A stretch of 64,000 nt of DNA. Source: Pseudomonas oryzihabitans. Lineage in GTDB: Bacteria > Pseudomonadota > Gammaproteobacteria > Pseudomonadales > Pseudomonadaceae. The first letter of the stretch is position 1; each line of letters opens with the position of its first letter. Below are positions 1-64,000 of the stretch, in pieces. The stretch is from assembly GCF_001518815.1 (NCBI RefSeq), contig NZ_CP013987.1:1715001-1779000 (forward strand), read 5' to 3'. The translations under genes were made by a program, and so were the position numbers. Below the pieces are notes generated by a model, which was not told the origin of the DNA, ran no database searches, and worked only from the letters and a program-made list of their open reading frames with translations.

Positions 1-262
1 CGACCCGCTGGCCTGGCATGCCCAGGGTCTTGCCGCCGCAGCCCATTTCCAGGCCGTGATAGCCACAGACCAGGGTGCCGTCGCGGACGAAGCCCAGCGA
101 CAGCGGCGCACCACGGTGCGGGCAGAAGTCTTCCAGCGCCACCACCTGGCCGTTGGCGTCGCGATAGAAGACCAGGGGCTCGCCGCAGATCTGCCGGCCG
201 AGGGGCTTGTCTTGGACTTCGTCGGGGGTGCAGGCGACGTACCAGGCGTTCTTCGGGTACAT
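1..262 (-). CDS. vanA: Vanillate O-demethylase oxygenase subunit, N-terminal part (runs off left edge)
   Basis: The 87 visible residues begin MYPKNAWYVAC and carry the Rieske [2Fe-2S] ligand pattern CPHRGAPLS followed 17 residues later by CGYHG. This is the N-terminus of Rieske oxygenases of the VanA type, which with the reductase VanB demethylate vanillate to protocatechuate in the cytoplasm. The start at 262 is preceded by an AAGAGG ribosome binding site fused to an A-rich Hfq/Crc-type motif, and a VanR-type operator lies 25 bases upstream. The catalytic iron domain lies outside the window. The gene fits the ferulate pathway to its right, whose product is vanillate. Assignment to VanA rather than another Rieske demethylase rests on the N-terminal sequence, the VanR operator and the context. 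Confidence 0.88.
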   Translation of the reverse strand, partial: MYPKNAWYVACTPDEVQDKPLGRQICGEPLVFYRDANGQVVALEDFCPHRGAPLSLGFVRDGTLVCGYHGLEMGCGGKTLGMPGQRV

Positions 263-274
263 GATTGGAACCTC

Positions 275-282
275 TTGTTGTT
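275..282 (-). promoter_or_regulatory. Hfq/Crc catabolite-activity motif at vanA
   Basis: AACAACAA on the minus strand, running into the AAGAGG ribosome binding site of vanA. It matches the AANAANAA consensus through which Hfq with Crc represses translation of catabolic mRNAs in Pseudomonas. Function is inferred from the match and its position. Confidence 0.65.
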
Positions 283-286
283 GTCT

Positions 287-298
287 ATTGGATCCAAT
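287..298. promoter_or_regulatory. VanR-type operator (perfect palindrome)
   Basis: ATTGGATCCAAT is a perfect 12-bp palindrome in the 5' region of vanA. It is identical to the operator known for GntR-family VanR repressors, which release DNA on binding vanillate. The vanR gene is not in the window and presumably lies to the left beyond vanA/vanB. Confidence 0.75.
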
Positions 299-498
299 AA
301 TTGATTGGGGTACCCAAGGGTGTCAATGCGGTTAGCCCTGGTGGGGTAGCGGTTGCTGGTCGATAATCGCCCGGTAAATTGCGGCTGTATTCGGTGTAGT
401 GAAGCCCGAATAGCCTTGATTGTCCTGGTATTTCCTCTGGTTGGTACCTGGGTGAAGGTCAAACGTGAGTTCAGTCTGAGGCAGACACCATCTTGTGA

Positions 499-510
499 AT
501 TGGATCCATT
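499..510. promoter_or_regulatory. Second VanR-type operator (one mismatch)
   Basis: ATTGGATCCATT differs from the perfect VanR palindrome at 287-298 by one base. It lies upstream of the MFS transporter and its leader ORF, so the divergent transporter is probably in the vanillate regulon. The 200 bases between the two sites contain no obvious gene. Confidence 0.6.
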
Positions 511-538
511 TTTGCCAGCCTTTTCGAGCTGTGATTCC

Positions 539-546
539 AACAACAA
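539..546 (+). promoter_or_regulatory. Hfq/Crc motif upstream of leader ORF
   Basis: AACAACAA followed by an AAGG ribosome binding site and an ATG at 557. The motif is thus positioned to control the small leader ORF rather than the transporter start at 652 directly. Confidence 0.5.
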
Positions 547-556
547 GAATTCAAGG

Positions 557-655
557 ATGCTTGCCATGTCAGAGCGCTTCGCCGTCTTCTCCTTTCGGGC
601 CAGGAGCACCGTGCTCCGTTTCCGTTCTCCTTCCTGCGCCGGAGGTGGGCGATGA
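557..655 (+). CDS. Possible 32-residue leader peptide coupled to the MFS transporter
   Basis: This ORF begins MLAMSERF and ends with TGA at 653-655, overlapping the ATG of the transporter (652) as ATGA. It has its own Shine-Dalgarno-like AAGG and the Hfq/Crc motif just before it, whereas the transporter also has GGAGG at 641-645. The peptide resembles nothing I recognise and is arginine-rich. The arrangement suggests translational coupling, so that repression at the leader would reach the transporter. It may equally be chance in a 5' untranslated region. Confidence 0.35.
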   Translation: MLAMSERFAVFSFRARSTVLRFRSPSCAGGGR

Positions 656-1995
656 GCGATCTGCGCGAGATCGTCGATCAGGGCCCCATGCGCGGTTTCC
701 AGTACCTGGCGGTGCTGGTCTGCATCCTGCTCAACATGATCGATGGCTTCGACGTGCTGGTGATGGCCTTTACCGCGGCCTCGGTGTCTCGCGAATGGGG
801 CCTCTCCGGATCCCAGATGGGGATGTTGCTCAGCGCCGGTCTGGTGGGGATGGCCGCCGGTTCGCTGTTGCTGGCGCCGTTGGCCGATCACTGGGGGCGC
901 CGGCGCCTGATCCTGTTCTGCCTGCTGCTCTCGGGCGCCGGCATGCTGCTCTCGGCGCTGGCTGGCTCACCTCTGCAACTGGCGTTGCTGCGGGGCCTGA
1001 CCGGACTGGGCGTAGGTGGGGTGCTGGCCAGCAGCAACGTGATCGCCAGCGAGTATTCGGCGCGCCGCTGGCGCGGCCTGGCGGTCAGCCTGCAGGGCAT
1101 GGGCTATGCCCTGGGCGCTACCCTGGGAGGACTACTGGCGGTCTGGCTGCTGTCGCACTGGGGCTGGCGCGCGGTCTTCTGCGCCGGCGGCCTCATCACC
1201 CTGGGAGCCATTCCCCTGGTGCTCATCGGCCTGCCCGAGTCGCTGGATTTCCTCCTCACGCGACGCCCGGCCGGGGCCCTGGTACGGATCAACCGGCTGG
1301 CCCGACGCCTGGGGCAGCCGCCACTGGCCGCGCTGCCACCCCGGACCGAGGCCCGAGCGGCGGGCGGTACCGTCGGCCGGCTGCTGGCGCCCGCGCTACG
1401 GCGGACCACGCTGCTGGTGTGGACGCTGTTCTTCCTGGCCATGTTCGGCTTCTACTTCATCATGAGCTGGACGCCCAAGCTGCTGACCACCCTGGGGCTG
1501 TCCGAGCAGCAGGGGGTGGCTGGTGGCGTGCTGCTTAGCGTAGGCGGCATCTTTGGCGCCGCCCTGGTCGGCCTGCTGTTCGCCCGCTTGCCGCTGTCAC
1601 GCGCGCTGGGTGGCTTCATGCTGACCACCGCGCTGCTGCTGGTGGCCTTCGCCCAGATGGGCAGTTCCTACCTGGGTGCCCTGGCCATGGGCCTGCTGAT
1701 CGGGCTTTTCGCCAATGGCTGCGTCGCCGGACTCTATGCGCTGCCAGCGCTGGCCTATGCCGCCGAAGTCAGGGCCACCGGGGTGGGCTGGGGCATCGGC
1801 ATCGGCCGTCTTGGCGCCATCCTCTCACCGGTGGTGGCCGGGCTGCTGCTCGACAACGGGTGGCCCCCGCTGCGCCTGTATCTGGTCTTTGCCGGGGTGT
1901 TCGTGGCGGCAGGTCTGCTGCTCCTGCTGACTCGTCCCGAGCAGCGACCTACGGCCACGGAGGTGAGTCGGCGGCAGGGCGAGGCGCTGGGCTAG
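652..1995 (+). CDS. MFS aromatic acid:H+ symporter (PcaK/VanK-like)
   Basis: The 447-residue protein has about 12 hydrophobic segments. The DGFD motif in the first helix and the LADHWGRRR loop after helix 2 are typical of the aromatic acid:H+ symporter family of the major facilitator superfamily, which imports benzoate-type acids such as 4-hydroxybenzoate, vanillate or hydroxycinnamates through the inner membrane. GGAGGT at 641-646 supports the start at 652. It is divergent from vanA, a VanR-type operator lies upstream, and the ferulate operon follows, so vanillate or a hydroxycinnamate is the likely substrate. Transport specificity cannot be read from sequence alone. Confidence 0.85.
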   Translation: MSDLREIVDQGPMRGFQYLAVLVCILLNMIDGFDVLVMAFTAASVSREWGLSGSQMGMLLSAGLVGMAAGSLLLAPLADHWGRRRLILFCLLLSGAGMLLSALAGSPLQLALLRGLTGLGVGGVLASSNVIASEYSARRWRGLAVSLQGMGYALGATLGGLLAVWLLSHWGWRAVFCAGGLITLGAIPLVLIGLPESLDFLLTRRPAGALVRINRLARRLGQPPLAALPPRTEARAAGGTVGRLLAPALRRTTLLVWTLFFLAMFGFYFIMSWTPKLLTTLGLSEQQGVAGGVLLSVGGIFGAALVGLLFARLPLSRALGGFMLTTALLLVAFAQMGSSYLGALAMGLLIGLFANGCVAGLYALPALAYAAEVRATGVGWGIGIGRLGAILSPVVAGLLLDNGWPPLRLYLVFAGVFVAAGLLLLLTRPEQRPTATEVSRRQGEALG

Positions 1996-2028
1996 CCGCT
2001 TTTGGCAAGGTCATCTTTTTGCCGAAAA

Positions 2029-2064
2029 TAGTTAATTGACTTAACTAATTCCCTGGCGTAGCTT
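2029..2064 (+). promoter_or_regulatory. ech-vdh-fcs promoter with overlapping MarR-type operator
   Basis: TAGTTAA (2029-2035) and TTAACTA (2041-2047) form a perfect inverted repeat with a 5-bp spacer. The spacer contributes TTGAC to a -35 element TTGACT at 2036-2041, and TAGCTT at 2059-2064 is a -10 candidate with 17-bp spacing. A dimeric MarR-family repressor bound here would block RNA polymerase. The MarR gene at 14475-14939 is the candidate regulator, by analogy with FerR control of ech operons in pseudomonads. Confidence 0.65.
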
Positions 2065-2081
2065 CGGCTCCATATCCACCC

Positions 2082-2089
2082 AACAACAA
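2082..2089 (+). promoter_or_regulatory. Hfq/Crc motif at ech
   Basis: AACAACAA merges into AAGAGG, the ribosome binding site of ech, 13 bases before the ATG. Confidence 0.65.
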
Positions 2090-2101
2090 GAGGCACACGC
2101 C

Positions 2102-2932
2102 ATGGGCAGTTACGACGGACGCTGGCAGACGGTCAAAGTGGACATCGAGGACGGTATCGCCTGGGTGACGCTCAATCGTCCCGAGAAACGCAACGCCATG
2201 AGTCCCACCCTCAACCGCGAGATGGTCGAGGTGCTGGAGACCCTGGAGCAGGACGCCAACGCCGGCGTGCTGGTGCTGACCGGTGCCGGCGATGCCTGGA
2301 CCGCGGGCATGGATCTCAAGGAATACTTCCGCGAGACCGATGCCGGCCCTGAAATCCTGCAGGAGAAGATTCGCCGCGAGGCCTCCCAGTGGCAGTGGAA
2401 GCTCCTGCGCATGTACGCCAAGCCGACCATCGCCATGGTCAACGGCTGGTGCTTTGGCGGCGGCTTCAGCCCGCTGGTGGCCTGCGATCTGGCCATCACC
2501 GCCGACGAGGCCACCTTCGGCCTGTCCGAGATCAACTGGGGCATTCCTCCGGGCAACCTGGTGAGCAAGGCCCTGGCCGACACCGTGGGTCACCGCACCG
2601 CGCTCTACTATGTGATGACCGGCAAGACCTTCAGCGGTCCCGAAGCCGCCGCCATGGGGCTAGTCAACCAGAGCGTGCCACGTGACCAGTTGCGTGAGGT
2701 GACCACCGCCCTGGCACGTGAGCTGCTGGACAAGAATCCGGTGGTGCTGCGTGCCGCCAAGGTCGGCTTCAAGCGCTGCCGCGAACTGACCTGGGAGCAG
2801 AACGAGGACTACCTCTATGCCAAGCTCGACCAGTCGCGTCTGCAGGATCCGGAAGGCGGTCGCGAGCAGGGCATGAAGCAGTTCCTCGACGACAAGAGCA
2901 TCAAGCCCGGTCTGCAGACCTACAAACGCTAG
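2102..2932 (+). CDS. ech: p-Hydroxycinnamoyl-CoA hydratase/lyase (feruloyl-CoA hydratase/lyase)
   Basis: The 276-residue crotonase-fold enzyme hydrates feruloyl-, caffeoyl- or p-coumaroyl-CoA and cleaves the product to acetyl-CoA plus vanillin or the matching aldehyde. Length and sequence match the characterised Pseudomonas enzyme without gaps as far as I can recall it. Residues known to matter in that family are in register: Met70, the oxyanion-hole GGGF region at 119-122, Ser123, catalytic Glu143 and the phenol-binding Tyr239. It is the first gene of an ech-vdh-fcs operon, the order usual in pseudomonads. The operon has a MarR-type operator in its promoter and an Hfq/Crc motif at the start. 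Confidence 0.96.
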   Translation: MGSYDGRWQTVKVDIEDGIAWVTLNRPEKRNAMSPTLNREMVEVLETLEQDANAGVLVLTGAGDAWTAGMDLKEYFRETDAGPEILQEKIRREASQWQWKLLRMYAKPTIAMVNGWCFGGGFSPLVACDLAITADEATFGLSEINWGIPPGNLVSKALADTVGHRTALYYVMTGKTFSGPEAAAMGLVNQSVPRDQLREVTTALARELLDKNPVVLRAAKVGFKRCRELTWEQNEDYLYAKLDQSRLQDPEGGREQGMKQFLDDKSIKPGLQTYKR

Positions 2933-2953
2933 ATCGCCACCGCCCACCCGTAC

Positions 2954-2961
2954 AACAACAA
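2954..2961 (+). promoter_or_regulatory. Hfq/Crc motif at vdh
   Basis: AACAACAA runs directly into the AAGAGG ribosome binding site of vdh. This is a second copy of the leader seen at ech, inside the same operon. Confidence 0.65.
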
Positions 2962-2972
2962 GAGGTAGCGTC

Positions 2973-4421
2973 ATGGTCGAGGTATCCCTGCTCATCGGCG
3001 GCGCCAGCCGCCCGGCCGGCAACGGTCGCAGCTATCAGCGTTGCCATCCGGTGACCGGCGCGGTGGTCTCCACGGTGGCCGCCGCCACCCCGGAGGATGC
3101 CGACGCCGCCGTCGCCGCGGCCCAGGCCGCCTTTCCCGCCTGGGCGGCGCTACCGCCGGGCGAGCGGCGCCGCCGGCTGCTGGCCGCGGCCGACGGGCTG
3201 GCCGCACGCAGTGACGAATTCGTCGCCCTGGCCGGGGAGACCGGCGCCATGGCCAACTGGTACGGCTTCAATGTCCACCTGGCGGCCAACATGCTGCGCG
3301 AAGCGGCGGCCATGACCACCCAGATCCAGGGCGAGGTCATTCCCTCCGATGTGCCTGGCAGCTTCGCCATGGCGCTGCGCCAGCCCTGCGGCGTGGTGCT
3401 GGGCATCGCGCCCTGGAATGCCCCGGTGATCCTGGGCACCCGCGCCCTGGCCATGCCGCTGGCCTGCGGCAACACCGTGGTGCTCAAGGCCTCGGAGCAG
3501 AGCCCGGGCGTGCACCGGTTGATCGGCCAGGTGCTGCAGGATGCCGGCCTGGGCGACGGTGTGGTCAACGTCGTCACCAATGCTCCGGAAGATGCCCCGG
3601 CCATCGTCGAGCGGCTGATCGCCAACCCGGCGGTGCGGCGCGTCAACTTCACCGGGTCCACCCGGGTCGGTCGTATCGTCGGTGAGCTGTCGGCTCGCCA
3701 CCTAAAGCCGGCCGTGCTGGAGCTGGGCGGCAAGGCACCGCTGCTGGTGCTGGAGGACGCTGATCTGGATGCCGCGGTCGCTGCTGCGGCCTTCGGTGCC
3801 TACTTCAACCAGGGGCAGATCTGCATGTCCACCGAGCGCCTGCTGGTGGACAGCCGCATCGCCGACGCCTTCGTCGAGCGCCTGGCGGCCAAGGTGCGCA
3901 CCCTCAAGGCCGGTGATCCGAGTGCACCCGACTCCGTCCTCGGCTCCCTGATCGACGCCAGCGCCGGCACCCGCATCAAGGCCATGATCGACGACGCCGT
4001 GGGCAAGGGCGCGCGCCTGGTCTGCGGTGGCGAGCTGGAGGGCAGCATCCTGCAGCCGACGCTGCTGGATGGCGTCACCGCCGAGATGCAGCTCTATGCC
4101 GAGGAGTCCTTCGGTCCGGTGGCGGTGGTGATCCGTGCCGAGGGCGATGAGGCCCTGCTGCGCCTGGCCAACGATTCCGAATTCGGCCTCTCGTCGGCCA
4201 TCTTCAGCCGCGACACCGCCCGTGCCCTGGCGCTGGCGCAGCGGGTGGAGAGCGGCATCTGCCACATCAACGGCCCCACGGTACACGACGAGGCGCAGAT
4301 GCCCTTTGGCGGCGTCAAGTCGAGCGGCTACGGCAGCTTCGGCTCGCACGCTTCCATCGAGCACTTCACTCAGTTGCGCTGGGTGACGCTGCAGACGGGG
4401 CCGCGCCACTACCCGATCTGA
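2973..4421 (+). CDS. vdh: Vanillin dehydrogenase (NAD-dependent aldehyde dehydrogenase)
   Basis: A 482-residue aldehyde dehydrogenase. The Rossmann-fold motif APWNAP at 146-151, Lys172, the FTGST turn near 226-230, general base Glu250 in LELGGKAP and nucleophile Cys284 in GQICMS are all present. It oxidises vanillin (or 4-hydroxybenzaldehyde) released by Ech to vanillate (or 4-hydroxybenzoate), which the neighbouring VanAB would take further. It follows ech by 40 bp, with its own ribosome binding site and Hfq/Crc motif. Vanillin specificity comes from the operon context, since the fold itself is common. Confidence 0.93.
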   Translation: MVEVSLLIGGASRPAGNGRSYQRCHPVTGAVVSTVAAATPEDADAAVAAAQAAFPAWAALPPGERRRRLLAAADGLAARSDEFVALAGETGAMANWYGFNVHLAANMLREAAAMTTQIQGEVIPSDVPGSFAMALRQPCGVVLGIAPWNAPVILGTRALAMPLACGNTVVLKASEQSPGVHRLIGQVLQDAGLGDGVVNVVTNAPEDAPAIVERLIANPAVRRVNFTGSTRVGRIVGELSARHLKPAVLELGGKAPLLVLEDADLDAAVAAAAFGAYFNQGQICMSTERLLVDSRIADAFVERLAAKVRTLKAGDPSAPDSVLGSLIDASAGTRIKAMIDDAVGKGARLVCGGELEGSILQPTLLDGVTAEMQLYAEESFGPVAVVIRAEGDEALLRLANDSEFGLSSAIFSRDTARALALAQRVESGICHINGPTVHDEAQMPFGGVKSSGYGSFGSHASIEHFTQLRWVTLQTGPRHYPI

Positions 4422-4454
4422 TCAGCGTCCGCCGTCCCTCGCTCCTGTCGCGAC

Positions 4455-4462
4455 AACAATAA
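4455..4462 (+). promoter_or_regulatory. Hfq/Crc motif upstream of fcs
   Basis: AACAATAA fits AANAANAA and is followed by AAGAGG, but it lies about 40 bases before the GTG start of fcs, which has a nearer AGAGGAGA site. The spacing is longer than at ech and vdh, so direct occlusion of the ribosome site is less certain. Confidence 0.5.
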
Positions 4463-4500
4463 GAGGCGCCTTCGGGCGCCAGCCCAGAGGAGAATTCAAG

Positions 4501-6369
4501 GTGAGTCACGTCACGCACACCCGCGCGCCCGCCGATCAGCCGCTGCGCTATCGCCCGGTGACCCTGGGACAACCCGGCGTCACCGTGGAAGAGCGGGGTG
4601 GACTGCTCTACATGGCCTCCCAGGAAGCCCTGACGCCACCGCCGCCGCGACTGTTGGATCGGCTGCTGCACTGGGCCGAGGTGGCACCGAACCGCACCTT
4701 CTTCGCTGCCCGGGACACGGGCGGTGCCTGGCGCGAATTCTCCTATGCCGAGATGTTGCAACGGGTGCGCCAGCTGGCCGCCGCGCTGCTGGAGTTCGGC
4801 CTCTCCGCCGAGCGCCCGCTGGCGATCCTCTCCGGCAACGATCCCGAACACCTGCAATTGGCCATGGCGGCACTCTACGCCGGCATTCCCTTCTGCCCGG
4901 TGTCGCCCGGCTATGCACTGCTGTCCCAGGATCACGCCAAGCTGCGCCATGTCTGCGGCCTGCTGCAGCCGGGACTGGTGTTCGTCAGCGATGGCCCGGC
5001 CTTCCAGAAGGCGCTGGACGCCGTGCTGCCGGCCGACGTACCGGTGATCGCGGTTCGCGGTCAGGTACAGGGCCGTATCACCCTGGCCTTCGCGGCGCTG
5101 CTCGCTCGCGGTGAATTGGCCGCGGCCGAGCGCGCCTTCGCCGCGACCGGCCCGGACAGCATCGCCAAGTTCCTTTTCACTTCCGGCTCCACCAAGCTGC
5201 CCAAGGCGGTGACCACCACCCAGCGCATGCTCTGCGCCAACCAGCAGATGCTGTTGCAGACCTTTCCGGTGTTTGGCGAGGAGCCGCCGGTGCTGGTGGA
5301 CTGGCTGCCCTGGAACCACACCTTCGGTGGCAGTCACAACCTGGGTATCGTGCTCTACAACGGCGGCACCTTCTATCTCGACGAAGGCAAGCCGACACCC
5401 CAGGGCTTCGGCGAAACCCTGCGCAATCTGCGCGAAATGTCACCCACCGCCTATCTCACGGTGCCACGCGGCTGGGAAGAGCTGGCCAATGCCCTGGAGC
5501 GCGATGCCGAGTTGCGCGAGCGCTTCTTTGCCCGCATGCGGCTGTTCTTCTTTGCCGCGGCGGGGCTGTCGCAAAGTGTCTGGGATCGCCTGGATCGCAT
5601 CGCCGAGGCCCACTGCGGTGAGCGCATCCGCATGATGGCCGGCCTGGGCATGACCGAGGCCTCGCCCAGTTGCACCTTCACCACCGGCCCGCTGTCGGTG
5701 GCCGGCTACGTCGGGGTGCCGGCGCCGGGGTGCGAACTCAAGCTGGTGCCGGTGGACGGCAAGCTGGAAGGGCGTTTCCGCGGGCCGCACATCATGCCCG
5801 GCTACTGGCGCGATGCCACCCAGACCGCCGCCTGCTTCGACGAAGAAGGGTTCTACTGCTCGGGCGATGCCCTCAAGCTCGCCGATCCCGCCAATCCGCA
5901 ACTGGGCCTGATGTTCGATGGCCGCATCGCCGAGGACTTCAAGCTGTCCTCCGGGGTGTTCGTCAGCGTCGGTCCCTTGCGCAACCGCGCGGTACTGGAG
6001 GGCACGCCGCTGGTGCAGGACGTGGTGGTGGCGGCGCCGGATCGCGAGTGCCTCGGCCTGCTGGTCTTTCCACGCCTGGCGGACTGCCGGCAACTGGCCG
6101 GGCTGGACGAGACCGCCGATGCCGCCACGGTGCTGGCCAGCGCGCCGGTACGGGACTGGTTCGCCACCTGGCTCAAGCGCCTCAATCGCGAGGCCTCGGG
6201 CAACGCCAGCCGCCTGGAATGGATCGCCCTGCAGGAGGAGCCGCCGTCCGCCGACCGTGGCGAGATCACCGACAAGGGTTCGCTCAACCAGCGCAGCGTC
6301 CTGACCCATCGTGCGGAACGGTTGGAGGCCTGCTATCGCGGAACGGCGCCGCTGTTTATCCGGGCCTGA
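4501..6369 (+). CDS. fcs: Feruloyl-CoA synthetase
   Basis: A 622-residue ANL-superfamily acyl-CoA ligase that activates ferulate, caffeate or p-coumarate to the CoA thioester with ATP, the first step before Ech. The phosphate-binding motif FTSGSTKLPK lies near residues 223-232, and a GMTEASPS segment corresponds to the A5 motif. The GTG start at 4501 is chosen because AGAGGAGA precedes it at suitable spacing and no in-frame ATG fits better. It is the third gene of the operon and is followed by a strong terminator at 6475-6508. Confidence 0.93.
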   Translation: MSHVTHTRAPADQPLRYRPVTLGQPGVTVEERGGLLYMASQEALTPPPPRLLDRLLHWAEVAPNRTFFAARDTGGAWREFSYAEMLQRVRQLAAALLEFGLSAERPLAILSGNDPEHLQLAMAALYAGIPFCPVSPGYALLSQDHAKLRHVCGLLQPGLVFVSDGPAFQKALDAVLPADVPVIAVRGQVQGRITLAFAALLARGELAAAERAFAATGPDSIAKFLFTSGSTKLPKAVTTTQRMLCANQQMLLQTFPVFGEEPPVLVDWLPWNHTFGGSHNLGIVLYNGGTFYLDEGKPTPQGFGETLRNLREMSPTAYLTVPRGWEELANALERDAELRERFFARMRLFFFAAAGLSQSVWDRLDRIAEAHCGERIRMMAGLGMTEASPSCTFTTGPLSVAGYVGVPAPGCELKLVPVDGKLEGRFRGPHIMPGYWRDATQTAACFDEEGFYCSGDALKLADPANPQLGLMFDGRIAEDFKLSSGVFVSVGPLRNRAVLEGTPLVQDVVVAAPDRECLGLLVFPRLADCRQLAGLDETADAATVLASAPVRDWFATWLKRLNREASGNASRLEWIALQEEPPSADRGEITDKGSLNQRSVLTHRAERLEACYRGTAPLFIRA

Positions 6370-6474
6370 GGTGCAATCCAGAGGATCAGGCGACACGGTG
6401 CAATGCCGGCTGTTCCTGTCCTCGCGGTCTTGGCCGAAAGGATATCTCGACCCATGCGGTTCCTGTTTGAGAAA

Positions 6475-6508
6475 CGTCTGACACCCTGAGTGGTGTCAGG
6501 CGTTTTCA
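6475..6508 (+). terminator. Rho-independent terminator after fcs
   Basis: An 11-bp stem (CGTCTGACACC with GGTGTCAGGCG, one wobble pair) closes a 6-base loop and is followed by TTTTCATTT. It ends the ech-vdh-fcs operon. Confidence 0.85.
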
Positions 6509-6819
6509 TTTCTACCTTCTGCGAATTGGGCTGGCGCCAACAGCGAGGCCCGCCGTATCTGCCGCTTCCGTCTGGTCCGCCGTTCACCTGGGCTTCGTCA
6601 TCTCATCCGCGCATCGGATCTGGGGGGTGGTTGTTCAATACGGCGATTCCTGTCTCTCATTCTGATTTTTAGATTACTTAATCCATTCTTGGCTGAGATT
6701 TTGGATTTTTACTGCTTGCATTTGGCTATTCATACTTTATTTTGAAATATCGTTTCATAAATACAAGGGTAAAACCCCTCCGCTAGCCGGCGTAATTCGC
6801 CTTCCAAAGGTCTCTGTGC
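6509..6819 (+). promoter_or_regulatory. AT-rich promoter region of the lactonase operon, with inverted repeat at 6743-6757
   Basis: No gene is seen here. The last 150 bases are AT-rich. TGAAA-N5-TTTCA at 6743-6757 is a 15-bp inverted repeat of the kind bound by IclR-family regulators, and a related sequence occurs at 10127-10141. No convincing -35/-10 pair could be fixed. Confidence 0.4.
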
Positions 6820-7740
6820 ATGAGCTTCTTCGCTGCGCCTCCGACGCTGGAAACCTCCGTCTTCACCCGCCTGCCCGAGCGCTATCGCCAGCCGCGGCGC
6901 ACGGCCTGGGCCGATGCCAATCGCCAGGGCAGGGCCATCGATTCCTTTCTGGAAGGGCCCTCCTTCGATCGACAGGGCAATCTCTATGTGACCGATATCC
7001 CCTATGGGCGCATCTTTCGCATCGACCCCAAGGGCGAGTGGGAGCTGGTCTGCGAATACGACGGCTGGCCCAATGGGCTGAAGATCCACTGCGACGGGCG
7101 AATCTTCATCGCCGACTACAAGCGCGGCATCCTGCAACTCGATCCACGGCGTGGCGAAGTGGAGACGGTGCTGGGCAGCGCCGGCTCGGAAGGCTTCAAG
7201 GGCGTCAACGACCTGGTGTTCTCGCCGAGCGGTGATCTCTACTTCACCGACCAGGGGCAGACCGGTCTGCAGGATCCCAGTGGGCGCGTCTATCGCCTGG
7301 GCGCCGATGGCCAGCTCAGCTGCCTGCTGGCCACGGTGCCCAGTCCCAACGGCATCGTCTTCGATCCACGCCTCAACCATCTGCTGATAGCAGTCACCCG
7401 GGCCCAGCAGGTCTGGCGCATTCCGCTGGGCAACGGTCCGCTGATCGGCAAGGTCGGTGTCTTCGCCCAGCTGCATGGCGGCCTGGGTGGCCCCGACGGT
7501 CTGGCGCTGGACGAGGAGAGCAATCTCTATATCGCCCACACCGGCTTCGGCTCGGTGTGGCAACTCTCTCCGGTGGCCGAACCCCTGGCGCGCCTGCGCT
7601 CCTGCGCCGGCATCAGCAACACCAACCTGGCCTTCGGCGGTCCCGAAGGTCGCAGCCTGTTCATCACCGAATCCGAGACCGGCAGCATCCTGCGCGTCGA
7701 GACTCCGGTGCGCGGACTCCCCCTGTACTCCCATCTCTGA
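6820..7740 (+). CDS. SMP-30/gluconolactonase family protein
   Basis: A 306-residue six-bladed beta-propeller of the SMP-30/gluconolaconase/LRE family, whose members are metal-dependent lactonases acting on sugar-acid or other lactones. The metal and substrate positions of the family are visible: Glu45 in FLEGPSFD, Asn in GVNDLVF, Asn in SPNGIVFD and Asp in GGPDGLALD. There is no signal peptide, so it is probably cytoplasmic. The ACS-family carrier follows 48 bp later on the same strand, suggesting uptake and hydrolysis of one substrate. The exact lactone is unknown. Confidence 0.8.
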   Translation: MSFFAAPPTLETSVFTRLPERYRQPRRTAWADANRQGRAIDSFLEGPSFDRQGNLYVTDIPYGRIFRIDPKGEWELVCEYDGWPNGLKIHCDGRIFIADYKRGILQLDPRRGEVETVLGSAGSEGFKGVNDLVFSPSGDLYFTDQGQTGLQDPSGRVYRLGADGQLSCLLATVPSPNGIVFDPRLNHLLIAVTRAQQVWRIPLGNGPLIGKVGVFAQLHGGLGGPDGLALDEESNLYIAHTGFGSVWQLSPVAEPLARLRSCAGISNTNLAFGGPEGRSLFITESETGSILRVETPVRGLPLYSHL

Positions 7741-7788
7741 CCGGCGCGGCCGCGCTTGCCCAGACAACAATTACAAGAGAGGTCATCC

Positions 7789-9144
7789 ATGAACCAGACG
7801 AGTACTGGCGCCCAGGCGCCGCTGACCGATGCCGAGGGCGAGCAGCTTCTGCGACGCGCCCTGTGGCGCATCCTGCCGTTCATCTTCGCCTGCTACGTGG
7901 TCAGCTACCTGGATCGCACCAACGTGGGATTCGCCGCCCTGAGCATGAATCAGGACCTGGGGCTTACAGCGACGATGTTCGGCTGGGCAGCGGGTCTGTT
8001 CTTCTTCGGCTATTTCCTCTTCGAGGTGCCGAGCAACCTGTTGTTGCAGCGCTTCGGTGCGCGGGTGTGGATCGCGCGGATCATGATCAGCTGGGGACTG
8101 ATCTCCATGGCCACGGCCTTCGCCACCGGCCCGGTCAGCTTCAGCATCCTGCGCTTCCTGCTGGGGATAGCCGAGGCTGGCTTCACCCCGGGGGTCTATC
8201 TCTATTTCACCTACTGGTTTCCGGGTAAATGGCGCGCCAAGGCTACTGCCGCCTTCCTGCTGGGGATTCCCACCGCCAACATCATCGGCTCACCGCTGTC
8301 GGGGCTGCTGCTGGACGTGCACGACTTCATGGGGCTGAGGAACTGGCAGTTCCTGCTGGTGGCGGAAGCCCTGCCGGCGGTGCTGCTGGGCATCCTCTGT
8401 CTCTTCGTGCTGGTAGATACGCCGGCCAAGGCGCGCTGGTTGTCGACCCGCGAGCGCACCTGGCTGACCGAGCGCCTGGCACGCGAGCAGCGCGAGATCG
8501 GCTCGACCCATGGTTCCACGCTGCGCCACGCCTTCACCAATTCCAAGGTGTTCGTGCTGGCCGCCATCAATTTCTGCGGCATCGTGGGCTCCGTTGGCAT
8601 CGGCATCTGGATGCCGCAGATCATCAAGAGCCTGGGCATGCAGAACACCACCGTGGGATTGGTGGCCACTATTCCCTATGTGCTCGGTGCCGTCGCCATG
8701 ACGCTCTGGGCACGCCAGGCCAGCCGAAGTGCCCAGCGTCTGCCCTATGTGGCGGGCGCCCTGGCGCTGGCCGCCCTTGGTCTGGTGGGCGCCGCACTCT
8801 CGGCGGATCCGCTGCTGCGCATGACCTGTATCAGCGTGACGGTAGCCAGCATACTGTCCTTCCAGGCGACCTTCTGGGCCATTCCCTCCACCTTCCTGAC
8901 CGGCAGGGCGGCGGCGGGCGGGCTGGCGCTGATCGTCTCCATCGGCAACCTGGGCGGCTTCGTCGGGCCCTTCGCCATCGGCCTGGTGAAGGATGCCACC
9001 CAGAGTTTCTCCGGGCCCTTCTATGTGGTGGCCTCGGTGCTGGCGCTGGGCGTCGCTCTGATGCTCTGGCTGGGTGATCCGAGTCGGCGGGCGCCGGTAC
9101 GGCCAGTGGGCGAGGCTGCATTGCAGGGCGCTGGTCGGACCTGA
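7789..9144 (+). CDS. MFS transporter, ACS (anion:cation symporter) family
   Basis: The 451-residue, 12-helix carrier begins MNQTSTGAQ. The motifs YLDRTNVGFA in helix 1 and FEVPSNLLLQRFGAR after helix 2 are typical of the ACS family, which takes up organic anions such as hexuronates, tartrate, phthalate or 4-hydroxyphenylacetate. The start at 7789 is chosen over an upstream in-frame codon because AAGAGAGG precedes it. A weak A-rich stretch (ACAACAATTACAA) sits before the ribosome site but does not fully match the Hfq/Crc consensus. It is paired with the lactonase and paralogous to the carrier at 11264. Confidence 0.85.
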   Translation: MNQTSTGAQAPLTDAEGEQLLRRALWRILPFIFACYVVSYLDRTNVGFAALSMNQDLGLTATMFGWAAGLFFFGYFLFEVPSNLLLQRFGARVWIARIMISWGLISMATAFATGPVSFSILRFLLGIAEAGFTPGVYLYFTYWFPGKWRAKATAAFLLGIPTANIIGSPLSGLLLDVHDFMGLRNWQFLLVAEALPAVLLGILCLFVLVDTPAKARWLSTRERTWLTERLAREQREIGSTHGSTLRHAFTNSKVFVLAAINFCGIVGSVGIGIWMPQIIKSLGMQNTTVGLVATIPYVLGAVAMTLWARQASRSAQRLPYVAGALALAALGLVGAALSADPLLRMTCISVTVASILSFQATFWAIPSTFLTGRAAAGGLALIVSIGNLGGFVGPFAIGLVKDATQSFSGPFYVVASVLALGVALMLWLGDPSRRAPVRPVGEAALQGAGRT

Positions 9145-9156
9145 AGGGGGCGGCAG

Positions 9157-9187
9157 GGAAGGCGCCCACGCGGCGCCTTCCTTTCTT
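9157..9187 (+). terminator. Terminator after ACS transporter
   Basis: A perfect 10-bp stem GGAAGGCGCC/GGCGCCTTCC with a 5-base loop is followed by TTTCTT on the plus strand. Confidence 0.8.
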
Positions 9188-9275
9188 GGCCAAGGCCTGA
9201 TGGCTGTGAGAGATGTGGCACCACCAGGCATCCTTTAGGTGAGGTGCGGTTATAGAACAGCCTGGAGGAAGATGC

Positions 9276-9316
9276 AGACATGAAAAAGGCAGCCCTTGGC
9301 TGCCTTTTTCATGTCT
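9276..9316. terminator. Bidirectional terminator between convergent genes
   Basis: A long inverted repeat with core GGCAGCC-CTT-GGCTGCC is flanked by A5 and T5 runs, so it reads as a terminator on both strands. It backs up the 9157 terminator for the carrier and ends the minus-strand aldolase gene. Confidence 0.85.
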
Positions 9317-9325
9317 GAGCGCGGG

Positions 9326-10000
9326 CTAGGGCAGGGCACAGCCCTTTTCCTTGAGCGCCGCCAGTACCCAGCTGCGGTCGTTCTTGCCTTCGGCGATCTG
9401 CTGCATCTGCTTTTCTTCGGCGGCGTGCTTGGCGGCGGCGCGGTCATAGACCTCGGCGACGTGGTCATAGGGCACGCAGAGCAGGCCGTCGTCATCGCCG
9501 ATCACCAGGTCGCCCGGCTCGATGACCATGCCGTCGATGGCGATGGGCACGTTGATCTCGCCGGGGCCGTCCTTGTACGGACCGCGGTGGGAGACGCCGG
9601 CGGCGAACAGCGGGAAGTCACCGGCGCCGATGTTGGCGGCATCGCGGATGGCGCCGTTGATGACGATGCCGGCCACGCCGCGCTTGATCGCGTAGGCCAC
9701 CATCATCTCGCCGATCAGGGCGTTGCTCAGATCGCCGCCGGCATCCACCACGATGACGTCACCCGGTTCGGCGATGTCCAGGGCGTAATGCAGCATGAGG
9801 TTGTCGCCCGGGCGCGCCTTCACGGTCAGCGCCGGGCCGGCCAACACGCCCTGGCGATGCATGGGGCGCAGCCGCGAGCCGCCGGCGGTCATGCGGTGCA
9901 TGGAGTCGCTGACGTTGGCGACCGGGATGTCGCGGTAACGCGCGACCCAGTCGGCTGCGATCTTGCGTTGGGCATTGAGCACTCTGAAGCCGATGGTCAT
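9326..10000 (-). CDS. RraA-like protein, probable HMG/CHA-type class II aldolase
   Basis: A 224-residue protein of the RraA/4-hydroxy-4-methyl-2-oxoglutarate aldolase family. The segment GEMM (Gly97, Glu98) followed about 20 residues later by Arg119-Asp120 is the metal and substrate signature of catalytically active members. This argues for an aldolase or oxaloacetate decarboxylase rather than the RNase E inhibitor RraA. Such enzymes split 4-carboxy-4-hydroxy-2-oxoadipate or related acids to pyruvate or oxaloacetate. It diverges from the dehydrogenase operon and lies within the uncharacterised catabolic cluster, where it would be the ring- or chain-splitting step. The substrate is unknown. 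Confidence 0.82.
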   Translation of the reverse strand: MTIGFRVLNAQRKIAADWVARYRDIPVANVSDSMHRMTAGGSRLRPMHRQGVLAGPALTVKARPGDNLMLHYALDIAEPGDVIVVDAGGDLSNALIGEMMVAYAIKRGVAGIVINGAIRDAANIGAGDFPLFAAGVSHRGPYKDGPGEINVPIAIDGMVIEPGDLVIGDDDGLLCVPYDHVAEVYDRAAAKHAAEEKQMQQIAEGKNDRSWVLAALKEKGCALP

Positions 10001-10126
10001 GGGCGTTTCTCTTGTAGGGATTGTCGGATGCCGCCACGTGTTAGCTGGCTAAATTCAGAATTGCATTTCGTTTTAGTGGATTCAAGTCCCTTAGTCGACC
10101 GATTTAGCGAGCACTTCAATAAAATT

Positions 10127-10141
10127 TGCAATGGCGTTTCA
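10127..10141. promoter_or_regulatory. Possible IclR-type operator in the divergent 10001-10212 region
   Basis: TGCAATGGCGTTTCA shares 12 of 15 positions with the inverted repeat TGAAATATCGTTTCA at 6743-6757. It sits between the divergent aldolase and dehydrogenase genes. The IclR gene at 13560-14282 is the natural candidate to bind both sites. The repeat here is imperfect. Confidence 0.35.
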
Positions 10142-10193
10142 TTATGATAGGTTCTGAATCAGATCACTCGCCCTAGGCGCTGTGCCCGTCCAT

Positions 10194-10201
10194 AACAACA
10201 A
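10194..10201 (+). promoter_or_regulatory. Hfq/Crc motif at the hydroxyacid dehydrogenase
   Basis: AACAACAA followed by AGGGG, the ribosome binding site of the gene starting at 10213. Confidence 0.6.
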
Positions 10202-10212
10202 GGGGTACCTCG

Positions 10213-11190
10213 ATGACCCGCAAGATCCTGCTCACCGGTCCGGCATTGGCTCCCGAAGCCATGGCCCTGGCCGCCGCCCACGACGTTCAGGTCATCCCGA
10301 CCGAGCCCTACATGCCCCATGACGACCTGCTCGTCCTGATCCGCCAGGAGCAGCCGGACGCCATCATCGTGCGCCAGGGCAAGCTGACCCGCGCCCTGAT
10401 CGAGGCGTCGGCCAGGCTGGCGATCATCGCCAAGCACGGCGTGGGCTACGACACCATCGACCTGCAGGCCGCGGCCGACCGGGGGATTCCGGTCACCATC
10501 GCCCTGGGCGCCAATGCCCAGTCGGTGGCCGAACACGCCTTCGCCCTGATGTTCAGCGTGGCGCGACAGACCGCCTGGCTGGATGCGCGGATGCGCGCCG
10601 GGCACTGGGACAAGGCCCAGGCCAACGGCACTGAGCTCTTCGGCAAGACCCTGGGCCTGGTGGGACTGGGTGCCATCGGCAGCGTGCTGATGGACCTGGT
10701 GGCACCGCTGCGGATGCAGGTCCGCGTTTATGATCCCTATCTCAAGAACCTGCCCGCGCGCGATCATGTGCAGCGTGAAGAGAGCTTCGACAACCTGTTG
10801 GCCGAGTGCGACGTCATCAGCCTGCATTGCCCCCTGACCGAAGCCAACCGCCACCTGTTCAGCGCCGCTCAGTTCGCCCGCATGCGTCCGGGCAGCCTGC
10901 TGATCAACACCGCCCGTGGCGAGCTGATCGATACCCAGGCCCTGGTGACGGCGCTGCGCGAAGGTCAGATCGGTGGCGCCGGCCTGGACACCTTCCATCC
11001 CGAACCGCCGCCGGCGGACAGCGACCTGTGGGGACTCGCCAATCTGGTGGCCACGCCCCACGTCGGCGCCAACACCACCGAGGCGCGCGACCGCGTCGGC
11101 CTGGTGGCGGTGCAGCAGATTCTCGATTGCTGGCACGGCAAGACGGTGGAGTCACGCGCGGTGGTCAACCGCCACCTGACGGCCGCCTAG
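10213..11190 (+). CDS. D-isomer-specific 2-hydroxyacid dehydrogenase
   Basis: A 325-residue NAD(P)-dependent dehydrogenase that interconverts a D-2-hydroxyacid and a 2-oxoacid. The dinucleotide fold motif GLGAIG is at 151-156. The catalytic triad positions of the family are visible as Arg in NTARGEL (near 235), Glu in FHPEPPP (near 264) and His in TPHVGAN (near 283). It is the first gene of a run with the second ACS carrier and an amidohydrolase, although a terminator-like hairpin separates it from the carrier. It resembles glyoxylate/hydroxypyruvate reductases and phosphoglycerate dehydrogenases. The physiological substrate is not evident. Confidence 0.85.
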   Translation: MTRKILLTGPALAPEAMALAAAHDVQVIPTEPYMPHDDLLVLIRQEQPDAIIVRQGKLTRALIEASARLAIIAKHGVGYDTIDLQAAADRGIPVTIALGANAQSVAEHAFALMFSVARQTAWLDARMRAGHWDKAQANGTELFGKTLGLVGLGAIGSVLMDLVAPLRMQVRVYDPYLKNLPARDHVQREESFDNLLAECDVISLHCPLTEANRHLFSAAQFARMRPGSLLINTARGELIDTQALVTALREGQIGGAGLDTFHPEPPPADSDLWGLANLVATPHVGANTTEARDRVGLVAVQQILDCWHGKTVESRAVVNRHLTAA

Positions 11191-11200
11191 ACCCGGCTGC

Positions 11201-11237
11201 GACGCGGTAGCCTGCAGCCCGGCTGCCGCGTCTTTCT
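11201..11237 (+). terminator. Terminator or attenuator between dehydrogenase and transporter
   Basis: A 12-bp stem GACGCGGTAGCC/GGCTGCCGCGTC (one wobble) with an 8-base loop is followed by TTTCTCC. The downstream carrier has the same orientation, so partial termination is possible. Confidence 0.65.
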
Positions 11238-11241
11238 CCAC

Positions 11242-11249
11242 AACAATAA
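11242..11249 (+). promoter_or_regulatory. Hfq/Crc motif at the second ACS transporter
   Basis: AACAATAA lies just upstream of the ACGGAGAG ribosome binding site of the carrier at 11264. Confidence 0.6.
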
Positions 11250-11263
11250 GACGGAGAGCTCTC

Positions 11264-12595
11264 ATGACTACCTCAACGCCCCCGATCAGCGAGCTGGAAC
11301 GCACGACGATGCGTCGCGTCGCCTGGCGCATCCTGCCGTTCCTGATCGTCTGTTACCTGATCGCCATCATCGATCGCGGCAACATCGGCATGGCCTCGCT
11401 GCAGATGAACAAGGACCTGGGCCTGACCCCGGCGATCTTCGGCTTCGCCAGCAGCCTGTTCTTCTTTTCCTACTTCCTGGTAGAGGTGCCGAGCAACCTG
11501 GCCCTGCAGCGCTTCGGCGCGCGGATCTGGATCGCCCGGATCATGATCACCTGGGGCCTGATTTCGGCCGGTACCGCCTTCGTGCAGGGGGCCAACTCGC
11601 TGTACGTGATGCGCTTCCTGCTCGGCGCCGCGGAAGCGGGCTTCTTTCCCGGGGTGCTCCTGTATCTCACCTACTGGCTACCCTCCAACTATAGAGCGCG
11701 GATGGTCGCTATCTTCATGGTGGCGATACCAGGCGCCAACTTCCTCGGCTCACCGCTTTCCGGACTGCTGCTGAGCCTGGACGGCTGGCTGGGCATGCGC
11801 GGCTGGCACTGGCTGTTCATCCTCGAAGGTATCCCCGCCGTGCTGCTGGGTATCGCCTGCCTGTTCATGCTGACCGATCGCCCGGAGCAGGCCAGGTGGC
11901 TGAGCGATGAGCAGCGCAACTGGCTGACGCTCAAGCTGGCCGAGGAGCGCGGGCGCAAGACCAGCATCGGTCATATATCCCTGTGGCAGCTGCTCAAGCA
12001 CAAGGACATCTGGGTAATGGCGCTGATCTACTCGGGCGCCTCGGCGGCCGGCAGCACCATGAGCGTCTGGGCGCCGCAATTGCTCAAGTCCTTTGGCCTG
12101 TCCAATCTGGAGGTCGGCCTCACCAATGCCATTCCCTATGGCCTGGCCTCCGTGGCGATGGTCCTCTGGGGCCGCAGCTCGGATCGGACCGGCGAACGTC
12201 GCTGGCACACCTCGCTCACCATGCTGCTGATCGCCGTGGGCCTCCTGCTGGGCATGTTCACCTCGTCCCTGGCGGCCACGGTGATCCTGTTGAGCGTGGT
12301 GCTGATCGGTGCCTACTCGATGAAGGGGCCGTTCTGGGCACTCGCCTCGGGCTGGTTGTCATCTTCCACCGCCGCGGCGGGTCTGGCCGCCATCGGCGCC
12401 CTGGCCAACCTGATCGGCGGCGGCGTGATGGTCAACGTCTATGGTGCCATCCACGGCGCCACTCACAGCCATGCCCTGGCCGTGCTGCCGCTGGCCACCC
12501 TGTGCGCCATCAGCGGCCTGCTGGTGCTGGTCATGGGCCGCAAGGCCGCCCGCGCCAAGGCCGAAGCTCAGGCCGCAACCGCTAACGCCAGCTAG
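11264..12595 (+). CDS. MFS transporter, ACS family (second copy)
   Basis: A 443-residue, 12-helix carrier with the ACS signatures IIDRGNIGMA in helix 1 and VEVPSNLALQRFGAR. It is clearly paralogous to the carrier at 7789, sharing the conserved order of motifs and length. ACGGAGAG provides the ribosome binding site. It sits between the hydroxyacid dehydrogenase and the exported amidohydrolase, so it probably imports the product of that hydrolase or a related acid. Two ACS carriers in one 8-kb cluster suggest two related substrates, or a substrate and its lactone or open-chain form. Confidence 0.85.
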   Translation: MTTSTPPISELERTTMRRVAWRILPFLIVCYLIAIIDRGNIGMASLQMNKDLGLTPAIFGFASSLFFFSYFLVEVPSNLALQRFGARIWIARIMITWGLISAGTAFVQGANSLYVMRFLLGAAEAGFFPGVLLYLTYWLPSNYRARMVAIFMVAIPGANFLGSPLSGLLLSLDGWLGMRGWHWLFILEGIPAVLLGIACLFMLTDRPEQARWLSDEQRNWLTLKLAEERGRKTSIGHISLWQLLKHKDIWVMALIYSGASAAGSTMSVWAPQLLKSFGLSNLEVGLTNAIPYGLASVAMVLWGRSSDRTGERRWHTSLTMLLIAVGLLLGMFTSSLAATVILLSVVLIGAYSMKGPFWALASGWLSSSTAAAGLAAIGALANLIGGGVMVNVYGAIHGATHSHALAVLPLATLCAISGLLVLVMGRKAARAKAEAQAATANAS

Positions 12596-12603
12596 TGGCG
12601 ACC

Positions 12604-12629
12604 GCTGCCGGCCCGCTCGGGCCGGCAGC
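12604..12629 (+). other. Perfect GC-rich hairpin between transporter and amidohydrolase
   Basis: An 11-bp perfect stem GCTGCCGGCCC/GGGCCGGCAGC with loop GCTC but no T-run. It may slow RNA decay or tune relative expression within the operon rather than terminate. Confidence 0.5.
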
Positions 12630-12646
12630 CTCACGAGGACTCCAGC

Positions 12647-13579
12647 ATGACCTTCACGCGTCGGCGCTTCCTGCATGCGAGCGCCCAGGCAAGTGCCGCC
12701 CTGTGCCTGTTCAATACTCTCGGCGCCCAGGCCGCCACGCCCTTTTCCGGTATCCAGACAGCACCAACGCTCAAGGCTCCGGCTGGCAGTGTCGACTGCC
12801 ACATGCACCTCTACGACGACCGCTACGCGGCCGCGCCCGGCGCCAAGCTGTTACCGCCCAATGCCTCTCTGGACGACTACCGCCAGTTGCAGGCGCTGCT
12901 GGGGCTGCAACGCCTGGTGATCGTCACGCCGTCCACCTATGGCACCAACAATGGTTGCCTGCTCGATGGCCTGGCGCGCTGCGGAGGGCAGGCCCGGGGT
13001 GTGGCGGTCATCGACCGGACCATCACGGATGCCGAACTGCAGAAGTTGCATCAGGCCGGGGTGCGCGGTATCCGCTTCAATCTCAGCTATGGCGGCGCCG
13101 ATCTGGCGGATCTTGAGCCCCTGGCCGCACGGGTGAACGAATGGGGCTGGAACGTCCAGGTGGTCGCTCCTGGCAACCAGCTGGTGGAACTCGAAAGCCG
13201 CCTGCAACGCCTGCCGGCGCGACTGGTGATCGATCACCTGGGTCATGTGCCCCAGCCGGAAGGGGTGAACTCGGCGGCCTTCGCCGTGCTGGGTCGGCTG
13301 TTGGACGGCGGCCGTACCTGGGTGAAGCTGTCGGGGCCCTACATCAGATCGCGCAGTGGTCCGCCGGACTATGCTGACGTCGGCGCCGTGGCGCGGGAGC
13401 TGGTGCGGCGCCATCCCGAGCAGCTGCTGTGGGGCAGCGACTGGCCTCACCCCACGATGCCGGCTGACAACAAACCGGACGACGGACACATCTTCGACCT
13501 GCTGGCCGAGTGGGCCCCCGATGACCAGACGCGTACCGCCATCCTGCGTGACAACCCGGTCAGTCTGTACGGTTTTTGA
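12647..13579 (+). CDS. Amidohydrolase-family TIM-barrel hydrolase with Tat-like signal
   Basis: The 310-residue protein starts MTFTRRRFLHAS, a twin-arginine motif followed by a hydrophobic stretch and AQAA, so export to the periplasm by Tat is likely. The mature part is an amidohydrolase_2 barrel. It has His52-x-His54 in DCHMHLYD, a His in VIDHLGH near 198 and an Asp in LLWGSDWPHP near 265, the pattern of LigI-like 2-pyrone-4,6-dicarboxylate lactonases, 4-sulfomuconolactone hydrolase and D-galactarolactone isomerase. Its last 20 bases overlap the convergent IclR gene. Export is unusual for this subfamily. A lactone or dicarboxylate substrate is inferred from family and context. Confidence 0.78.
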   Translation: MTFTRRRFLHASAQASAALCLFNTLGAQAATPFSGIQTAPTLKAPAGSVDCHMHLYDDRYAAAPGAKLLPPNASLDDYRQLQALLGLQRLVIVTPSTYGTNNGCLLDGLARCGGQARGVAVIDRTITDAELQKLHQAGVRGIRFNLSYGGADLADLEPLAARVNEWGWNVQVVAPGNQLVELESRLQRLPARLVIDHLGHVPQPEGVNSAAFAVLGRLLDGGRTWVKLSGPYIRSRSGPPDYADVGAVARELVRRHPEQLLWGSDWPHPTMPADNKPDDGHIFDLLAEWAPDDQTRTAILRDNPVSLYGF

Positions 13580-14282
13580 CCGTTGAGCCGTACAGCGGCT
13601 TGCCGCCCAGGCTGCGGGTCAGTTCGTCGGCGGTGGCACCCAGTACCCCATGCAAGGCGCGAGCGCGTTCCTGGGTGAGGCGATTGGCCGGGCCGGAGAT
13701 GACCAGGGCGCCGAGCAGTTCCTCCTGGGCGCCATAGATCGGCAGCGCCAGGGACGCGGCATGGGGATCGGTGACACCACAGGAGTAGTAGGGCGTCAGA
13801 CCGGCCTTGGCGACCTCATGGGAGGTCTGCAGGGCCTGGGCGCTGGCCGCTTCGTCCATGGGGCGCATGTCGCCGGGCTGCAGGTGCAGGCGCAGGCGAT
13901 GTGGCGAATTCACCCGGTACTGGCAGAGTCGATAGGCGCCGTGGCGCACATAGAAGGAAGCGGTCTCGCCACTCTCTTCGGTCAGCTGGTGCAGGCGCGG
14001 CATGATGTGGCGCTCCACGTCGTGGGCGTCCTGGTAGATGGCATTCAGCCTCACCACTTCGCTGGCCAGCATGTAGCGGCCATCGGCGAGGCGCGTGACC
14101 AGGCCAAAGGTCTCCAGCGAGACCAGCAGGCGCATGATGGTGCTCTTGATCAGCCCGGTGCGGGTGGTGAGCTCGGCCAGGCTCAGGGCCGAATCGCCGA
14201 TACGAAAGGCGGTGAGCACGGTCAGGACGCGGTCGGCGGAGGCGACGCCAGCAACCTCCGGGCGTGGACGAGGGGTGTTCAA
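13560..14282 (-). CDS. IclR family transcriptional regulator
   Basis: A 240-residue regulator with an N-terminal winged helix (ADRVLTVLTAFRIGDSAL...LAELTTRTGLIKSTIMRLL, about 15-55) and a C-terminal IclR effector domain with the typical late segment LGALVISGPANRLT. The start is TTG at 14282, supported by an AGGAGA ribosome site in upstream sequence; no ATG fits. It lies at the end of the uncharacterised acid-catabolism cluster, convergent with the amidohydrolase, and is the likely pathway-specific regulator. A candidate binding sequence occurs twice in the cluster (6743-6757 and 10127-10141). Confidence 0.85.
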   Translation of the reverse strand: MNTPRPRPEVAGVASADRVLTVLTAFRIGDSALSLAELTTRTGLIKSTIMRLLVSLETFGLVTRLADGRYMLASEVVRLNAIYQDAHDVERHIMPRLHQLTEESGETASFYVRHGAYRLCQYRVNSPHRLRLHLQPGDMRPMDEAASAQALQTSHEVAKAGLTPYYSCGVTDPHAASLALPIYGAQEELLGALVISGPANRLTQERARALHGVLGATADELTRSLGGKPLYGSTVKNRTD

Positions 14283-14355
14283 CCTGGATGTCTCCTGAGC
14301 GGGCGGGAAGCCGCATTATCCGCGAGCGAGCCACAAGCGCCTAGGGTTTGCTTGG

Positions 14356-14388
14356 CCCTCACCCCAGCCCTCTCCCTGAGGGAGAGGG
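14356..14388. repeat. REP-like GC-rich palindromic element
   Basis: CCCTCTCCC facing GGGAGAGGG, preceded by CCCTCACCCCAG. The same element occurs in opposite orientation at 47947-47979, marking it as a dispersed extragenic repeat. Confidence 0.7.
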
Positions 14389-14474
14389 TGTATTCGAGCG
14401 TAGGTTGGCTTTCGTAGGTTGCGGTTGTGCGCAGCGAAGCCCAGCACGGAACACCGCTATCAACCGTCAGCCCT

Positions 14475-14939
14475 TCAGCCCAACTCCCCATTGAGCTTGC
14501 GCAGCAGGCGCAACAGCTCGGCCCGTTCGGCGTCGTCCAACTGGGCGGTGGCGGCGCGGTCGCTGGCGGCGGCGCGGTCCTTGAGTTCACCGACCAAGGC
14601 GCGACCCTGGTCGGTAAGGTGCAGGGCGTAGGCGCGGCGGTCCTGAGTATCGCGCACCCGGGCGGCCAGGCCCTGGCGTTCCAGCTTGTTCAGCAGCAGG
14701 ACCAGTTGCGGCGGCTCGATGGCCAGGCGCCGGGCCAGGTCGGCCTGCATCAGGCCCGGCTCCTGTTCGAGGATCACCAGGGCGGTGAACTGGGCAGGGC
14801 GCAGGTCGTAGCTCGCCAGGCTGTCCACCAGGTGCTGGAACATCTTCATCTGGGCGCGGCGCAGGGCATAGCCTACGGCGGTGTCCAGCCAGGGGGTGGC
14901 GGCAGGGTCCAGGGTCATGGTGTCGTCGAGGGAACTCAT
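14475..14939 (-). CDS. MarR family transcriptional regulator, candidate ech-operon repressor
   Basis: A 154-residue MarR protein with a winged helix (LMQADLARRLAIEPPQLVLLLNKLE, about residues 62-87) and the wing motif RDTQDRRAYALHLTDQGRAL. FerR/HcaR-type MarR proteins sense hydroxycinnamoyl-CoA and control ech operons in related bacteria. A perfect TAGTTAA/TTAACTA palindrome over the ech promoter in this window would suit it. It lies 8 kb from that operon, beyond the second catabolic cluster, so the pairing is inferred. Confidence 0.82.
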   Translation of the reverse strand: MSSLDDTMTLDPAATPWLDTAVGYALRRAQMKMFQHLVDSLASYDLRPAQFTALVILEQEPGLMQADLARRLAIEPPQLVLLLNKLERQGLAARVRDTQDRRAYALHLTDQGRALVGELKDRAAASDRAATAQLDDAERAELLRLLRKLNGELG

Positions 14940-14993
14940 CGGCGGGAAGGGCTTCCGTCGGAGATGGCGAGAGGAGGGTATCGAGGGGTCATT

Positions 14994-15350
14994 CTAGTCC
15001 AGATCCCGTCTCGCGCGTCGATGGCGATAGGCGAACTGGGCGCGGCTCAGGCCAAGCAGCCGCGCGGCAGCGGCCACATTGCCGCGGCTGCGCACCAGGG
15101 CTTCGTCCAGCAGCTCGGCTTCGAGCTGACCCAGATGCAACGAGCGTTCGTCATCCACGCCGAGGCGCTCTAGCCAAAGTGACGCTCTGGCAACGCTTCC
15201 ACGAGATCGGTCGGTAGCGGCTCACCGTGAAGCAGGGGGAGGTCGTTAAATTCGTTAGGGGCGCTAACGCTCACCCGTGCTCCATGGGTTCTGCAGTTCG
15301 CGTACATCACCGGGGAAAATGTAGTCGCCGACAACAATCAATTCGAACAG
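14994..15350 (-). pseudogene. Decayed C-terminus of a sigma-54-dependent Fis-family activator
   Basis: Reading the minus strand from about 15340, the sequence encodes FPGDVRELQN, the end-of-AAA+ motif of sigma-54 activators, then a stop at 15264-15266. Another frame then leads, after a further shift near 15173, into LVRSRGNVAAAARLLGLSR, a Fis-type DNA-binding helix-turn-helix ending at the TAG at 14994-14996. The AAA+ body and the N-terminal sensor are missing. At least two frame changes and the truncation mark it as a remnant. Its former targets are unknown. Confidence 0.7.
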
Positions 15351-15408
15351 GCCAGAACCGCACCGAAGGGCGCAAGTTCGTCGTCAACTTCCTGCACAAG
15401 CGCTAGCG

Positions 15409-15894
15409 CTAGCGATCGATCGGGATGCCCCGGTTCGGCGGCGGCGGAGGCGCCGGCGGCTGGGGCTGCTGGGCCTGAGGATGGGGCACCATATGCCAGC
15501 TTTCGTCACGCGGACGGCGGTCGATGTAGACCGGTACCGGCTGATAGAGGATGCCTGATCCGCGTACCTGGGTTTCCTGCCGAAAGCTGGAGGAAGAGGA
15601 CGAGCCACCAACCACGGTGATGTCATCGACCGGGCGCTGATGGCTGCTGGCCGGTGCCGGTACAACGGTGACTTCGCGCGGCGCGACGGCCGGCGGAGGC
15701 GTGGCGGGTTTGGGCGGAGGGGTGAAGCCGTTGCTGTCGGGCAGATTCTGCAGCGGAATGGTGGTGATCTGACTATTGGTCGGGCAAGCGCCCTGGGTAT
15801 AGGTCGTCCGCCCCTGGGCGTCCACGCATTTGTAGACATCCTGAGCGGCCACGACGCCACTGGCGAACAGCAGGCCATAGAGCAGCGAACGCAT
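15409..15894 (-). CDS. DUF4124 domain protein, exported
   Basis: A 161-residue protein with a short signal peptide (MRSLLYGLLFASGVVAA, cleavage near 17) and an N-terminal DUF4124 domain (VYKCVDAQGRTTYTQGACP). A proline-rich, low-complexity tail with runs of Ser and Pro follows. DUF4124 proteins are common small envelope proteins of Pseudomonas without a settled function. The two cysteines of the domain could form a disulfide in the periplasm. It stands alone on its strand, divergent from lpxO. Confidence 0.75.
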   Translation of the reverse strand: MRSLLYGLLFASGVVAAQDVYKCVDAQGRTTYTQGACPTNSQITTIPLQNLPDSNGFTPPPKPATPPPAVAPREVTVVPAPASSHQRPVDDITVVGGSSSSSSFRQETQVRGSGILYQPVPVYIDRRPRDESWHMVPHPQAQQPQPPAPPPPPNRGIPIDR

Positions 15895-16061
15895 GATGAG
15901 GCCCTCCGGGCACTCGAAGTGTCACCTGCAGGATACAAGATGACCGCGACGGCTCCCAGTATCGAGAATAAGCCTGCGGCTAATCGTCAGACCTTAAAGG
16001 CTAGGCCTGGTCTGCTGTGAACGTATAACATCCTGAAACATTCTTTCCAGGACAGCGACGC

Positions 16062-16961
16062 GTGAAGTGGTTCGTTATCGGCGGTTTTTTTCTCTGCGTT
16101 TTGTATGTGCACTTCCGCGGTCGGGTGCGCCATCGCTTCCTCCGTCAGCTCAGTGATCATTCGACGGTGCTGGCACCGCTTAACACCTTCATGTTCCTGA
16201 CGTCGCGGGTACCCAACCAGCCCTATCACCCGGTGGAGCGCTTTCCCGAACTCCAGGTGCTGCAGGACAACTGGCAGCTTATCCGCGACGAGGCCCTGGA
16301 CCTGCTGCGCGCCGGCCAGATCAAGAAAGCCGCCGAGCACAACGATGCCGGCTTCAACTCCTTCTTCAAGAGCGGCTGGAAGCGCTTCTATCTGAAGTGG
16401 TACGGCGACAGCCATCCTTCCGCCATGCAGCTGTGCCCGCAGACCACCGAACTGCTGCGGGGCATCGGCACGGTCAAGGCCGCCATGTTCGCCGAGCTGC
16501 CGCCCGGTTCGCGGCTGGTGCGCCATCGGGATCCCTACGGTGGCTCCCTGCGCTATCACCTGGGCTTGAACACGCCCAACGATCCGCGCTGCTTCATCGA
16601 GGTGGACGGCCAGCGCTATCACTGGCGCGATGGCCAGGCGGTGGTGTTCGACGAAACCTTCATCCACTACGCCGAGAACACCACCGAGCAGGATCGCATC
16701 ATCCTGTTCTGCGACATCGAGCGGCCCCTGCGCTATCGCTGGGCCGGCGCCTTCAACCGTTGGGTCAGCGGCACCCTGCTGGCCTCCGCGGCCTCGCCCA
16801 ATGACGCCAGCGACAGAACCGGCGGCCTCAACCGCGCCTTCCGGCATCTCTATCGCATCCGCCAGCGCGGCAAGGCGCTGAAAAAGCGCAACCGCTTCCG
16901 CTACTACCTCGAACAGTGGCTGCTGTTGGCGGCGCTGATCGGCGTGGTCATCTGGATCTGA
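16062..16961 (+). CDS. lpxO: Lipid A 2-hydroxylase LpxO-like aspartyl/asparaginyl beta-hydroxylase
   Basis: The 299-residue protein has hydrophobic segments at both ends (about 1-18 and 284-299) and a central Fe(II)/2-oxoglutarate dioxygenase domain. The iron ligands are His155 and Asp157 in VRHRDPYGG and His202 in FIHYAENTTEQ, with Arg212 as the likely 2-oxoglutarate anchor. This matches LpxO, which adds the 2-OH group to a secondary acyl chain of lipid A at the inner membrane. A GTG start at 16062 is the only good start before the first helix. Pseudomonas genomes often have more than one lpxO copy, so this may be either. Confidence 0.82.
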   Translation: MKWFVIGGFFLCVLYVHFRGRVRHRFLRQLSDHSTVLAPLNTFMFLTSRVPNQPYHPVERFPELQVLQDNWQLIRDEALDLLRAGQIKKAAEHNDAGFNSFFKSGWKRFYLKWYGDSHPSAMQLCPQTTELLRGIGTVKAAMFAELPPGSRLVRHRDPYGGSLRYHLGLNTPNDPRCFIEVDGQRYHWRDGQAVVFDETFIHYAENTTEQDRIILFCDIERPLRYRWAGAFNRWVSGTLLASAASPNDASDRTGGLNRAFRHLYRIRQRGKALKKRNRFRYYLEQWLLLAALIGVVIWI

Positions 16962-17023
16962 CGGTCGCCTTCGTCAGCCAAGACAGCGGTTCGACTTGAC
17001 CCCGACGCGAATCGCCTCTAATA

Positions 17024-17039
17024 CTGTATAAATATACAT
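17024..17039. promoter_or_regulatory. LexA box (SOS operator) of the imuA-imuB-dnaE2 cassette
   Basis: CTGTATAAATATACAT matches the gammaproteobacterial LexA consensus CTGT-N8-ACAG at all but the last base. It lies 45 bp before the imuA start. DNA-damage induction of the cassette is well established in the family. Confidence 0.85.
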
Positions 17040-17054
17040 ATAGAGGCGATAGCC

Positions 17055-17087
17055 ATGGACAACACCCCTGCAGGTCTGGCGGCATGA
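17055..17087 (+). CDS. Possible 10-residue leader ORF of imuA
   Basis: ATG at 17055 with AGAGGCGAT before it opens a 10-codon ORF (MDNTPAGLAA) whose TGA overlaps the imuA ATG as ATGA. imuA itself has no strong Shine-Dalgarno sequence outside this ORF, so translation may be coupled. It could alternatively be a vestige of an upstream gene such as the lexA2 present in other Pseudomonas cassettes. Confidence 0.35.
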   Translation: MDNTPAGLAA

Positions 17088-17698
17088 GCGGCGGCGCCAG
17101 CCTGGCCCGGCTGTTCGAGGAGCGGCGGCTCTGGAAGGGGCAGACCAGTCCCGAGGCCCGGCGTAGCCGGCAGCCCACCGGCGTCGTGGCCCTCGATGCC
17201 CATCTGCCCGGGGCAGGGTGGCCCGAAGCGGCCCTTACCGAATTGCTGCTCGCCGGGCCTGGCCACGGTGAGTTGCGCCTGCTCTGGCCGACCCTGGCCC
17301 GTCTGAGCCAGGCCGCCGAACGCATCGCCCTGATCGGCCCGCCACTGTTGCCCTATCCCTTGGCCTGGCAGGCGGCCGGCGTGGTGCTGGAATCCTTGGT
17401 GGTGATCCGCGCCCAGGGCGCCGAGGTGCTCTGGGCCGCCGAACAGTGCCTGCGTTCGGGATGCTTCGGCGCGGTGCTCTGCTGGCCCGAGCGGGCCGAT
17501 GATCGCCAGTTGCGCCGGTTGCAGGTCGCCGCCGAGAGCGGTCGTACCCTGGCCTTTGCCCTGCGCCCGGCCGCCGCCCTGAACAATCCCTCGCCAGCGG
17601 CCTTGCGCCTGGAACTCAAGGCGCCTCTCGAACGGGTCCACATCCGCAAATGCCGGGGTGGTCAGCCCGGTTCTCTCAGCCTGGCCGGCGGCGCTTGA
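17084..17698 (+). CDS. imuA: SOS mutagenesis protein ImuA (RecA/SulA-like)
   Basis: A 204-residue protein of the ImuA family, a RecA-fold protein that with ImuB and the polymerase DnaE2 (ImuC) forms a damage-inducible translesion mutasome. The family pattern of TGVVALDAHLPGAGWPEAALTELLL near the N-terminus and a LAFALRPA segment near the end are present. It heads a three-gene operon under a LexA box, with imuB 7 bp downstream. Confidence 0.9.
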   Translation: MSGGASLARLFEERRLWKGQTSPEARRSRQPTGVVALDAHLPGAGWPEAALTELLLAGPGHGELRLLWPTLARLSQAAERIALIGPPLLPYPLAWQAAGVVLESLVVIRAQGAEVLWAAEQCLRSGCFGAVLCWPERADDRQLRRLQVAAESGRTLAFALRPAAALNNPSPAALRLELKAPLERVHIRKCRGGQPGSLSLAGGA

Positions 17699-17705
17699 GC
17701 AGGCC

Positions 17706-19115
17706 ATGCGCTGGGCCTGCATCCTCTTTCCGCAGCTGGCACTGGATGCCGTGCTGCGCCGCCATCCGCAGCCGGAGCAGCCGCTGGTGCTGCTGGCCGG
17801 ACCGCCACACCGACGCCTGCTGCAAGCCGTCAATCCGGCTGCGCGAGCCCTGGGGCTGCGTCCCGGCCTGACCCTGGCCGCTGCCCAGGCACTGACCCGC
17901 GACTTCGAGCAGCAGGAGCACGATCCGGCGCTCATCGAGACGGCCGAAGCGTTGCTGGCGGCCTGGGGTTATGGCTTCAGCTCCCAGGTCAGCCGCCACT
18001 ATCCCCGGGCGCTGTTGCTGGAGGTGCAGTCCAGCCTACCGCTGCTGGGACCCTGGCCGCGTCTTGAGCGGCGCCTACGGCAGGAACTCGAGGCCCTGGG
18101 CTTTCGTCATCGACTGGCCCTGGCGCCCAACCCGGTGGCGGCGCGGATGCTGACCAATGTCGCCGATGGTCTGGTCGCGTCCCCCGAAGATCTGCCGCAC
18201 CTGCTCGACCGCCTGCCCGTGGAGCGGGCCGGTTTCGCCCCCCAGCAGGCCCAGGCACTGGTACGCATGGGCATCCGCCGCCTGGAGCAGCTCAAGGCTT
18301 TGCCCAGGGCTGCCCTGGCCCGGCGTTTCGCGCCCGAGCTCCTGCAGCAGCTGGATCTGCTGTGCGGCAGTCGCAGCCTGGCGCTGGAGTTCTATCGGCC
18401 GCCCGATCGCTTCGTGGCGCGGGTGGAACTCAACTTCGAGGTGGAGTCCCACCAGGCGCTGCTGTTCCCGCTGCGCCGCCTCACCGCCGACCTGGCCGCC
18501 TGGCTGGCCAGTCGCGACCGCGGCGTGCAGCGTTTCCTCCTGTGGCTGGAGCATCGCCAGGGCCCGGCCAGCATGCTCGCCATCGGCCTGCTGGCGCCCG
18601 AGCGGGATGCCGCCCTGCTGTTCGAATTCGCCCGTGGCCGTCTCGAACAACTGCAGGTGGTGGCGCCGGTCCTGGCGCTGCGTCTGGAAAGCGAGGAGTT
18701 GCCGCTTTTCGTACCCGAGCGCCACGGGCTGTTCGACGAGCGACCGGACCAGGCCGTGGGGTGGGAGGTACTGCGCGAGCGCCTGCGCGCGCGGCTGGGC
18801 GAGGAGGCGGTGCTCGGCCTTGGCATTCAGGCGGATCACCGCCCCGAGCGGGCCCTGGTCTGGCGTCACGAACGGCGCCCGGAAACCGCCTTGCCTGGCC
18901 TGCGTCCGGGCTGGCTGCTGCACGAACCGCGCCCTCTCGACGGTCAGCCAAGACGGGTCCTGGCCGGTCCCGAACGCATCGAAAGTGGCTGGTGGGACGA
19001 CGGCGACCAGCGCCGTGACTACTACCGCATCGAGGTGGCCGACGGACGCCAGGCCTGGGCCTTCCGCCGCTATGGCGAAGAGGCGCCCTGGTGGATCCAG
19101 GGCTGGTTCGCATGA
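17706..19115 (+). CDS. imuB: ImuB, inactive Y-family polymerase-like mutasome hub
   Basis: A 469-residue Y-family-like protein starting [17 protein letters not shown], the normal ImuB N-terminus. ImuB lacks the polymerase catalytic acidic residues and serves as a hub that binds ImuA, DnaE2 and the sliding clamp. The [11 protein letters not shown] segment resembles a clamp-binding motif, and the protein ends in the conserved PWWIQGWFA. The start at 17706 is preferred over an in-frame codon 48 bases earlier, which would overlap imuA. The TGA overlaps the dnaE2 ATG, indicating coupling. Confidence 0.9.
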
Positions 19116-22100
19116 GCGGCTATGCCGAGTTGCACTGCCTGTCGAATTTCAGTTTCCAGCGCGGTGCCTCCAGTGCTTTCGAATTGTTCGAGCGGGCCAA
19201 GGCGCTGGGCTACGGGGCGCTGGCCATCACCGACGAATGCACCCTGAGCGGCATCGTCCGTGCCTGGCAGGCGGCGCGCCAGGTCGGGCTGCCCCTCGTC
19301 GTCGGCAGCGAGATGACCCTGGACGACGGCCTGCGCCTGGTCCTGCTGGTGGAGGATCTCCAGGGCTATGCAAGTCTCTGCGCCCTGATCACCCGGGCGC
19401 GCCGCCGTGCCCCCAAGGGGCGCTACCAGCTAGGTCGCGCGGATCTGCAGCAATCCTTGCCCGGCCTGCTGGCCATCTGGTTGCCGGGCAGCGAGCCCCT
19501 GGTCGAGGAGGGCGCCTGGCTCAAGCAGGTCTTCGCCAAGCGGCTGTGGATAGGCGTCGAGTTGCTGCGCCAGGCCGACGATGCCGCCCGGCTCGCCCAG
19601 CTGCAGGCGCTGGGTACGCAGCTGGATCTGCCTGGGGTGGCCTGCGGTGACGTGCACATGCACACCCGGGGGCGACGCGCTCTGCAGGATGTGCTCACCG
19701 CCATCCGCCATCATCTGCCGGTGGCCCAGGCCGGTTACCGGTTGCACCCCAATGGCGAGCGCCATCTGCGGCCGCTGGCGGTGTTGGAGGGGCTCTATCC
19801 TGAAGCCCTGCGCGGCGAAACCTTGAAGATCGCCACCCGCTGCCGCTTCGACCTGAATGAGTTGCGCTACCACTATCCCCACGAGGTGGTACCCGCTGGC
19901 GAAACGGCCCATTCCTGGCTCGCCGAACTGACCCGTCGCGGCCTGGCCTGGCGCTGGCCGGAAGGATCGCCAGACAGGGTCACCCAGCAGGTAGCGGTGG
20001 AGCTGGCGCTGATCGCCGAGAAGGGCTACGAGAACTACTTTCTTACCGTGCACGACATCGTCGACTACGCCCGCCGCCAGCACATCCTTTGCCAGGGCCG
20101 TGGTTCGGCGGCCAACTCGGTGGTCTGCTACGTGCTGGGGATCACCGAGCTGAATCCGCTCACCGGCCATCTGCTGTTCGAGCGCTTCATCTCCCGCGAG
20201 CGCGACGAGCCGCCCGACATCGACGTCGACTTCGAGCACGAGCGACGCGAAGAGGTCATCCAGTACGTCTTTCGCCGCTATGGTCGCGAGCGAGCCGCGC
20301 TCACCGCAGTGGTCAGTACCTATCACGCCGCCGGCGCCCTGCGCGATGTCGGCAAGGCCCTGGGCCTGCCGGGTGACCAGCTCGATGCCCTGTCCGGCTG
20401 CGCCGGGCGCTGGACCGACGAGATCCCGGGCCCGCAGCGCCTGCGCGAAGCGGGTTTCGACCCGGACAGCCCGCTGCTGCAGCGAGTGCTCATTCTCGCT
20501 GGTCAACTGATCGGGTTTCCCCGGCATCTCTCCCAGCATCCCGGCGGCTTCGTCATCTCCGAGGCTCCCCTGGCGACGCTGGTGCCGGTCGAGAATGCCG
20601 CCATGCCCGAGCGCACCCTGATCCAGTGGGACAAGGACGACCTCGATGCCGTGGGCCTGCTCAAGGTCGACATCCTCGCCCTGGGCATGCTCAGCGCCCT
20701 GCGCCGCTGCTTTGACCTGGTCGCCGACTGGCGCGACCAGCGCTGGACCCTGGCCAGCCTGCCCCAGGAGGATGGGCCTACCTACGCCATGATCTCCCGT
20801 GCCGATACGGTGGGGGTGTTCCAGATCGAATCCCGTGCCCAGATGGCCATGCTGCCGCGCCTCAGGCCTCAGACCCTCTACGACCTGGTGATCGAGGTGG
20901 CCATTGTGCGGCCCGGCCCCATCCAGGGCGACATGGTGCATCCCTACCTGCGCCGCCGGAATGGGGAGGAAGAGGCGGACTATCCCCATGACGAGCTACG
21001 CCCGGCTCTGGAACGTACCCTGGGGGTGCCGCTGTTCCAGGAGCAGGTGATGCAGATCGCCATGGTCGCCGCCGAATATACCCCAGGCGAGGCCGATCAG
21101 CTGCGGCGTTCCATGGCCGCCTGGAAGCGCCATGGTGGCCTCGAACCCCACCGCGAGCGGCTGCACAGGCGCATGGTCGAGCGCGGCTATAGCCCGGCAT
21201 TCGCCGCGCGCCTCTTCGAGCAGATCAAGGGCTTTGGCAGCTACGGTTTTCCCGAATCCCATGCCGCCAGCTTCGCCCTGCTGACCTATGCCAGCTCCTG
21301 GCTCAAGTGCCACGAGCCGGCCGCCTTCGCCTGTGCCCTGGTCAACAGCTGGCCCATGGGGTTCTACAGCCCCGACCAGGTCCTTCAGGACGCCCGGCGC
21401 CACGGCATCGAGGTGCGTGCCGTGACCGTGCAGGCCAGCGACTGGGACTGCCGGCTGGAGGCGGGCGCGGGCCATCAGCCGGCGATCCGTCTGGGCTTGC
21501 GACTGGTGCAGGGGCTGGCGGAAGCGGTCGGCCGGCGTCTGGTGGCCGCGCGAGGCACGCAGCCTTTCCGCGATGTCGAGGATCTCTGCCGGCGGGCAGA
21601 GCTGGATGCCCGGGCGCGCGGGCAACTGGCCGAGGCTGGCGCCCTGGCGGAGCTCGCCGGCGATCGCCATCAGGCGCGCTGGGCCATGGCCGGGGTGGAG
21701 CGCCAGCTGCCGCTGTTCGAGGCAACCGGCAGCGCCGCCGAGGAGCGCCCGGTCTTGCCCGCGCCCAGTGTCGCCGAAGACGTCCACGCCGACTATCGCA
21801 TGCTGGGTACCACCCTGGGTCCGCATCCGCTGTCCCTGCTCAGGGGCGAACTCCAGGCGCGGCGTTGCCGGGATTTTCGCCAACTGGCCGAGATCGAGCC
21901 AGGTGCCCTGGTGCGGGTAGCAGGCCTGGTGCGCGGACGGCAGCGACCCGGCACGGCCAGCGGGGTTATCTTCGTGACCCTGGAAGACGAGCACGGCATG
22001 CTCAATGTGGTGGTCTGGCGCGCGGTGGGCGAGCAGCAGCGACGACCGCTGTTGCAGGCTCGGCTGCTACAGGTCGAGGGGCATCTGGAGCGCGACGCGG

Positions 22101-22186
22101 GGGTACAGCACCTGATCGCTGGTCGCTTGACCGACCTGAGTCCACTGCTCGACGAACTCATGGTGTCGAGTCGGGACTTTCACTAG
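19112..22186 (+). CDS. dnaE2: Error-prone DNA polymerase III alpha subunit DnaE2 (ImuC)
   Basis: A 1024-residue C-family polymerase. An N-terminal PHP domain starts [17 protein letters not shown] and includes [10 protein letters not shown]. The palm motif [15 protein letters not shown] carries catalytic aspartates and occurs near residue 370. A QLPLFE clamp-binding-like motif and an OB-fold ([16 protein letters not shown]) follow near the C-terminus. It performs induced translesion synthesis with ImuA/ImuB. The ATG at 19112 overlaps the imuB stop and matches the usual MSGYAELHC start. Confidence 0.94.
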
Positions 22187-22228
22187 GGCGAGGAGAGGAT
22201 AGAGCAGGAGAGGGTGAAGCGGAGGACT

Positions 22229-22261
22229 GTCTTCCGAAGCGCTCTTGAGCGCCCGGAAGAC
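22229..22261. terminator. Hairpin between dnaE2 and hupB
   Basis: GTCTTCCG and CGGAAGAC enclose a second inverted repeat GCGCTC/GAGCGC. The long stem separates convergent genes and could stop transcripts in both directions, but neither side has a clear T-run. Confidence 0.5.
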
Positions 22262-22281
22262 AAGAATCGACCAACGCAGTC

Positions 22282-22554
22282 TTAGCTGACGGCGTCTTTC
22301 AGGCCTTTGCCGGGCTTGAAGCCGGGCAGCTTGGCAGCGGCGATCTTGATGGTGGCACCGGTCTGCGGGTTGCGGCCTTCGCGAGCAGCGCGCTCTTTTA
22401 CTGCGAAAGTTCCGAAACCGACCAGGCTGACGCTGTCGCCTTGCTTCAGGGCGTCGGTCACCGCAGTGGTGAAGGCGTCCAGGGCTTTGGCAGCGGTGGC
22501 CTTGGGCAGGTCGGCAGACGCGGCAATGGCGTCGATCAGCTCAGCTTTATTCAT
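22282..22554 (-). CDS. hupB: HU family DNA-binding protein
   Basis: The 90-residue nucleoid protein begins [16 protein letters not shown] and carries the beta-arm motif [23 protein letters not shown], including the Pro that intercalates into bent DNA. Length and motifs are standard for HU. HU compacts and bends chromosomal DNA and supports replication and regulation. Upstream on the minus strand a TATACT hexamer can serve as -10. Pseudomonas has several HU paralogues, and the assignment to HupB rather than HupN is by similarity of the N-terminus. Confidence 0.9.
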
Positions 22555-22978
22555 GTAAAAACTCCATGTGTGAGTATTGGCCAGGCAGTATAGCGGCAGC
22601 TTTGCCTTGCGTAGAGCCTTTGTGAGCCTCTACGTGGCCGGTTGAAGCAGCCTTGTTGTTCGGCGCTACAGGATACGCATAGCGGGCGAAAGAACGATAG
22701 GGTATTCGATCTGGCAGGGGCGTGAAAACCTGATCCGCACTGCATTTTCCACGCTTCACAGCCCAGCCGTCGCCTTTTTGGGCAGCGCCGATGGCCGTTT
22801 GGTTTCCTCCAGGCGCCGAACGAAAAGTCGCGAGCGAGGGTGAGGCGAGGTGAAAACGCTACGCAAGCGTAGTTCACGCGTAGTGAATGAGCACGGCGAC
22901 GGCGCCACCCTTACCGCGCTGGTGCCCAGGGGTTTTGCAGCGAAGCATCACCCAGCGCTGCTGGTTTTGGTACAGCGC
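22555..22978. other. 424-bp intergenic region upstream of hupB
   Basis: It holds the hupB promoter area (a TATACT -10 candidate on the minus strand near 22590) and small inverted repeats such as CTACGC/GCGTAG near 22860. I see no convincing gene in it. Confidence 0.5.
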
Positions 22979-23350
22979 CTAGGCTACCCGGTCAGGAGAA
23001 AGCTGGGGCTGCAGCGGTGGCGTAAGAGGTGGTAGACCATAGGCGGCGCGGGCGGCATCGCAGTGGGGATTGGCTTCGCCGTTCTCCCAGGCGGCGGTGA
23101 ACTCGCGGCAGGTGCTAGAGCGGTTCTCGTAGACGGTACAGCGGGTACCGCAGCCCACCTCGCCCAGCAGCGCCACGCAGCGTACCGGCTTCTGCTCGGT
23201 GCCCTGCATGGCCGCCAGATGGGGGCTGACCGCGACGGTCAGGTAGTCGGGTACCAGGCCGCCTGCCGACTGGCATTCGCCCCAATAGAAAGACACGCGG
23301 AAATGGGCGCAGCAGGCGCCACAGTTGAGGCAGGGATTCTCGGTCGACAT
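22979..23350 (-). CDS. YkgJ family cysteine cluster protein
   Basis: A 123-residue protein beginning MSTENPCLNCGACC, with further Cys in GEVGCGTRC, YENRSSTCREF and NPHCD. This is the pattern of the YkgJ/UPF0153 cysteine-cluster family, which probably binds zinc or an iron-sulfur cluster; its function is not settled. It is a single gene with no informative neighbours. Confidence 0.8.
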   Translation of the reverse strand: MSTENPCLNCGACCAHFRVSFYWGECQSAGGLVPDYLTVAVSPHLAAMQGTEQKPVRCVALLGEVGCGTRCTVYENRSSTCREFTAAWENGEANPHCDAARAAYGLPPLTPPLQPQLSPDRVA

Positions 23351-23456
23351 GGACGAACGCCATCGCAGGAACCGGCAGCGCCGGCGGGACAGACGCGGAT
23401 TCTAGGCAAGCCCCAGCAAGCTGCGAAGCCCCCCGCAACGACCGTTCGGCGGCGAC

Positions 23457-24365
23457 CTACGGCAGTCTTTTCAGGTGTCCGGGTGTGACCAGATGTCGCT
23501 GCAGCCAGGCGATGAACAGCCGTACCTTGGCCGGTACCAGTCGCCGATGAGGATAGAGGGCGTGGATGGCGATGGCCTGGGTATGCCAGGGGGCGAACAA
23601 GCGCTCCAGCCGACCCGTCGCCAAATCGGCACTCACCAGGAAATCCGGCTGGCGAATGATGCCGTGGCCGTCCAGCGCCGCCTGGTGCAGGACACTGCCA
23701 TTGTTGGCGCGCAGATGCCCGCTGACCTTGACCTGCAGACGCTCTCCCTCCCGCTGGAATTCCCAGTCGTCGCCATCGCTGGCGTAGCTGTAGAGCAGGC
23801 AGCGATGCTGGCGCAATTCGGCGGGATGCTCAGGGCGACCATGGCGCTGCAGATAGGCGGGCGCGGCGCAGATGAACAGTTCCACCGCCCCCAGCGGCTG
23901 TGCCACCAGGCTGGAGTCGCTCAGCTCGCCGATGCGCACGGCCAGATCGAAACCCTCCTCGACCAGGCGCACCGGCCGATCACTCAGTTCCAGGTCGATG
24001 GAGACGTCCGGATACTCATGCAGGAAGCTGCTCACCAGGGGCGCTAGGTGGCGCACACCGAAGGTGAGGGGGGCACTGACCCTGAGCCGTCCGCGAGGGC
24101 GCTCGTGGCCCTCCTGCAGGCGCTGCTCCAGCACGTCCAGATCGCCCAGCAGCGGCACGAGCCCTTCATAGAGTGTACGACCGGCCTCGGTCAGGCTCAG
24201 GGTACGGGTGGTACGTTGCAACAGGCGGGTGCCGTAGTGCCGTTCCAGGGCGGCCAGGTGCTTGGTGAGCGCCGAGCGAGACAGCTCCAGACGCTCGGCC
24301 GCGGCTGTCAGGCTGCCCAGTTCGACGATCTTGATGAAGGCTTGCAGGGATCTCAACGTATCCAA
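23457..24365 (-). CDS. LysR family transcriptional regulator
   Basis: A 302-residue LysR regulator with an N-terminal winged helix (LRSLQAFIKIVELGSLTAAAERLELSRSALTKHLAALE, about 4-42) and a periplasmic-binding-protein-like effector domain. It diverges from the doxX-dioxygenase pair across a 99-bp gap, the usual arrangement for a LysR protein controlling its neighbour. Two inverted half-sites (TGTTTCCAA and TTGGAAACA) frame the gap. Confidence 0.87.
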   Translation of the reverse strand: MDTLRSLQAFIKIVELGSLTAAAERLELSRSALTKHLAALERHYGTRLLQRTTRTLSLTEAGRTLYEGLVPLLGDLDVLEQRLQEGHERPRGRLRVSAPLTFGVRHLAPLVSSFLHEYPDVSIDLELSDRPVRLVEEGFDLAVRIGELSDSSLVAQPLGAVELFICAAPAYLQRHGRPEHPAELRQHRCLLYSYASDGDDWEFQREGERLQVKVSGHLRANNGSVLHQAALDGHGIIRQPDFLVSADLATGRLERLFAPWHTQAIAIHALYPHRRLVPAKVRLFIAWLQRHLVTPGHLKRLP

Positions 24366-24369
24366 AGAT

Positions 24370-24429
24370 TGTTTCCAATACGTGCACAGTTCATTCCCAG
24401 GGTGCGCCTTTATTCGCTGCTTGGAAACA
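24370..24429. promoter_or_regulatory. Inverted half-sites in the LysR-doxX intergenic region
   Basis: TGTTTCCAA at 24370-24378 and its reverse complement TTGGAAACA at 24421-24429 are 42 bases apart. They would suit a LysR tetramer that bends DNA between two sites. No T-N11-A box was assigned with certainty. Confidence 0.4.
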
Positions 24430-24464
24430 GGACAATAGGCTCATCTTCCTGTCCGAGAATCATC

Positions 24465-24863
24465 ATGACCGACCGCACCTCGTCCCATGCCGCCCTGTTA
24501 CTGCGCCTCGCCCTGGGCACCATGTTCCTTGCCCATGGCCTGACCAAGTTGCTGGTGTTTACCCTGCCGGGCACGGCGGGCTTCTTCGCCTCGGTGGGCT
24601 TTCCTGGCTGGATGGCGTATCCGGTCACCTTCTTCGAACTGGGCGCGGGCGTGCTCTTGATCCTGGGCGCCTGGGTGCGTCCGGTCGCGGCAGTGGCCGC
24701 CGTCCAACTGTTCGCGGCCGCGACGGTCCATTTCGGCAACGGCTGGTCCTTCTCCAATCCCAACGGCGGCTGGGAATATCCGATCTTCCTTGCCGTGACC
24801 GCCGCTGCCCTGGCCCTGCTGGGCGCAGGTCGGCTCTCCTGGGATGCCCGCAAGCACGCCTGA
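24465..24863 (+). CDS. DoxX family membrane protein
   Basis: A 132-residue, four-helix DoxX protein (LLLRLALGTMFLAHGLTKLLVF in helix 1, GFPGWMAYPVTFFELGAGVLLI in helix 2). DoxX-like proteins are small inner-membrane proteins linked to redox and detoxification. The ATG at 24465 is chosen over farther upstream in-frame codons because it starts directly before the first helix. It is 21 bp upstream of the dioxygenase, and the pair is a frequent cluster controlled by a LysR regulator. Confidence 0.85.
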   Translation: MTDRTSSHAALLLRLALGTMFLAHGLTKLLVFTLPGTAGFFASVGFPGWMAYPVTFFELGAGVLLILGAWVRPVAAVAAVQLFAAATVHFGNGWSFSNPNGGWEYPIFLAVTAAALALLGAGRLSWDARKHA

Positions 24864-24884
24864 TCACCCTACGAGGTCGCCACC

Positions 24885-25661
24885 ATGTCGCTTCCCACCT
24901 TGTTCGTTTCCCACGGCTCGCCCATGGAGGCGCTCGATGCCGGCGCGGCGGGCGAGGCCTGGCGCGCCCTGGGGCAGGCCCTGCCGACCCCGGCGGCCAT
25001 CGTCATGGTGTCGGCGCACTTCGATACCCGGATACCGGTATTCGGCAACGCCAAGCGGCCGGCCACCGTCCATGACTTCCATGGCTTTCCCGAGGCCCTC
25101 TACCGGCTGGATTATCCTGCGCCTGGCGCTCCGGCACTGGCCGACCAGCTGGCTCAGGGGCTACGTGACCAGGGCTGGGAGGCCGAAACCGGTGAGCAGG
25201 GACTGGACCATGGCGCCTGGGTGCCTTTGCGCTATCTCTATCCCGACGCTCGGATCCCCGTGGTACCCCTGTCGATGAGCGCCGCTCGCGGACCGGAGTA
25301 CCATTTCGCCCTGGGTCAGGCGCTGACCCGGGTGCTACCCGCCGATACCCTGCTGATCGGCTCCGGCAGCCTGACCCACAACCTGGGTGATTTCCGCCGT
25401 GGCGGTGACGAGTCACCTGGCTATGTGCGGAACTTCCAGCAGTGGATCCAGGGCCGTCTGCGCGAGCGGGATCTGGAGGCCTTGCTCGATTACCGGCGCC
25501 AGGCACCGGGTGCCCGCCAGGCGCATCCTACCGACGAGCACCTGTTGCCGCTCTTCGTCGCCCTCGGTGCAGCGGATCCGCAAGGCAGCTTCCAGGTCCA
25601 CCACGACGGCATCGCCCATCGCATCCTGGCCATGGATCTCTACGGCTTTTCCCGCCACTAG
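24885..25661 (+). CDS. DODA-type extradiol ring-opening dioxygenase (LigB/YgiD family)
   Basis: A 258-residue class III extradiol dioxygenase of the 4,5-DOPA dioxygenase type. Expected metal ligands appear as His10 in FVSHGSPMEAL and a His in VSAHFDTR near 45, with GSGSLTHNLG near 165 as another family landmark. E. coli YgiD opens L-DOPA in vitro, while the physiological substrate in pseudomonads is uncertain. It is co-transcribed with doxX and followed by a terminator. Confidence 0.85.
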   Translation: MSLPTLFVSHGSPMEALDAGAAGEAWRALGQALPTPAAIVMVSAHFDTRIPVFGNAKRPATVHDFHGFPEALYRLDYPAPGAPALADQLAQGLRDQGWEAETGEQGLDHGAWVPLRYLYPDARIPVVPLSMSAARGPEYHFALGQALTRVLPADTLLIGSGSLTHNLGDFRRGGDESPGYVRNFQQWIQGRLRERDLEALLDYRRQAPGARQAHPTDEHLLPLFVALGAADPQGSFQVHHDGIAHRILAMDLYGFSRH

Positions 25662-25676
25662 CCGCTCAAAAAGAAA

Positions 25677-25710
25677 GCCCGGGTCAATCGCTGACCCGGG
25701 CCCTTGTCTT
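25677..25710. terminator. Bidirectional terminator between dioxygenase and Yip1 gene
   Basis: A perfect 10-bp stem GCCCGGGTCA/TGACCCGGGC with a 5-base loop. The minus-strand reading ends in TTTCTTTTTGAG, a good T-tract for the Yip1 gene. The plus-strand tail CCTTGTCTTTC is weaker. Confidence 0.85.
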
Positions 25711-25743
25711 TCGGACGAAACTGTTCGCTGCAGGCATCGCTCC

Positions 25744-26337
25744 TCAGCCGAACAGCTCCGGACCGTAGCCCCACATCAGCACCGTAGTAGCCATCAGCAC
25801 TTCCAGCACCAGCACCCCGATGGCCAGGGTGGAGCCGGACATGATGAAGCCTTCCCGCTGGTCGATGTTGAGGAAGGAGGGGATGCCGGTGTAGAGCAGG
25901 TAGGCCGAATAGGCCAGGCCGACGATCCCGGCGATTGCGCACAACCACACCAGTGGATAGAAGCCCACCAGCCCGCTCAGCAACATGGGCGTGGCTACAT
26001 AGCCGGCGAAGAGAATGCAGCGATTGGCACTGGGCCGATCCGGATAGCGCCGCGCCAGCCAATGGATCACGTGTCCCATGGCCACCACCGCGGCCATGAT
26101 CAGCGCATAGCTGATAACCGCCAGCACCACGGCGGTAGGTAGATCCAGTACATGGGCTTCGCCGCCGCCGAAGCGCCAGCCGAAGGTGGTGGTACCCACC
26201 AGCGAGGCAACGACGGGAATGGCGGCCAGGAAGGCGACGTGATGGGCAAAGAAGTGCCCGACGGTTTCCCCTTCGCGACGAATCTGTTGCCACTCGCGAT
26301 CGGGATGGGCCAGCAGGCCCCAGACATGATTGATCAT
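25744..26337 (-). CDS. Yip1 domain membrane protein
   Basis: The 197-residue integral membrane protein starts MINHVWGLLAHPDREWQQI, the typical opening of bacterial Yip1-domain proteins, and has about five hydrophobic segments. A GAGGAGC ribosome site in front of 26337 decides the start over an upstream in-frame codon at 26406. The function is unknown; relatives are common in pseudomonads. Confidence 0.8.
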   Translation of the reverse strand: MINHVWGLLAHPDREWQQIRREGETVGHFFAHHVAFLAAIPVVASLVGTTTFGWRFGGGEAHVLDLPTAVVLAVISYALIMAAVVAMGHVIHWLARRYPDRPSANRCILFAGYVATPMLLSGLVGFYPLVWLCAIAGIVGLAYSAYLLYTGIPSFLNIDQREGFIMSGSTLAIGVLVLEVLMATTVLMWGYGPELFG

Positions 26338-26629
26338 GATTCTGCTCCTCACCCGCTGTGGTCGCCGCAAGCGGGCCTCTATGGGATGGCGAACGCTGTG
26401 TCTCACGCAACTGGCGACTACCTTTGGAGTATAGAAGAGCTCTGCAATGCGTCATGCGAGCCGACGAAGGGCAGTCTGCCTGGAAACGAAGCGACCAATG
26501 GTCATGGGGCACCAGTCCGGTGCACTTTTTTATGCGGTATCGCTCGTTGGTGCCCTACGCTCGATACCTGACCACCTGGACAGGATATTGCTTGCTCAAG
26601 GCATCTGTTACCGCCATGCGAGGCCCGCC

Positions 26630-27787
26630 ATGCCATCTCTCGACATCATCATCGCCGGTGCCGGCATGGGCGGCCTTACTGCCGCCCTGGCGCTCGGTCA
26701 GGCCGGGCATCGGGTCCGCCTGTTCGAGCGGGCGCAGGGCCTGGCCCCCATCGGCGCGGCTCTCTCCATCTGGCCAAACGGCGTCAAGGTGCTCGAATGC
26801 CTCGGCCTCGGACCGGCTATCGCGGCGGTGAGCGGCGATATGCAGACCATGAGCTATCACGATCGCGAGGGGCGTTTGCTCACCCGCTTCAGCCTGCTGC
26901 CTCTCTATAAGGCGGTTGACCGCCCGGCGCGTCCCATCGCCCGCGCCCACCTGCAGCGACTGTTACTGGACGCCGTGGGGACCGAACGGGTGACCCTGGG
27001 CGTCGCTTGCGAGGATTTCGCACAGGACGCGGACGCCGTGACCGTGCAGCTCAGCGACGGTCGTCGCGAGCGAGCCGATCTGCTGATCGCCGCCGATGGC
27101 ACCCACTCGCGCTTGCGGGATCGGGTGGTGGGGCAGGCGATCACCCGGGAATACTGTGGCTACGTGAATTGGAATGGCCGGGTCGCCATCGCGCCGGAGC
27201 TGGCGGACGAGCACGAATGGGCGCAATTCGTCGGGGATCACCAGCGCGTCTCGCTGATGCCCATGGGCGGCGGCGAATTCTATTTCTTCTTCGATGTGCC
27301 CCTGCCCAAGGGCACGCCCAACGAGCGCGATCTGTACCGCGCGGAGCTGGCCGCGCACTTCGCCGGCTGGGCACCGCCGGTGCAGCGCCTCATCGAGCGC
27401 CTGGATCCTCAGGGCGTGGCTCGCGTGGAAATCCACGATACCCGTCCGCTGCCGACGCTGGTACGGGGACGGGTGGCCTTGCTGGGCGATTCCGCCCATG
27501 CCATGGCGCCGGATCTGGGGCAGGGCGGTTGCCAGGCCATGGAAGACGCCTGGGTGCTGGCGCGGTGCCTGGAGGCAGACGCCGATCCGCGCGTGGCACT
27601 CCAGGCCTATGAGCAGGCGCGCCTGGAGCGGGTCGCCGGGATCGTCGAGCGAGCGCGCAAGCGCTGCGAGATCACCCATGGCCACGAGCCCCTGGCCACC
27701 CAGGCCTGGTACGCTGAATTGGCCCGCGAAACCGGGGAGACGGTGATCGCCGGCCTGCGCAAGACCGCCGATGGCGGCCCGCTGTGA
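26630..27787 (+). CDS. hpxO: FAD-dependent urate hydroxylase-like monooxygenase (HpxO)
   Basis: A 385-residue class A flavoprotein monooxygenase. It has the FAD motif GAGMGG at 10-15, a DG-type motif LLIAADGTHSRLR near 152-164 and the second FAD motif GDSAHAMAPDLGQGG near 286-300. Length and sequence resemble the HpxO urate hydroxylase, which turns urate into 5-hydroxyisourate in purine catabolism. The start is placed at the ATG opening MPSLDIIIAGAG. No other purine-pathway gene is nearby, so a different aromatic hydroxylase remains possible. Confidence 0.75.
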   Translation: MPSLDIIIAGAGMGGLTAALALGQAGHRVRLFERAQGLAPIGAALSIWPNGVKVLECLGLGPAIAAVSGDMQTMSYHDREGRLLTRFSLLPLYKAVDRPARPIARAHLQRLLLDAVGTERVTLGVACEDFAQDADAVTVQLSDGRRERADLLIAADGTHSRLRDRVVGQAITREYCGYVNWNGRVAIAPELADEHEWAQFVGDHQRVSLMPMGGGEFYFFFDVPLPKGTPNERDLYRAELAAHFAGWAPPVQRLIERLDPQGVARVEIHDTRPLPTLVRGRVALLGDSAHAMAPDLGQGGCQAMEDAWVLARCLEADADPRVALQAYEQARLERVAGIVERARKRCEITHGHEPLATQAWYAELARETGETVIAGLRKTADGGPL

Positions 27788-27862
27788 ATTAGCCCTGGCC
27801 CACGGTGACGATTGGCAGTGCCGGGGGTCGAAAAGCCCACGTCCTCGTCGGAGAGTTAGCCC

Positions 27863-28876
27863 ATGCGTCTGCGTCTCGCCCTGACCCTCGCCAGCTTCGC
27901 CATCGCTCCGCTGGCCTTCGCCGCCGATGGCGGCTGCCCCTATCCGCAAACGGTGAAATTCGCCGGACCCAACTGGGAAAGCGGCATGTTCACCACCGAG
28001 GTCCTGCGCCTGCTGGTGGAGAAGGGCTACGGTTGCCAGACCGACAGCGTGCCGGGCAATACCGTGACGCTGGAAAACGCCCTGGCACAAAACGACATCC
28101 AGGTCACCGGCGAGCAGTGGGCCGGGCGCAGCCCGGCCTGGCGCGCGGCGGAAAAGGCCGGCAAGGTCTTTGCCGTGGGCGAGACGGTCAAGGGCGCCAC
28201 CGAAGGCTGGTGGGTGCCGGAATACCTGGTCAAGGGCGATCCCGCTCGCGGTATCAAGGCCAAGGCGCCGGATCTGAAGAGCGTGGCCGATCTGCCCCGC
28301 TATAAAGAGCTGTTCCGCGATCCGGAAGAGCCAGGCAAGGGCCGCTTCCTCAACTGCCCGACCGGCTGGACCTGCGAGATCGTCAACAGTCAGAAGCTCA
28401 AGGCCTACAAGCTCACCGACAGCTACACCAACTTCCGCACTGGCACCGGCCCTGCGCTGGACGCCGCCATCGCCACTGCCATGCGCCGCGGCGAGCCGGT
28501 GCTCTTCTACTATTGGTCGCCGACCCCCTTGATGGGCCGCTACAAGCTGGTTCAGCTGGAAGAACCGCCCTTCAGCGAGAAAGCCTGGGCGACGCTGTCG
28601 GATCCCAAGAACCCCGATCCACTGCCATCGCGCTCGCTGCCGGCCAAGATCACCATCGGCGTCTCCCGCGACCTGCATGACAAGGCGCCAGCTTTGGTGG
28701 CGCTGTTCGAAAAGGTCGAATTCCCCCTCGACCAGTTCAACGGCATCCTCGCGGGCATGGCGGAGAAGCGTGAAGACGCCCAGGTGGTGGCCAAGCGTTT
28801 CCTCAAGGAGCATCCGGAGGTCTGGACATCCTGGCTGCCGGCGGAAAACGCCGAGCGGGTGAAGGCGGCGCTCTAA
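27863..28876 (+). CDS. ABC transporter substrate-binding protein, glycine betaine/choline type
   Basis: A 337-residue periplasmic binding protein with signal peptide (cleavage after LAFA, near 20) and OpuAC/ProX-type domain. The WESGMF...NDIQVTGEQW pattern and Trp/Tyr-rich segments suit aromatic-box binding of quaternary amines. It is clearly paralogous to the binding protein at 32161, but no permease or ATPase follows it directly. It may feed the permease/ATPase at 33122-34785 as a second receptor. Confidence 0.83.
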   Translation: MRLRLALTLASFAIAPLAFAADGGCPYPQTVKFAGPNWESGMFTTEVLRLLVEKGYGCQTDSVPGNTVTLENALAQNDIQVTGEQWAGRSPAWRAAEKAGKVFAVGETVKGATEGWWVPEYLVKGDPARGIKAKAPDLKSVADLPRYKELFRDPEEPGKGRFLNCPTGWTCEIVNSQKLKAYKLTDSYTNFRTGTGPALDAAIATAMRRGEPVLFYYWSPTPLMGRYKLVQLEEPPFSEKAWATLSDPKNPDPLPSRSLPAKITIGVSRDLHDKAPALVALFEKVEFPLDQFNGILAGMAEKREDAQVVAKRFLKEHPEVWTSWLPAENAERVKAAL

Positions 28877-28922
28877 GTGCAGTGATAGAGGATAATGGCG
28901 GTTTTCCGTACTGGAGCCGCCC

Positions 28923-29705
28923 ATGACCGTTGCCGCCCTTACCATGTACGTCGAGCCCGCCGAGGTGCGCGATGCCTATCGCCAGCTCGCCGAGGCCGTG
29001 GCACTACGCCTGGGGACGACGCTCGAACCTGCGCCCGAAGAGCTGCCTGCGCTCTGGAGCCATCCCGAGCTGCTGCTGGCCCAGACCTGCGGCTATCCCT
29101 GGGCCACCCGACTGCGCGGCCAGGTGCGCCTGGTCGCTGCGCCGCGTTACCGCTTCGATGGCTGCGAAGGCGCCGAGCATTGCGCCTTCATCCTGGTACC
29201 CGAAACCCTCGAAGCGAGCAGCCTCGCGGACCTGCGCGGTAAGCGCGTGGCGCTCAACAGCCTGGATTCCAACACCGGCATGAATCTCCTGCGCCAGGCC
29301 GTGGCCCCCCTGGCCGAGCGCGGGCGCTTCTTTGGCGAAGTGATCGTCAGCGAGAGCCATGCCAACAGCCTGGCGCTGTTGCAGCAGGGGCACGCCGACG
29401 TGGCCGCGGTGGACGCCGTGACCTATGGCTACCTGCAGCGCGCTGAACCCGAGCGAGTGGCCGGTCTGCGCCCGCTGCAGCGTACCCGCTGGAGTCCGGC
29501 GCTGCCCTTTATCACCGCGGCCAGTCGCTCCGATGCGGAGGTTCAGGCTTTGCGTGAGGCACTAAGCGACAGCCTGGCCGCCGATCCCGAGCTGGCCGAA
29601 CGCCTCGCCATCGAGGGCTTCACCGCAGTAGACGAAGCGACCTATCTGCCCCTGCTGGACTGGCGCCGCGAGGCGTTGGAGCAGGGCTATCCGGTGATTG
29701 CGTAG
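28923..29705 (+). CDS. PhnD/SsuA-like substrate-binding protein without signal peptide
   Basis: A 260-residue protein of the phosphate/phosphonate-binding PhnD-like superfamily. It shows the domain-linking segment SLADLRGKRVALNSLDSNTGMNLLRQ and LLQQGHADVAAVDAVTYGYL, typical of such folds. No signal peptide is seen at the N-terminus (MTVAALTMYVEPAEV), which is odd for a binding protein and suggests a cytoplasmic sensor or enzyme-like role. It follows the betaine-type binding protein by 46 bp and precedes a repeat array. Confidence 0.75.
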   Translation: MTVAALTMYVEPAEVRDAYRQLAEAVALRLGTTLEPAPEELPALWSHPELLLAQTCGYPWATRLRGQVRLVAAPRYRFDGCEGAEHCAFILVPETLEASSLADLRGKRVALNSLDSNTGMNLLRQAVAPLAERGRFFGEVIVSESHANSLALLQQGHADVAAVDAVTYGYLQRAEPERVAGLRPLQRTRWSPALPFITAASRSDAEVQALREALSDSLAADPELAERLAIEGFTAVDEATYLPLLDWRREALEQGYPVIA

Positions 29706-30404
29706 GTTGGGATGAGACAGCGCCATCATCGAAGCTCAAACATGAAGGATCCAGGCCTGGCACCGTTGCTGCCGCGTTCCGACCCATCGCGGCCATGGGC
29801 CGCTCCTACGGGACAGCATGCCTCTGTAGGAGCAGCCCATGGCCGCGATGAGCGTCGTAGGTTGGGTTGAGACGGCTCTATCGTCGAAGCCCAAACATGA
29901 AGGGGCAGGCCTGGCACCGTTGGCGCTGCGTTCCGACCCATCGCGGCCATGGGCCGCTCCTACAGGAGAGCATGCCTTTGTAGGAGCGGTCCATGGCCGC
30001 GATGAGCGTCGTAGGTTGGGTTGAGGCGGCTCCATCGTCGAAGCCCAAACATGAAGGGACCAGGCCTGGCGCCGTTGCTGCGGCGTTCCGACCCATCGCG
30101 GCCATGGGCCGCTCCTACGGGACAGCATGCCTCTGTAGGAGCGGCCCATGGCCGCGATGAGCATCGTAGGCTGGGTTGAGACGGCTCTATCGTCGAAGCC
30201 CAAACATGAAGGGGCCAGGCCTGGCACCGTTGGCGCTGCGTTCCGACCCATCGCGGCCATGGGCCGCGCCTACGGGACATCATGCCTTTGTAGGAGCAGC
30301 CCATGGCCGCGATGAGCATCGTAGGTTGGGTCGAGACGACTCCACAGTCGAAGCCCAACATGTGGACTCCGCCCTTTGGGCTTCGCTGCCCTCGACCAAC
30401 CTAC
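29701..30404. repeat. Tandem array of four 155-bp REP-containing units plus a partial fifth
   Basis: Units start with CGTAGGTTGGG at 29701, 29856, 30010, 30165 and 30320, giving lengths of 155, 154, 155 and 155 bp; the last is truncated. Each unit carries two element types: the GTAGGTTGGGTTGAG...GAAGCCCAA motif, and an inverted pair built on ATCGCGGCCATGGGCCGCTCCTAC. The short open frames in them repeat with the units and are not genes. The last unit reaches the stop codon of the adjacent MBL gene. Confidence 0.9.
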
Positions 30405-31237
30405 GCTGGCACTCCCTCCTGTAACCGCCGAAACTCCATCAGGTCATGGCTGCAGAACAGTGTCAGCCCCAGATCCTGGCGCAGGGAGAGTTCGCGCAGG
30501 CGGGCCTGGTTGTCCAGGCGGCTGGCGCGGTCGTCTTCCATCAGGCGCTGGTAGAACCTCAGGCCCGGCGTGCAGTGACGCTCGGGGCGGCCCATCTCGT
30601 CGCGGTAGAAGTAGGCGTCACCGGCGTGCAGCAGCCAGCCGCCCTCATGCTGGATGGCGATGCCGGCATGGCCCGGGGTATGACCGGGCAGCGGGATCAT
30701 CAGGATCTCCGGCGGCAGCCCAGGCAGGTCACGCACGCTGGCGAAGCCGTTCCACTGCTCGCCCTGGGGTTCATGGAAATTCCAGTGGCGGATCCCTTCC
30801 CACTGCGCCGGGCTGTAGCGACGGCGGCCGATGAAGCCGTGGCGCTGGCGCTGGGCGTCCCACTCACGCTGGAGCACATGGACCTGGGCCTGGGGAAAGT
30901 CATCCAGGCCGCCCGCGTGATCGAAGTCCAGGTGGGTCAGCACGATATGGCGAACATCGCCCGGACGAAAACCCAGGCGGCGAATCTGCGCCAGGGCGCT
31001 GAGCTCGGGGTCGTACTGGATGCGATTCATCAGCCGGAAGAAGGGACTCAGCCGCCGACCGCGCTCCTTGAGGTCGGCTTCACCGAAACCGGTATCCACC
31101 AGCACCAGACCGGACCGGTCCGTCTCCACCAGCAGGCAATGGCAGGCGAGGTGCGCGGCGAGGCCACGGCTGAAACCGTCGTACAGTGCCCCACCCAGGG
31201 GGCACATGCAGCCACAGTTGAGGTGATGGATACGCAT
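30401..31237 (-). CDS. MBL-fold metallo-hydrolase
   Basis: A 278-residue metallo-beta-lactamase-fold hydrolase with the zinc motif HLDFDH at 102-107, a later His in PLPGHTPGHAG and an Asp in LLHAGDAYF. This resembles quorum-quenching lactonase-like and glyoxalase-II-like members; the substrate is unknown. The start at 31237 (MRIHHLNCGC) is chosen because the upstream in-frame extension lacks family similarity. The last codons and the TAG lie inside the palindromic repeat that ends the 155-bp array, so the C-terminus may have been altered by the repeat. Confidence 0.82.
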   Translation of the reverse strand: MRIHHLNCGCMCPLGGALYDGFSRGLAAHLACHCLLVETDRSGLVLVDTGFGEADLKERGRRLSPFFRLMNRIQYDPELSALAQIRRLGFRPGDVRHIVLTHLDFDHAGGLDDFPQAQVHVLQREWDAQRQRHGFIGRRRYSPAQWEGIRHWNFHEPQGEQWNGFASVRDLPGLPPEILMIPLPGHTPGHAGIAIQHEGGWLLHAGDAYFYRDEMGRPERHCTPGLRFYQRLMEDDRASRLDNQARLRELSLRQDLGLTLFCSHDLMEFRRLQEGVPA

Positions 31238-31395
31238 GGTGGGCTCCGTGAGAATGTTCTCCGGTAGAAGAGGCGAGGGCGGACAAAGTTCGAGCGCAAC
31301 GGCCGTCCGCTCAGGCGACCCTGCTGGCGCTGATGCTTGCCAGCAAGGGCCGGCAGGCCTAGGGTGGCGACGATCAATCGACCGGAGCACGACTC

Positions 31396-32073
31396 TTGGG
31401 TAGCGACAGCCAGGCGGGCGCCGCCGTCTATTCGCCTCTTACCCTGCGCCTCTACGACGCCTGGGTACTGGGGATTTCCAATCGGTACGCCTGGGGCTGT
31501 CCCACCGGCGAGGTCCTGCTGCCGTTCTTCCGCCAGCACGTCGGTCGACGTCATCTCGAGGTGGGCGTGGGCACCGGCTACTACCTGGCCAAGGCGGATC
31601 TGCCGGCCGACACCGAGGTCACCCTGCTGGATCTCAACCCCGCCAGTCTCACCGCCGCCCGCGCGCGTCTAGGGCGTCTGGCCCGAACCCTGCGCCACGA
31701 TGTGCTGGAGCCGCTGGACGCTGCGGTTGGCCCCTTCGATTCCATCGCCCTGTTCTATCTGCTGCACTGCCTGCCGGGCAGCCTGGCGCAGAAGGGGCGG
31801 GCGTTCGCCCAGCTCGCACCAGTACTGGCACCCGGTGGCGTGGTATTCGGCGCCACCATCCTGGGCGACGCCGCGGGCCACAACGGCTTTGGCCAACGGC
31901 TGATGACCCTGTACAACCGCAAGGGCATCTTCGGCAACGCGGGCGATACCCTGGCGGATCTCGAGCGTGAGTTGCGTCGGCATTTCGTCCAGGTCGAGTT
32001 GCGCCAAGTGGGTCGGGTGGCGCTGTTCAGCGCCCGTGAGCCCCACGCAGGCAGTGCCAGAGCCTTCGGCTGA
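31396..32073 (+). CDS. Class I SAM-dependent methyltransferase
   Basis: A 225-residue methyltransferase with motif I HLEVGVGTGYYL near 53-64, an acidic residue ending strand 2 (VTLLDLNP) and motif II-like PFDSIALFYLLHCL. The start is TTG at 31396, as no in-frame ATG precedes motif I sensibly. The substrate is not identifiable. It lies between the divergent MBL gene and the quaternary-amine ABC operon. Confidence 0.78.
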   Translation: MGSDSQAGAAVYSPLTLRLYDAWVLGISNRYAWGCPTGEVLLPFFRQHVGRRHLEVGVGTGYYLAKADLPADTEVTLLDLNPASLTAARARLGRLARTLRHDVLEPLDAAVGPFDSIALFYLLHCLPGSLAQKGRAFAQLAPVLAPGGVVFGATILGDAAGHNGFGQRLMTLYNRKGIFGNAGDTLADLERELRRHFVQVELRQVGRVALFSAREPHAGSARAFG

Positions 32074-32160
32074 ACCCTGAGCCTTCGGCGCTGACCAAGG
32101 TAGGATCGCCAGCGGAACGGCTCTGCCGTCCTGGCCCTCCCAGTGCAGACGGAGCCTCTC

Positions 32161-33120
32161 ATGCCCACAGCCTTTCCCCGCCGTTCCCTCCTGGCCGCCG
32201 GCCTCTCCCTTGGCCTGCTGGCCGCCGGCACTGCCCAGGCCGACAGCTGGTGCGCCAGCAAGCCGGTGAAGTTCGCTGGGGTGAACTGGGAAAGCGGCAT
32301 GCTGCTCACCGAATTGATGGGCTTCGTCCTGCAGCACGGTTATGACTGCAAGGTGGACAGCATCCCCGGCAACTCCATCACCCTGGAGCAAGCCCTGGGC
32401 AACAACGACATTCAGGTATTCGCCGAGGAGTGGATCGGCCGCAGCGAGGTCTGGAACAAGGCCGCCGCAGCTGGCAAGGTGGTTGGCGTAGGCGCCCCTA
32501 TCGAAGGCGCCACCGAGGGCTGGTACGTGCCGCGCTACCTGGTGGAGGGCAAGGGTGCCAAGGCGCCCAACTTGAAGAGCATCGCCGACCTGGGTCAGTA
32601 CGCCGAGCTGTTCCGCGATCCGGAAGAGCCGGGCAAGGGCCGCTTCTATAACTGCCCGGCCGGCTGGACCTGCGAATTGGAAAACACCCAGATGCTGCAG
32701 AGCTATGGCCTGAGCGACAAATACACCAACTTCCGCCCCGGCACCGGGCCGGCGCTGGACGCTGCCATCGTCTCGGCCACCCGGCGCAAGCAGCCGATCC
32801 TCACCTACTACTGGTCGCCGACGCCGCTGCTGGGCCGGGTCGATATGGTGCAGCTCAAGCCGCGCGACGGCGAGGAGAAGCACATCCAGGTGCAGGCCGG
32901 ACTCTCCAAACCCTTCCACGACGGCGCCCCTGAACTGGTCGCCGTGCTGAGCCGCGTCAATGTGCCCATCGACCTGCTCAACCGCACCCTGGCCGAACAG
33001 GCCGAAGCCAAGCAGGACGCGCCTGCCGCCGCCAAGGCGCTGCTCAAGGCCCATCCCGAACTCTGGCAGGCCTGGGTGACCGACGCGGCAGCGCGCAGCA
33101 AGATCCAGGCGGCGCTCTAG
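32161..33120 (+). CDS. ABC transporter substrate-binding protein, quaternary amine type
   Basis: A 319-residue periplasmic protein with a signal region MPTAFPRRSLLAAGLSLGLLAAGTAQA; two arginines precede the hydrophobic core but no full Tat box is present. It has the same OpuAC-type fold and WESGM/NDIQVF landmarks as the paralogue at 27863. The ATG at 32161 is preferred to a GTG at 32143 because GGAG lies 7 bases ahead. The permease gene begins one base after its stop, making a three-gene operon for uptake of choline, betaine, carnitine or a related compound. Confidence 0.87.
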   Translation: MPTAFPRRSLLAAGLSLGLLAAGTAQADSWCASKPVKFAGVNWESGMLLTELMGFVLQHGYDCKVDSIPGNSITLEQALGNNDIQVFAEEWIGRSEVWNKAAAAGKVVGVGAPIEGATEGWYVPRYLVEGKGAKAPNLKSIADLGQYAELFRDPEEPGKGRFYNCPAGWTCELENTQMLQSYGLSDKYTNFRPGTGPALDAAIVSATRRKQPILTYYWSPTPLLGRVDMVQLKPRDGEEKHIQVQAGLSKPFHDGAPELVAVLSRVNVPIDLLNRTLAEQAEAKQDAPAAAKALLKAHPELWQAWVTDAAARSKIQAAL

Positions 33121-33121
33121 G

Positions 33122-33973
33122 ATGTTTCCCGAAGGCCTGACCTTTTCCTTCGCCGACGCCGTCAATCGCGGCGTCGACTGGCTGGTGACCCGCTACGGCG
33201 ATGTCTTCCGCACCGTCTCCGACACCCTGCTACAGGCCATCGTCTGGCTCGAAGGCCTGCTGCGCAGCACCCCCTGGTGGGCGCTGTTGCTGATCGTCGC
33301 GGCCCTGGCCGCCCATGCCACCCGACGGGTACTGCCGACCCTGCTGATCACCGGCCTGCTGTTCCTGGTCGGTGCCCTGGGGCTGTGGGACAAGCTGATG
33401 CAGACCCTGGCGCTGGTGCTGGTGGCCACCGCCATCGCGGTGATCATCGGCATACCCCTGGGCATCCTCTGCGCCCGTAGCGCTCGCCTGCGCCTGGTGC
33501 TGATGCCGCTACTGGACATCATGCAGACCATGCCCAGCTTCGTGTACCTGATCCCGGTGCTGATGCTGTTCGGCCTGGGCAAGGTGCCGGCGATCTTCGC
33601 CACGGTGATCTATGCCGCACCACCCTTGATCCGCCTCACCGATCTGGGTATCCGCCAGGTCGATCGCGAGGTCATGGAAGCGGTCAACGCCTTTGGCGCC
33701 AGTCGCTGGCAGCAGCTGTTCGGCGTGCAGTTGCCGCTGGCGCTGCCGAGCATCATGGCCGGCATCAACCAGACCACCATGATGGCGCTGTCCATGGTGG
33801 TGATCGCCTCCATGATTGGCGCCCGCGGCCTCGGTGAGGAAGTGCTGGTTGGCATCCAGACCCTGGACGTGGGCAAGGGCCTGCAGGCGGGCCTGGCCAT
33901 TGTCATCCTGGCCGTGGTGATCGACCGCATCACCCAGGCCTACGGTCGTCAGCGCCACGAGGTGGAGCGATGA
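33122..33973 (+). CDS. ABC transporter permease, ProW-like
   Basis: A 283-residue inner-membrane permease with about six helices and the binding-protein-dependent transport motif [29 protein letters not shown], the coupling helix that contacts the ATPase. The family is ProW/OpuA-type. Its stop overlaps the ATPase start by 4 bp. It completes an importer with the binding protein upstream and the ATPase downstream. Confidence 0.9.
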
Positions 33974-34785
33974 AAATCGTCGTCGAACGGGTCTCCAAGA
34001 TCTTCGGCAAGCGCGAACAGGCGGCCCTGGCCTTGCTCCGCGAGGGGCATGACAAGGCCGAGATCCTTGCGCGCACCGGTTGCGTGGTGGGCGTGGACGA
34101 CCTGTCCCTGGAAATCGCCGAGGGCGAGATCTTCGTCATCATGGGGCTGTCCGGGTCCGGCAAGTCGACCCTGGTGCGTCACTTCAACCGGCTGATCGAC
34201 CCGAGCAGCGGGCGCATCCTCATCGATGGCCAGGACATCCTGCAACTGCCGCTGCCGGCGCTGCGCGAGTTGCGGCGTCAGCGCATCAGCATGGTGTTCC
34301 AGAGCTTTGGCCTCTTGCCGCACCGACGGGTGCTGGACAACGTCGCCTACGGCCTCAAGGTCCGCGGCGAGCCCAAGGCGGTGTGCCGGGAACGGGCATT
34401 GCACTGGCTGGAGGTGGTCGGCCTGGCCGGCTACGAGGGCAAGTGGCCGCATCAGCTCTCCGGTGGCATGCGCCAACGGGTCGGCCTGGCCCGCGCCCTG
34501 GCCGCGGATACCGAGATCATCCTGATGGACGAGGCCTTTTCCGCCCTCGATCCGCTGATCCGTGCCGAGATGCAGGAACAACTGCTGGAACTGCAACAGC
34601 GGCTGCACAAGACCATCGTCTTCATCACCCACGACCTGGACGAGGCACTGCGCCTGGGCAATCGCATCGCCATTCTGCGCGATGGTCGCCTTGTGCAGGT
34701 GGGTACTCCCGCGGACATCCTCGGCCAGCCGGCCGACGACTACGTGGCCCGCTTCGTCCAGCGGCGCACCGCTGCGACAGTTTGA
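33970..34785 (+). CDS. ABC transporter ATP-binding protein, ProV-like
   Basis: A 271-residue ATPase with Walker [10 protein letters not shown] at 59-67, signature [15 protein letters not shown] near 160, Walker [12 protein letters not shown] and the switch His in [10 protein letters not shown]. The N-terminal stretch before Walker A resembles ProV, but the C-terminal CBS domains of full-length ProV are absent. The transporter is therefore more like the compact choline/betaine systems than the osmotically gated ProU. It ends the operon and is followed by a terminator. Confidence 0.9.
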
Positions 34786-34849
34786 AACAATTGTGGCAGA
34801 GGCCTTCACGAGCATTTCACAGGCGTGACGCTCTGATGGTGAGACCTGC

Positions 34850-34876
34850 GGCCTGACCCTGTCAGGCCTTTCTCTT
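34850..34876 (+). terminator. Terminator after the quaternary-amine ABC operon
   Basis: A perfect 8-bp stem GGCCTGAC/GTCAGGCC with a 3-base loop, then TTTCTCTT. It lies 20 bp before the TerC start, so terC needs a promoter inside or upstream of it, or partial read-through. Confidence 0.75.
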
Positions 34877-34896
34877 CCCACTGGAACCGCGCCGCA

Positions 34897-35649
34897 ATGG
34901 ACTATCTGCTACAACTCGCCGCTGACCCTACCGTCTGGGCCGCGCTGGCCACCCTGATCGTGATGGAGGTGGTGCTCGGCATCGACAACCTGATCTTCAT
35001 CTCCATCCTGACCAACAAGCTGCCTGTCCACCAGCAGCAGAAGGGCCGTCGCATCGGCATCAGCCTGGCGCTGGTCCTGCGTCTGGGTCTGCTCGGTACC
35101 GTGGCCTGGATCGTCCAGCTCACCGAGCCGATCATTGAGGTCTTCGGCAAGAGCTTTTCCTGGAAGGACCTGATCCTCATCGCCGGTGGCCTGTTCCTGT
35201 TGTGGAAGGCGACCAAGGAGATCCATCACAACGTCGACCCCGAGCCTGACAGCGCCCTGACCAAGGGCGGCGAGACGGCGACCCTGGCGTTCGGCTCCGC
35301 CATCGTGCAGATCCTCTTGCTGGACCTGGTGTTCTCGGTGGACAGCATCATCACCGCCGTGGGCATGACCGAGCACCTGCCGGTGATGGTGATCGCGGTG
35401 GTGGTGGCGGTGACCGTCATGTTGCTGGCGGCCGACCCCTTGGCCAAGTTCATCGACAGGAACCCCACTGTCGTGATGCTGGCGCTGGGTTTCCTGATCA
35501 TGATCGGCATGACCCTGATCGCCGAGGGCTTCGGCGCCCATGTACCCAAGGGCTACATCTATGCAGCCATGGCCTTCTCGGCGCTGATCGAGGGTCTGAA
35601 CATGCTGTCGCGGCGGGCCAAGCGTCGCCAGCAGCCAGCTGGCAAATGA
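34897..35649 (+). CDS. TerC family integral membrane protein
   Basis: A 250-residue protein with about seven helices. The acidic signatures [16 protein letters not shown] (helix 1) and [18 protein letters not shown] are typical of TerC/Alx-type proteins, which are linked to manganese export and metallation of exported proteins. A basic tail RRAKRRQQ ends the protein. It appears monocistronic, between two hairpin terminators. Confidence 0.88.
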
Positions 35650-35657
35650 GAAAAAGG

Positions 35658-35698
35658 CGTGCTGGAAGGCTTTGTTACATTCCGGCACGTCTATTGCT
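35658..35698 (+). terminator. Hairpin downstream of terC
   Basis: CGTGCTGGAA pairs with TTCCGGCACG (one G-T) around a 12-base loop. The following TCTATTGCT is a weak T-tract. Confidence 0.55.
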
Positions 35699-35779
35699 AA
35701 CTATAACTCGAGAACCTAGGCACTATCGTTCTAGCCCCTTGTCATAGCAGCGTCACACGTGAGGTTTACAACTGAAGTC

Positions 35780-36004
35780 ATGAACATACAAGCCCAAGCC
35801 CAGAACGCCATGCATGCCCTCAGCGCCGCCTTCGCGCCGATGAGCTGCGTCATCGACGCCCCCAGCAAGCGTGGTTTTTCCTTCATCGTCGTCAACGAGC
35901 ATGGCGTGGCCAAGCACACCCGCCGGATCTACCGCGACGAATACAGCACCCCAAGCCGCCTGCAGGCCATCATCGATAGTACCCGTCTGGCCATCGCCGG
36001 CTGA
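35780..36004 (+). CDS. Small conserved-looking hypothetical protein
   Basis: A 74-residue protein beginning MNIQAQAQNAMHALSAAFAPM, with a compact C-terminal half (GFSFIVVNEHGVAKHTRRIYRDEY...LQAIIDSTRLAIAG). It has no membrane segment or known motif. The ATG at 35780 is chosen over a GTG at 35759. Codon use is like the neighbours, which supports a real gene. No function is assigned. Confidence 0.6.
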   Translation: MNIQAQAQNAMHALSAAFAPMSCVIDAPSKRGFSFIVVNEHGVAKHTRRIYRDEYSTPSRLQAIIDSTRLAIAG

Positions 36005-36060
36005 GATTCAGCCGGCTTCCGCTTTACCCCTCCCGCTTTACCTTCTGCGCCCCACCCGAG

Positions 36061-37482
36061 CTACGGGTGTACCGGCGGCAGATACGCCAACGTTCCCCCC
36101 AACAGCCACAGCAGCACCAGCACCAGGGGTGCATGGACCAGCAGCTGCACGAAGGAAAAGCCGACCAGGTCGCGCGCCTTCAGCCCCAGCACGCCCAGCA
36201 GCGGCAGCATGTAGAAGGGATTGATCAGATTCGGCAGTGCCTCGGCGGCGTTGTAGATCTGTACCGCCCAGCCCAGGTGATACTGCAGGTCGTTGGCTAC
36301 CTGCATCACATAGGGCGCCTCGATGATCCACTTGCCCCCGCCCGAGGGGATGAAGAACCCCAGCAGCGCCGAATAGACCCCCATCAACAGGGCGTAGGTG
36401 TCGTGGGTGGCGATCTGCGTGAAGAACGCGGCGATATGGTGCGCCAGAGTCTGGCCATCGGCGCCGTTGACCTTGGTCAGGATGGCGGCGATGGACCCGT
36501 ACAGCGGGAACTGGATCAGCACCCCGGTGGTGGCCGGCACGGCCCGGGCCACGGCGTCGAGGAAATGCCGCGGCCGCCAGTGCAGCAGGGCCCCCACGCT
36601 GATGAACAGCAGGTTGTAGGTGTTCAGCCCGGAGATGGCCTCGATGGCCGGCTTGCTGGCGAATTCCTGTACCAGCCAGCCCGCAGCCAGCAAGACCAGC
36701 AGCACGATCAGGATCGGACTGTATTCGAGCCATTCGCCCGGACGGGTCGGCTTGTCGGCGGCCTTGGGTGCCGGGGTGACGTCGACGCCACAGGCGCGGG
36801 CATCGCGCGCGCTGTCCGGACCCGGTGCGGTGACATAGGCGATCACCGCCGAGACCACCAGCAGCACCAGCAGCAGGGCCCCGGATTGCCAGAGGAACAG
36901 CGTCTGGCTGAACGGGATTACCCCGGTAATGGCCAGGATCGACGGGGGCAGGCTGGCCGGGTTGGCCTGCAGCTGCGCCGCCGAAGACGACAGCCCCAGG
37001 GCCCAGACCGCGCCCAGGCCGAGGTAGGCGGCGGCACCGGCGGCGCGATAGTCCATCTTGAGTTCTTCACGTCGCGCCAAGGCGCGCACCAGCAGGCCGC
37101 CGAACACCAGGCTAAGGCCCCAGTTGAGCAGGGAGGCGAGCATGGCGACCAGGGCCACCCAGCACACCGCACCACGCCCGGTTCGGGGCACCCGCGCCAG
37201 CCGCTCGATCAGTCGCGCGGCCGGTCCGGAGCTAGCCACCACATAGCCGCCAATGACCACGAAGGCCATCTGCATGGTGAAAGGAATCAGGCTCCAGAAG
37301 CCATCGCCAAAGGCCTTGGCGGTCTTGGCTGCCGGCGCACCCATGCCAAGGGCGGCCAGGGCCACCACGGCCACGGCGAGCACGGCGAACACCCAGGAGT
37401 CGGGAAACCAGCGTTCGGCCCAATTGGAACAGGCCAGGGCGAATCGCGCGCTGCGCGAGTCGCGGGAAGGGGTGGTGGTCAT
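36061..37482 (-). CDS. atoE: Short-chain fatty acid transporter AtoE
   Basis: A 473-residue membrane protein with about 12 helices. It has the AtoE landmarks FTMQMAFVVIGGYVVASS, NWGLSLVFGGLLVRALAR and FIPSGGGKWIIEAPYV. AtoE imports acetoacetate and other short-chain acids. It lies downstream of atoB on the same strand but is separated by 230 bp of repeats, so it may have its own promoter. An Hfq/Crc-type motif precedes its start. Confidence 0.88.
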   Translation of the reverse strand: MTTTPSRDSRSARFALACSNWAERWFPDSWVFAVLAVAVVALAALGMGAPAAKTAKAFGDGFWSLIPFTMQMAFVVIGGYVVASSGPAARLIERLARVPRTGRGAVCWVALVAMLASLLNWGLSLVFGGLLVRALARREELKMDYRAAGAAAYLGLGAVWALGLSSSAAQLQANPASLPPSILAITGVIPFSQTLFLWQSGALLLVLLVVSAVIAYVTAPGPDSARDARACGVDVTPAPKAADKPTRPGEWLEYSPILIVLLVLLAAGWLVQEFASKPAIEAISGLNTYNLLFISVGALLHWRPRHFLDAVARAVPATTGVLIQFPLYGSIAAILTKVNGADGQTLAHHIAAFFTQIATHDTYALLMGVYSALLGFFIPSGGGKWIIEAPYVMQVANDLQYHLGWAVQIYNAAEALPNLINPFYMLPLLGVLGLKARDLVGFSFVQLLVHAPLVLVLLWLLGGTLAYLPPVHP

Positions 37483-37493
37483 GAGAGATCCTT

Positions 37494-37504
37494 TTGTTGT
37501 TGTT
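37494..37504 (-). promoter_or_regulatory. Hfq/Crc motif at atoE
   Basis: AACAACAACAA followed by AAGGATC on the minus strand, 12 bases before the atoE start. This is the longest A-rich run of the set. Confidence 0.6.
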
Positions 37505-37528
37505 TTTTAGGGAAACATCGGCAGTAGC

Positions 37529-37555
37529 GTGGAAAACGGCGCAGCCTTTTCCACG
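37529..37555. repeat. Short dispersed palindromic element
   Basis: CGTGGAAAA and TTTTCCACG flank CGGCGCAGCC. A near-identical sequence occurs inverted at about 48003-48030, so it is a dispersed extragenic element. Confidence 0.55.
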
Positions 37556-37613
37556 CGTTGGGACAGGTGGGTAAGGCTGCGCCGTTACCCACCCTACGGC
37601 TTGCGTATTGAGA

Positions 37614-37707
37614 CGTAGGTTGGGCTGAGACGGCTCCATCGTCGAAGCCCAACATGAGGGACGCGGCTTGGGATTTTTGGGCTTCGCTGCGCTTAACCCA
37701 ACCTACG
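37614..37707. repeat. GTAGGTTGGG-type palindromic element
   Basis: The element starts CGTAGGTTGGG and ends CCCAACCTACG, with inner GAAGCCCAACA and GGGCTTCGC arms. The same type is found at 30320, 42590 and 48068. It separates atoE from atoB and ends 4 bp from the atoB stop codon. Confidence 0.75.
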
Positions 37708-37711
37708 ATTG

Positions 37712-38893
37712 CTACCGCCGCTCCACCGCCAATGCCACCCCCTGGCCGCCCCCGATGCACAGGGTCGCCAAGCCTCGACGCCCGTCACGGCGACGCAGTT
37801 CGTGGAGCAGGGTTACCAGCACCCGGCAACCGGAGGCGCCGATGGGGTGGCCTAGGGCGATGGCGCCGCCGTTGACGTTAACCTTCTCGTCATCCCAGCC
37901 CAGCTCCTGGCCCACCGCCAGCGCCTGGGCGGCGAAGGCTTCGTTGGCTTCGATCAGATCGACGTCGGCCAGCTGCCAGCCGGCTTTTTCCAGCGTCTTG
38001 CGGGTGGCCGACACAGGGCCGATACCCATGATCGCCGGGTCTACCCCGGCGCTGGCATAGGCGGCGATATGGGCGAGCGGCGTGAGCCCCAGGGCAGTGG
38101 CCTTGGCCGCACTCATCACCAATACCGCAGCGGCACCGTCGTTCAGGCTGGAGGCGTTGCCCGCGGTGACGCTGCCGTCCTTGGTGAAGGCCGGCCGGAG
38201 GCGCGCCAGCCCCTCGGCGGTGGTATCGGCGCGGATACCCTCGTCGGTGGCGAACAGCAGCGGCTCGCCCCTGCGCTGGGGAATGGAAATCGGCGTGATC
38301 TCATCCTGGAAACGCCCGGATTCCACCGCTGCCGCCGCGCGCTGCTGGGAGCGGGCGGCAAAGGCGTCCTGGGCCTCGCGGCTGATCTGGTACTGCTGCA
38401 CCAGATTCTCGGCGGTCTGGCCCATGTGGTAGTCGTTGAAGGCATCCCACAGGCCATCGCTGAGCATGGTGTCGACCAGCTCGGCATGGCCCAGCCGCAA
38501 GCCGGCGCGCACCTTGGGCAGCACATAGGGCGCCAGGCTCATGTTCTCCATGCCGCCGGCGACGACGATCTCGGCGTCGCCGCAGCGGATCGCCTGGACG
38601 GCCAGTTGCACCGCCTTGAGGCCGGAGCCGCAAACCTTGTTCAGGGTCAGGGCCGGCACCTCGTGGGGCAGGCCGGCCTTGACCGCTGCCTGGCGCGCCG
38701 GATTCTGGCCGGCGCCGGCGGTGAGCACCTGGCCGAGGATGACTTCATCCACCTGCGCCGGGGCCACGCCGGTCTGCTCCAGCAGGGCGCGGATGACGGT
38801 GGCGCCGAGCTCCACGGCGGGCACATTGGCCAGCGAACCCTGGAAACTGCCGACCGCGGTGCGGGTGGCAGCGACGATGACGACGTCTTGCAT
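37712..38893 (-). CDS. atoB: Acetyl-CoA acetyltransferase (thiolase)
   Basis: A 393-residue thiolase with acyl-accepting Cys88 in LNKVCGSG, His in [10 protein letters not shown] near 348 and a second Cys in TLCIGGGQG near 378. It splits acetoacetyl-CoA to two acetyl-CoA in ketone-body and 3-hydroxybutyrate catabolism. The start at 38893 ([15 protein letters not shown]) is the normal thiolase N-terminus and avoids overlap with the CoA-transferase gene 13 bp upstream. Confidence 0.92.
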
Positions 38894-38906
38894 GGCTGGG
38901 ATCTCC

Positions 38907-39533
38907 TCAGGCCTGGATGGGGGCGCCGGTGGCGGCGCGCAGTTCATCGAGGCTGACGCCTTCGGCCAGCTCCACCAGCCGGAGACCGCCCTCGGTCACC
39001 TCCAGCACGGCCAGATCGGTGATGATCAGGTCGACCACGCCGACCCCGGTCAGCGGCAGGTCGCAGGCCGGCAGGATCTTGTGGGCGCCCTTGGCGGTAT
39101 GCTCCATCAGCACCACCACGCGCTGCACGCCAGCCACCAGGTCCATGGCGCCGCCCATGCCCTTGACCATCTTGCCGGGGATCATCCAGTTGGCCAGGTC
39201 GCCCTGGGCCGACACCTGCATGGCGCCCAGGATGGCCAGGTTCACATGGCCGCCGCGGATCATGCCGAAGCTGGTGGCGCTGTCGAAATAGCTGCTGCCG
39301 GGCAGGGCGGTGACGGTCTGCTTGCCGGCGTTGATCAGGTCCGGATCGACCGTCTCGGCGGTGGGGAAGGGGCCGATGCCGAGCAGGCCGTTCTCCGACT
39401 GCAGCCAGACGTCCATGCCGGCAGGAATATAGTTGGCGACGAGGGTCGGCAAGCCGATGCCGAGGTTGACGTAGAAGCCGTCCTGCAGCTCCCGGGCGGC
39501 GCGTTGCGCCATCTGTTCGCGGGTCCAGGCCAT
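38907..39533 (-). CDS. 3-Oxoacid CoA-transferase subunit B
   Basis: A 208-residue beta subunit of a family I CoA-transferase. The catalytic Glu47 in [10 protein letters not shown] forms the CoA thioester intermediate, and [11 protein letters not shown] and GGAMDLVAG are family hallmarks. With subunit A it transfers CoA to acetoacetate (AtoDA/ScoAB) or to dehydrocarnitine (DhcAB), the two possibilities known for this locus in pseudomonads. It lies 1 bp from subunit A. Confidence 0.9.
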
Positions 39534-39534
39534 C

Positions 39535-40236
39535 TTACTTCTCCTCGCTCAGGGTGCGTTTCTCGATGCGTTTCTCGGGGCTTGCGTTGACCACCAGGCG
39601 CTGCACGAAGATGCCGGGCAGGTGGATCTGGTCGGGGTCCAGCTCGCCGACTTCCACCAGCTCTTCCACCTCGGCGATGCAGACGCGACCGGCCATGGCG
39701 CACAGCGGGTTGAAGTTGCGCGCGGTCTTGTTGAACACCAGGTTGCCGGCCTTGTCGGCGCGCAGCGCCTTGACCAGGGCCACGTCGGCGGTCAGCGCCA
39801 GTTCCATGACATGGGGCTGGCCATTGAAATCGCGCACCTCCTTGCCCTCGGCCACCAGGGTGCCGTAGCCGGTACGGGTATAGAACGCCGGAATGCCCGC
39901 GCCACCGGCGCGCAGCTTCTCGGCCAGGGTCCCCTGGGGCGTGAATTCCAGTTCCAGCTCGCCAGCCAGGTACTGGCGCTCGAACTCCTTGTTCTCGCCC
40001 ACGTAGGAGGAAATCATCTTGCGGATCTGCCGGGTCTCCAGCAGTTGGCCGAGGCCGAAGCCATCCACCCCGGCGTTATTGCTGATGGCGGTCAGCTCGC
40101 GGGCACCGGTATCGCGCAGCGCGGCGATCAGCGCCTCGGGAATGCCGCAGAGGCCGAAGCCGCCCACGGCCAGGGTGATGCCGTCGCCGACCAGCCCGTC
40201 GAGGGCGGCCGCGGCGTTGGGATAGAGCTTGTTCAT
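39535..40236 (-). CDS. 3-Oxoacid CoA-transferase subunit A
   Basis: A 233-residue alpha subunit beginning [19 protein letters not shown], with CoA-binding [13 protein letters not shown] near 30-42 and family segments [12 protein letters not shown] and [24 protein letters not shown]-like motifs. It pairs with subunit B. The start at 40236 follows an AAGAGGATC ribosome site, with an A-rich stretch (AATAACGACAA) upstream that misses the Hfq/Crc consensus at one position. Confidence 0.9.
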
Positions 40237-40255
40237 GGCAGAGATCCTCTTGTCG

Positions 40256-41008
40256 TTATTGAGCGGTCCAGCCGCCGTCCATGGTCCAGGCGGCGCCGCG
40301 CACCTGGGCGGCGGCGTCGCTGCACAGGAACAGCGCCAGCTCGCCCAGCTGGTCGGTGGTGACGAAATCCTGCGACGGCTGCTTTTCGCTGAGCAGGTCG
40401 CGACGCGCCTGATCCGGATCGCTACCACGGCTGTCCAGTTGCTGCTGGATCAGCGGGGTGAGCACGAAACCTGGGCACAGTGCGTTGCAGGTGATGCCGG
40501 TGCGGGCGGTTTCCAGGGCGGTGACCTTGGTCAGACCCACCACGCCATGCTTGGCGGCGACATAGGCGGCCTTGCCGGTGGAGGCCACCAGGCCATGCAC
40601 CGAGGAGATGTTGACGATGCGGCCCCAGTTGCCTTCGCGCATGCCCGGCAGCGCCAGACGGGTGGTGTGGAACACCGCCGAGAGATTGAGGGCGATCACC
40701 GCGTCCCAGCGCTCCACCGGAAAGTCCTCCACCGGCGCCACGTGCTGGATGCCGGCGTTGTTGACCAGGATGTCCACGCCGCCGAAGTCGCGTTTGGCGT
40801 AGGCGAAGAGGTCTTCGATCTCCTCCGGCCTGGACAGGTCGGCCCCGTGGAAACCCGAGCGACCGGGGAGGCTGGCCTGGGCCGCAGCGGGATCGCCGAA
40901 GCCGTTGAGGATGAGGGTGGCGCCAGCGGCGGCCAGGCGCTGGGCGATGCCCAGGCCGATGCCGCTGGTGGAGCCGGTGACCAGGGCGGTCTTGCCGGTA
41001 AGGTCCAT
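40256..41008 (-). CDS. bdhA: 3-Hydroxybutyrate dehydrogenase
   Basis: A 250-residue short-chain dehydrogenase with the NAD motif TGSTSGIG at 11-18, NNAG near 87, catalytic Ser in NISSVHG and YVAAKHG (Tyr-x3-Lys). Substrate-loop sequences fit D-3-hydroxybutyrate dehydrogenases, which oxidise it to acetoacetate. It is the second gene of the operon, after the permease. Confidence 0.9.
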
Positions 41009-41018
41009 GGTGGTCTCC

Positions 41019-42413
41019 TTAGACGAGGCCGGTCAGGTAGTAGAGGGCGATGACGAAGAACACCGCCACGGTCTTGATCAGGGTGATCTTGAACACGCCG
41101 CCATAGGCTTCGCGGTGGGTCAGGCCGGTCACCGCCAGCAGGGTGATCACCGCGCCGTTGTGCGGCAGGGTGTCCATGCCGCCACTGGCCATGGCCGCCA
41201 CCCGGTGCAGGACTTCCAGGGGAATGCCCGCGCCATTGGCGGCGGCGATGAAGGTGTCGCTCATGGCCGCCAGGGCGATGCTCATGCCGCCCGAGGCGGA
41301 ACCGGTGATGCCGGCCAGCAGGGTCACGCTCACCGCCTCGTTGATCAACGGATCGGGGATGGCCTTGAGGCCCTGGGCGAACAGCACGAAACCGGGCAGG
41401 GCGGCGATCACCGCGCCGAAGCCGTATTCGGACGCCGTGTTCATCCCGGCCAACAGGGCGCCGGAGACGGCGGTTTTGCTGCCCTCGGCCAACCGGCCGC
41501 GGATGGCGCCGAAGCCGGTCGCCAGCACCAGCAGGATGCCCGCCAGCAGCGCGCCTTCCACCGCCCAGATGCCGGTCAGCTTGGCTACCTCCTGGGTCAC
41601 CGGCTTGGCCATGCCCGGCAGCGCCAGGTTGTGGGTGGCGCCGTACCAGTCGGGAATCCAGCGGGTCAGCAGGAGGTTGAGCACGCCCACCAGCACCAGC
41701 GGCGCCAGGGCCAGCCAGGGGTTGGGCAGCGGCAGGTCGGCGGAGGTCTCCGGCTCGTTGCGCAGCGGCACGCTGGCATAGCCTTCGCCGCTAGTGCGGG
41801 CCTTGCGGCGGGCGCTGCCAAGGTAGGCCAGGCCCACGGCGATGACGAACAGCGATCCAGCCAAGCCCAGCCAGGGCGCGGCCCAGGCGGTGGTCTGGAA
41901 GAAGCTGGTGGGAATGATGTTCTGGATCTGCGGCGTGCCGGGCAGGGCATCCATGGTGAAGGAAAAGGCGCCTAGGGCGATGGTGGCCGGAATCAGCCGC
42001 TTGGGGATGTCGCTCTGGCGAAACATCTCGGCGGCGAAGGGATACACGGCGAAGACCACCACGAACAGCGAGACGCCGCCATAGGTGAGCAGGGCGCAGA
42101 CCGCGACGATCACCGGGATGGCTCGTTCGCGCCCGAGCAGGCGGATGGCCGCGGCGACGATGGCGCGGGAGAAACCCGACAGCTCGATCAGCTTGCCGAA
42201 CAGGGCGCCCAGCATGAACACCGGGAAGTAGAGCTTGAGAAAGCCCACCATCTTGTCCATGAACACCCCGGTGAAGGCGGGCGCCACGGCGGACGGATCG
42301 GTGAGCAACACGGCGCCGAGGGCGGCGAGAGGGGCGAAGAGGATGACACTGAAACCCCGGTAGGCGGCGAACATCAGCAGCGCCAGGGCGGCGAGTGCAA
42401 TCAGGACACTCAT
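41019..42413 (-). CDS. GntP-family permease, probably for 3-hydroxybutyrate
   Basis: A 464-residue membrane protein with about 12 helices and gluconate permease family landmarks (GALFGKLIELSGFSRAIVAAA, PGTPQIQNIIPTSFFQTT, GMDTLPHNGAVITLL). In this operon position it is a probable D-3-hydroxybutyrate/H+ symporter. It is the first gene of the operon and is preceded by a -24/-12 promoter. Confidence 0.85.
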   Translation of the reverse strand: MSVLIALAALALLMFAAYRGFSVILFAPLAALGAVLLTDPSAVAPAFTGVFMDKMVGFLKLYFPVFMLGALFGKLIELSGFSRAIVAAAIRLLGRERAIPVIVAVCALLTYGGVSLFVVVFAVYPFAAEMFRQSDIPKRLIPATIALGAFSFTMDALPGTPQIQNIIPTSFFQTTAWAAPWLGLAGSLFVIAVGLAYLGSARRKARTSGEGYASVPLRNEPETSADLPLPNPWLALAPLVLVGVLNLLLTRWIPDWYGATHNLALPGMAKPVTQEVAKLTGIWAVEGALLAGILLVLATGFGAIRGRLAEGSKTAVSGALLAGMNTASEYGFGAVIAALPGFVLFAQGLKAIPDPLINEAVSVTLLAGITGSASGGMSIALAAMSDTFIAAANGAGIPLEVLHRVAAMASGGMDTLPHNGAVITLLAVTGLTHREAYGGVFKITLIKTVAVFFVIALYYLTGLV

Positions 42414-42450
42414 GGCTTCTCCTAGAGCTTCGCCTGGGGCGAAGCGATTC

Positions 42451-42458
42451 TTGTTGTT
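42451..42458 (-). promoter_or_regulatory. Hfq/Crc motif in the 3-hydroxybutyrate operon leader
   Basis: AACAACAA on the minus strand about 38 bases before the permease start and just downstream of the sigma-54 promoter, so it lies in the 5' untranslated leader. Confidence 0.5.
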
Positions 42459-42490
42459 ATAGGGCGATACCGAGATCGCCTGAACGCAGG

Positions 42491-42506
42491 AGCCAGAACC
42501 GTGCCA
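42491..42506 (-). promoter_or_regulatory. Sigma-54 (-24/-12) promoter of the 3-hydroxybutyrate operon
   Basis: On the minus strand TGGCACGGTTCTGGCT has the -24 TGGCAC block intact and the invariant GG and GC spaced by 10 bases. The start would fall near 42480, about 65 bases before the permease gene. The sigma-54 activator HbcR is encoded immediately upstream. Confidence 0.8.
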
Positions 42507-42589
42507 AGTTATTAAGTCTTTGTTTTATATGATCTTTTATCTCAGCAATAGACAATCGCCAAAAGTTTTTCTCAAAAGCTGGACCCTGT

Positions 42590-42750
42590 AGGTTGGGTTG
42601 AGCGGAGCGAAGCCCAACATTTGCCCGAGGCCAACAATGTTGGGCTTCTACGATAGAGCCGTCTCAACCCAAGCTACGGCTCGGACCCTGTAGGAGCGGC
42701 CCATGGCCGCGATAGTCCGCCCATCGCGGCCATGGGCCGCTCCTACAGGG
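42590..42750. repeat. REP-like palindromes between hbcR and the 3-hydroxybutyrate operon
   Basis: A GTAGGTTGGG-type element (42590-42680) is followed by a perfect inverted repeat with 28-bp arms (42686-42713 and 42723-42750) and a 9-base spacer, built on ATCGCGGCCATGGGCCGCTC. It lies in the likely enhancer region of the sigma-54 promoter and downstream of hbcR. Confidence 0.85.
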
Positions 42751-42772
42751 TGTCTCTGTTTATAGAGGTGTC

Positions 42773-44215
42773 TCAATTAAGAGACGTCAGTCCCAGTGCC
42801 ACCAGTTTCTTGTACAGCGTAGACCGCCCTAACCCTAGGCGCCGAGCGGCTTCATCCACCTTGCCGCCGCAGGCGGCAAGAGTGTCCTGCAACAGCTCGC
42901 GATCGAAGCGCTGGCGGGCTTCGGCATAGGTTTCGCCGCTTTGGCCAGGGAGGGATCGACCTGCTGTGACAGGTGCGGGGGCCCCATCCAGCGCCGCGGC
43001 CAGGGCCCTCGCATCCAGCTGGCTGTCGTCGCCTAGCAGCACCGCGCGTTCCAGCACATTGCGCAACTCGCGCACGTTGCCGGGCCAGGGTTGGCGCTGC
43101 AGCAGCGCCAGGCCATCGGCGGTGAGGTCGGGCGTCGACTGTCCGCCAACCTGGGGCAGGCTGTCGAGGATGGCCTCGGCCAGCACCGCCAGGTCGTCCA
43201 GTCGCTCACGCAGCGGCGGGATGCGGATCGGCAGCACGTTGAGGCGATAATAGAGATCGGCGCGAAAGCGTCCTTCAGCCACGGCCGCCTCTAGGTCACG
43301 GGAAGTGGCGGCGATCATCCGCACGTCACAGGCCAGCACCTCGTTAGAGCCCAGTGGCTCGTACTCCTTTTCCTGCAGCACCCTTAGCAACTTGGCCTGC
43401 AAGGCCAGGGGCATGTCGCCGATCTCGTCGAGAAAGAGGGTGCCGCCCTGGGCGATCTGCAACTTGCCTGGACGTGCCCGGCGCTCGGCGCCGGTAAAGG
43501 CGCCTGGCGCGGTGCCGAAGAATTCCGCTTCCAGCAGACTTTCCGGAATGGCGGCGGCATTGATGCTGACGAAGGGTCGCCCAGCGCGTGGCGAGGCGCC
43601 GTGGATGGCATGGGCCAGCAGCTCCTTGCCGGTACCGGTCTCGCCCAGCAACAGCACCGCTGCTTCACTGGCCGCGGCGCGGCGGGCGCGACGCTTGACC
43701 TCCAGGCTGGCCGGTCCGCTACCAACGAAATGGCCGAAGCCGTACTTGGCGGTGCGCGCGTGCTGCAGCGAACGCCGGGTGGTGGCCAGCTCTTCCTGGA
43801 TGCGCAGGTAGCGGGTCACCAAGGGCGCCAGCTGCTGCAACTGGTCGAACAGGGCGAAGCCGATGGCGCCGATCAGTTCGCCGTCATCGGTATGGATCGG
43901 CAGCCGCATCACCACCAGGGGGCCGCTGCGGGTCTCCAGCATGTCCAGCAGGATCGGCTGACCGTTGCGCGCCACCTCCCGCAGCAGGCTGTGGGGAATG
44001 ATCTGCTCCACCGGCTGGCCGATGGCGGCGGCGGCATCCGGCAGGCCGAAGTGCTGGGCGTATCTCTGGTTGATCCAGACGATACGCGCCTCGCGGTCGA
44101 CGATCACCGTGCCATTGCTGGTCTGCTCGATGATCTCGAACAGCGAGCGGATCGCCCGCTGGCGGATGCCGGCGTAGTCTTCCAGCCCGGGCAGACCCGG
44201 CGGGGTACGGCTCAT
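42773..44215 (-). CDS. hbcR: Sigma-54-dependent activator with PAS domain (HbcR)
   Basis: A 480-residue enhancer-binding protein: PAS domain (about 20-130), AAA+ domain with Walker A GETGTGKE at 191-198 and sigma-54 contact loop GAFTGA at 238-243, and a C-terminal Fis-type helix-turn-helix (KVDEAARRLGLGRSTLYKKL). It sits directly upstream of the permease-bdhA-CoA-transferase-atoB operon, as hbcR does for 3-hydroxybutyrate use in P. aeruginosa, and that operon has a -24/-12 promoter. Its start overlaps the stop of the dehydrogenase gene by 4 bp, so the two are coupled. Confidence 0.88.
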   Translation of the reverse strand: MSRTPPGLPGLEDYAGIRQRAIRSLFEIIEQTSNGTVIVDREARIVWINQRYAQHFGLPDAAAAIGQPVEQIIPHSLLREVARNGQPILLDMLETRSGPLVVMRLPIHTDDGELIGAIGFALFDQLQQLAPLVTRYLRIQEELATTRRSLQHARTAKYGFGHFVGSGPASLEVKRRARRAAASEAAVLLLGETGTGKELLAHAIHGASPRAGRPFVSINAAAIPESLLEAEFFGTAPGAFTGAERRARPGKLQIAQGGTLFLDEIGDMPLALQAKLLRVLQEKEYEPLGSNEVLACDVRMIAATSRDLEAAVAEGRFRADLYYRLNVLPIRIPPLRERLDDLAVLAEAILDSLPQVGGQSTPDLTADGLALLQRQPWPGNVRELRNVLERAVLLGDDSQLDARALAAALDGAPAPVTAGRSLPGQSGETYAEARQRFDRELLQDTLAACGGKVDEAARRLGLGRSTLYKKLVALGLTSLN

Positions 44216-45129
44216 GGCTTCAGCGCATGGCGCAGCTGGTGCAGCCGCCGCTGGACGATGCGTTCGCGCCGTGCCGCGTCCCAGTCATAGAAGCCCGCGC
44301 CACTGCGCACCCCGGTGCGGCCGGCGGCCACCTGGTCTTCCAGCAGTTGCAGTGGGGCCTCGTCTCGCGCCAGGGTCGGCCAGAGGTGGCTGGCGATGTC
44401 GCGGAAGGTGTCCAGGCCACCCATGTCCGCCGCCTCCAGGGGGCCGACCATGGCATAGCGCCGACCCAGGGAGGCGCGCATCACCCGATCCACCGTCTCG
44501 GCATCCGCCGCGCCGCTCTGCACGATGTGCAGGGCCTCGCGCAGCAGGGCAAATTGCAGGCGATTGCCGACGAAGCCGGGAATGGCCCGCTGTAGCACCA
44601 CGGCCTCCAATTCGGCGGCTTCCAGCAGCTGGCGAACGGACTCCAGGTGCGCGGACAGGGTGGCCGTGCCGGGTACCAGCTCCACCAGGGGAATGAAGTG
44701 TGGCGGATTCCAGAAGTGCGCGATCAGCAAGCGCTCGGGATAACGCAGGTGCGCGGCCAGCTCGTCCGGTGGCAGGCCGCTGGTGTTGCTGGCGATCAGG
44801 GCGTCCGGGCGCAGCACGGCTTCGAGCTGAGCATAGAGACGATGCTTGAGCTCCAGGCGCTCGGGTACGGCTTCGAACAGCAGGTCGCAGTCGGCGAGAT
44901 CGGCAAGCTCGGTCGTCGTCGTGAGGCGGCCTATGACTGCCTCGGTGTCCACCGCGATATCCGCTTCTTCCAGCTCGGCGAGCAGGGTGCGCGCGGTGGC
45001 CGCGACCTCGGCGAGTCGGCTGGGGTCGACGTCCTGCAGGCGCACGGCATGACCGTGGCGAGCGAGGTGCACGGCGATACCGATGCCCATGAGACCGGAA
45101 CCCAGGACGGCGAGGCGTGGCGTGGTCAT
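44212..45129 (-). CDS. 3-Hydroxyacyl-CoA dehydrogenase family protein
   Basis: A 305-residue two-domain dehydrogenase: N-terminal NAD domain with GSGLMG at 10-15 and NTSGLPPDELA, and a C-terminal 3HCDH domain with PGFVGNRLQFAL. Relatives act on 3-hydroxybutyryl-CoA, L-carnitine, L-gulonate or similar. The start at 45129 (MTTPRLAVLGSGLMG) is fixed by the Rossmann motif. It is co-transcribed with hbcR. Carnitine or 3-hydroxybutyrate metabolism is plausible from context, not proven. Confidence 0.8.
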   Translation of the reverse strand: MTTPRLAVLGSGLMGIGIAVHLARHGHAVRLQDVDPSRLAEVAATARTLLAELEEADIAVDTEAVIGRLTTTTELADLADCDLLFEAVPERLELKHRLYAQLEAVLRPDALIASNTSGLPPDELAAHLRYPERLLIAHFWNPPHFIPLVELVPGTATLSAHLESVRQLLEAAELEAVVLQRAIPGFVGNRLQFALLREALHIVQSGAADAETVDRVMRASLGRRYAMVGPLEAADMGGLDTFRDIASHLWPTLARDEAPLQLLEDQVAAGRTGVRSGAGFYDWDAARRERIVQRRLHQLRHALKP

Positions 45130-45327
45130 GATCTTTTCCTTGTAAGACGGCCGCGGCAACCGTCTCACACTTGACCGCCCCCGGCCAAGGCACGGGGGGT
45201 CGCCTTGCACCAAAGGCGGGCCCTGGTAATGGATTCGTTGCGGGACCCTGGGCTCTGTCACGCCCCTTGGCAGAGTCTGGCATGGGCACTGCTACAGGAC
45301 AGGCACGTCCATCCCGAGGAGTCCCTT

Positions 45328-46590
45328 ATGAGCAACGCCGGCAACGACTATCCCCTGAGCGAAGTCCCGCCTCATGCCCGCAAGGGACTGGCCTCCCTAG
45401 CCATGGTACTGTTGGGCTTCACCTTCTTCACCGCCACTATGTTCGCCGGCGGCAAGCTGGGGGTGGCCTTCGGTTTCGCCGACCTGCTGCTGGTGATCGC
45501 CCTCGGCAATCTGCTGCTGGGTCTCTATGCCGCGGCCCTCGGCCATATCGCCTGTCGCAGCGGCCTCAACTCGGTGCTGATGGGGCGCTTCGCCTTTGGC
45601 GAACGCGGCAGCAAGCTGTGCGATCTTATCCTCGGCTTCACCCAGATCGGCTGGTACGCCTGGGGTACGGCCACCGCCGCCGTGGTGCTGGGCAAGTACT
45701 TCGGCCTGGAGCAGGGCGCGGTGCTGGCGCTGATGGCGGTGTTCGGCCTGGGCTTCTGCGCCACCGCCTACATTGGCTATCGGGGCCTGGAGATCCTCTC
45801 CTGGATCGCCGTGCCGGCCATGGCCCTGCTACTGATCCTGTCGATGAGCGTGACTACCGCCAAGGCCGGAGGGCTAGCCGGCCTGCTGGCGATCCAGCCC
45901 AGTGCCCGCCTGGACCTCTCTACCGCCATCACCCTGGTGTTCGGCACCTTCGTCAGTGGCGCCACCCAGGCCACCAACTGGACGCGCTTCGCCCGTTCCA
46001 CCCGGGTAGCGGTGCTGGCCAGTCTGATCGGCTTCTTTGTCGGTAACGGCCTGATGGTGCTGATCGGCGCCTATGGTGCCATCGTCTATCAGCAGCCCGA
46101 CGTGGTGGAGGTGCTGATGCTGCAGGGCTTCGCCACCGCCGCCCTGGCCATGCTGCTGCTCAATATCTGGAGCACCCAGGACAACACCATCTACAACTTC
46201 GCCGTGGCCGGCTGCAATCTGGTGCGCACCAGCCGCCGCAAGACGGTGACCCTGGCCGGCGCCCTGATCGGCACCGCCCTGGCGGTACTGGGCATGTACG
46301 ACCTGCTGGTGCCCTATCTGGTCCTGCTCGGCACCGTGATCCCGCCCATCGGCGGGGTGCTCGTCGCCGACTTCTGGCTGCGCCACCGCGGCCGCTATCC
46401 GCTGCTCGCCGAGGCCCGCCTGCCAGACTACAACTGGCCGGGCCTGGCCGCCTATGGGTTGGGCACCATCGCCGCCTTCGGCTCTCCCTGGGTCGCACCG
46501 CTGGTGGGCATCGGGGTGGCGGCGCTCGGCTATGGCGTGTTCAATGGCCTGAGTCGCGGTCGTCGTACCGCCGCCCCCGCTTCGCTCTAG
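45328..46590 (+). CDS. codB: Cytosine permease CodB
   Basis: A 420-residue NCS1-family permease with about 12 helices. It starts MSNAGNDYPLSEVPPHARKG, followed by MVLLGFTFFTATMFAGGKLG, as in CodB proteins. It imports cytosine for deamination. The ATG at 45328 follows GAGGAG. The frameshifted codA follows 10 bp later in the same transcript. Confidence 0.9.
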   Translation: MSNAGNDYPLSEVPPHARKGLASLAMVLLGFTFFTATMFAGGKLGVAFGFADLLLVIALGNLLLGLYAAALGHIACRSGLNSVLMGRFAFGERGSKLCDLILGFTQIGWYAWGTATAAVVLGKYFGLEQGAVLALMAVFGLGFCATAYIGYRGLEILSWIAVPAMALLLILSMSVTTAKAGGLAGLLAIQPSARLDLSTAITLVFGTFVSGATQATNWTRFARSTRVAVLASLIGFFVGNGLMVLIGAYGAIVYQQPDVVEVLMLQGFATAALAMLLLNIWSTQDNTIYNFAVAGCNLVRTSRRKTVTLAGALIGTALAVLGMYDLLVPYLVLLGTVIPPIGGVLVADFWLRHRGRYPLLAEARLPDYNWPGLAAYGLGTIAAFGSPWVAPLVGIGVAALGYGVFNGLSRGRRTAAPASL

Positions 46591-46600
46591 GAGATCCACC

Positions 46601-47841
46601 ATGCGCATCCTCAACGCCCGCCTGCGTGACCGCGAAGGCCTCCACGACATCCGCCTCGAAGGCGGACGCATCGCCGCCATCGCCGAGCAGCTGATGCCCC
46701 CGCGGTAGGGCCGGACGACCTCGACGCCGCTGGCAACCTGGTGGTGCCGCCCTTCGTCGAGCCGCACATCCACCTCGATGCCACCCTGACCGCCGGCGAG
46801 CCGCGCTGGAACATGAGCGGCACCCTGTTCGAAGGCATCGAGTGCTGGGGCGAGCGCAAGGCCACCATCACCCAGGAAGACACCAAGACCCGCGCCAAGC
46901 GTACGATCCGTGCCCTGGCGGTCCACGGCATCCAGCACGTGCGCACCCATGTGGATGTCACCGATCCGTCCCTGGCGGCGCTCAAGGCGATGCTGGAGGT
47001 GCGCGAGGAAACCGGGCACCTGATCGACCTCCAGATCGTCGCCTTCCCCCAGGAGGGCATCGATTCCTTCAAGAATGGGCGCGAGCTGATGGAGGAGTCC
47101 ATCCGCCTGGGCGCCGATGTGGTCGGTGGCATTCCGCACTTCGAATACACCCGCGACCAGGGCGTAAGCTCGGTGAAATTCCTCATGGACCTGGCCGAGC
47201 GCACCGGCTGCCTGGTGGACGTCCATTGCGACGAAACCGACGATCCACATTCGCGCTTTCTGGAGGTGCTGGCCGAAGAGGCGCGCAGCCGCGGCATGGG
47301 TTCGCGGGTCACCGCGAGCCACACCACCGCCATGGGCTCCTATGACAACGCCTACTGCGCCAAGCTGTTCCGCCTGCTGACCCACGCCGGCATCAACTTC
47401 ATCTCCTGCCCGACCGAGAGCATCCACCTGCAGGGCCGCTTCGACAGCTTCCCCAAGCGCCGCGGCGTGACCCGGGTCAACGAGTTGCTGGAGGCTGGCC
47501 TCAATGTTTGCTTCGCCCAGGATTCCATCGTCGATCCCTGGTATCCGCTGGGCAACGGCAACATCCTGCGGGTGCTGGAAGCGGGGCTGCACATCTGCCA
47601 CATGCTCGGCTATCGCAACCTGCAGTCGGCGCTGGATCTGGTCACGGTGAACAGTGCCAAGGCGCTGTGCTTGGGCGACCGTTATGGCCTGGAGGAGGGG
47701 CGGCCCGCCAACCTGCTGGTGCTCTCCGCCGACAGCGACTACGAGATGGTCCGCAGCCAGGGCCTGCCGTTGTACTCCATCCGCCACGGCAAGGTGCTGA
47801 TGCAACGCCGCCCGGCGCAGGTGGAGCTGGCGGATCGGTAA
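46601..47841 (+). pseudogene. codA: Cytosine deaminase CodA, frameshifted near residue 31
   Basis: ATG at 46601 with AGGAGATC before it opens a good CodA N-terminus (MRILNARLRDREGLHDIRLEGGRIAAIAEQL), but the frame hits TAG at 46706-46708. The rest (EPHIHLD metal motif, DVHCDETDD, SHTTAMGSY, CFAQDSIVDPW) continues in another frame to 47841. One missing base near 46693 explains it: adding a G before ATG there gives EQLDAPAVGPDDL and a full-length, roughly 414-residue enzyme. A GTG at 46741 could start a version lacking the N-terminal beta-sandwich. A sequencing error is possible. The residue after the metal Asp is Ser, where E. coli CodA has Asp314. Confidence 0.82.
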
Positions 47842-47946
47842 TAGGTATTGGTCAGGGCGGTCGGGTGGTCCGCCGATGCGGACAGGCTTGCCGGTCGCTT
47901 GTGATTTTTCAGGACTGGCAAAGATCTGAATCTCACTCGGACAACC

Positions 47947-47979
47947 CCCTCTCCCTCTGGGAGAGGGCTGGGGTGAGGG
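47947..47979. repeat. REP-like GC-rich palindromic element
   Basis: Inverse-orientation copy of the element at 14356-14388 (CCCTCTCCC facing GGGAGAGGG, then CTGGGGTGAGGG). Confidence 0.7.
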
Positions 47980-48067
47980 CGCGCCCCATACCGAAGCCCC
48001 CTGTGGAAAAGGCTGCGCCGTTTTCCACGCTACGCCACTGGGTCTAGGTAGGCGCGGCTGCGACCAC

Positions 48068-48670
48068 GGTAGGTTGGGTTGAGACGGCTCCATCGTCGAA
48101 GCCCAACGTTGGCGCTGTTGGGCTTCGCTAGCGCTTAACCCAACCTACGAAGCTCCATGAGTGATCGGCTGATCGCGGCCATGGGCCGCTCCTACGTGCT
48201 GACTCCTGTAGGAGCGGCCCATGGCCGCGATACCCAATACCATCATTTGCATCGGCGGACCGCCTTGGCCTCGACCAACATTGGCGCTGTTGGACTTCGC
48301 TAGCGCTCAACCCAACCTACGAAGACCCATGAGTGATCGGCTGATCGCGGCCATGGGCCGCTCCTACGTGCTGACTCCTGTAGGAGCGGCCCATGGCCGC
48401 GATACCCAATACCATCATTTGCATCGGCGGAGCGCCTTGGCCTCGACCAACATTGGCGCTGTTGGACTTCGCTAGCGCTCAACCCAACCTACGAAGACCC
48501 ATGAGTGATCGGCTGATCGCGGCCATGGGCCGCTCCTACGTGCTGACTCCTGTAGGAGCGGCCCGTGGCCGCGATACCCAATACCATCACCCAAATCGGC
48601 GGATCGCCATGGCCTCGACCAACATTGGCGCTGTTGGACTTCGCTAGCGCTCAACCCAACCTACGAAAAC
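48068..48670. repeat. Palindromic element followed by three tandem 172-bp REP-containing units
   Basis: A GTAGGTTGGG-type palindrome (48068-48149) is followed by units that begin CAACCTACGAA at 48141, 48313 and 48485, ending at 48656, each exactly 172 bp. Every unit holds a convergent pair of the ATCGCGGCCATGGGCCGCTCCTAC element and a TTGGACTTCGCTAGCGCT half-palindrome. Open frames inside are repeats of each other and are not genes. Together with 47842-48067 this fills the codA-GNAT gap. Confidence 0.9.
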
Positions 48671-49156
48671 CTACCGCCCGCTTTCCGCGAAATCCCGTAG
48701 CGCCGCGCCGTCCAGGCGATAGCGCACCCACTCGCCCTGGGCCTTGGCACCGAGGCTTTCGTAGAAGTCGATGGCCGGGGTGTTCCAATCCAGCACGCTC
48801 CATTCCAGGCGGCCGCAATCATTGGCCACGGCCTCGCGGGCCAGCTCGCGCAGCAGGCCCTTGCCCAGGCCGGTGCCGCGGGCGATCGGGCTCACATAGA
48901 GGTCTTCCAGGTAGATGCCGTTGCGGCCCAGCCAGGTGGAATAGCTGTAGAAATACACCGCGTAGCCCACCACCACGCCCTCGTGCTCGGCGACCAGGGC
49001 GCGGGTCGGGGTGTCGGGGGCGAAGAGGGTGGCCTCGATCTGCGCCGGGCTGGCCAGCACCTCGTGGACGGCCTTTTCGTAGTCGGCCAGTTCGACGATC
49101 AGGGCATGGATACGGGCGGCGTCTTCGCGGCGGGCGGGGCGGATCTGGAGCGTCAT
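48671..49156 (-). CDS. GNAT family N-acetyltransferase
   Basis: A 161-residue GNAT enzyme with acetyl-CoA motif A region LEDLYVSPIARGTGLGKGLLRELA near 83-106 and a late segment WNTPAIDFYESLGAKAQGEWVRYRLDG. It resembles diamine/spermidine-type acetyltransferases in general layout, but the substrate is not assignable. It ends 15 bp from the 172-bp repeat array. Confidence 0.85.
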   Translation of the reverse strand: MTLQIRPARREDAARIHALIVELADYEKAVHEVLASPAQIEATLFAPDTPTRALVAEHEGVVVGYAVYFYSYSTWLGRNGIYLEDLYVSPIARGTGLGKGLLRELAREAVANDCGRLEWSVLDWNTPAIDFYESLGAKAQGEWVRYRLDGAALRDFAESGR

Positions 49157-49192
49157 GGGGGTCCTTGGCTAGGTCGCGGGGCGACGACGACC

Positions 49193-51295
49193 TCAGGAGG
49201 TAGCCGTCGCCCGGTGGGCTGCCCGGGACAGCATGGCGGCGACCTGCGCGGCCAGCTGGTCCAGGGTGAAGGGCTTGGTCATGAGTTCCATGTTACCACC
49301 CAGAAAGGCCGTCCTACTGAGCGCGCCCTCGGCATAGCCGGTCAGGAACAGCACCGGCAGCCGTGGTCTGAGCTGCTGGATCACCTCCGCCAGCTGGCGC
49401 CCATTCAGGCCCGGCAGGCCGACATCGGTCACCAGCAGGTTCAATTCGGGGATCTGCTCCAGCAGGCGCAGCGCGGTCTTGCCTTCGGCCGCGCTCCAGA
49501 CGCGATAGCCCAGGGCTTCCAGCGCCTCCTGGTTGACCAGGCGCACGGCGTCGTCGTCTTCCACCAGCAGGATGGTTTCGCCGGCGCCCTGGGCGAATTC
49601 CGCCGGCGTGGACCGCTTCGGCTCGGCGTTCTGCTCCGCTGTCGGCAGGTAGACGCAGACCCGGGTGCCGCGCTCGTTGCTGGCGATGGTCAGGCGGCCA
49701 TTACTCTGCCGGGCGAAGCCATATACCATCGACAGGCCCAGCCCCGTGCCCTGGCCCTGCGGCTTGGTGGTGAAGAAGGGTTCGAGCACCTTGCCCAGCA
49801 GCCGCTCCGGGATGCCGGTCCCGGTATCCAGGACCTCGATGCGGACATAGTCTCCCGGCACCAGGGCATCGTCCTCGGTCCCCTGTGCGGTAACGGTGAC
49901 CAGGGAGGTCGCCAGGTTGATGACCCCGCCGTCCGGCATGGCATCGCGGGCGTTGATCACCAGGTTGAGCAGGGCGTTCTCCAGCTGATTGGCGTCGGCC
50001 AGGATCCAGGGCAGGTCATCGGCAAGGGCCAGCGTCACCGAGATCTGCTCGCTCACCGTGCGTTGCAGCAGTTCCTGCAACGCCAGGATCAGTTCGTTGG
50101 CGCACATGGGCCGGGATTCCAGCGATTGCCGGCGCGAGAACGCCAGCAGCCGCTGGGTGAGCGACGCCGCCCGATGCGCCGAGTGCTGCGCGGCCTCCAT
50201 GTACCGCTCCAGGCCTTGCAGCTGGTTCTTGCCCTTGATCCGCATCAGATCGAGCGCGCCCAGTACCCCGGTCAGCATGTTGTTGAAGTCATGGGCGATA
50301 CCGCCAGTGAGCTGGCCGACCGCTTCCATCTTCAACGACTGCCGCAGCTGCTCTTCGGCGCGGCTGCGCTCGGTGGTTTCCCGTTGCAACTCGCTCAGAG
50401 TGTGGGCGAGGGTGCGGGTTCGTTCCGCCACCTGGGATTCCAGTTCTTCGTTGAAGCGCCGCAAGGCCAGTTCCGCGCGCTTTTCCTCGCTGATGTCGGC
50501 GATCACCGTGGTCGCGCCGATGATCCGCTGAGCCTCGTCGTGCAAGGGCACCGCGCTCACGCGCAGCCAGGATTCCTCGCCCGCATCGTTGGTGTGATAG
50601 AAATCCTGCCCCTTCACCCGCTCGCCCCGCAGGGCCCGCGCCCCGGGGAATTGATCGGGCTGCAGCAGCCGCCCGGCGGTATCCAGGGCGGCCCAGCGCA
50701 GCGCCTCCTCAGGCTGCCGAGACGGGATCTGCTGGCCGGACACATGCTGCTCATAGAAGGGGTTGCTGACCAGGGTGCGGCCTTCGCTATCCATGAAGGC
50801 CACGCCGACCGGCAGGTTCTCCAGCAGCGTCTGCATGCGCTCACGTTCCTGGGCGAGTTCGGTGAGACGATCGCGCATCTCGAACTGGCGCAGGCGTGAG
50901 CGCCAGGCGGCCGCGACGCTGCTCAGCAGGGAAGCACCGCTCAGGGGCCGTTCCAGGATCACCAGATTGGTCGCCGCCGCGGGCAGCTGACGGCGCAGGA
51001 GATCATTGCCCCGTCCCGAACGCTTAGAGTCCGACGCCAGCAGCACCAGCGGAATGTCCGACCAGGTCGGCTGCCGCTCCAATGCCTCTGCCAGGGAGGT
51101 CATGTCCTGGCGCAGGGCCTCCTCGGTGAAGACGATGATCCCGATGTCGTCGCCGAGCGCTGCCGCCACCTCGTCCAGGGTGGACAGGTAGCGGGTGTGA
51201 TAGCCCTGGGTGAAGAGCCGCTGCAGGCTGGCTGCGTCACCTCGCAAGGGCGCGCAGATGATGAGCTCGCAGGACGGCGCCGCTGTCTTCGTCAA
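49193..51295 (-). CDS. Hybrid histidine kinase with PAS and receiver domains, coupled to KaiC
   Basis: A 700-residue protein. Residues 1-135 look like a degenerate receiver-type domain (LIICAPLRGD...LVLLASDS) without a clear phospho-acceptor. A coiled linker precedes a PAS domain (about 155-275), then HisKA with His335 in [11 protein letters not shown] and HATPase (N-box NLVINARDAMPDGG). The C-terminal receiver has an acceptor in LLVTDVGLPGLNG. No membrane segment is seen, so it is cytoplasmic. Its start overlaps the kaiC-like stop by 4 bp, so the two products are probably made together and act in one pathway. Confidence 0.87.
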   Translation of the reverse strand: MTKTAAPSCELIICAPLRGDAASLQRLFTQGYHTRYLSTLDEVAAALGDDIGIIVFTEEALRQDMTSLAEALERQPTWSDIPLVLLASDSKRSGRGNDLLRRQLPAAATNLVILERPLSGASLLSSVAAAWRSRLRQFEMRDRLTELAQERERMQTLLENLPVGVAFMDSEGRTLVSNPFYEQHVSGQQIPSRQPEEALRWAALDTAGRLLQPDQFPGARALRGERVKGQDFYHTNDAGEESWLRVSAVPLHDEAQRIIGATTVIADISEEKRAELALRRFNEELESQVAERTRTLAHTLSELQRETTERSRAEEQLRQSLKMEAVGQLTGGIAHDFNNMLTGVLGALDLMRIKGKNQLQGLERYMEAAQHSAHRAASLTQRLLAFSRRQSLESRPMCANELILALQELLQRTVSEQISVTLALADDLPWILADANQLENALLNLVINARDAMPDGGVINLATSLVTVTAQGTEDDALVPGDYVRIEVLDTGTGIPERLLGKVLEPFFTTKPQGQGTGLGLSMVYGFARQSNGRLTIASNERGTRVCVYLPTAEQNAEPKRSTPAEFAQGAGETILLVEDDDAVRLVNQEALEALGYRVWSAAEGKTALRLLEQIPELNLLVTDVGLPGLNGRQLAEVIQQLRPRLPVLFLTGYAEGALSRTAFLGGNMELMTKPFTLDQLAAQVAAMLSRAAHRATATS

Positions 51296-52785
51296 TCGCG
51301 CTCTTCCATCAGGGGCTGTTTGGCACCGAAATACTCCGGCGTACCGGTCAGCACGCCACGGAAGTCCACCAGGGGCTTGCCGACCCGGATGCCCTTGGTG
51401 TCGATGCGCAATTCCCGAATCGCGTCTTCATGACCGCCACCGCGGTGCTTGAGGATGGAAATGGCCTTGCGCAGGCGCCCCTGTGCTTCGAAGAAGCGGA
51501 TCAGCACCACGGTGTCGGCGATATAGGAGATGTCGAGACTGGACGTCATCGAGCCGACCAGCCCGTGCTGGGGATTGATGAGAAAGGTCACCACCCCGGA
51601 TTGACTCAGGTACGAGAGCAGTTCGTGCATCTGCAGGATCAGCTGCTGTTCCTGCGGCATGGCCGCCAGGTAGCCGTTGAGACTGTCCAGCACCAGCATC
51701 CGGCAGTCGTCTTCCTCGACATCCCGCCGCACGCGCCAGGCGAACTCGCCCGGAGACAGCTCGGCGGGATCGATCTGGTGGACCACCAGCAGACCTTCCT
51801 CGATATAGCGCAGGAGCGGCATGCCCATGCTGTCCGCGCGCTTGAGCAGGGTGCCGATGCGCTCGTCGAACTCATAGACGGCGCACCTCTCGCCCCGCGC
51901 GCAGGCCGCCATCACGAACTGCAGGGCGAGGGTGGTCTTGCCCGTACCGGCCGGGCCGGTGATCAGGGTGCTGGTGCCGCGCAAGGGACCGCCGTGCAAC
52001 AGGGCGTCCATGTCGTCGATATTGCTGGGCACCGGCTCGCCGGCGAAATCCTGGTAGCGTCCCGCCGCGATCATGCGCGGATAGACCTCCAGGCCGCCGC
52101 GGCGGATGGTGAAATCGTGATAACCGGCGATGAAGTCCACGCCGCGCAGTTTCTGAACCTGCAGGCGTCGGCGCGCGGCGCCGAAGTCCAGGGTCAGGCG
52201 CTCCAGGGTCAACACCCCGTGGCAGAGGCTGTGCAGGTGGTTGTCGCGTTCGCCGCCGCTGGTGGTCAGATCGTCCACCAGCAGGACGGTAAGGCCACGC
52301 CCGGCGAAGAACTGCTTGAGCGCCAGCACCTGGCGCCGATAACGCAGCGGGTCCTGCGCCAGCAGGCGCATCTCCGACAGGCTGTCGAACACCAGCCGGC
52401 TCGGTTTGAGCTCGTCCACGCGAGCCTGGATCAGCCCGATGGTGTCACCCAGCTCGGATTCCCAGGGATGCAGGATGGTCTGCTCCTGCGCGCCGCCCAG
52501 TACCGCATCGGCGGCCGACAGCTCGAACAGATCCACGCCGTCCAGGCTCCAGCCATGGGACTCGGCCACGCTCTGCAGTTCTTCACCGGTCTCCGACAGC
52601 GTGATGTACAGCACCGACTCGCCTCGGCGCACGCCTTCGAAGAGAAACTGCAGGCCCAGGGTCGTCTTGCCCGACCCCGGGGTGCCTTCGAGCAGGTAGA
52701 GCCGATCTTTTGGCAAACCGCCGCGCAAGACCCTGTCCAGGCCGGGATTGCCTGTCGCGATAATTGACGGGCTAGGGGAACTCAT
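51292..52785 (-). CDS. KaiC-like two-domain ATPase
   Basis: A 497-residue tandem RecA-fold protein with Walker A motifs GTPGSGKT at 34-41 and GPAGTGKT at 277-284, near in length and layout to cyanobacterial KaiC. Carboxylate-rich segments after strand 2 (TLSETGEEL and YEFDERIGTLL) fit the catalytic Glu pairs. No KaiA or KaiB homologue lies nearby, so a true circadian oscillator is unlikely. KaiC-like proteins in pseudomonads are linked to stress and signalling. It overlaps a hybrid histidine kinase and neighbours a LOV kinase. Confidence 0.85.
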   Translation of the reverse strand: MSSPSPSIIATGNPGLDRVLRGGLPKDRLYLLEGTPGSGKTTLGLQFLFEGVRRGESVLYITLSETGEELQSVAESHGWSLDGVDLFELSAADAVLGGAQEQTILHPWESELGDTIGLIQARVDELKPSRLVFDSLSEMRLLAQDPLRYRRQVLALKQFFAGRGLTVLLVDDLTTSGGERDNHLHSLCHGVLTLERLTLDFGAARRRLQVQKLRGVDFIAGYHDFTIRRGGLEVYPRMIAAGRYQDFAGEPVPSNIDDMDALLHGGPLRGTSTLITGPAGTGKTTLALQFVMAACARGERCAVYEFDERIGTLLKRADSMGMPLLRYIEEGLLVVHQIDPAELSPGEFAWRVRRDVEEDDCRMLVLDSLNGYLAAMPQEQQLILQMHELLSYLSQSGVVTFLINPQHGLVGSMTSSLDISYIADTVVLIRFFEAQGRLRKAISILKHRGGGHEDAIRELRIDTKGIRVGKPLVDFRGVLTGTPEYFGAKQPLMEERD

Positions 52786-53046
52786 GGATGACCGGACCTC
52801 GCGGCGACGGGAACGAAAGAGGACGATAACCCCGCCGCGCAGGCGGTCCCTGAGCAGACTCGGGGCGCGCGATGACGTGGGGAACCGATGGAGCCACGCC
52901 GGCAGGCGGCAGCGCTGGAGGTCGAAAGCGCGATGCGCGCCGAATTAATCGTCAGTCTAATAGCGTCGCCTGCCAGAGGCCACACCGGCGGAGGTCGTCG
53001 ACGCGCCGTCGGTGCTTCCCGGTGCCTTAACGGCACCTCAATGCGA

Positions 53047-54660
53047 TCAGGCGATGCCGTTCGGCCCATCCAGCACCCGGCGCACCTTGCGCGCCAAATC
53101 ATTGGGGATATAGGGCTTGGAGATGACATCGAACTCGGACCCGCCGATGTCGGTACGCTCCAGGGAGTTCTCGGCGTAGCCGGTGGTGAGCAGCACCTTG
53201 ATCTGCGGTTGCAGGCGCTTCACTTCGCGCGCCAGCATTACCCCGTTCATGCCACCGGGCATGATCAGGTCGGTGAATACCAGATCGAAGGGCTGCTCGT
53301 TCTCGCGCAGCACACGCAGGGCTTCACTGGCATTGAAGGCGATCTGCGCCGTGTAGCCGTAGTCCTCCAGCACCAGCTTGGCCAGCTCGGCGACGTCCGG
53401 GCGATCTTCCACCACCAGGATGCGCTCCGTGCCACTGCGCCGCTCCGAGCGCTGCTCCGTCTGCTGATGGGTGACATGGCTGTCATCCACCGGGAAGTAG
53501 AGGCGCAGCGTGGTGCCGACGTCCTCTTCCGAATAGATGCGCACCGTGCCACCGGACTGCTTGGCGAAGCCATAGACCATCGATAGCCCAAGCCCCGAGC
53601 CCTTGCCTTCTTCCTTGGTGGTGAAGAAGGGGTCCATCACCCGGTCGCGAATGCTGGCCGGCATGCCATGACCGTTGTCGGTGATTGCCAGGCTGACGTA
53701 ACGGCCGGGCATGAGCCCGTCGTACGACATATTGGCCAGCTCGCGCACCTCGATGTTGCGCGTTTCTATGCCCACGCTCGGCTGCGGGCAATCCAGCAGG
53801 GCGTCCCGGGCGTTGATCAGGATGTTGAGCAGCGCCACCTCTGCCTGGGTCGGGTCGATCCGGCAATTCCACAGCTCGGGATCCAACTGGGTGCGAATTT
53901 CCACGTCGCCCAGGGTGCGTTCGGCTAGCTCATGGGCGCCACGAACCAGGTTGTTCAGGTTGAGCACCCGGCCTTCGAGCTTCTGCTTGCGCGAAAAGGC
54001 CAGCAGCTGCTGGGTGAGGGTACTGGCGCGCTCGGCCGCCGACTTGGCGTGGGTCGCGCTGCGCACGATGCGTTCCTGATCGAAGCTGGGCTTCTCCGCG
54101 GTGCGGTGGATGATGTCGATGTAGCCCATCATCACCTGCAGCAGATTGTTGAAGTCATGGGCGATGCCGCCGGTGAGCTGGCCCAGCGCCTCCATCTTCT
54201 GCGCCTGGCGCAGGGCATCCTCGGCATCGCGGCGGCGACTAACATCCAGCTGGGAGGCGAAGAAATAGGTCAGCTCGCCCGCGTCGTTGTACACCGGCGA
54301 AACGAACAGCGCGTTCCAGAAGGTCGAGCCGTCCTTGCGATAGTTGATGATCTCCACCGAGATCTCGCGTTCCTGTTCCACCGCCTCGCGAAGGGAGTTG
54401 ACCACCGAACGATCGGTTTCCGGGCCCTGCAGGAAGCGGCAGTTACGCCCGAGCAGTTCTTCCACCAGGTAGCCGGTCATGTCAGTGAAGGCGTTGTTGG
54501 CGAAGATGATCGGATTGTCCGGCTGGTTAGGATCGGTGATCAGCATCGGCATCCGCGTGGTTTCCACCGCGGCGAAGAAGATGTTCTTGCCCTCGTGCGA
54601 AACATCACTCGTCGCGGAGTTGTCGACCCGCGCCTTGCGGGATGGGGGCATTTGGCTCAC
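53047..54660 (-). CDS. LOV-domain hybrid histidine kinase (blue-light receptor)
   Basis: A 537-residue protein with an N-terminal LOV domain. The motif GRNCRFLQG at 71-79 holds the FMN-adduct Cys74, and [12 protein letters not shown] and [10 protein letters not shown] follow as in LOV photoreceptors. HisKA with His168 in [11 protein letters not shown], HATPase ([11 protein letters not shown]) and a C-terminal receiver with acceptor in [14 protein letters not shown] complete it. Its layout matches LOV-HK-RR proteins of plant-associated pseudomonads that respond to blue light. It is divergent from the small response regulator at 54893. Confidence 0.92.
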
Positions 54661-54892
54661 GGGGGCGGGGTCCTTGGAGAGGCAGAAGGGGCGTCAAGCC
54701 CTCAGACAGCCAAGCGGCGCAAAAACTTCATCGGCGTCGCGCTTGAGGCTGTCTGGCGCGGTCGTCAGCCGGGCTGGAACCCAGGCAGGGCGCGGCTTTG
54801 GCGGCCATTTGCCAGCGTACCGCTCACCCGCTTCAGGTGACCGTTAAGGAAGTTTGTGGAGAACCTCTCACCCGGACGATGTCTGACCTGCC
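54661..54892. promoter_or_regulatory. Divergent promoter region of LOV kinase and response regulator
   Basis: The 232-bp gap holds the starts of both divergent signalling genes. I see no clear -35/-10 pair or palindrome that I can defend. Confidence 0.35.
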
Positions 54893-55279
54893 ATGAAGCC
54901 AAGAAGCCTTGATATACAAAGACAAATTCTTGTCCTGGAGGATGATCCGAGGCAGCGCGAGCTGCTGACCGAAATCCTCACCGAACAAGGCCTGAACGTC
55001 GTGGCTGTGGCTTCCAGCGATGACGCCCTGGCGCACATGGATACCCGCGGCAGCGACACCAAGCTGGTCATCGCCGACGTGAACGTGCCAGGGATGCTGG
55101 ATGGGCTGGCCTTCGCGCAGTTGGCCGCGGCCAGCTGGCCCACGGTGCCCTTCATCATCATTTCCGGCTACATCGACCAGGACCTCGCCATCCTGCCACG
55201 TCGCGCCGCCTTCCTGCCCAAACCCTGGGGCGTGGACGATCTTTGTCAGCTCGTCGAGAACCTGCTGCCGCGCCGCTAG
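54893..55279 (+). CDS. Single-domain response regulator
   Basis: A 128-residue receiver domain with no output domain. The acidic pair is EDD in ILVLEDDPRQRE (about 16-18), the acceptor Asp lies in LVIADVNVPGM near 61-63, and the Lys is in AAFLPKPWGVDD. It probably relays or drains phosphoryl groups for the adjacent LOV hybrid kinase or the KaiC-linked kinase. The ATG at 54893 lies ahead of the usual receiver N-terminus. Confidence 0.85.
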   Translation: MKPRSLDIQRQILVLEDDPRQRELLTEILTEQGLNVVAVASSDDALAHMDTRGSDTKLVIADVNVPGMLDGLAFAQLAAASWPTVPFIIISGYIDQDLAILPRRAAFLPKPWGVDDLCQLVENLLPRR

Positions 55280-55495
55280 TCCTGAGAGGCGAAGACACTC
55301 TTTCTCGGCCACCCCGAGATCCATGACCGGGCTCGACGCCTGGTTCTGCAGCCGGTTCGCCTACCTCTCGTCGGCCATCCAGTACCGGGCATGGCGAAAT
55401 GACATGATATCCGTCGGCTAGCGTTCCCACCCGGGAACCAAATGCCCCGAACGCTATCAATGTGCCATCTATTTTCGACTGGCAAGGAGCGCTTC

Positions 55496-55984
55496 ATGGA
55501 CGCAGTCATCACCCAGATTTCTCAGATCTCCGATTGGGAATTTCTCATTGCGCTGGAGCGCAGCCTGGAAAGTCGCGGTCGCCTGGATCTCACCGCCAGC
55601 AAAGCCCTCGAACGCCAGGGTCAGCTGCTGTCGCGCCGCTACCTCTTGCAGAAGGGCAAGCTCGGCAATGGCCCCTTCACCCCGGTCGAAGACGAGATCC
55701 TCCAGGTGCTGGCCACCGCCACCGCCGCCTTGCGTCGTAGCCGTCGCATGCCCCACAACATCGTCAAGAGCCTGCGCGCGGGCGGTCTGATCGAGGCCGT
55801 CGAACGCAACGTCTGTCACGCCGGTGCCCTGCAGTGCCGCACCGACTTCGAAGCCGACGGCATTCCCCGCGGCACCCTGGAGCGCATCGTCGATCGCTAT
55901 CCCCAGGCCTTCGAACTGGAAGCCCGCCGCGCCGCCGCCCGTTACATGGCCGAGAACGAGCCCGCCTTCCGCGCCGCCGGTTGA
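55496..55984 (+). CDS. Conserved-looking hypothetical protein
   Basis: A 162-residue, mostly helical protein (MDAVITQISQISDWEFLIALERSL...) with no recognised domain. AAGGAG precedes the ATG at 55496, which favours this start over an upstream in-frame ATG at 55442. Codon use is host-like. It sits at the edge between the light-signalling block and the island. I cannot assign a function. Confidence 0.65.
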   Translation: MDAVITQISQISDWEFLIALERSLESRGRLDLTASKALERQGQLLSRRYLLQKGKLGNGPFTPVEDEILQVLATATAALRRSRRMPHNIVKSLRAGGLIEAVERNVCHAGALQCRTDFEADGIPRGTLERIVDRYPQAFELEARRAAARYMAENEPAFRAAG

Positions 55985-56091
55985 GCCCCTCAGGCCGCCT
56001 GCGGGCGGCCGTCTCCTGGTGTGCAAGGTTGATCGCCAAGCGCTGGTCCGCGTGACTCTTTCGTGCCACTGCCGCAACGGGCCGCGCTAGG

Positions 56092-56350
56092 CTCTTCGCC
56101 GCATACCTGCTCACCATCATCCCCAGCCTTGATACGGCGTTGTTCCTGCGCACCGCTGCCACCGATGGTCGCGCCTAGGCCTGGCGTGTGGCCTTGGGAT
56201 AAATGCTAGCTGCCTGCCGTGAGGCGCTGCCGTTGCCTTCGACCTGGGTATGTTGCTGGCGGTGTTAGCAATGTCCTCAATCCAACGGTCGGCGTCTTCT
56301 CTCTATTCTTCCTGCTCCAGTTCATGCTCAAGGCCAATCCCCGATGCCTG
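56092..56350 (+). pseudogene. Decayed LysE-family exporter fragment
   Basis: Two fragments of a LysE/RhtB-type exporter survive. The first reads YLLTIIPSLDTALFLRTAATDGRA and then a stop (about 56098-56169), matching the family's conserved PGPDTALVLRTA region. The second, in another frame about 56250-56330, reads SNVLNPTVGVFSLFFLLQF, matching the NLLNPKVALFFLAFLPQF region. The stretch between is shortened and full of stops. The decay suggests this stretch is under relaxed selection next to the island. Confidence 0.65.
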
Positions 56351-57000
56351 TACCTTCGACCTGATCGGCCTCCACGTCGTTTTGCGCCTGATCTGACCTA
56401 GACCCTAACAAGCCCACCCGCACGACGGGAGCAGTGCTAAGCACGAACGCCGTCAGCTGATCGCTTGAGCGTGCGCCAGGCGTGGTCTGCCGTTCGTGGT
56501 GAGGCTGGTGTTGAGTCGGTGGTGGAGGGGGGTCGTGCTCCTGGCCGTAGTGCCAAGGGAGACGCCTAAGACGATAAGGCCCGCACTAGGCGGGCTTCGA
56601 TGTGATCCTTGCGGACCAAGTTGGTCGAGCGACTACGTCAATACTCAGCTCTGAATCCCCCGTAAACATAAGGCTTTAAGAGGTCTATTTGGGCTAGGCA
56701 TACACAGGGGCATACACGGAGACTTTAAGATGTGGTTGCTTCGCCAGGCCTACCCGAAGCAGAAAAGAAAGCTACGAAGATGTGCCCTACGCTCCGTCTG
56801 TGAGGAGATCCATAACGCTCATCGCCCAATCTTGATTCGAACCAGTAGCTGAAACGTCTGGCTTAGAGCGCCTTCCAAAAGGCCGCAGTAGTGAAGGGCA
56901 TACACTGAACGTTCGTCAGTTGTCAGATGTTGACTAGAAAGACTGTGAGATGTGTAGCACATTGCTCCTTTCACTTCTTACCTAAGCAAGGACGCAAAAG
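56351..57000. other. Gene-poor junction region before the AT-rich island gene
   Basis: No gene is seen. A hairpin GCCCGC-ACTAG-GCGGGC at about 56579-56596 resembles a terminator core, and CATACAC occurs three times (near 56700, 56711 and 56900). Composition shifts from host-like to AT-rich towards 57000, as at an island boundary. I could not define an attachment site. Confidence 0.4.
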
Positions 57001-59652
57001 ATGATTGGCTCGTGTTGGAATAAGTGGGATCTGCATATTCACTCGCCGTTTACTAATTTGAACAATGGTTTCAAATGTGAGGTTGAACAGTACGTCGCCA
57101 ATATTAAGGAAAATAGCCTAAGTCTGCTTGGTGTTACAAACTATTGGTATTTTCAAGAGAATGAGCTAGAAATTATCAGAGAGGAGTTAAGAAGACAGGG
57201 CTGCTCTACTACTGTTATTGGAAATTTGGAGTTCAGAGTTGCGCAGCCAAACAAACAAGGCGACTGGATAAACGTTCATTGCCTATTTTCAGAGAGTTTG
57301 AGTACCGCTCAAATAAACGCAGTGGTATCCAGGCTTAAGCTAACAAATACCACAAAAGATGATCTCGTAATTTACTGTTCAGAAGCTGATTTTGCCACCA
57401 AAACTATTGGTTGTGATGATGCGATAGTAGACTTCAAAAGTCTCTGCGAACATATGGAGAGTAATCTGGTCTTTGGTAGGGATTACCTTATCGCTATATG
57501 TCCGAATGGGTATGGCGGCTACAGGCCTGATATCAACGAGGGACGCTCTCGAGCTATCGCTTCGGAGATCGATAAGAAAGGTCAAGTCCTGTTCGGACGT
57601 CCACAGGATAGGGATTTTTTTCTTAGCAGCACTCGATATGAGGGAGCTACCGCGAAGCCCATATTTTTTTGCTCAGACGCGCACCGTTTGGATCAGATTG
57701 GTACCCAATACTCCTGGGTTAAAGCAAAGCCCAATTTTCAAGGTTTAAAGCAAGTGCTTTTCGAGCCGTCGGATCGTATCTATCAGACGGATGATTTTGT
57801 TGAGAACAGCTTCATCAAACCGTATTTCGATAGCATTGAGATTGAGGGCCCTATATTCCAGGGGCAAGAGATCTCGTTCAAGAAACAAAATATACCTTTA
57901 AATAAAAACATGATTGCCATAATTGGCGGGCGAGGAACGGGGAAAAGCCTGTTTCTCGATGCGATGCATTCTAGGCTAGCTGTATGCTATGGCCACAAGC
58001 GAGTGAGAGGGGTGTCGGTTGAAAACCTACGTATCAGGGTCTCTCAAGGTGGAGACCTAATAAATTTCGATCAGACCTCTACAGTTCCTTATCCGTACTT
58101 GCATGTTTCGCAAGGCGAGATTCACGAGTTCGCGAAAGACCCTTCGGTACTTAGTTTGGAGATAAAAAAGATGCTTGGCCTGCGTCAACGGCCATTCGAT
58201 CCTGCTCTGTCCGAAGAGCTCATGGAAAACATGGGTAGGTACCGCTCGTTTATTGATTACTGGGGCGCTGTTGACACTAATGGATCCGCAATAAACAAGC
58301 CTGATTATCAGCAGAATATTATCAATATTAATTCGCAGTTAATTGCGACTCTTACAAATGAGCAAAACGCTGCTCTTATATCTCGATATCAGGATAATAA
58401 TAGGTTGCTCAATGAGCAGCGCGCATTCCTGTCTACTTCTAATGAAATTAAATCCTTTATAGAAAGGACCGTCATTGGGCTAAATGATAGGATTTCGGCA
58501 TATAATGGCTCTGCATATGCTATCAGCAAATCTCCTCCACTTGGTTATACGGATGTCTTGCAAGCGATAGCGGCAAACGTAGCTCACACCGAGACTTCGG
58601 TAGCCGTTTTGGCTGCGCAGAATGAGGAAATTAAGGCAGAGTTTGCGCAAAAAGGCATCAAGCAAGATGTTTCCTCTCTGCTGGGTAAAGTTAACGAATA
58701 TCGTCTAAATATTGATAATGCAAATGCAAAGCTACAGGAAATACAAGGTCGTACCTCGCAGTATTTCTCGGAGCAAAAGAGACGTGCGGAAATAGCTGCA
58801 AGTTACGATACCTATCTTGAGAGCTTGCGTGGCGAAGTCGATATTGCTTATGCGTCCCTGCTGGCACCCAACGCAGATTGGAATGCTGAACAGAATGAGC
58901 TTGTACAGAGCATACTAAAGGATATTCAAGTATCAGGTTCAATTCTGTTTGATAAGGGGGCTTTTTATAGCGGTCTTGAGGAGTGTGTGAATAGAGGTAA
59001 ATTTCGTGCTTCGGCAGGAAAGTCTACTTCTGAAAGGTTGGCTGAGACCTTTAATGTTCATAATAAATCTGACTTCTTCAAGATGCTTATGGGGCACAAG
59101 CTTATTCAGTTGGGCGATCAGCTGGTGTCTCTTGAAGACTTTTTTTGGAGTGATGATTATTTTAACCAAGGTGGCCGATTCGAGCTATTTGATTATCTCT
59201 ACTCTCCGTCTCGTATTAAGAACTATTTGAAAGTGAATGCTGAGTTCTCTTATAAAGGGAAGTCGGTTGAGAAGTTGTCCGTTGGGCAGCGGGGCACATT
59301 TTACGTTTGCCTGAAGTTGGCTACAGATCCTTTTGGGAGTCCTTTCGTATTTGATCAGCCGGAAGATGATTTGGATAATGGCTTTATAATGGGTCAGTTA
59401 GTACCTTTGTTTAAGCAGATAAAGAAGTATCGACAAGTTATAATCGTCACCCACAACGCGAATCTTGTTGTCAACTCGGACGCGGAACAGGTAATTGTCG
59501 CGGAAAACGATGGCGAAGTTGTTAGCTATGTCTCAGGAGCCCTTGAGGAGGGAGATGTCCGCGGGGGGATTGGTATCAGATCCATGGTGTGTTCCATCTT
59601 GGAGGGTGGCCATGAAGCGTTCGCTAATCGTGAGAAGAAATATGGACTCTGA
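57001..59652 (+). CDS. TrlF-like PHP-domain/ABC-type ATPase, candidate defence protein
   Basis: An 883-residue, AT-rich gene unlike its neighbours. The N-terminal ~260 residues form a PHP-like metal-hydrolase domain: DLHIHSPF (His12, His14), NVHCLF and FFCSDAH (Asp226, His228). The rest is an SMC/ABC-type ATPase with Walker A GGRGTGKS (309-316), helical middle, signature-like LSVGQRG (759-765), Walker B FVFDQPEDDLDN (782-793) and His818 in VTHNAN. This architecture fits the TrlF family as I know it. Similar nuclease-coupled ATPases are frequent in defence islands, so nucleic-acid cleavage gated by the ATPase is a reasonable hypothesis. It stands alone on its strand. Confidence 0.82.
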   Translation: MIGSCWNKWDLHIHSPFTNLNNGFKCEVEQYVANIKENSLSLLGVTNYWYFQENELEIIREELRRQGCSTTVIGNLEFRVAQPNKQGDWINVHCLFSESLSTAQINAVVSRLKLTNTTKDDLVIYCSEADFATKTIGCDDAIVDFKSLCEHMESNLVFGRDYLIAICPNGYGGYRPDINEGRSRAIASEIDKKGQVLFGRPQDRDFFLSSTRYEGATAKPIFFCSDAHRLDQIGTQYSWVKAKPNFQGLKQVLFEPSDRIYQTDDFVENSFIKPYFDSIEIEGPIFQGQEISFKKQNIPLNKNMIAIIGGRGTGKSLFLDAMHSRLAVCYGHKRVRGVSVENLRIRVSQGGDLINFDQTSTVPYPYLHVSQGEIHEFAKDPSVLSLEIKKMLGLRQRPFDPALSEELMENMGRYRSFIDYWGAVDTNGSAINKPDYQQNIININSQLIATLTNEQNAALISRYQDNNRLLNEQRAFLSTSNEIKSFIERTVIGLNDRISAYNGSAYAISKSPPLGYTDVLQAIAANVAHTETSVAVLAAQNEEIKAEFAQKGIKQDVSSLLGKVNEYRLNIDNANAKLQEIQGRTSQYFSEQKRRAEIAASYDTYLESLRGEVDIAYASLLAPNADWNAEQNELVQSILKDIQVSGSILFDKGAFYSGLEECVNRGKFRASAGKSTSERLAETFNVHNKSDFFKMLMGHKLIQLGDQLVSLEDFFWSDDYFNQGGRFELFDYLYSPSRIKNYLKVNAEFSYKGKSVEKLSVGQRGTFYVCLKLATDPFGSPFVFDQPEDDLDNGFIMGQLVPLFKQIKKYRQVIIVTHNANLVVNSDAEQVIVAENDGEVVSYVSGALEEGDVRGGIGIRSMVCSILEGGHEAFANREKKYGL

Positions 59653-60102
59653 AAACACTTAGCGAATCGACGGTTACTGCAGGGATCCGCAGGGCTTGCC
59701 TGCATCCTGAATAGCGCATAAGGGCTAGTGCTAGCGCTAGTTTGAGCTACGTGCAGGGGTGCAGAAAAAGCGACACATTTAGCCCGCAGGTGTGGCGGGG
59801 GGACAACGGCGCGCGCCGGGTACAGAGCCCTTCGGCGCGGCCCCTGGCGGCCGAGGTGTGGGACCGGCTGCTCGCACGTCTCCACGGCGCCCGCCGTCGG
59901 CCTTTCGCTGGCCAGGATAGGGTGATCGGTGCAGTCAGTCGGCTCCGCAGCCTGTGATGCTCCACAGGCGCAGCTCTCCATCCAGCGGGCAGGGGTCTGA
60001 CCTGATCGGACTCCCTGCAAGGCGCGTAGCGCGTCGATGCGGGCCTTGGCGGCGGCACACGAAAAGGCCGCCCGTAGGCGGCCTGTCGCTGGCCAGGAAG
60101 AG
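59653..60102. other. Intergenic region with duplicated tail sequence
   Basis: No gene is seen between the ATPase and the coiled-coil gene. GGCCTTTCGCTGGCCAGGA at 59899-59917 recurs with one change at 60080-60098, next to the terminator at 60065-60084. This suggests a duplicated 3' flank. Confidence 0.5.
60065..60084 (-). terminator. Terminator of the island replication operon
   Basis: AGGCCGCC and GGCGGCCT with a 4-base loop; the minus-strand reading continues into TTTTCGTG. It lies 20 bp after the stop of the coiled-coil protein gene. Confidence 0.75.
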
Positions 60103-60885
60103 CTAGGCGCTGTGCTGCTGATCTTGTCGCTCGAGCAGCGCCTGGGCCTCGGCTCGCTGGCGGTTCAGCACGAGGACATTGGTTGCCCGCCCCGTCAGTT
60201 CGTAGGCCGTGAGGTCGAGTGCCTGCAAGGTCTGCTCGAGCGGATCCGCCTTGGCAGGCTCTACGGCTGCCGCTGCTTCGTCCACAAGCTTGGCCAAGGC
60301 TCGCTCCATACGTCCCCGTGCGGCCTGCTGGCGCTCGGCTTGGCCTTGGGCAGTTGCGCCGTTGCCGGTGATGTCTTCTCTGATTACCACGTGCAGGTGC
60401 TTGTCCTCCTGGCGCTGCATCAGCCTCAGCCAGGTGCGGCCCTCGGCCGTGGCGAACAGCGCCGCCGATGCAATGGCGAGGCGGTGATCGCCATAGGCCG
60501 CCCTGGCCTTCTCCTGGGTACTGTCATACGTCCGGCGAGCATAGGCCGTTTCCACCTGAGCCAGCTGATAGCTCGGCTCCAGTTCGGCCGCCAGCTGCTC
60601 GTAGCTTTCGGCCAGCTCACGTTTGTCTTGCTCGTCGCGCTTCGCCTTCAAGACCTCTAGGGTCAGCTCGCCATCTGCGTCACGGAAGGCCGCTCGCCAT
60701 TCACTGCCGGCCGTCTCCGATTCGTGCCGGGCAGCGCGGGCGGTGGCGCGGTGTTTCTCCAGACGCTTGCCCAGGGTGACCAGAGTTTCGCGTTGGGCCA
60801 GGTAGCTAGCCTTCGCCTCGTCATGGATGACCAGGGCAGCAGCAACGTCTTCGGGGAGGGAGTTTGTTTGGGTCTCGGTATTCAT
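60103..60885 (-). CDS. Coiled-coil hypothetical protein of the island
   Basis: A 260-residue, Ala/Glu/Arg-rich, almost wholly helical protein beginning MNTETQTNSLPEDVAAALV. Long heptad-like stretches (about 25-125 and 195-255) predict coiled coils. It has no catalytic motif I recognise. The start at 60885 avoids an extension of poor quality to 60936. It is the last gene of a minus-strand set with the DUF927 protein and primase, separated from the former by the repeat-rich region. Confidence 0.65.
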   Translation of the reverse strand: MNTETQTNSLPEDVAAALVIHDEAKASYLAQRETLVTLGKRLEKHRATARAARHESETAGSEWRAAFRDADGELTLEVLKAKRDEQDKRELAESYEQLAAELEPSYQLAQVETAYARRTYDSTQEKARAAYGDHRLAIASAALFATAEGRTWLRLMQRQEDKHLHVVIREDITGNGATAQGQAERQQAARGRMERALAKLVDEAAAAVEPAKADPLEQTLQALDLTAYELTGRATNVLVLNRQRAEAQALLERQDQQHSA

Positions 60886-61038
60886 GGGGGCTCTCGTTTT
60901 GGTGCTGGGGGCTCGTGACCGACCGTGCTCGAGCACTGCCAGCAGTCGCCATTGGGGTTGTGTGGATCAATTGAAGAGAGGGGCGTCAAGCACTTCGTGC
61001 CAGAACACCCTTGTTCGTGTCTGAAAACGAAAATCGAC

Positions 61039-61248
61039 CGGGAACGTGGGCACGCGGACAAAACCGCTCTGGAATGCGGGTTTGCGAGTGGGATTTTGAT
61101 CCCACCCTTTTTCGAGCGGGAACAGAGGGAGGAGGGAGGCTATTACTTGAACAGAGTTGTGTTCCCACATTCCCACTCTCGTAATTCAAATGGGAACGCT
61201 GTAACCCGCGTCGTTGCTGGCCTGTTCCCACGTTCCCACTGTTCCCGC
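61039..61248. repeat. Iteron-like cluster of GTTCCCAC repeats, possible replication origin
   Basis: GTTCCCAC or one-base variants occur directly at 61161, 61169, 61224, 61232 and 61241. The inverse form (TGGGAAC, GCGGGAAC, GGGAACGT) occurs near 61040, 61117 and 61191. A perfect inverted repeat GTGGGAT-TTTG-ATCCCAC lies at 61088-61105. The cluster fills the gene-free gap 60886-61284 next to helicase-like and primase genes, so it resembles the iteron origins of P4-type satellites. The short open frame across it is explained by the repeats. Confidence 0.55.
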
Positions 61249-61284
61249 TGAAAACAGTCAGCAAGGTGTTATCTACTGAGAGAT

Positions 61285-63075
61285 TCATGCTTGACTCTCT
61301 CCTTCGGTCTCCAGGCGCTCGGGGTCGATGACGTAGAACCGAGCATTGCCTCCGCCTGGCGTGCGATAGCGTTTCGTGCGCCGGGAGGTGCGGGCCTCTT
61401 CATCCACTTTGGCGAGCGCATTGGCTTCCACCAGGGCGCGCAGGATCCGCTCCTTGCCGTAGCCGGCCGCCGCCTCGAGCAGTGCGGGCGCGTTGAACAG
61501 GTACAGCCGGCGATCGTCGATCAGCTCGTAGAAGCCGGCCCGATCGCGCACGGTCGACGCGGCGTGCTCGGCGTGGATCCAGGAGAAGCGGCTGTCGCCG
61601 TGCAGGGCGATGAAATCGCCAATACCGCGCAGGATCTGGCGCTCCTCGGCGTTGCCATCACCCATCCTGGCGAGCCATTCGCCGAACAGCTGGCGGCAGG
61701 CGTTACCCGCCGCGCCGACCGGCCAGCCCAGTAGCCCGCGTTCCGCCGCCAGTTCGCCGGCCAGGGCGAGCACGGCGAAGCGATCCGCCACCCGGCCAGC
61801 CTGGGAGCTTTCAGTGCGGAAGGTGGCGCGCACCTGGCGAAAGCGCTCGAGTAAGTCTTCAGGCGTCTTGAGCAGGCTTTCCACGAACGCTGGCCCCAGG
61901 TGGCCGTAGTCTTGGCCCACGGCATCGGTCAGCAACCGGTGGAATTCCTGGCCGGTCAGGCCATGCACGTCGTCGAACGCGCGGAAGGGGCGAGTGCCGG
62001 CATTCACGTCCACCATGCGCAGCTCCGCGCCGGCATGGGCGCCGTTGCCGGCAATGGCGGCGTGCTCGGAGAGCGAGCGCTCGCCGCTGGACAGCGCCAG
62101 GACGCGCCAGGTCAGCTTGGCGCGACCCTCGCGCTCGCGGGTCATGGTGCTCTTGCCCATGCCGTTGGCGATGGCGTAGGCCATCTCCTGGACGCGCTTG
62201 GGGTCGGCCCGCTTGATCTCGTCCAGGATCAGCACCGTGTCATTGCGTGAGGCCGCCTCGATCTCCACGCCGCCCTTGGACACGTCCCAGGACGCAGCAA
62301 AGGTGCCGGGGTTGCCCCAGACCGACGCCGCGAGTAGCTGTGCCAGTGACTTGCCGCTCGAGGAATCGCCTACCAGGTGGATGCCGCCGCCGTTGATACC
62401 CAGCTTGGCCAGTAGCGGCCCGGCGAGGGCGCAGCAGATGGACAGGATCAGCACCGGATTGCCCAGGCAGTAGGGCGCTATCTGCGCTTGCCAGTTGGTC
62501 AGCGTACCCTTGCTGGTGAAGAGGTTCACCGCCCGGCCGGAGTCTTGATAGCGCACGTTGTCGCCGCCGATCACCCGCGATGGCAGGACAAAGGCGCCGG
62601 ACTCATGCCAGCCCGGCTTGGTGGTGGTGGCGATCACCCTGGCCGGCGCGTGGTAGCTGGCGAGGTACGGCGCGACGTGGCGGCGTTGGTGGTACTCGAT
62701 GGCCAGGCCCTGGCGCATGAGCGCCTTGAGCACCTCGTCGGCCTTGCCGGCCAGGGCTTCCATGGGCATGACCCACTCAATGCGCTTGCCGCGATAGCGA
62801 AAGCTGAGCAGGCGACCAATGCTGCCGTCCTCGGTGTTCACCGTCTCGGCGTCGACGTGCAGCGGCGAGCAGATCCAGTAGTCGAAGGGCACCGGCTTGT
62901 CTTCCGGACCGGTGTGCTTGACGCCGTGGTACCAGGTGCCTTCGCGGAATTGCTTGCCCTCCTTGAAGACCGGGCGGTCGTAGACGGCAAAGCACGGCCG
63001 ATCCAAGGTGTCACGGTCCGGGGCCTTGGGTTCGCCGACCAGGCTCAGGCCGCTTTTTGCTTCGGGCGTGCTCAT
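61285..63075 (-). CDS. DUF927 domain protein, helicase-like replication ATPase
   Basis: A 596-residue protein with the DUF927 core: GDSSSGKS Walker A near 237-244 and Walker B-like VLILDEIKR near 281-289. A segment YAIANGMGKSTMTREREGR comes next, in the position of sensor-1 and arginine-finger-like residues. DUF927 proteins act as replicative helicase-like ATPases in phages, satellites and integrative elements. It overlaps the upstream primase gene by 4 bp (ATGA), so the two are coupled as a replication module. Confidence 0.85.
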   Translation of the reverse strand: MSTPEAKSGLSLVGEPKAPDRDTLDRPCFAVYDRPVFKEGKQFREGTWYHGVKHTGPEDKPVPFDYWICSPLHVDAETVNTEDGSIGRLLSFRYRGKRIEWVMPMEALAGKADEVLKALMRQGLAIEYHQRRHVAPYLASYHAPARVIATTTKPGWHESGAFVLPSRVIGGDNVRYQDSGRAVNLFTSKGTLTNWQAQIAPYCLGNPVLILSICCALAGPLLAKLGINGGGIHLVGDSSSGKSLAQLLAASVWGNPGTFAASWDVSKGGVEIEAASRNDTVLILDEIKRADPKRVQEMAYAIANGMGKSTMTREREGRAKLTWRVLALSSGERSLSEHAAIAGNGAHAGAELRMVDVNAGTRPFRAFDDVHGLTGQEFHRLLTDAVGQDYGHLGPAFVESLLKTPEDLLERFRQVRATFRTESSQAGRVADRFAVLALAGELAAERGLLGWPVGAAGNACRQLFGEWLARMGDGNAEERQILRGIGDFIALHGDSRFSWIHAEHAASTVRDRAGFYELIDDRRLYLFNAPALLEAAAGYGKERILRALVEANALAKVDEEARTSRRTKRYRTPGGGNARFYVIDPERLETEGESQA

Positions 63076-64000
63076 GCCGGCACCTCCCAGCGTCCACTCT
63101 GCCAGAGGTGCAGGTCGTTGAAGTCGGATAGCTCGGCCGGGCCGTCATACGGCCAGTCCGGAAAGACCACCAGGGCCTCCGCCGCGGCGGCCGCCCGGTT
63201 CGCCGCGGCGCGGCCCGGATTGCCCAAGGTGAGGCGGTCGTCGTCGCCGGCGATCACCAGCTCGACGCGGCGGCCGAAGCGCTCGCGCATGGCCAGGGCC
63301 ACCGGTTTGAGGTTGCCGGCGTTGAGCGCGCAGACCACCGGCGCGCCGGTGTGGTGGTGCAGGGTGGCCCCGGTGGCCCAGCCCTCGCAGATGTACAGCC
63401 GGGCGCCGTCCTGGACCTTGCCCAATGGGCAATAGCAGCCCTGCACACGACCCCCGGCCAGAAAGCGCTTATTGCCCTGGCCATCGATGATCTGCAGGTT
63501 GACCAGGCGTCCGTCCAGGACCAGGGGCACGGCCAGCCGGCCGTGCGAGATCTGGCGCAGTCCGAACGGTTCGACCTGCTTGGCCTGCAGGTAGGTGTGC
63601 AGCCGATCCACCGGCTTGCCATGCTGCCAGAGCAAGGCCGCCTGGCGCGCCGCAGCGGTCTGCTTGTCGTGCAGCTGCGCCTCGGCGTCGCGCTGTTGCT
63701 GCTCGAGGCGCTGGCGAGTGGCCAGGGCGTCGGTCGAGGGTTGGCCATCCCCCCTGGCGAGCGCTTCGAAAAGCCCCAGGCCTAGACGTTGATCGATCTC
63801 CCGCGCCGCGTCGCCCTGACGGCAACCGCGTAGGTAGGCCAGCAGTGATACCAGGTCGCCGCCGTGGGCGGCGCTGTCGGCGAAGTCGTTCCACTTGCCG
63901 CTGTCCAGGGAGACGCCGAAGGAACCGGCCTGGCGATCGCCGCGTGCGGCGTTGGGCGCGACCCACTCGCGGCCCTGGCGACTGCCTTTCGGCAGCCACT
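63072..64000 (-). CDS. Toprim-domain primase-like protein, C-terminal part (runs off right edge)
   Basis: At least 309 residues are visible with the 5' end beyond the window. From the edge inward it reads GKWNDFADSAAHGGDLVSLLAYLRGC (zinc-ribbon-adjacent primase region). A Gln/Arg-rich coiled linker comes next, then a Toprim domain with LYICEGWATGATL (catalytic Glu) and ELVIAGDDD (acidic triad). This is the layout of primase/helicase-type Toprim proteins of phage satellites and islands. A TTG at 63635 could start a shorter product, but the upstream coding sequence is intact. Confidence 0.83.
   Translation of the reverse strand, partial: WLPKGSRQGREWVAPNAARGDRQAGSFGVSLDSGKWNDFADSAAHGGDLVSLLAYLRGCRQGDAAREIDQRLGLGLFEALARGDGQPSTDALATRQRLEQQQRDAEAQLHDKQTAAARQAALLWQHGKPVDRLHTYLQAKQVEPFGLRQISHGRLAVPLVLDGRLVNLQIIDGQGNKRFLAGGRVQGCYCPLGKVQDGARLYICEGWATGATLHHHTGAPVVCALNAGNLKPVALAMRERFGRRVELVIAGDDDRLTLGNPGRAAANRAAAAAEALVVFPDWPYDGPAELSDFNDLHLWQSGRWEVPA

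Follow-up and report, generated by a model that had tools for sequence, protein, structure and literature searches.

A trlF-family gene as probable anti-phage cargo of a P4-like satellite in Pseudomonas oryzihabitans

In a window of 64,000 nucleotides from Pseudomonas oryzihabitans (NZ_CP013987.1, positions 1,715,001 to 1,779,000; all coordinates below are those of the window), we identified a gene whose product is a full-length member of the already catalogued TrlF family (NF045780). The gene is probably a single-gene anti-phage (anti-mobile-element) system, borne as replaceable cargo next to the cos-like segment of a P4-like satellite and acting through a PHP domain licensed by an ATPase. 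The defence function taken by itself is likely, because the slot is filled with anti-phage genes in related bacteria; the chemistry of an ATPase-gated PHP nuclease, argued by analogy with E. coli Ppl, has about an even chance of being correct. In the proposed mechanism, the SMC/Rad50-like ATPase would bind phage DNA ends or replication/recombination structures, its ATP state would license the N-terminal PHP domain, a putative metal-dependent phosphoesterase, and this domain would cut or trim phage (or cell) nucleic acid, thereby stopping the infection. Ppl itself is, according to a review, a 3'-5' exonuclease acting on ssDNA that NTPs hold in check.

57001..59652, forward strand: trlF-family gene, 883 aa, PHP domain and SMC/Rad50-like ABC ATPase (NF045780, 526.6 bits, cut-off 350)

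The sequence-only reading that preceded this work had described a gene of low G+C content, located in an island. The frame was found exactly at these coordinates and is real and intact, with an ATG start and AAGGA standing 8 nt 5' of it; its G+C content is 43.7% versus 66.2% in the flanks, and the island turned out to be the P4-like satellite described below. No same-strand gene is directly adjacent, and a promoter scan was uninformative (7 found versus 5.0 expected). The match to the TrlF model (E = 2e-157, profile positions 2-944 of 944) exceeds the curated cut-off, and the protein shares with the family the PHP plus SMC-like ATPase build and the T-[DN]-Y form of motif II that most aligned relatives have. 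The score with the curated model of Spaf_1101 (NF045781), a family with a related ATPase C-terminus, lies below the cut-off (157.7 bits versus 475). Membership in the Ppl family (NF042955; PADLOC PDLC02208), the E. coli single-gene anti-phage PHP-NTPase, is ruled out both by score (111.6 bits versus a cut-off of 1000) and by motif II (TNY versus TDH), even though Ppl is the best PADLOC model for the protein (90.1 bits); a TrlF model is absent from PADLOC (2023). The two proteins are nevertheless alike in having a PHP domain followed by an ATPase of the same kind, a DQPEDDLDN Walker B/D-loop and a single-gene organization. The window protein has TNY and CPNGYGG, whereas three Ppl-like proteins (themselves below the cut-off of 1000) have TDH, two of them with AH at motif V as judged by eye. 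Among solved structures (PDB), the limits applied gave no match spanning the entire protein; the matches were chiefly to Rad50/SMC/ABC ATPases in the ATPase half (for example 3aux, E = 1.4e-6), with few others, all weak, and Rad50/SMC proteins, unlike TrlF, have no PHP domain. The literature searched yielded no function for the TrlF family, no paper joining TrlF, phage and defence, and no phage-protection assay of TrlF.

A P4-like satellite of 12.6 kb, inserted in tRNA-Pro, carries the gene as cargo and extends beyond the window end, to about coordinate 69272. The part within the window comprises, besides trlF, the following features:

56562..56634, no strand: left border of the satellite, displaced tRNA-Pro terminator and attL (TTGGTCGAGCGACT) (G011 empty site; att copies; null test of the terminator copy)
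59752..59830, no strand: cos-like segment beginning 99 bp past the trlF stop (blastn to P2-like phages; seven sister inserts)
60103..60936, reverse strand: gene of 277 aa in the backbone common to the sister satellites (no Pfam match)
61285..63075, reverse strand: gene with DUF927 (PF06048, 245.8 bits)
63072..64000, reverse strand: primase-like gene with Toprim_3 (Pfam), extending to 64136 past the window

The satellite ends carry no exact direct repeats of at least 14 bases, and the border was taken instead from an empty site in genome G011, which aligns with the left border and resumes at 69273 of our sequence. Beyond the primase-like gene follow an Ogr/Delta finger, an HTH_17 protein, a P4-type integrase (PF13356/PF00589) and, adjoining it, tRNA-Pro, which extends to 69349. 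The Ogr_Delta (42 bits) and HTH_17 (40.7 bits) matches mark a delta (Ogr-type) activator and a candidate alpA-type regulator. Toprim_3 and DUF927, the latter presumably helicase-like, fall on two open reading frames rather than on one alpha-like protein. No Pfam match to Psu was obtained among the nine satellite frames scanned, with some small frames lying outside the scan.

The cos-like segment is conserved in seven sister inserts and matches P2-like phages from Pseudomonas and Burkholderia. In one of these phages cos has been annotated by PhageTerm; positions 59800-59807 of the segment align with the predicted cos of phage Mana. The same genome holds a second copy, 93% identical over 74 bp, that adjoins P2-type portal, terminase and scaffold genes, i.e. 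a resident P2-like prophage. By similarity, the satellite and a P2-like helper have a predicted cos site in common.

The slot between attL and the cos-like segment is where the sister inserts differ. Three sister genomes have the same satellite backbone with unrelated defence genes in the place of trlF: Hachiman (HamA 434.6 and HamB 1005.4 bits), SIR2 genes (PDC-S25 281.2 and Aga_SIR2 35.6 bits), and GmrSD (NsnA 183 bits) with a HEPN gene (Pfam) and a methylase (81.9 bits). Four shorter cos-bearing inserts occupy the same site, and three of the four carry genes recognised by PADLOC, namely SIR2 with HerA (567.6 and 825.9 bits), a helicase with DUF2290 (369.2 and 55.3 bits) and PDC-M71A with PDC-M71B (329.2 and 304.3 bits); the fourth, L116, is without a PADLOC match. 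In all, PADLOC matches (E <= 1e-5) occur in 6/7 cos-bearing sister inserts, in a survey that covered 20 of 60 chosen open reading frames, had no matched control and included models that are generic (methylase, kinase) or mere candidates (PDC). The tRNA-Pro slot of the genus may be a source of further defence candidates.

A comparable arrangement is the psu-int locus of P4, an anti-phage hotspot with variable defence cargo adjoining cos, according to PMC9122126. The slot of the window satellite differs in lying at the opposite end of the satellite from the integrase. TrlF genes fill the psu-int slot itself in E. coli and Enterobacter. In E. coli, a gene of the L028 type (52% identical to the window protein) was found in 11/5426 genomes; it adjoins a P4 integrase at tRNA-Sec in all 11 and directly follows psu in 10, and one of the copies is frameshifted. 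Position in such a slot is by itself no proof of defence, since the same source reports resistance from only 7 of 19 cloned P4 cargo sets. Together, the slot content of the three sister satellites, the cos-like segment at 99 bp and the psu-int hotspot support the earlier suggestion of a candidate single-gene defence system, and since two different satellites hold TrlF in a defence slot beside cos, what the family does can be tested directly in laboratory strains of E. coli.

The motifs of the protein were placed in a set of 64 rows aligned over their full length (59 loci, four other proteins and the window protein):

57001..57855, forward strand: PHP domain, about aa 1-285 (alignments; PHP_C match below cut-off; boundary set by us)
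57034..57042, forward strand: PHP motif I, H12-I-H14 (both His in 63/63 rows covering the region, one aligned row starting later)
57136..57144, forward strand: PHP motif II, T46-N47-Y48 replacing T-D-H (Y48 61/64, N47 25/64)
57229..57231, forward strand: PHP motif III, E77 (64/64)
57277..57279, forward strand: PHP motif IV, H93 (61/64)
57499..57519, forward strand: CPNGYGG (C167-G173), at the position of the motif V His of TDH relatives (GYG pattern)
57676..57684, forward strand: PHP motif VI, D226-A-H228 (both residues 64/64)
57925..57948, forward strand: Walker A, GGRGTGKS (309-316; K315 64/64)
59275..59292, forward strand: ABC signature, LSVGQR (759-764; 64-row alignment)
59344..59370, forward strand: Walker B, FVFDQPEDD (782-790; D785 and E788 64/64)
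59452..59454, forward strand: switch His, H818 (64/64)

The metal-binding residues at the ends of the PHP domain (H12, H14, D226 and H228) and the ATPase motifs (Walker A, LSVGQ signature, Walker B and H818) are all present, as the sequence-only reading had stated, and the four PHP residues are kept in every covering row. The altered middle motif that it had pointed out is truly there but is not peculiar to this gene: to judge from the alignment TNY is a clade and family trait, and its common occurrence (25/64 aligned relatives) rules out TNY as the mark of a one-off degenerate gene. GYG at the CPNGYGG position accompanies N47 (24/25 members, versus 2/39 members with D47). Of the 61 members with Y48, 60 have no motif V His and the other has an unrelated one; by contrast, both the motif II and the motif V His are kept in the three TDH members of the set (Fisher p ~1e-4, kinship ignored). 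TDH is also found at motif II in three Ppl-like proteins and one RNase AM-like protein.

These counts depend on how the set was drawn. The loci came from the best 80 of 538 relatives in a genome scan, and 59 of 79 were used; the other 20 had less than 800 aa between match start and stop, seven of them being long open reading frames with an N-terminal part unmatched by the query. Six of these seven have TDH at motif II (the seventh starts after the motif), with H-x-H in L045, L086 and L088 and without an intact H-x-H in L070, L074 and L100. Because such relatives fell outside, both TDH and the loss of H-x-H are under-represented in the 64 rows, which lean to the query; in addition, the near-identical rows L059/L081 and L040/L041 remain in the counts.

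Because His ligands are absent from motifs II and V, the PHP domain may be a weak or dead nuclease, and it is conceivable, albeit unlikely, that it is no longer an enzyme at all; the protein would then sense through its ATPase, retain a scaffold that binds metal, and set off defence by other means or via a partner. The coupled loss of the two His in nearly all Y48 members, set against their joint retention with TDH, would agree with this, as would the loss of H-x-H in the three more distant relatives. On the other hand, dead domains usually lose their metal ligands, whereas here H12, H14, E77, D226 and H228 persist in all covering rows and H93 in nearly all. Nor does a partner present itself: a constant partner gene was sought and rejected, as any neighbour cluster recurs in at most three of the 19 close relatives (simple calling of open reading frames, by length only).

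The remaining alternatives concern what the gene serves. A role for the satellite itself (helper-phage interference, packaging or maintenance) rather than in general host defence would fit the proximity of trlF to the cos-like segment, the Ogr/Delta activator and the resident P2-like prophage with its matching segment. We regard it as improbable, given that sister satellites of the same backbone hold unrelated defence genes in the slot and that close relatives are also found on plasmids, near an e14-type prophage integrase and in a restriction-modification operon. In keeping with the defence reading, reverse-transcriptase (DRT3-type) or restriction genes lie near some close relatives (PADLOC neighbour survey, first 25 of 173 models), and the commonest Pfam family nearby is phage integrase (4 of 122 neighbour frames, among the first 25 of 93 families). 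An everyday function in DNA repair or housekeeping, with mobility as an accident, is the least probable of all, and hardly to be expected: homologues are labelled 'DNA repair protein' in some records and one relative adjoins SbcC/SbcD genes, but 3/398 Pseudomonadaceae genomes, our own included, have a relative at E <= 1e-40, and the contexts are scattered and mobile, with G+C below that of the flanks at 12/16 close and 35/36 other loci. A shared housekeeping neighbourhood, which would have spoken against the defence reading, did not emerge among the families listed for the 19 close relatives. Annotations of TrlF-type ATPases are widespread among genomes and plasmids, and 1107/72,556 plasmid records contain a match, which spans at least 80% of the query in 106 of them. 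Very unlikely, finally, is a role in stress or growth arrest that has nothing directly to do with phages. The NCBIfam name TrlF appears to derive from the temperature-restriction (TRL) operon of Photorhabdus, in which trlF sits and whose deletion permits growth at 36 C according to PMC7554251; no trlF mutation, however, was selected in that study. Moreover, the window gene is solitary satellite cargo with no trlR/trlG partners found beside it, and the nine satellite frames contain neither AlbA_2 nor HATPase, the TrlG domains (Pfam); the NCBIfam model does not include that operon, so its family membership is unaffected. What surrounds the gene in the genome points to phages.

A broader view of the family can be put forward tentatively, with the odds somewhat against it. 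TrlF may be a plug-in defence family that combines one kind of SMC-like sensor ATPase with interchangeable PHP effector modules (TNY/CPNGYGG, TDY, NDY, TDH/HAG) of different active sites; the TNY module, devoid of the ligands of one metal, would have a chemistry or substrate unlike that of Ppl, and the family would spread as cos-linked satellite cargo, with short att-cargo-cos-att cassettes bearing other defence genes also present at the tRNA-Pro site. New here is the swapping of PHP modules between TrlF ATPase lineages, as indicated by the trees, which also agrees with the defence reading; nature thereby supplies a range of active sites with which to probe the role of the PHP domain. In the phylogenetic analysis, the PHP domains of the three TDH members form a single clade (support 100/99), whereas a single clade of their ATPases is rejected (p-AU 1.2e-6), for a group that was picked after viewing a tree and that involves long branches. 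Owing to this discordance, module exchange is preferred, and repeated independent reversion to TDH was dropped.

An intact ORF of 883 codons (57001-59652, + strand) does exist where the sequence-only reading had placed a PHP-ATPase gene, and its product is, as judged by profile comparison, a full-length TrlF-family ATPase: it scores 526.6 bits against NF045780 (cut-off 350), matching profile positions 2-944 of 944. As the TrlF family already has a name, the gene is not categorically new. The Spaf_1101 profile stays well under its cut-off (157.7 vs 475 bits). Membership in Ppl, the single-gene anti-phage PHP-NTPase of E. coli, was rejected (111.6 bits, far short of the cut-off of 1000); among the PADLOC models Ppl scores best, with 90.1 bits. 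The gene is the sole match above the family cut-off in its own genome, as well as among 13 genomes of the genus. With the window protein as query, relatives at E <= 1e-40 occur in 3 of 398 Pseudomonadaceae genomes, own counted (the set being read as Pseudomonadaceae because the locus of genome G251 is the same as that on a contig of Pseudomonas koreensis).

The suggested low G+C content and island location are borne out (43.7% in the gene, 66.2% in its surroundings), the island being a P4-like satellite. A P4-type integrase and tRNA-Pro lie to the right of the window, and Pfam matches within the island include an Ogr/Delta zinc finger, an HTH_17 protein, a Toprim primase and DUF927. In the sister genome G011 the site is empty: its sequence pairs with own positions 56562-56634 and then passes straight to own 69273 (the tRNA end), which delimits an element of ~12.6 kb (56635-69272). 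The left-flank gene is 13.8 kb from mobA in the own genome vs 1.3 kb in G011. At its left border the element has a displaced copy of the terminator, which scores 34, vs at most 27 in all 500 Markov resamples. The left-flank gene had no match in sister genomes G002, G004 and G005. Beside the left border, 56098-56423 holds remnants, apparently broken in the own genome, that are 75-78% alike to a G011 stretch resembling by eye a LysE/RhtB-type exporter. Elsewhere in the window, ORFs 48221-48475, 48393-48647 and 48565-49203 have near-identical starting peptides 172 bases apart, with 48221-48647 forming a short direct-repeat array.

Two further features concern the possible mobilization of the satellite.

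59752-59830: cos-like segment, beginning 99 bp past the trlF stop, conserved in seven sister inserts
C1:2379171-2388000 of the own genome (locus L151): P2-like prophage region, adjoining a second cos-like copy

Among 50,697 phage records, 13 match the segment at E <= 1e-3, every one a P2-like phage of Pseudomonas or Burkholderia. In Burkholderia phage Mana the match spans the PhageTerm-predicted cos, aligned to window 59800-59807, and in Pseudomonas phage Dobby it is ~2 kb from the portal and terminase genes. The second copy (93% over 74 bp) stands beside genes for a P2-type portal (57.7 bits), terminase (203.7) and GPO scaffold (352.5), which makes this resident prophage a candidate helper.

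The same satellite backbone at the same tRNA is found in three sister genomes (G010, G008 and G006; ~88-93% nucleotide identity), with other genes in place of trlF. Four more (G009, G007, G012 and G003; loci L116-L119) carry shorter inserts at the tRNA-Pro site, in which two att copies flank the cos-like segment and blastn detected nothing resembling the satellite integrase. G001 is without a cos-like segment at the site. The survey scanned 20 of 60 listed ORFs, picked as likely cargo.

G010, in place of trlF: methylase, RiboL-PSP HEPN and GmrSD_N protein (NsnA 183 bits)
G008, in place of trlF: two SIR2-type proteins (PDC-S25 281.2 bits, Aga_SIR2 35.6 bits)
G006, in place of trlF: Hachiman (HamB 1005.4, HamA 434.6 bits)
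G007 insert (L117): DUF2290 and helicase
G012 insert (L118): PDC-M71A/B
G003 insert (L119): SIR2 and HerA

PADLOC-recognised genes are thus present in 6/7 cos-bearing sister inserts, an uncontrolled raw count. The PADLOC search gave no match for the G009 cargo, which is a candidate for an unknown defence system; it comprises (L116:1754-3793) a 293-aa and a 382-aa protein, the latter with a weak TPR-type match. The four shorter inserts may be minimal defence cassettes that carry a cos and are mobilised in trans, or else what remains of full satellites.

A comparable setting, in an independent satellite, was found in enterobacteria. In Enterobacter (locus L028) the TrlF gene has Psu (292.8 bits) on one side and a P4-type integrase on the other, and a gene of this type (~89% nucleotide identity) is present in 11 of 5426 E. 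coli genomes, always chromosomal. All 11 copies adjoin an integrase and tRNA-Sec; psu is directly upstream in 10, with an IS21 element in the remaining one, and one of the 11 is frameshifted. Aligned over 889 columns, the window protein and the E. coli E308 copy share 52% identity. According to PMC9122126, this psu-int locus is a hotspot of anti-phage systems, with 7 of 19 cloned cargo sets protective; TrlF is not named in the main text of that paper. Another E. coli TrlF is near an e14-type prophage integrase at icd, and further ones are on plasmids.

Neighbourhoods of other relatives vary, with no sign of the consistent housekeeping context that the sequence-only reading named as counter-evidence: among 19 close relatives (122 neighbour ORFs) no cluster was common to more than three. 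The commonest Pfam is phage integrase (4/122), and genes of restriction, methylase or DRT3 type each turn up one or two times among the matches listed. Across 83 loci, near and distant relatives alike, one cluster of neighbours was present in 11; its listed member looks like a type I methylase. In Deefgea chitinilytica (L036:4896-9955) SbcD and SbcC are directly upstream of the TrlF gene and an ISP-type restriction enzyme is downstream; in Pluralibacter gergoviae (L033:12873-16260) two reverse-transcriptase genes, DRT3-type by PADLOC tally, follow it immediately 3'. Microcystis phage Mwe-JY31 (22 kb) encodes a TrlF-like protein (L021:2980-5682; TDY type, ~25% identical).

Overall, this TrlF-family gene, placed in the defence slot of a satellite, very probably serves in defence. 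The earlier proposal of a single-gene defence system is strengthened, as a candidate, by this slot, by the recognised genes in the sister inserts and by the E. coli psu-int context.

PHP enzymes hold a first metal through residues equivalent to H12, H14, E77 and D226, while the motif II His serves the third metal and the motif V His the second. We compared these positions in a 64-row alignment of the window protein, 59 whole-length matches (out of 79 genome-scan loci drawn from the best 80 of 538 relatives) and four others. In this set H12 and H14 are kept in all 63 rows having them, E77, D226 and H228 in 64/64 each, and H93 in 61/64. The position of the usual motif II His is Y48 in 61/64, and N47 occurs in 25/64. 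Hence the middle motif is altered, as had been reported, relative to textbook PHP domains, but it is normal for its clade. Canonical TDH was seen in three Ppl-like proteins and in the own genome's RNase AM-like PHP protein. At motif V, a His occurs in 3/3 TDH members vs 1/61 others (an unrelated His), and GYG in 24/25 N47 vs 2/39 D47 members. By the above assignment of ligands to metals, TNY members would retain one complete metal site and part of a second. Seven of the 20 loci dropped before alignment are long ORFs with an N-terminus unmatched by the query; six of these seven have TDH, three of the six without an intact H-x-H, so that T-[DN]-Y is the usual, not the sole, state of the wider family. 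The N-termini of L070, L074 and L100 combine TDH with Q-M-Q, Q-V-H or Q-V-Q where H-x-H would stand, by sequence a further active-site state among related PHP-ATPases.

E. coli Ppl is described, in a 2026 review (PMC12904381), as an ssDNA 3'-5' exonuclease held off by NTPs. TrlF has the same build, and its Walker B region is 43% identical over 131 residues to that of a Ppl-like protein. By analogy, the ATPase half would sense DNA state and the PHP half would act on nucleic acid; the changed motifs II and V suggest that TrlF may be unlike Ppl in the number of its metals or in its substrate. Against this mechanism, the sole experimental study of a trlF gene that the search turned up concerns a Photorhabdus temperature-restriction operon in which trlF was not hit (PMC7554251). 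The literature searched yielded no link between TrlF and phage defence.

By sequence comparison the two halves of TrlF differ in their histories, with repeated swaps of the PHP module (e.g. L046/L062, L067/L090, L048/L076, L040/L053). Motif II types in the same 64 rows (25 TNY, 25 TDY, 11 NDY including one MDY row, 3 TDH) need 4 changes on the PHP-half tree, computed after removal of the columns of motifs II and V (minimum possible 3), vs 12 on the ATPase-half tree, a quick version with several long branches. The three TDH PHP domains form a single clade (support 100/99) across three ATPase backgrounds, and forcing their ATPases into one clade is rejected (p-AU 1.2e-6). In 15 of 2016 pairs the PHP halves are at least 45% identical and the ATPase halves no more than 28% (58/21 for L046/L062, 53/19 for L067/L090); taken across all pairs, PHP and ATPase identity are correlated (r = 0.80), which makes exchange an exception over shared history. 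The whole-protein tree groups the window gene with L028 of the Enterobacter satellite and a pair of genes from Pseudomonadaceae (98 SH-aLRT); in the tree of the ATPase half, the smallest starred set that includes it comprises three rows.
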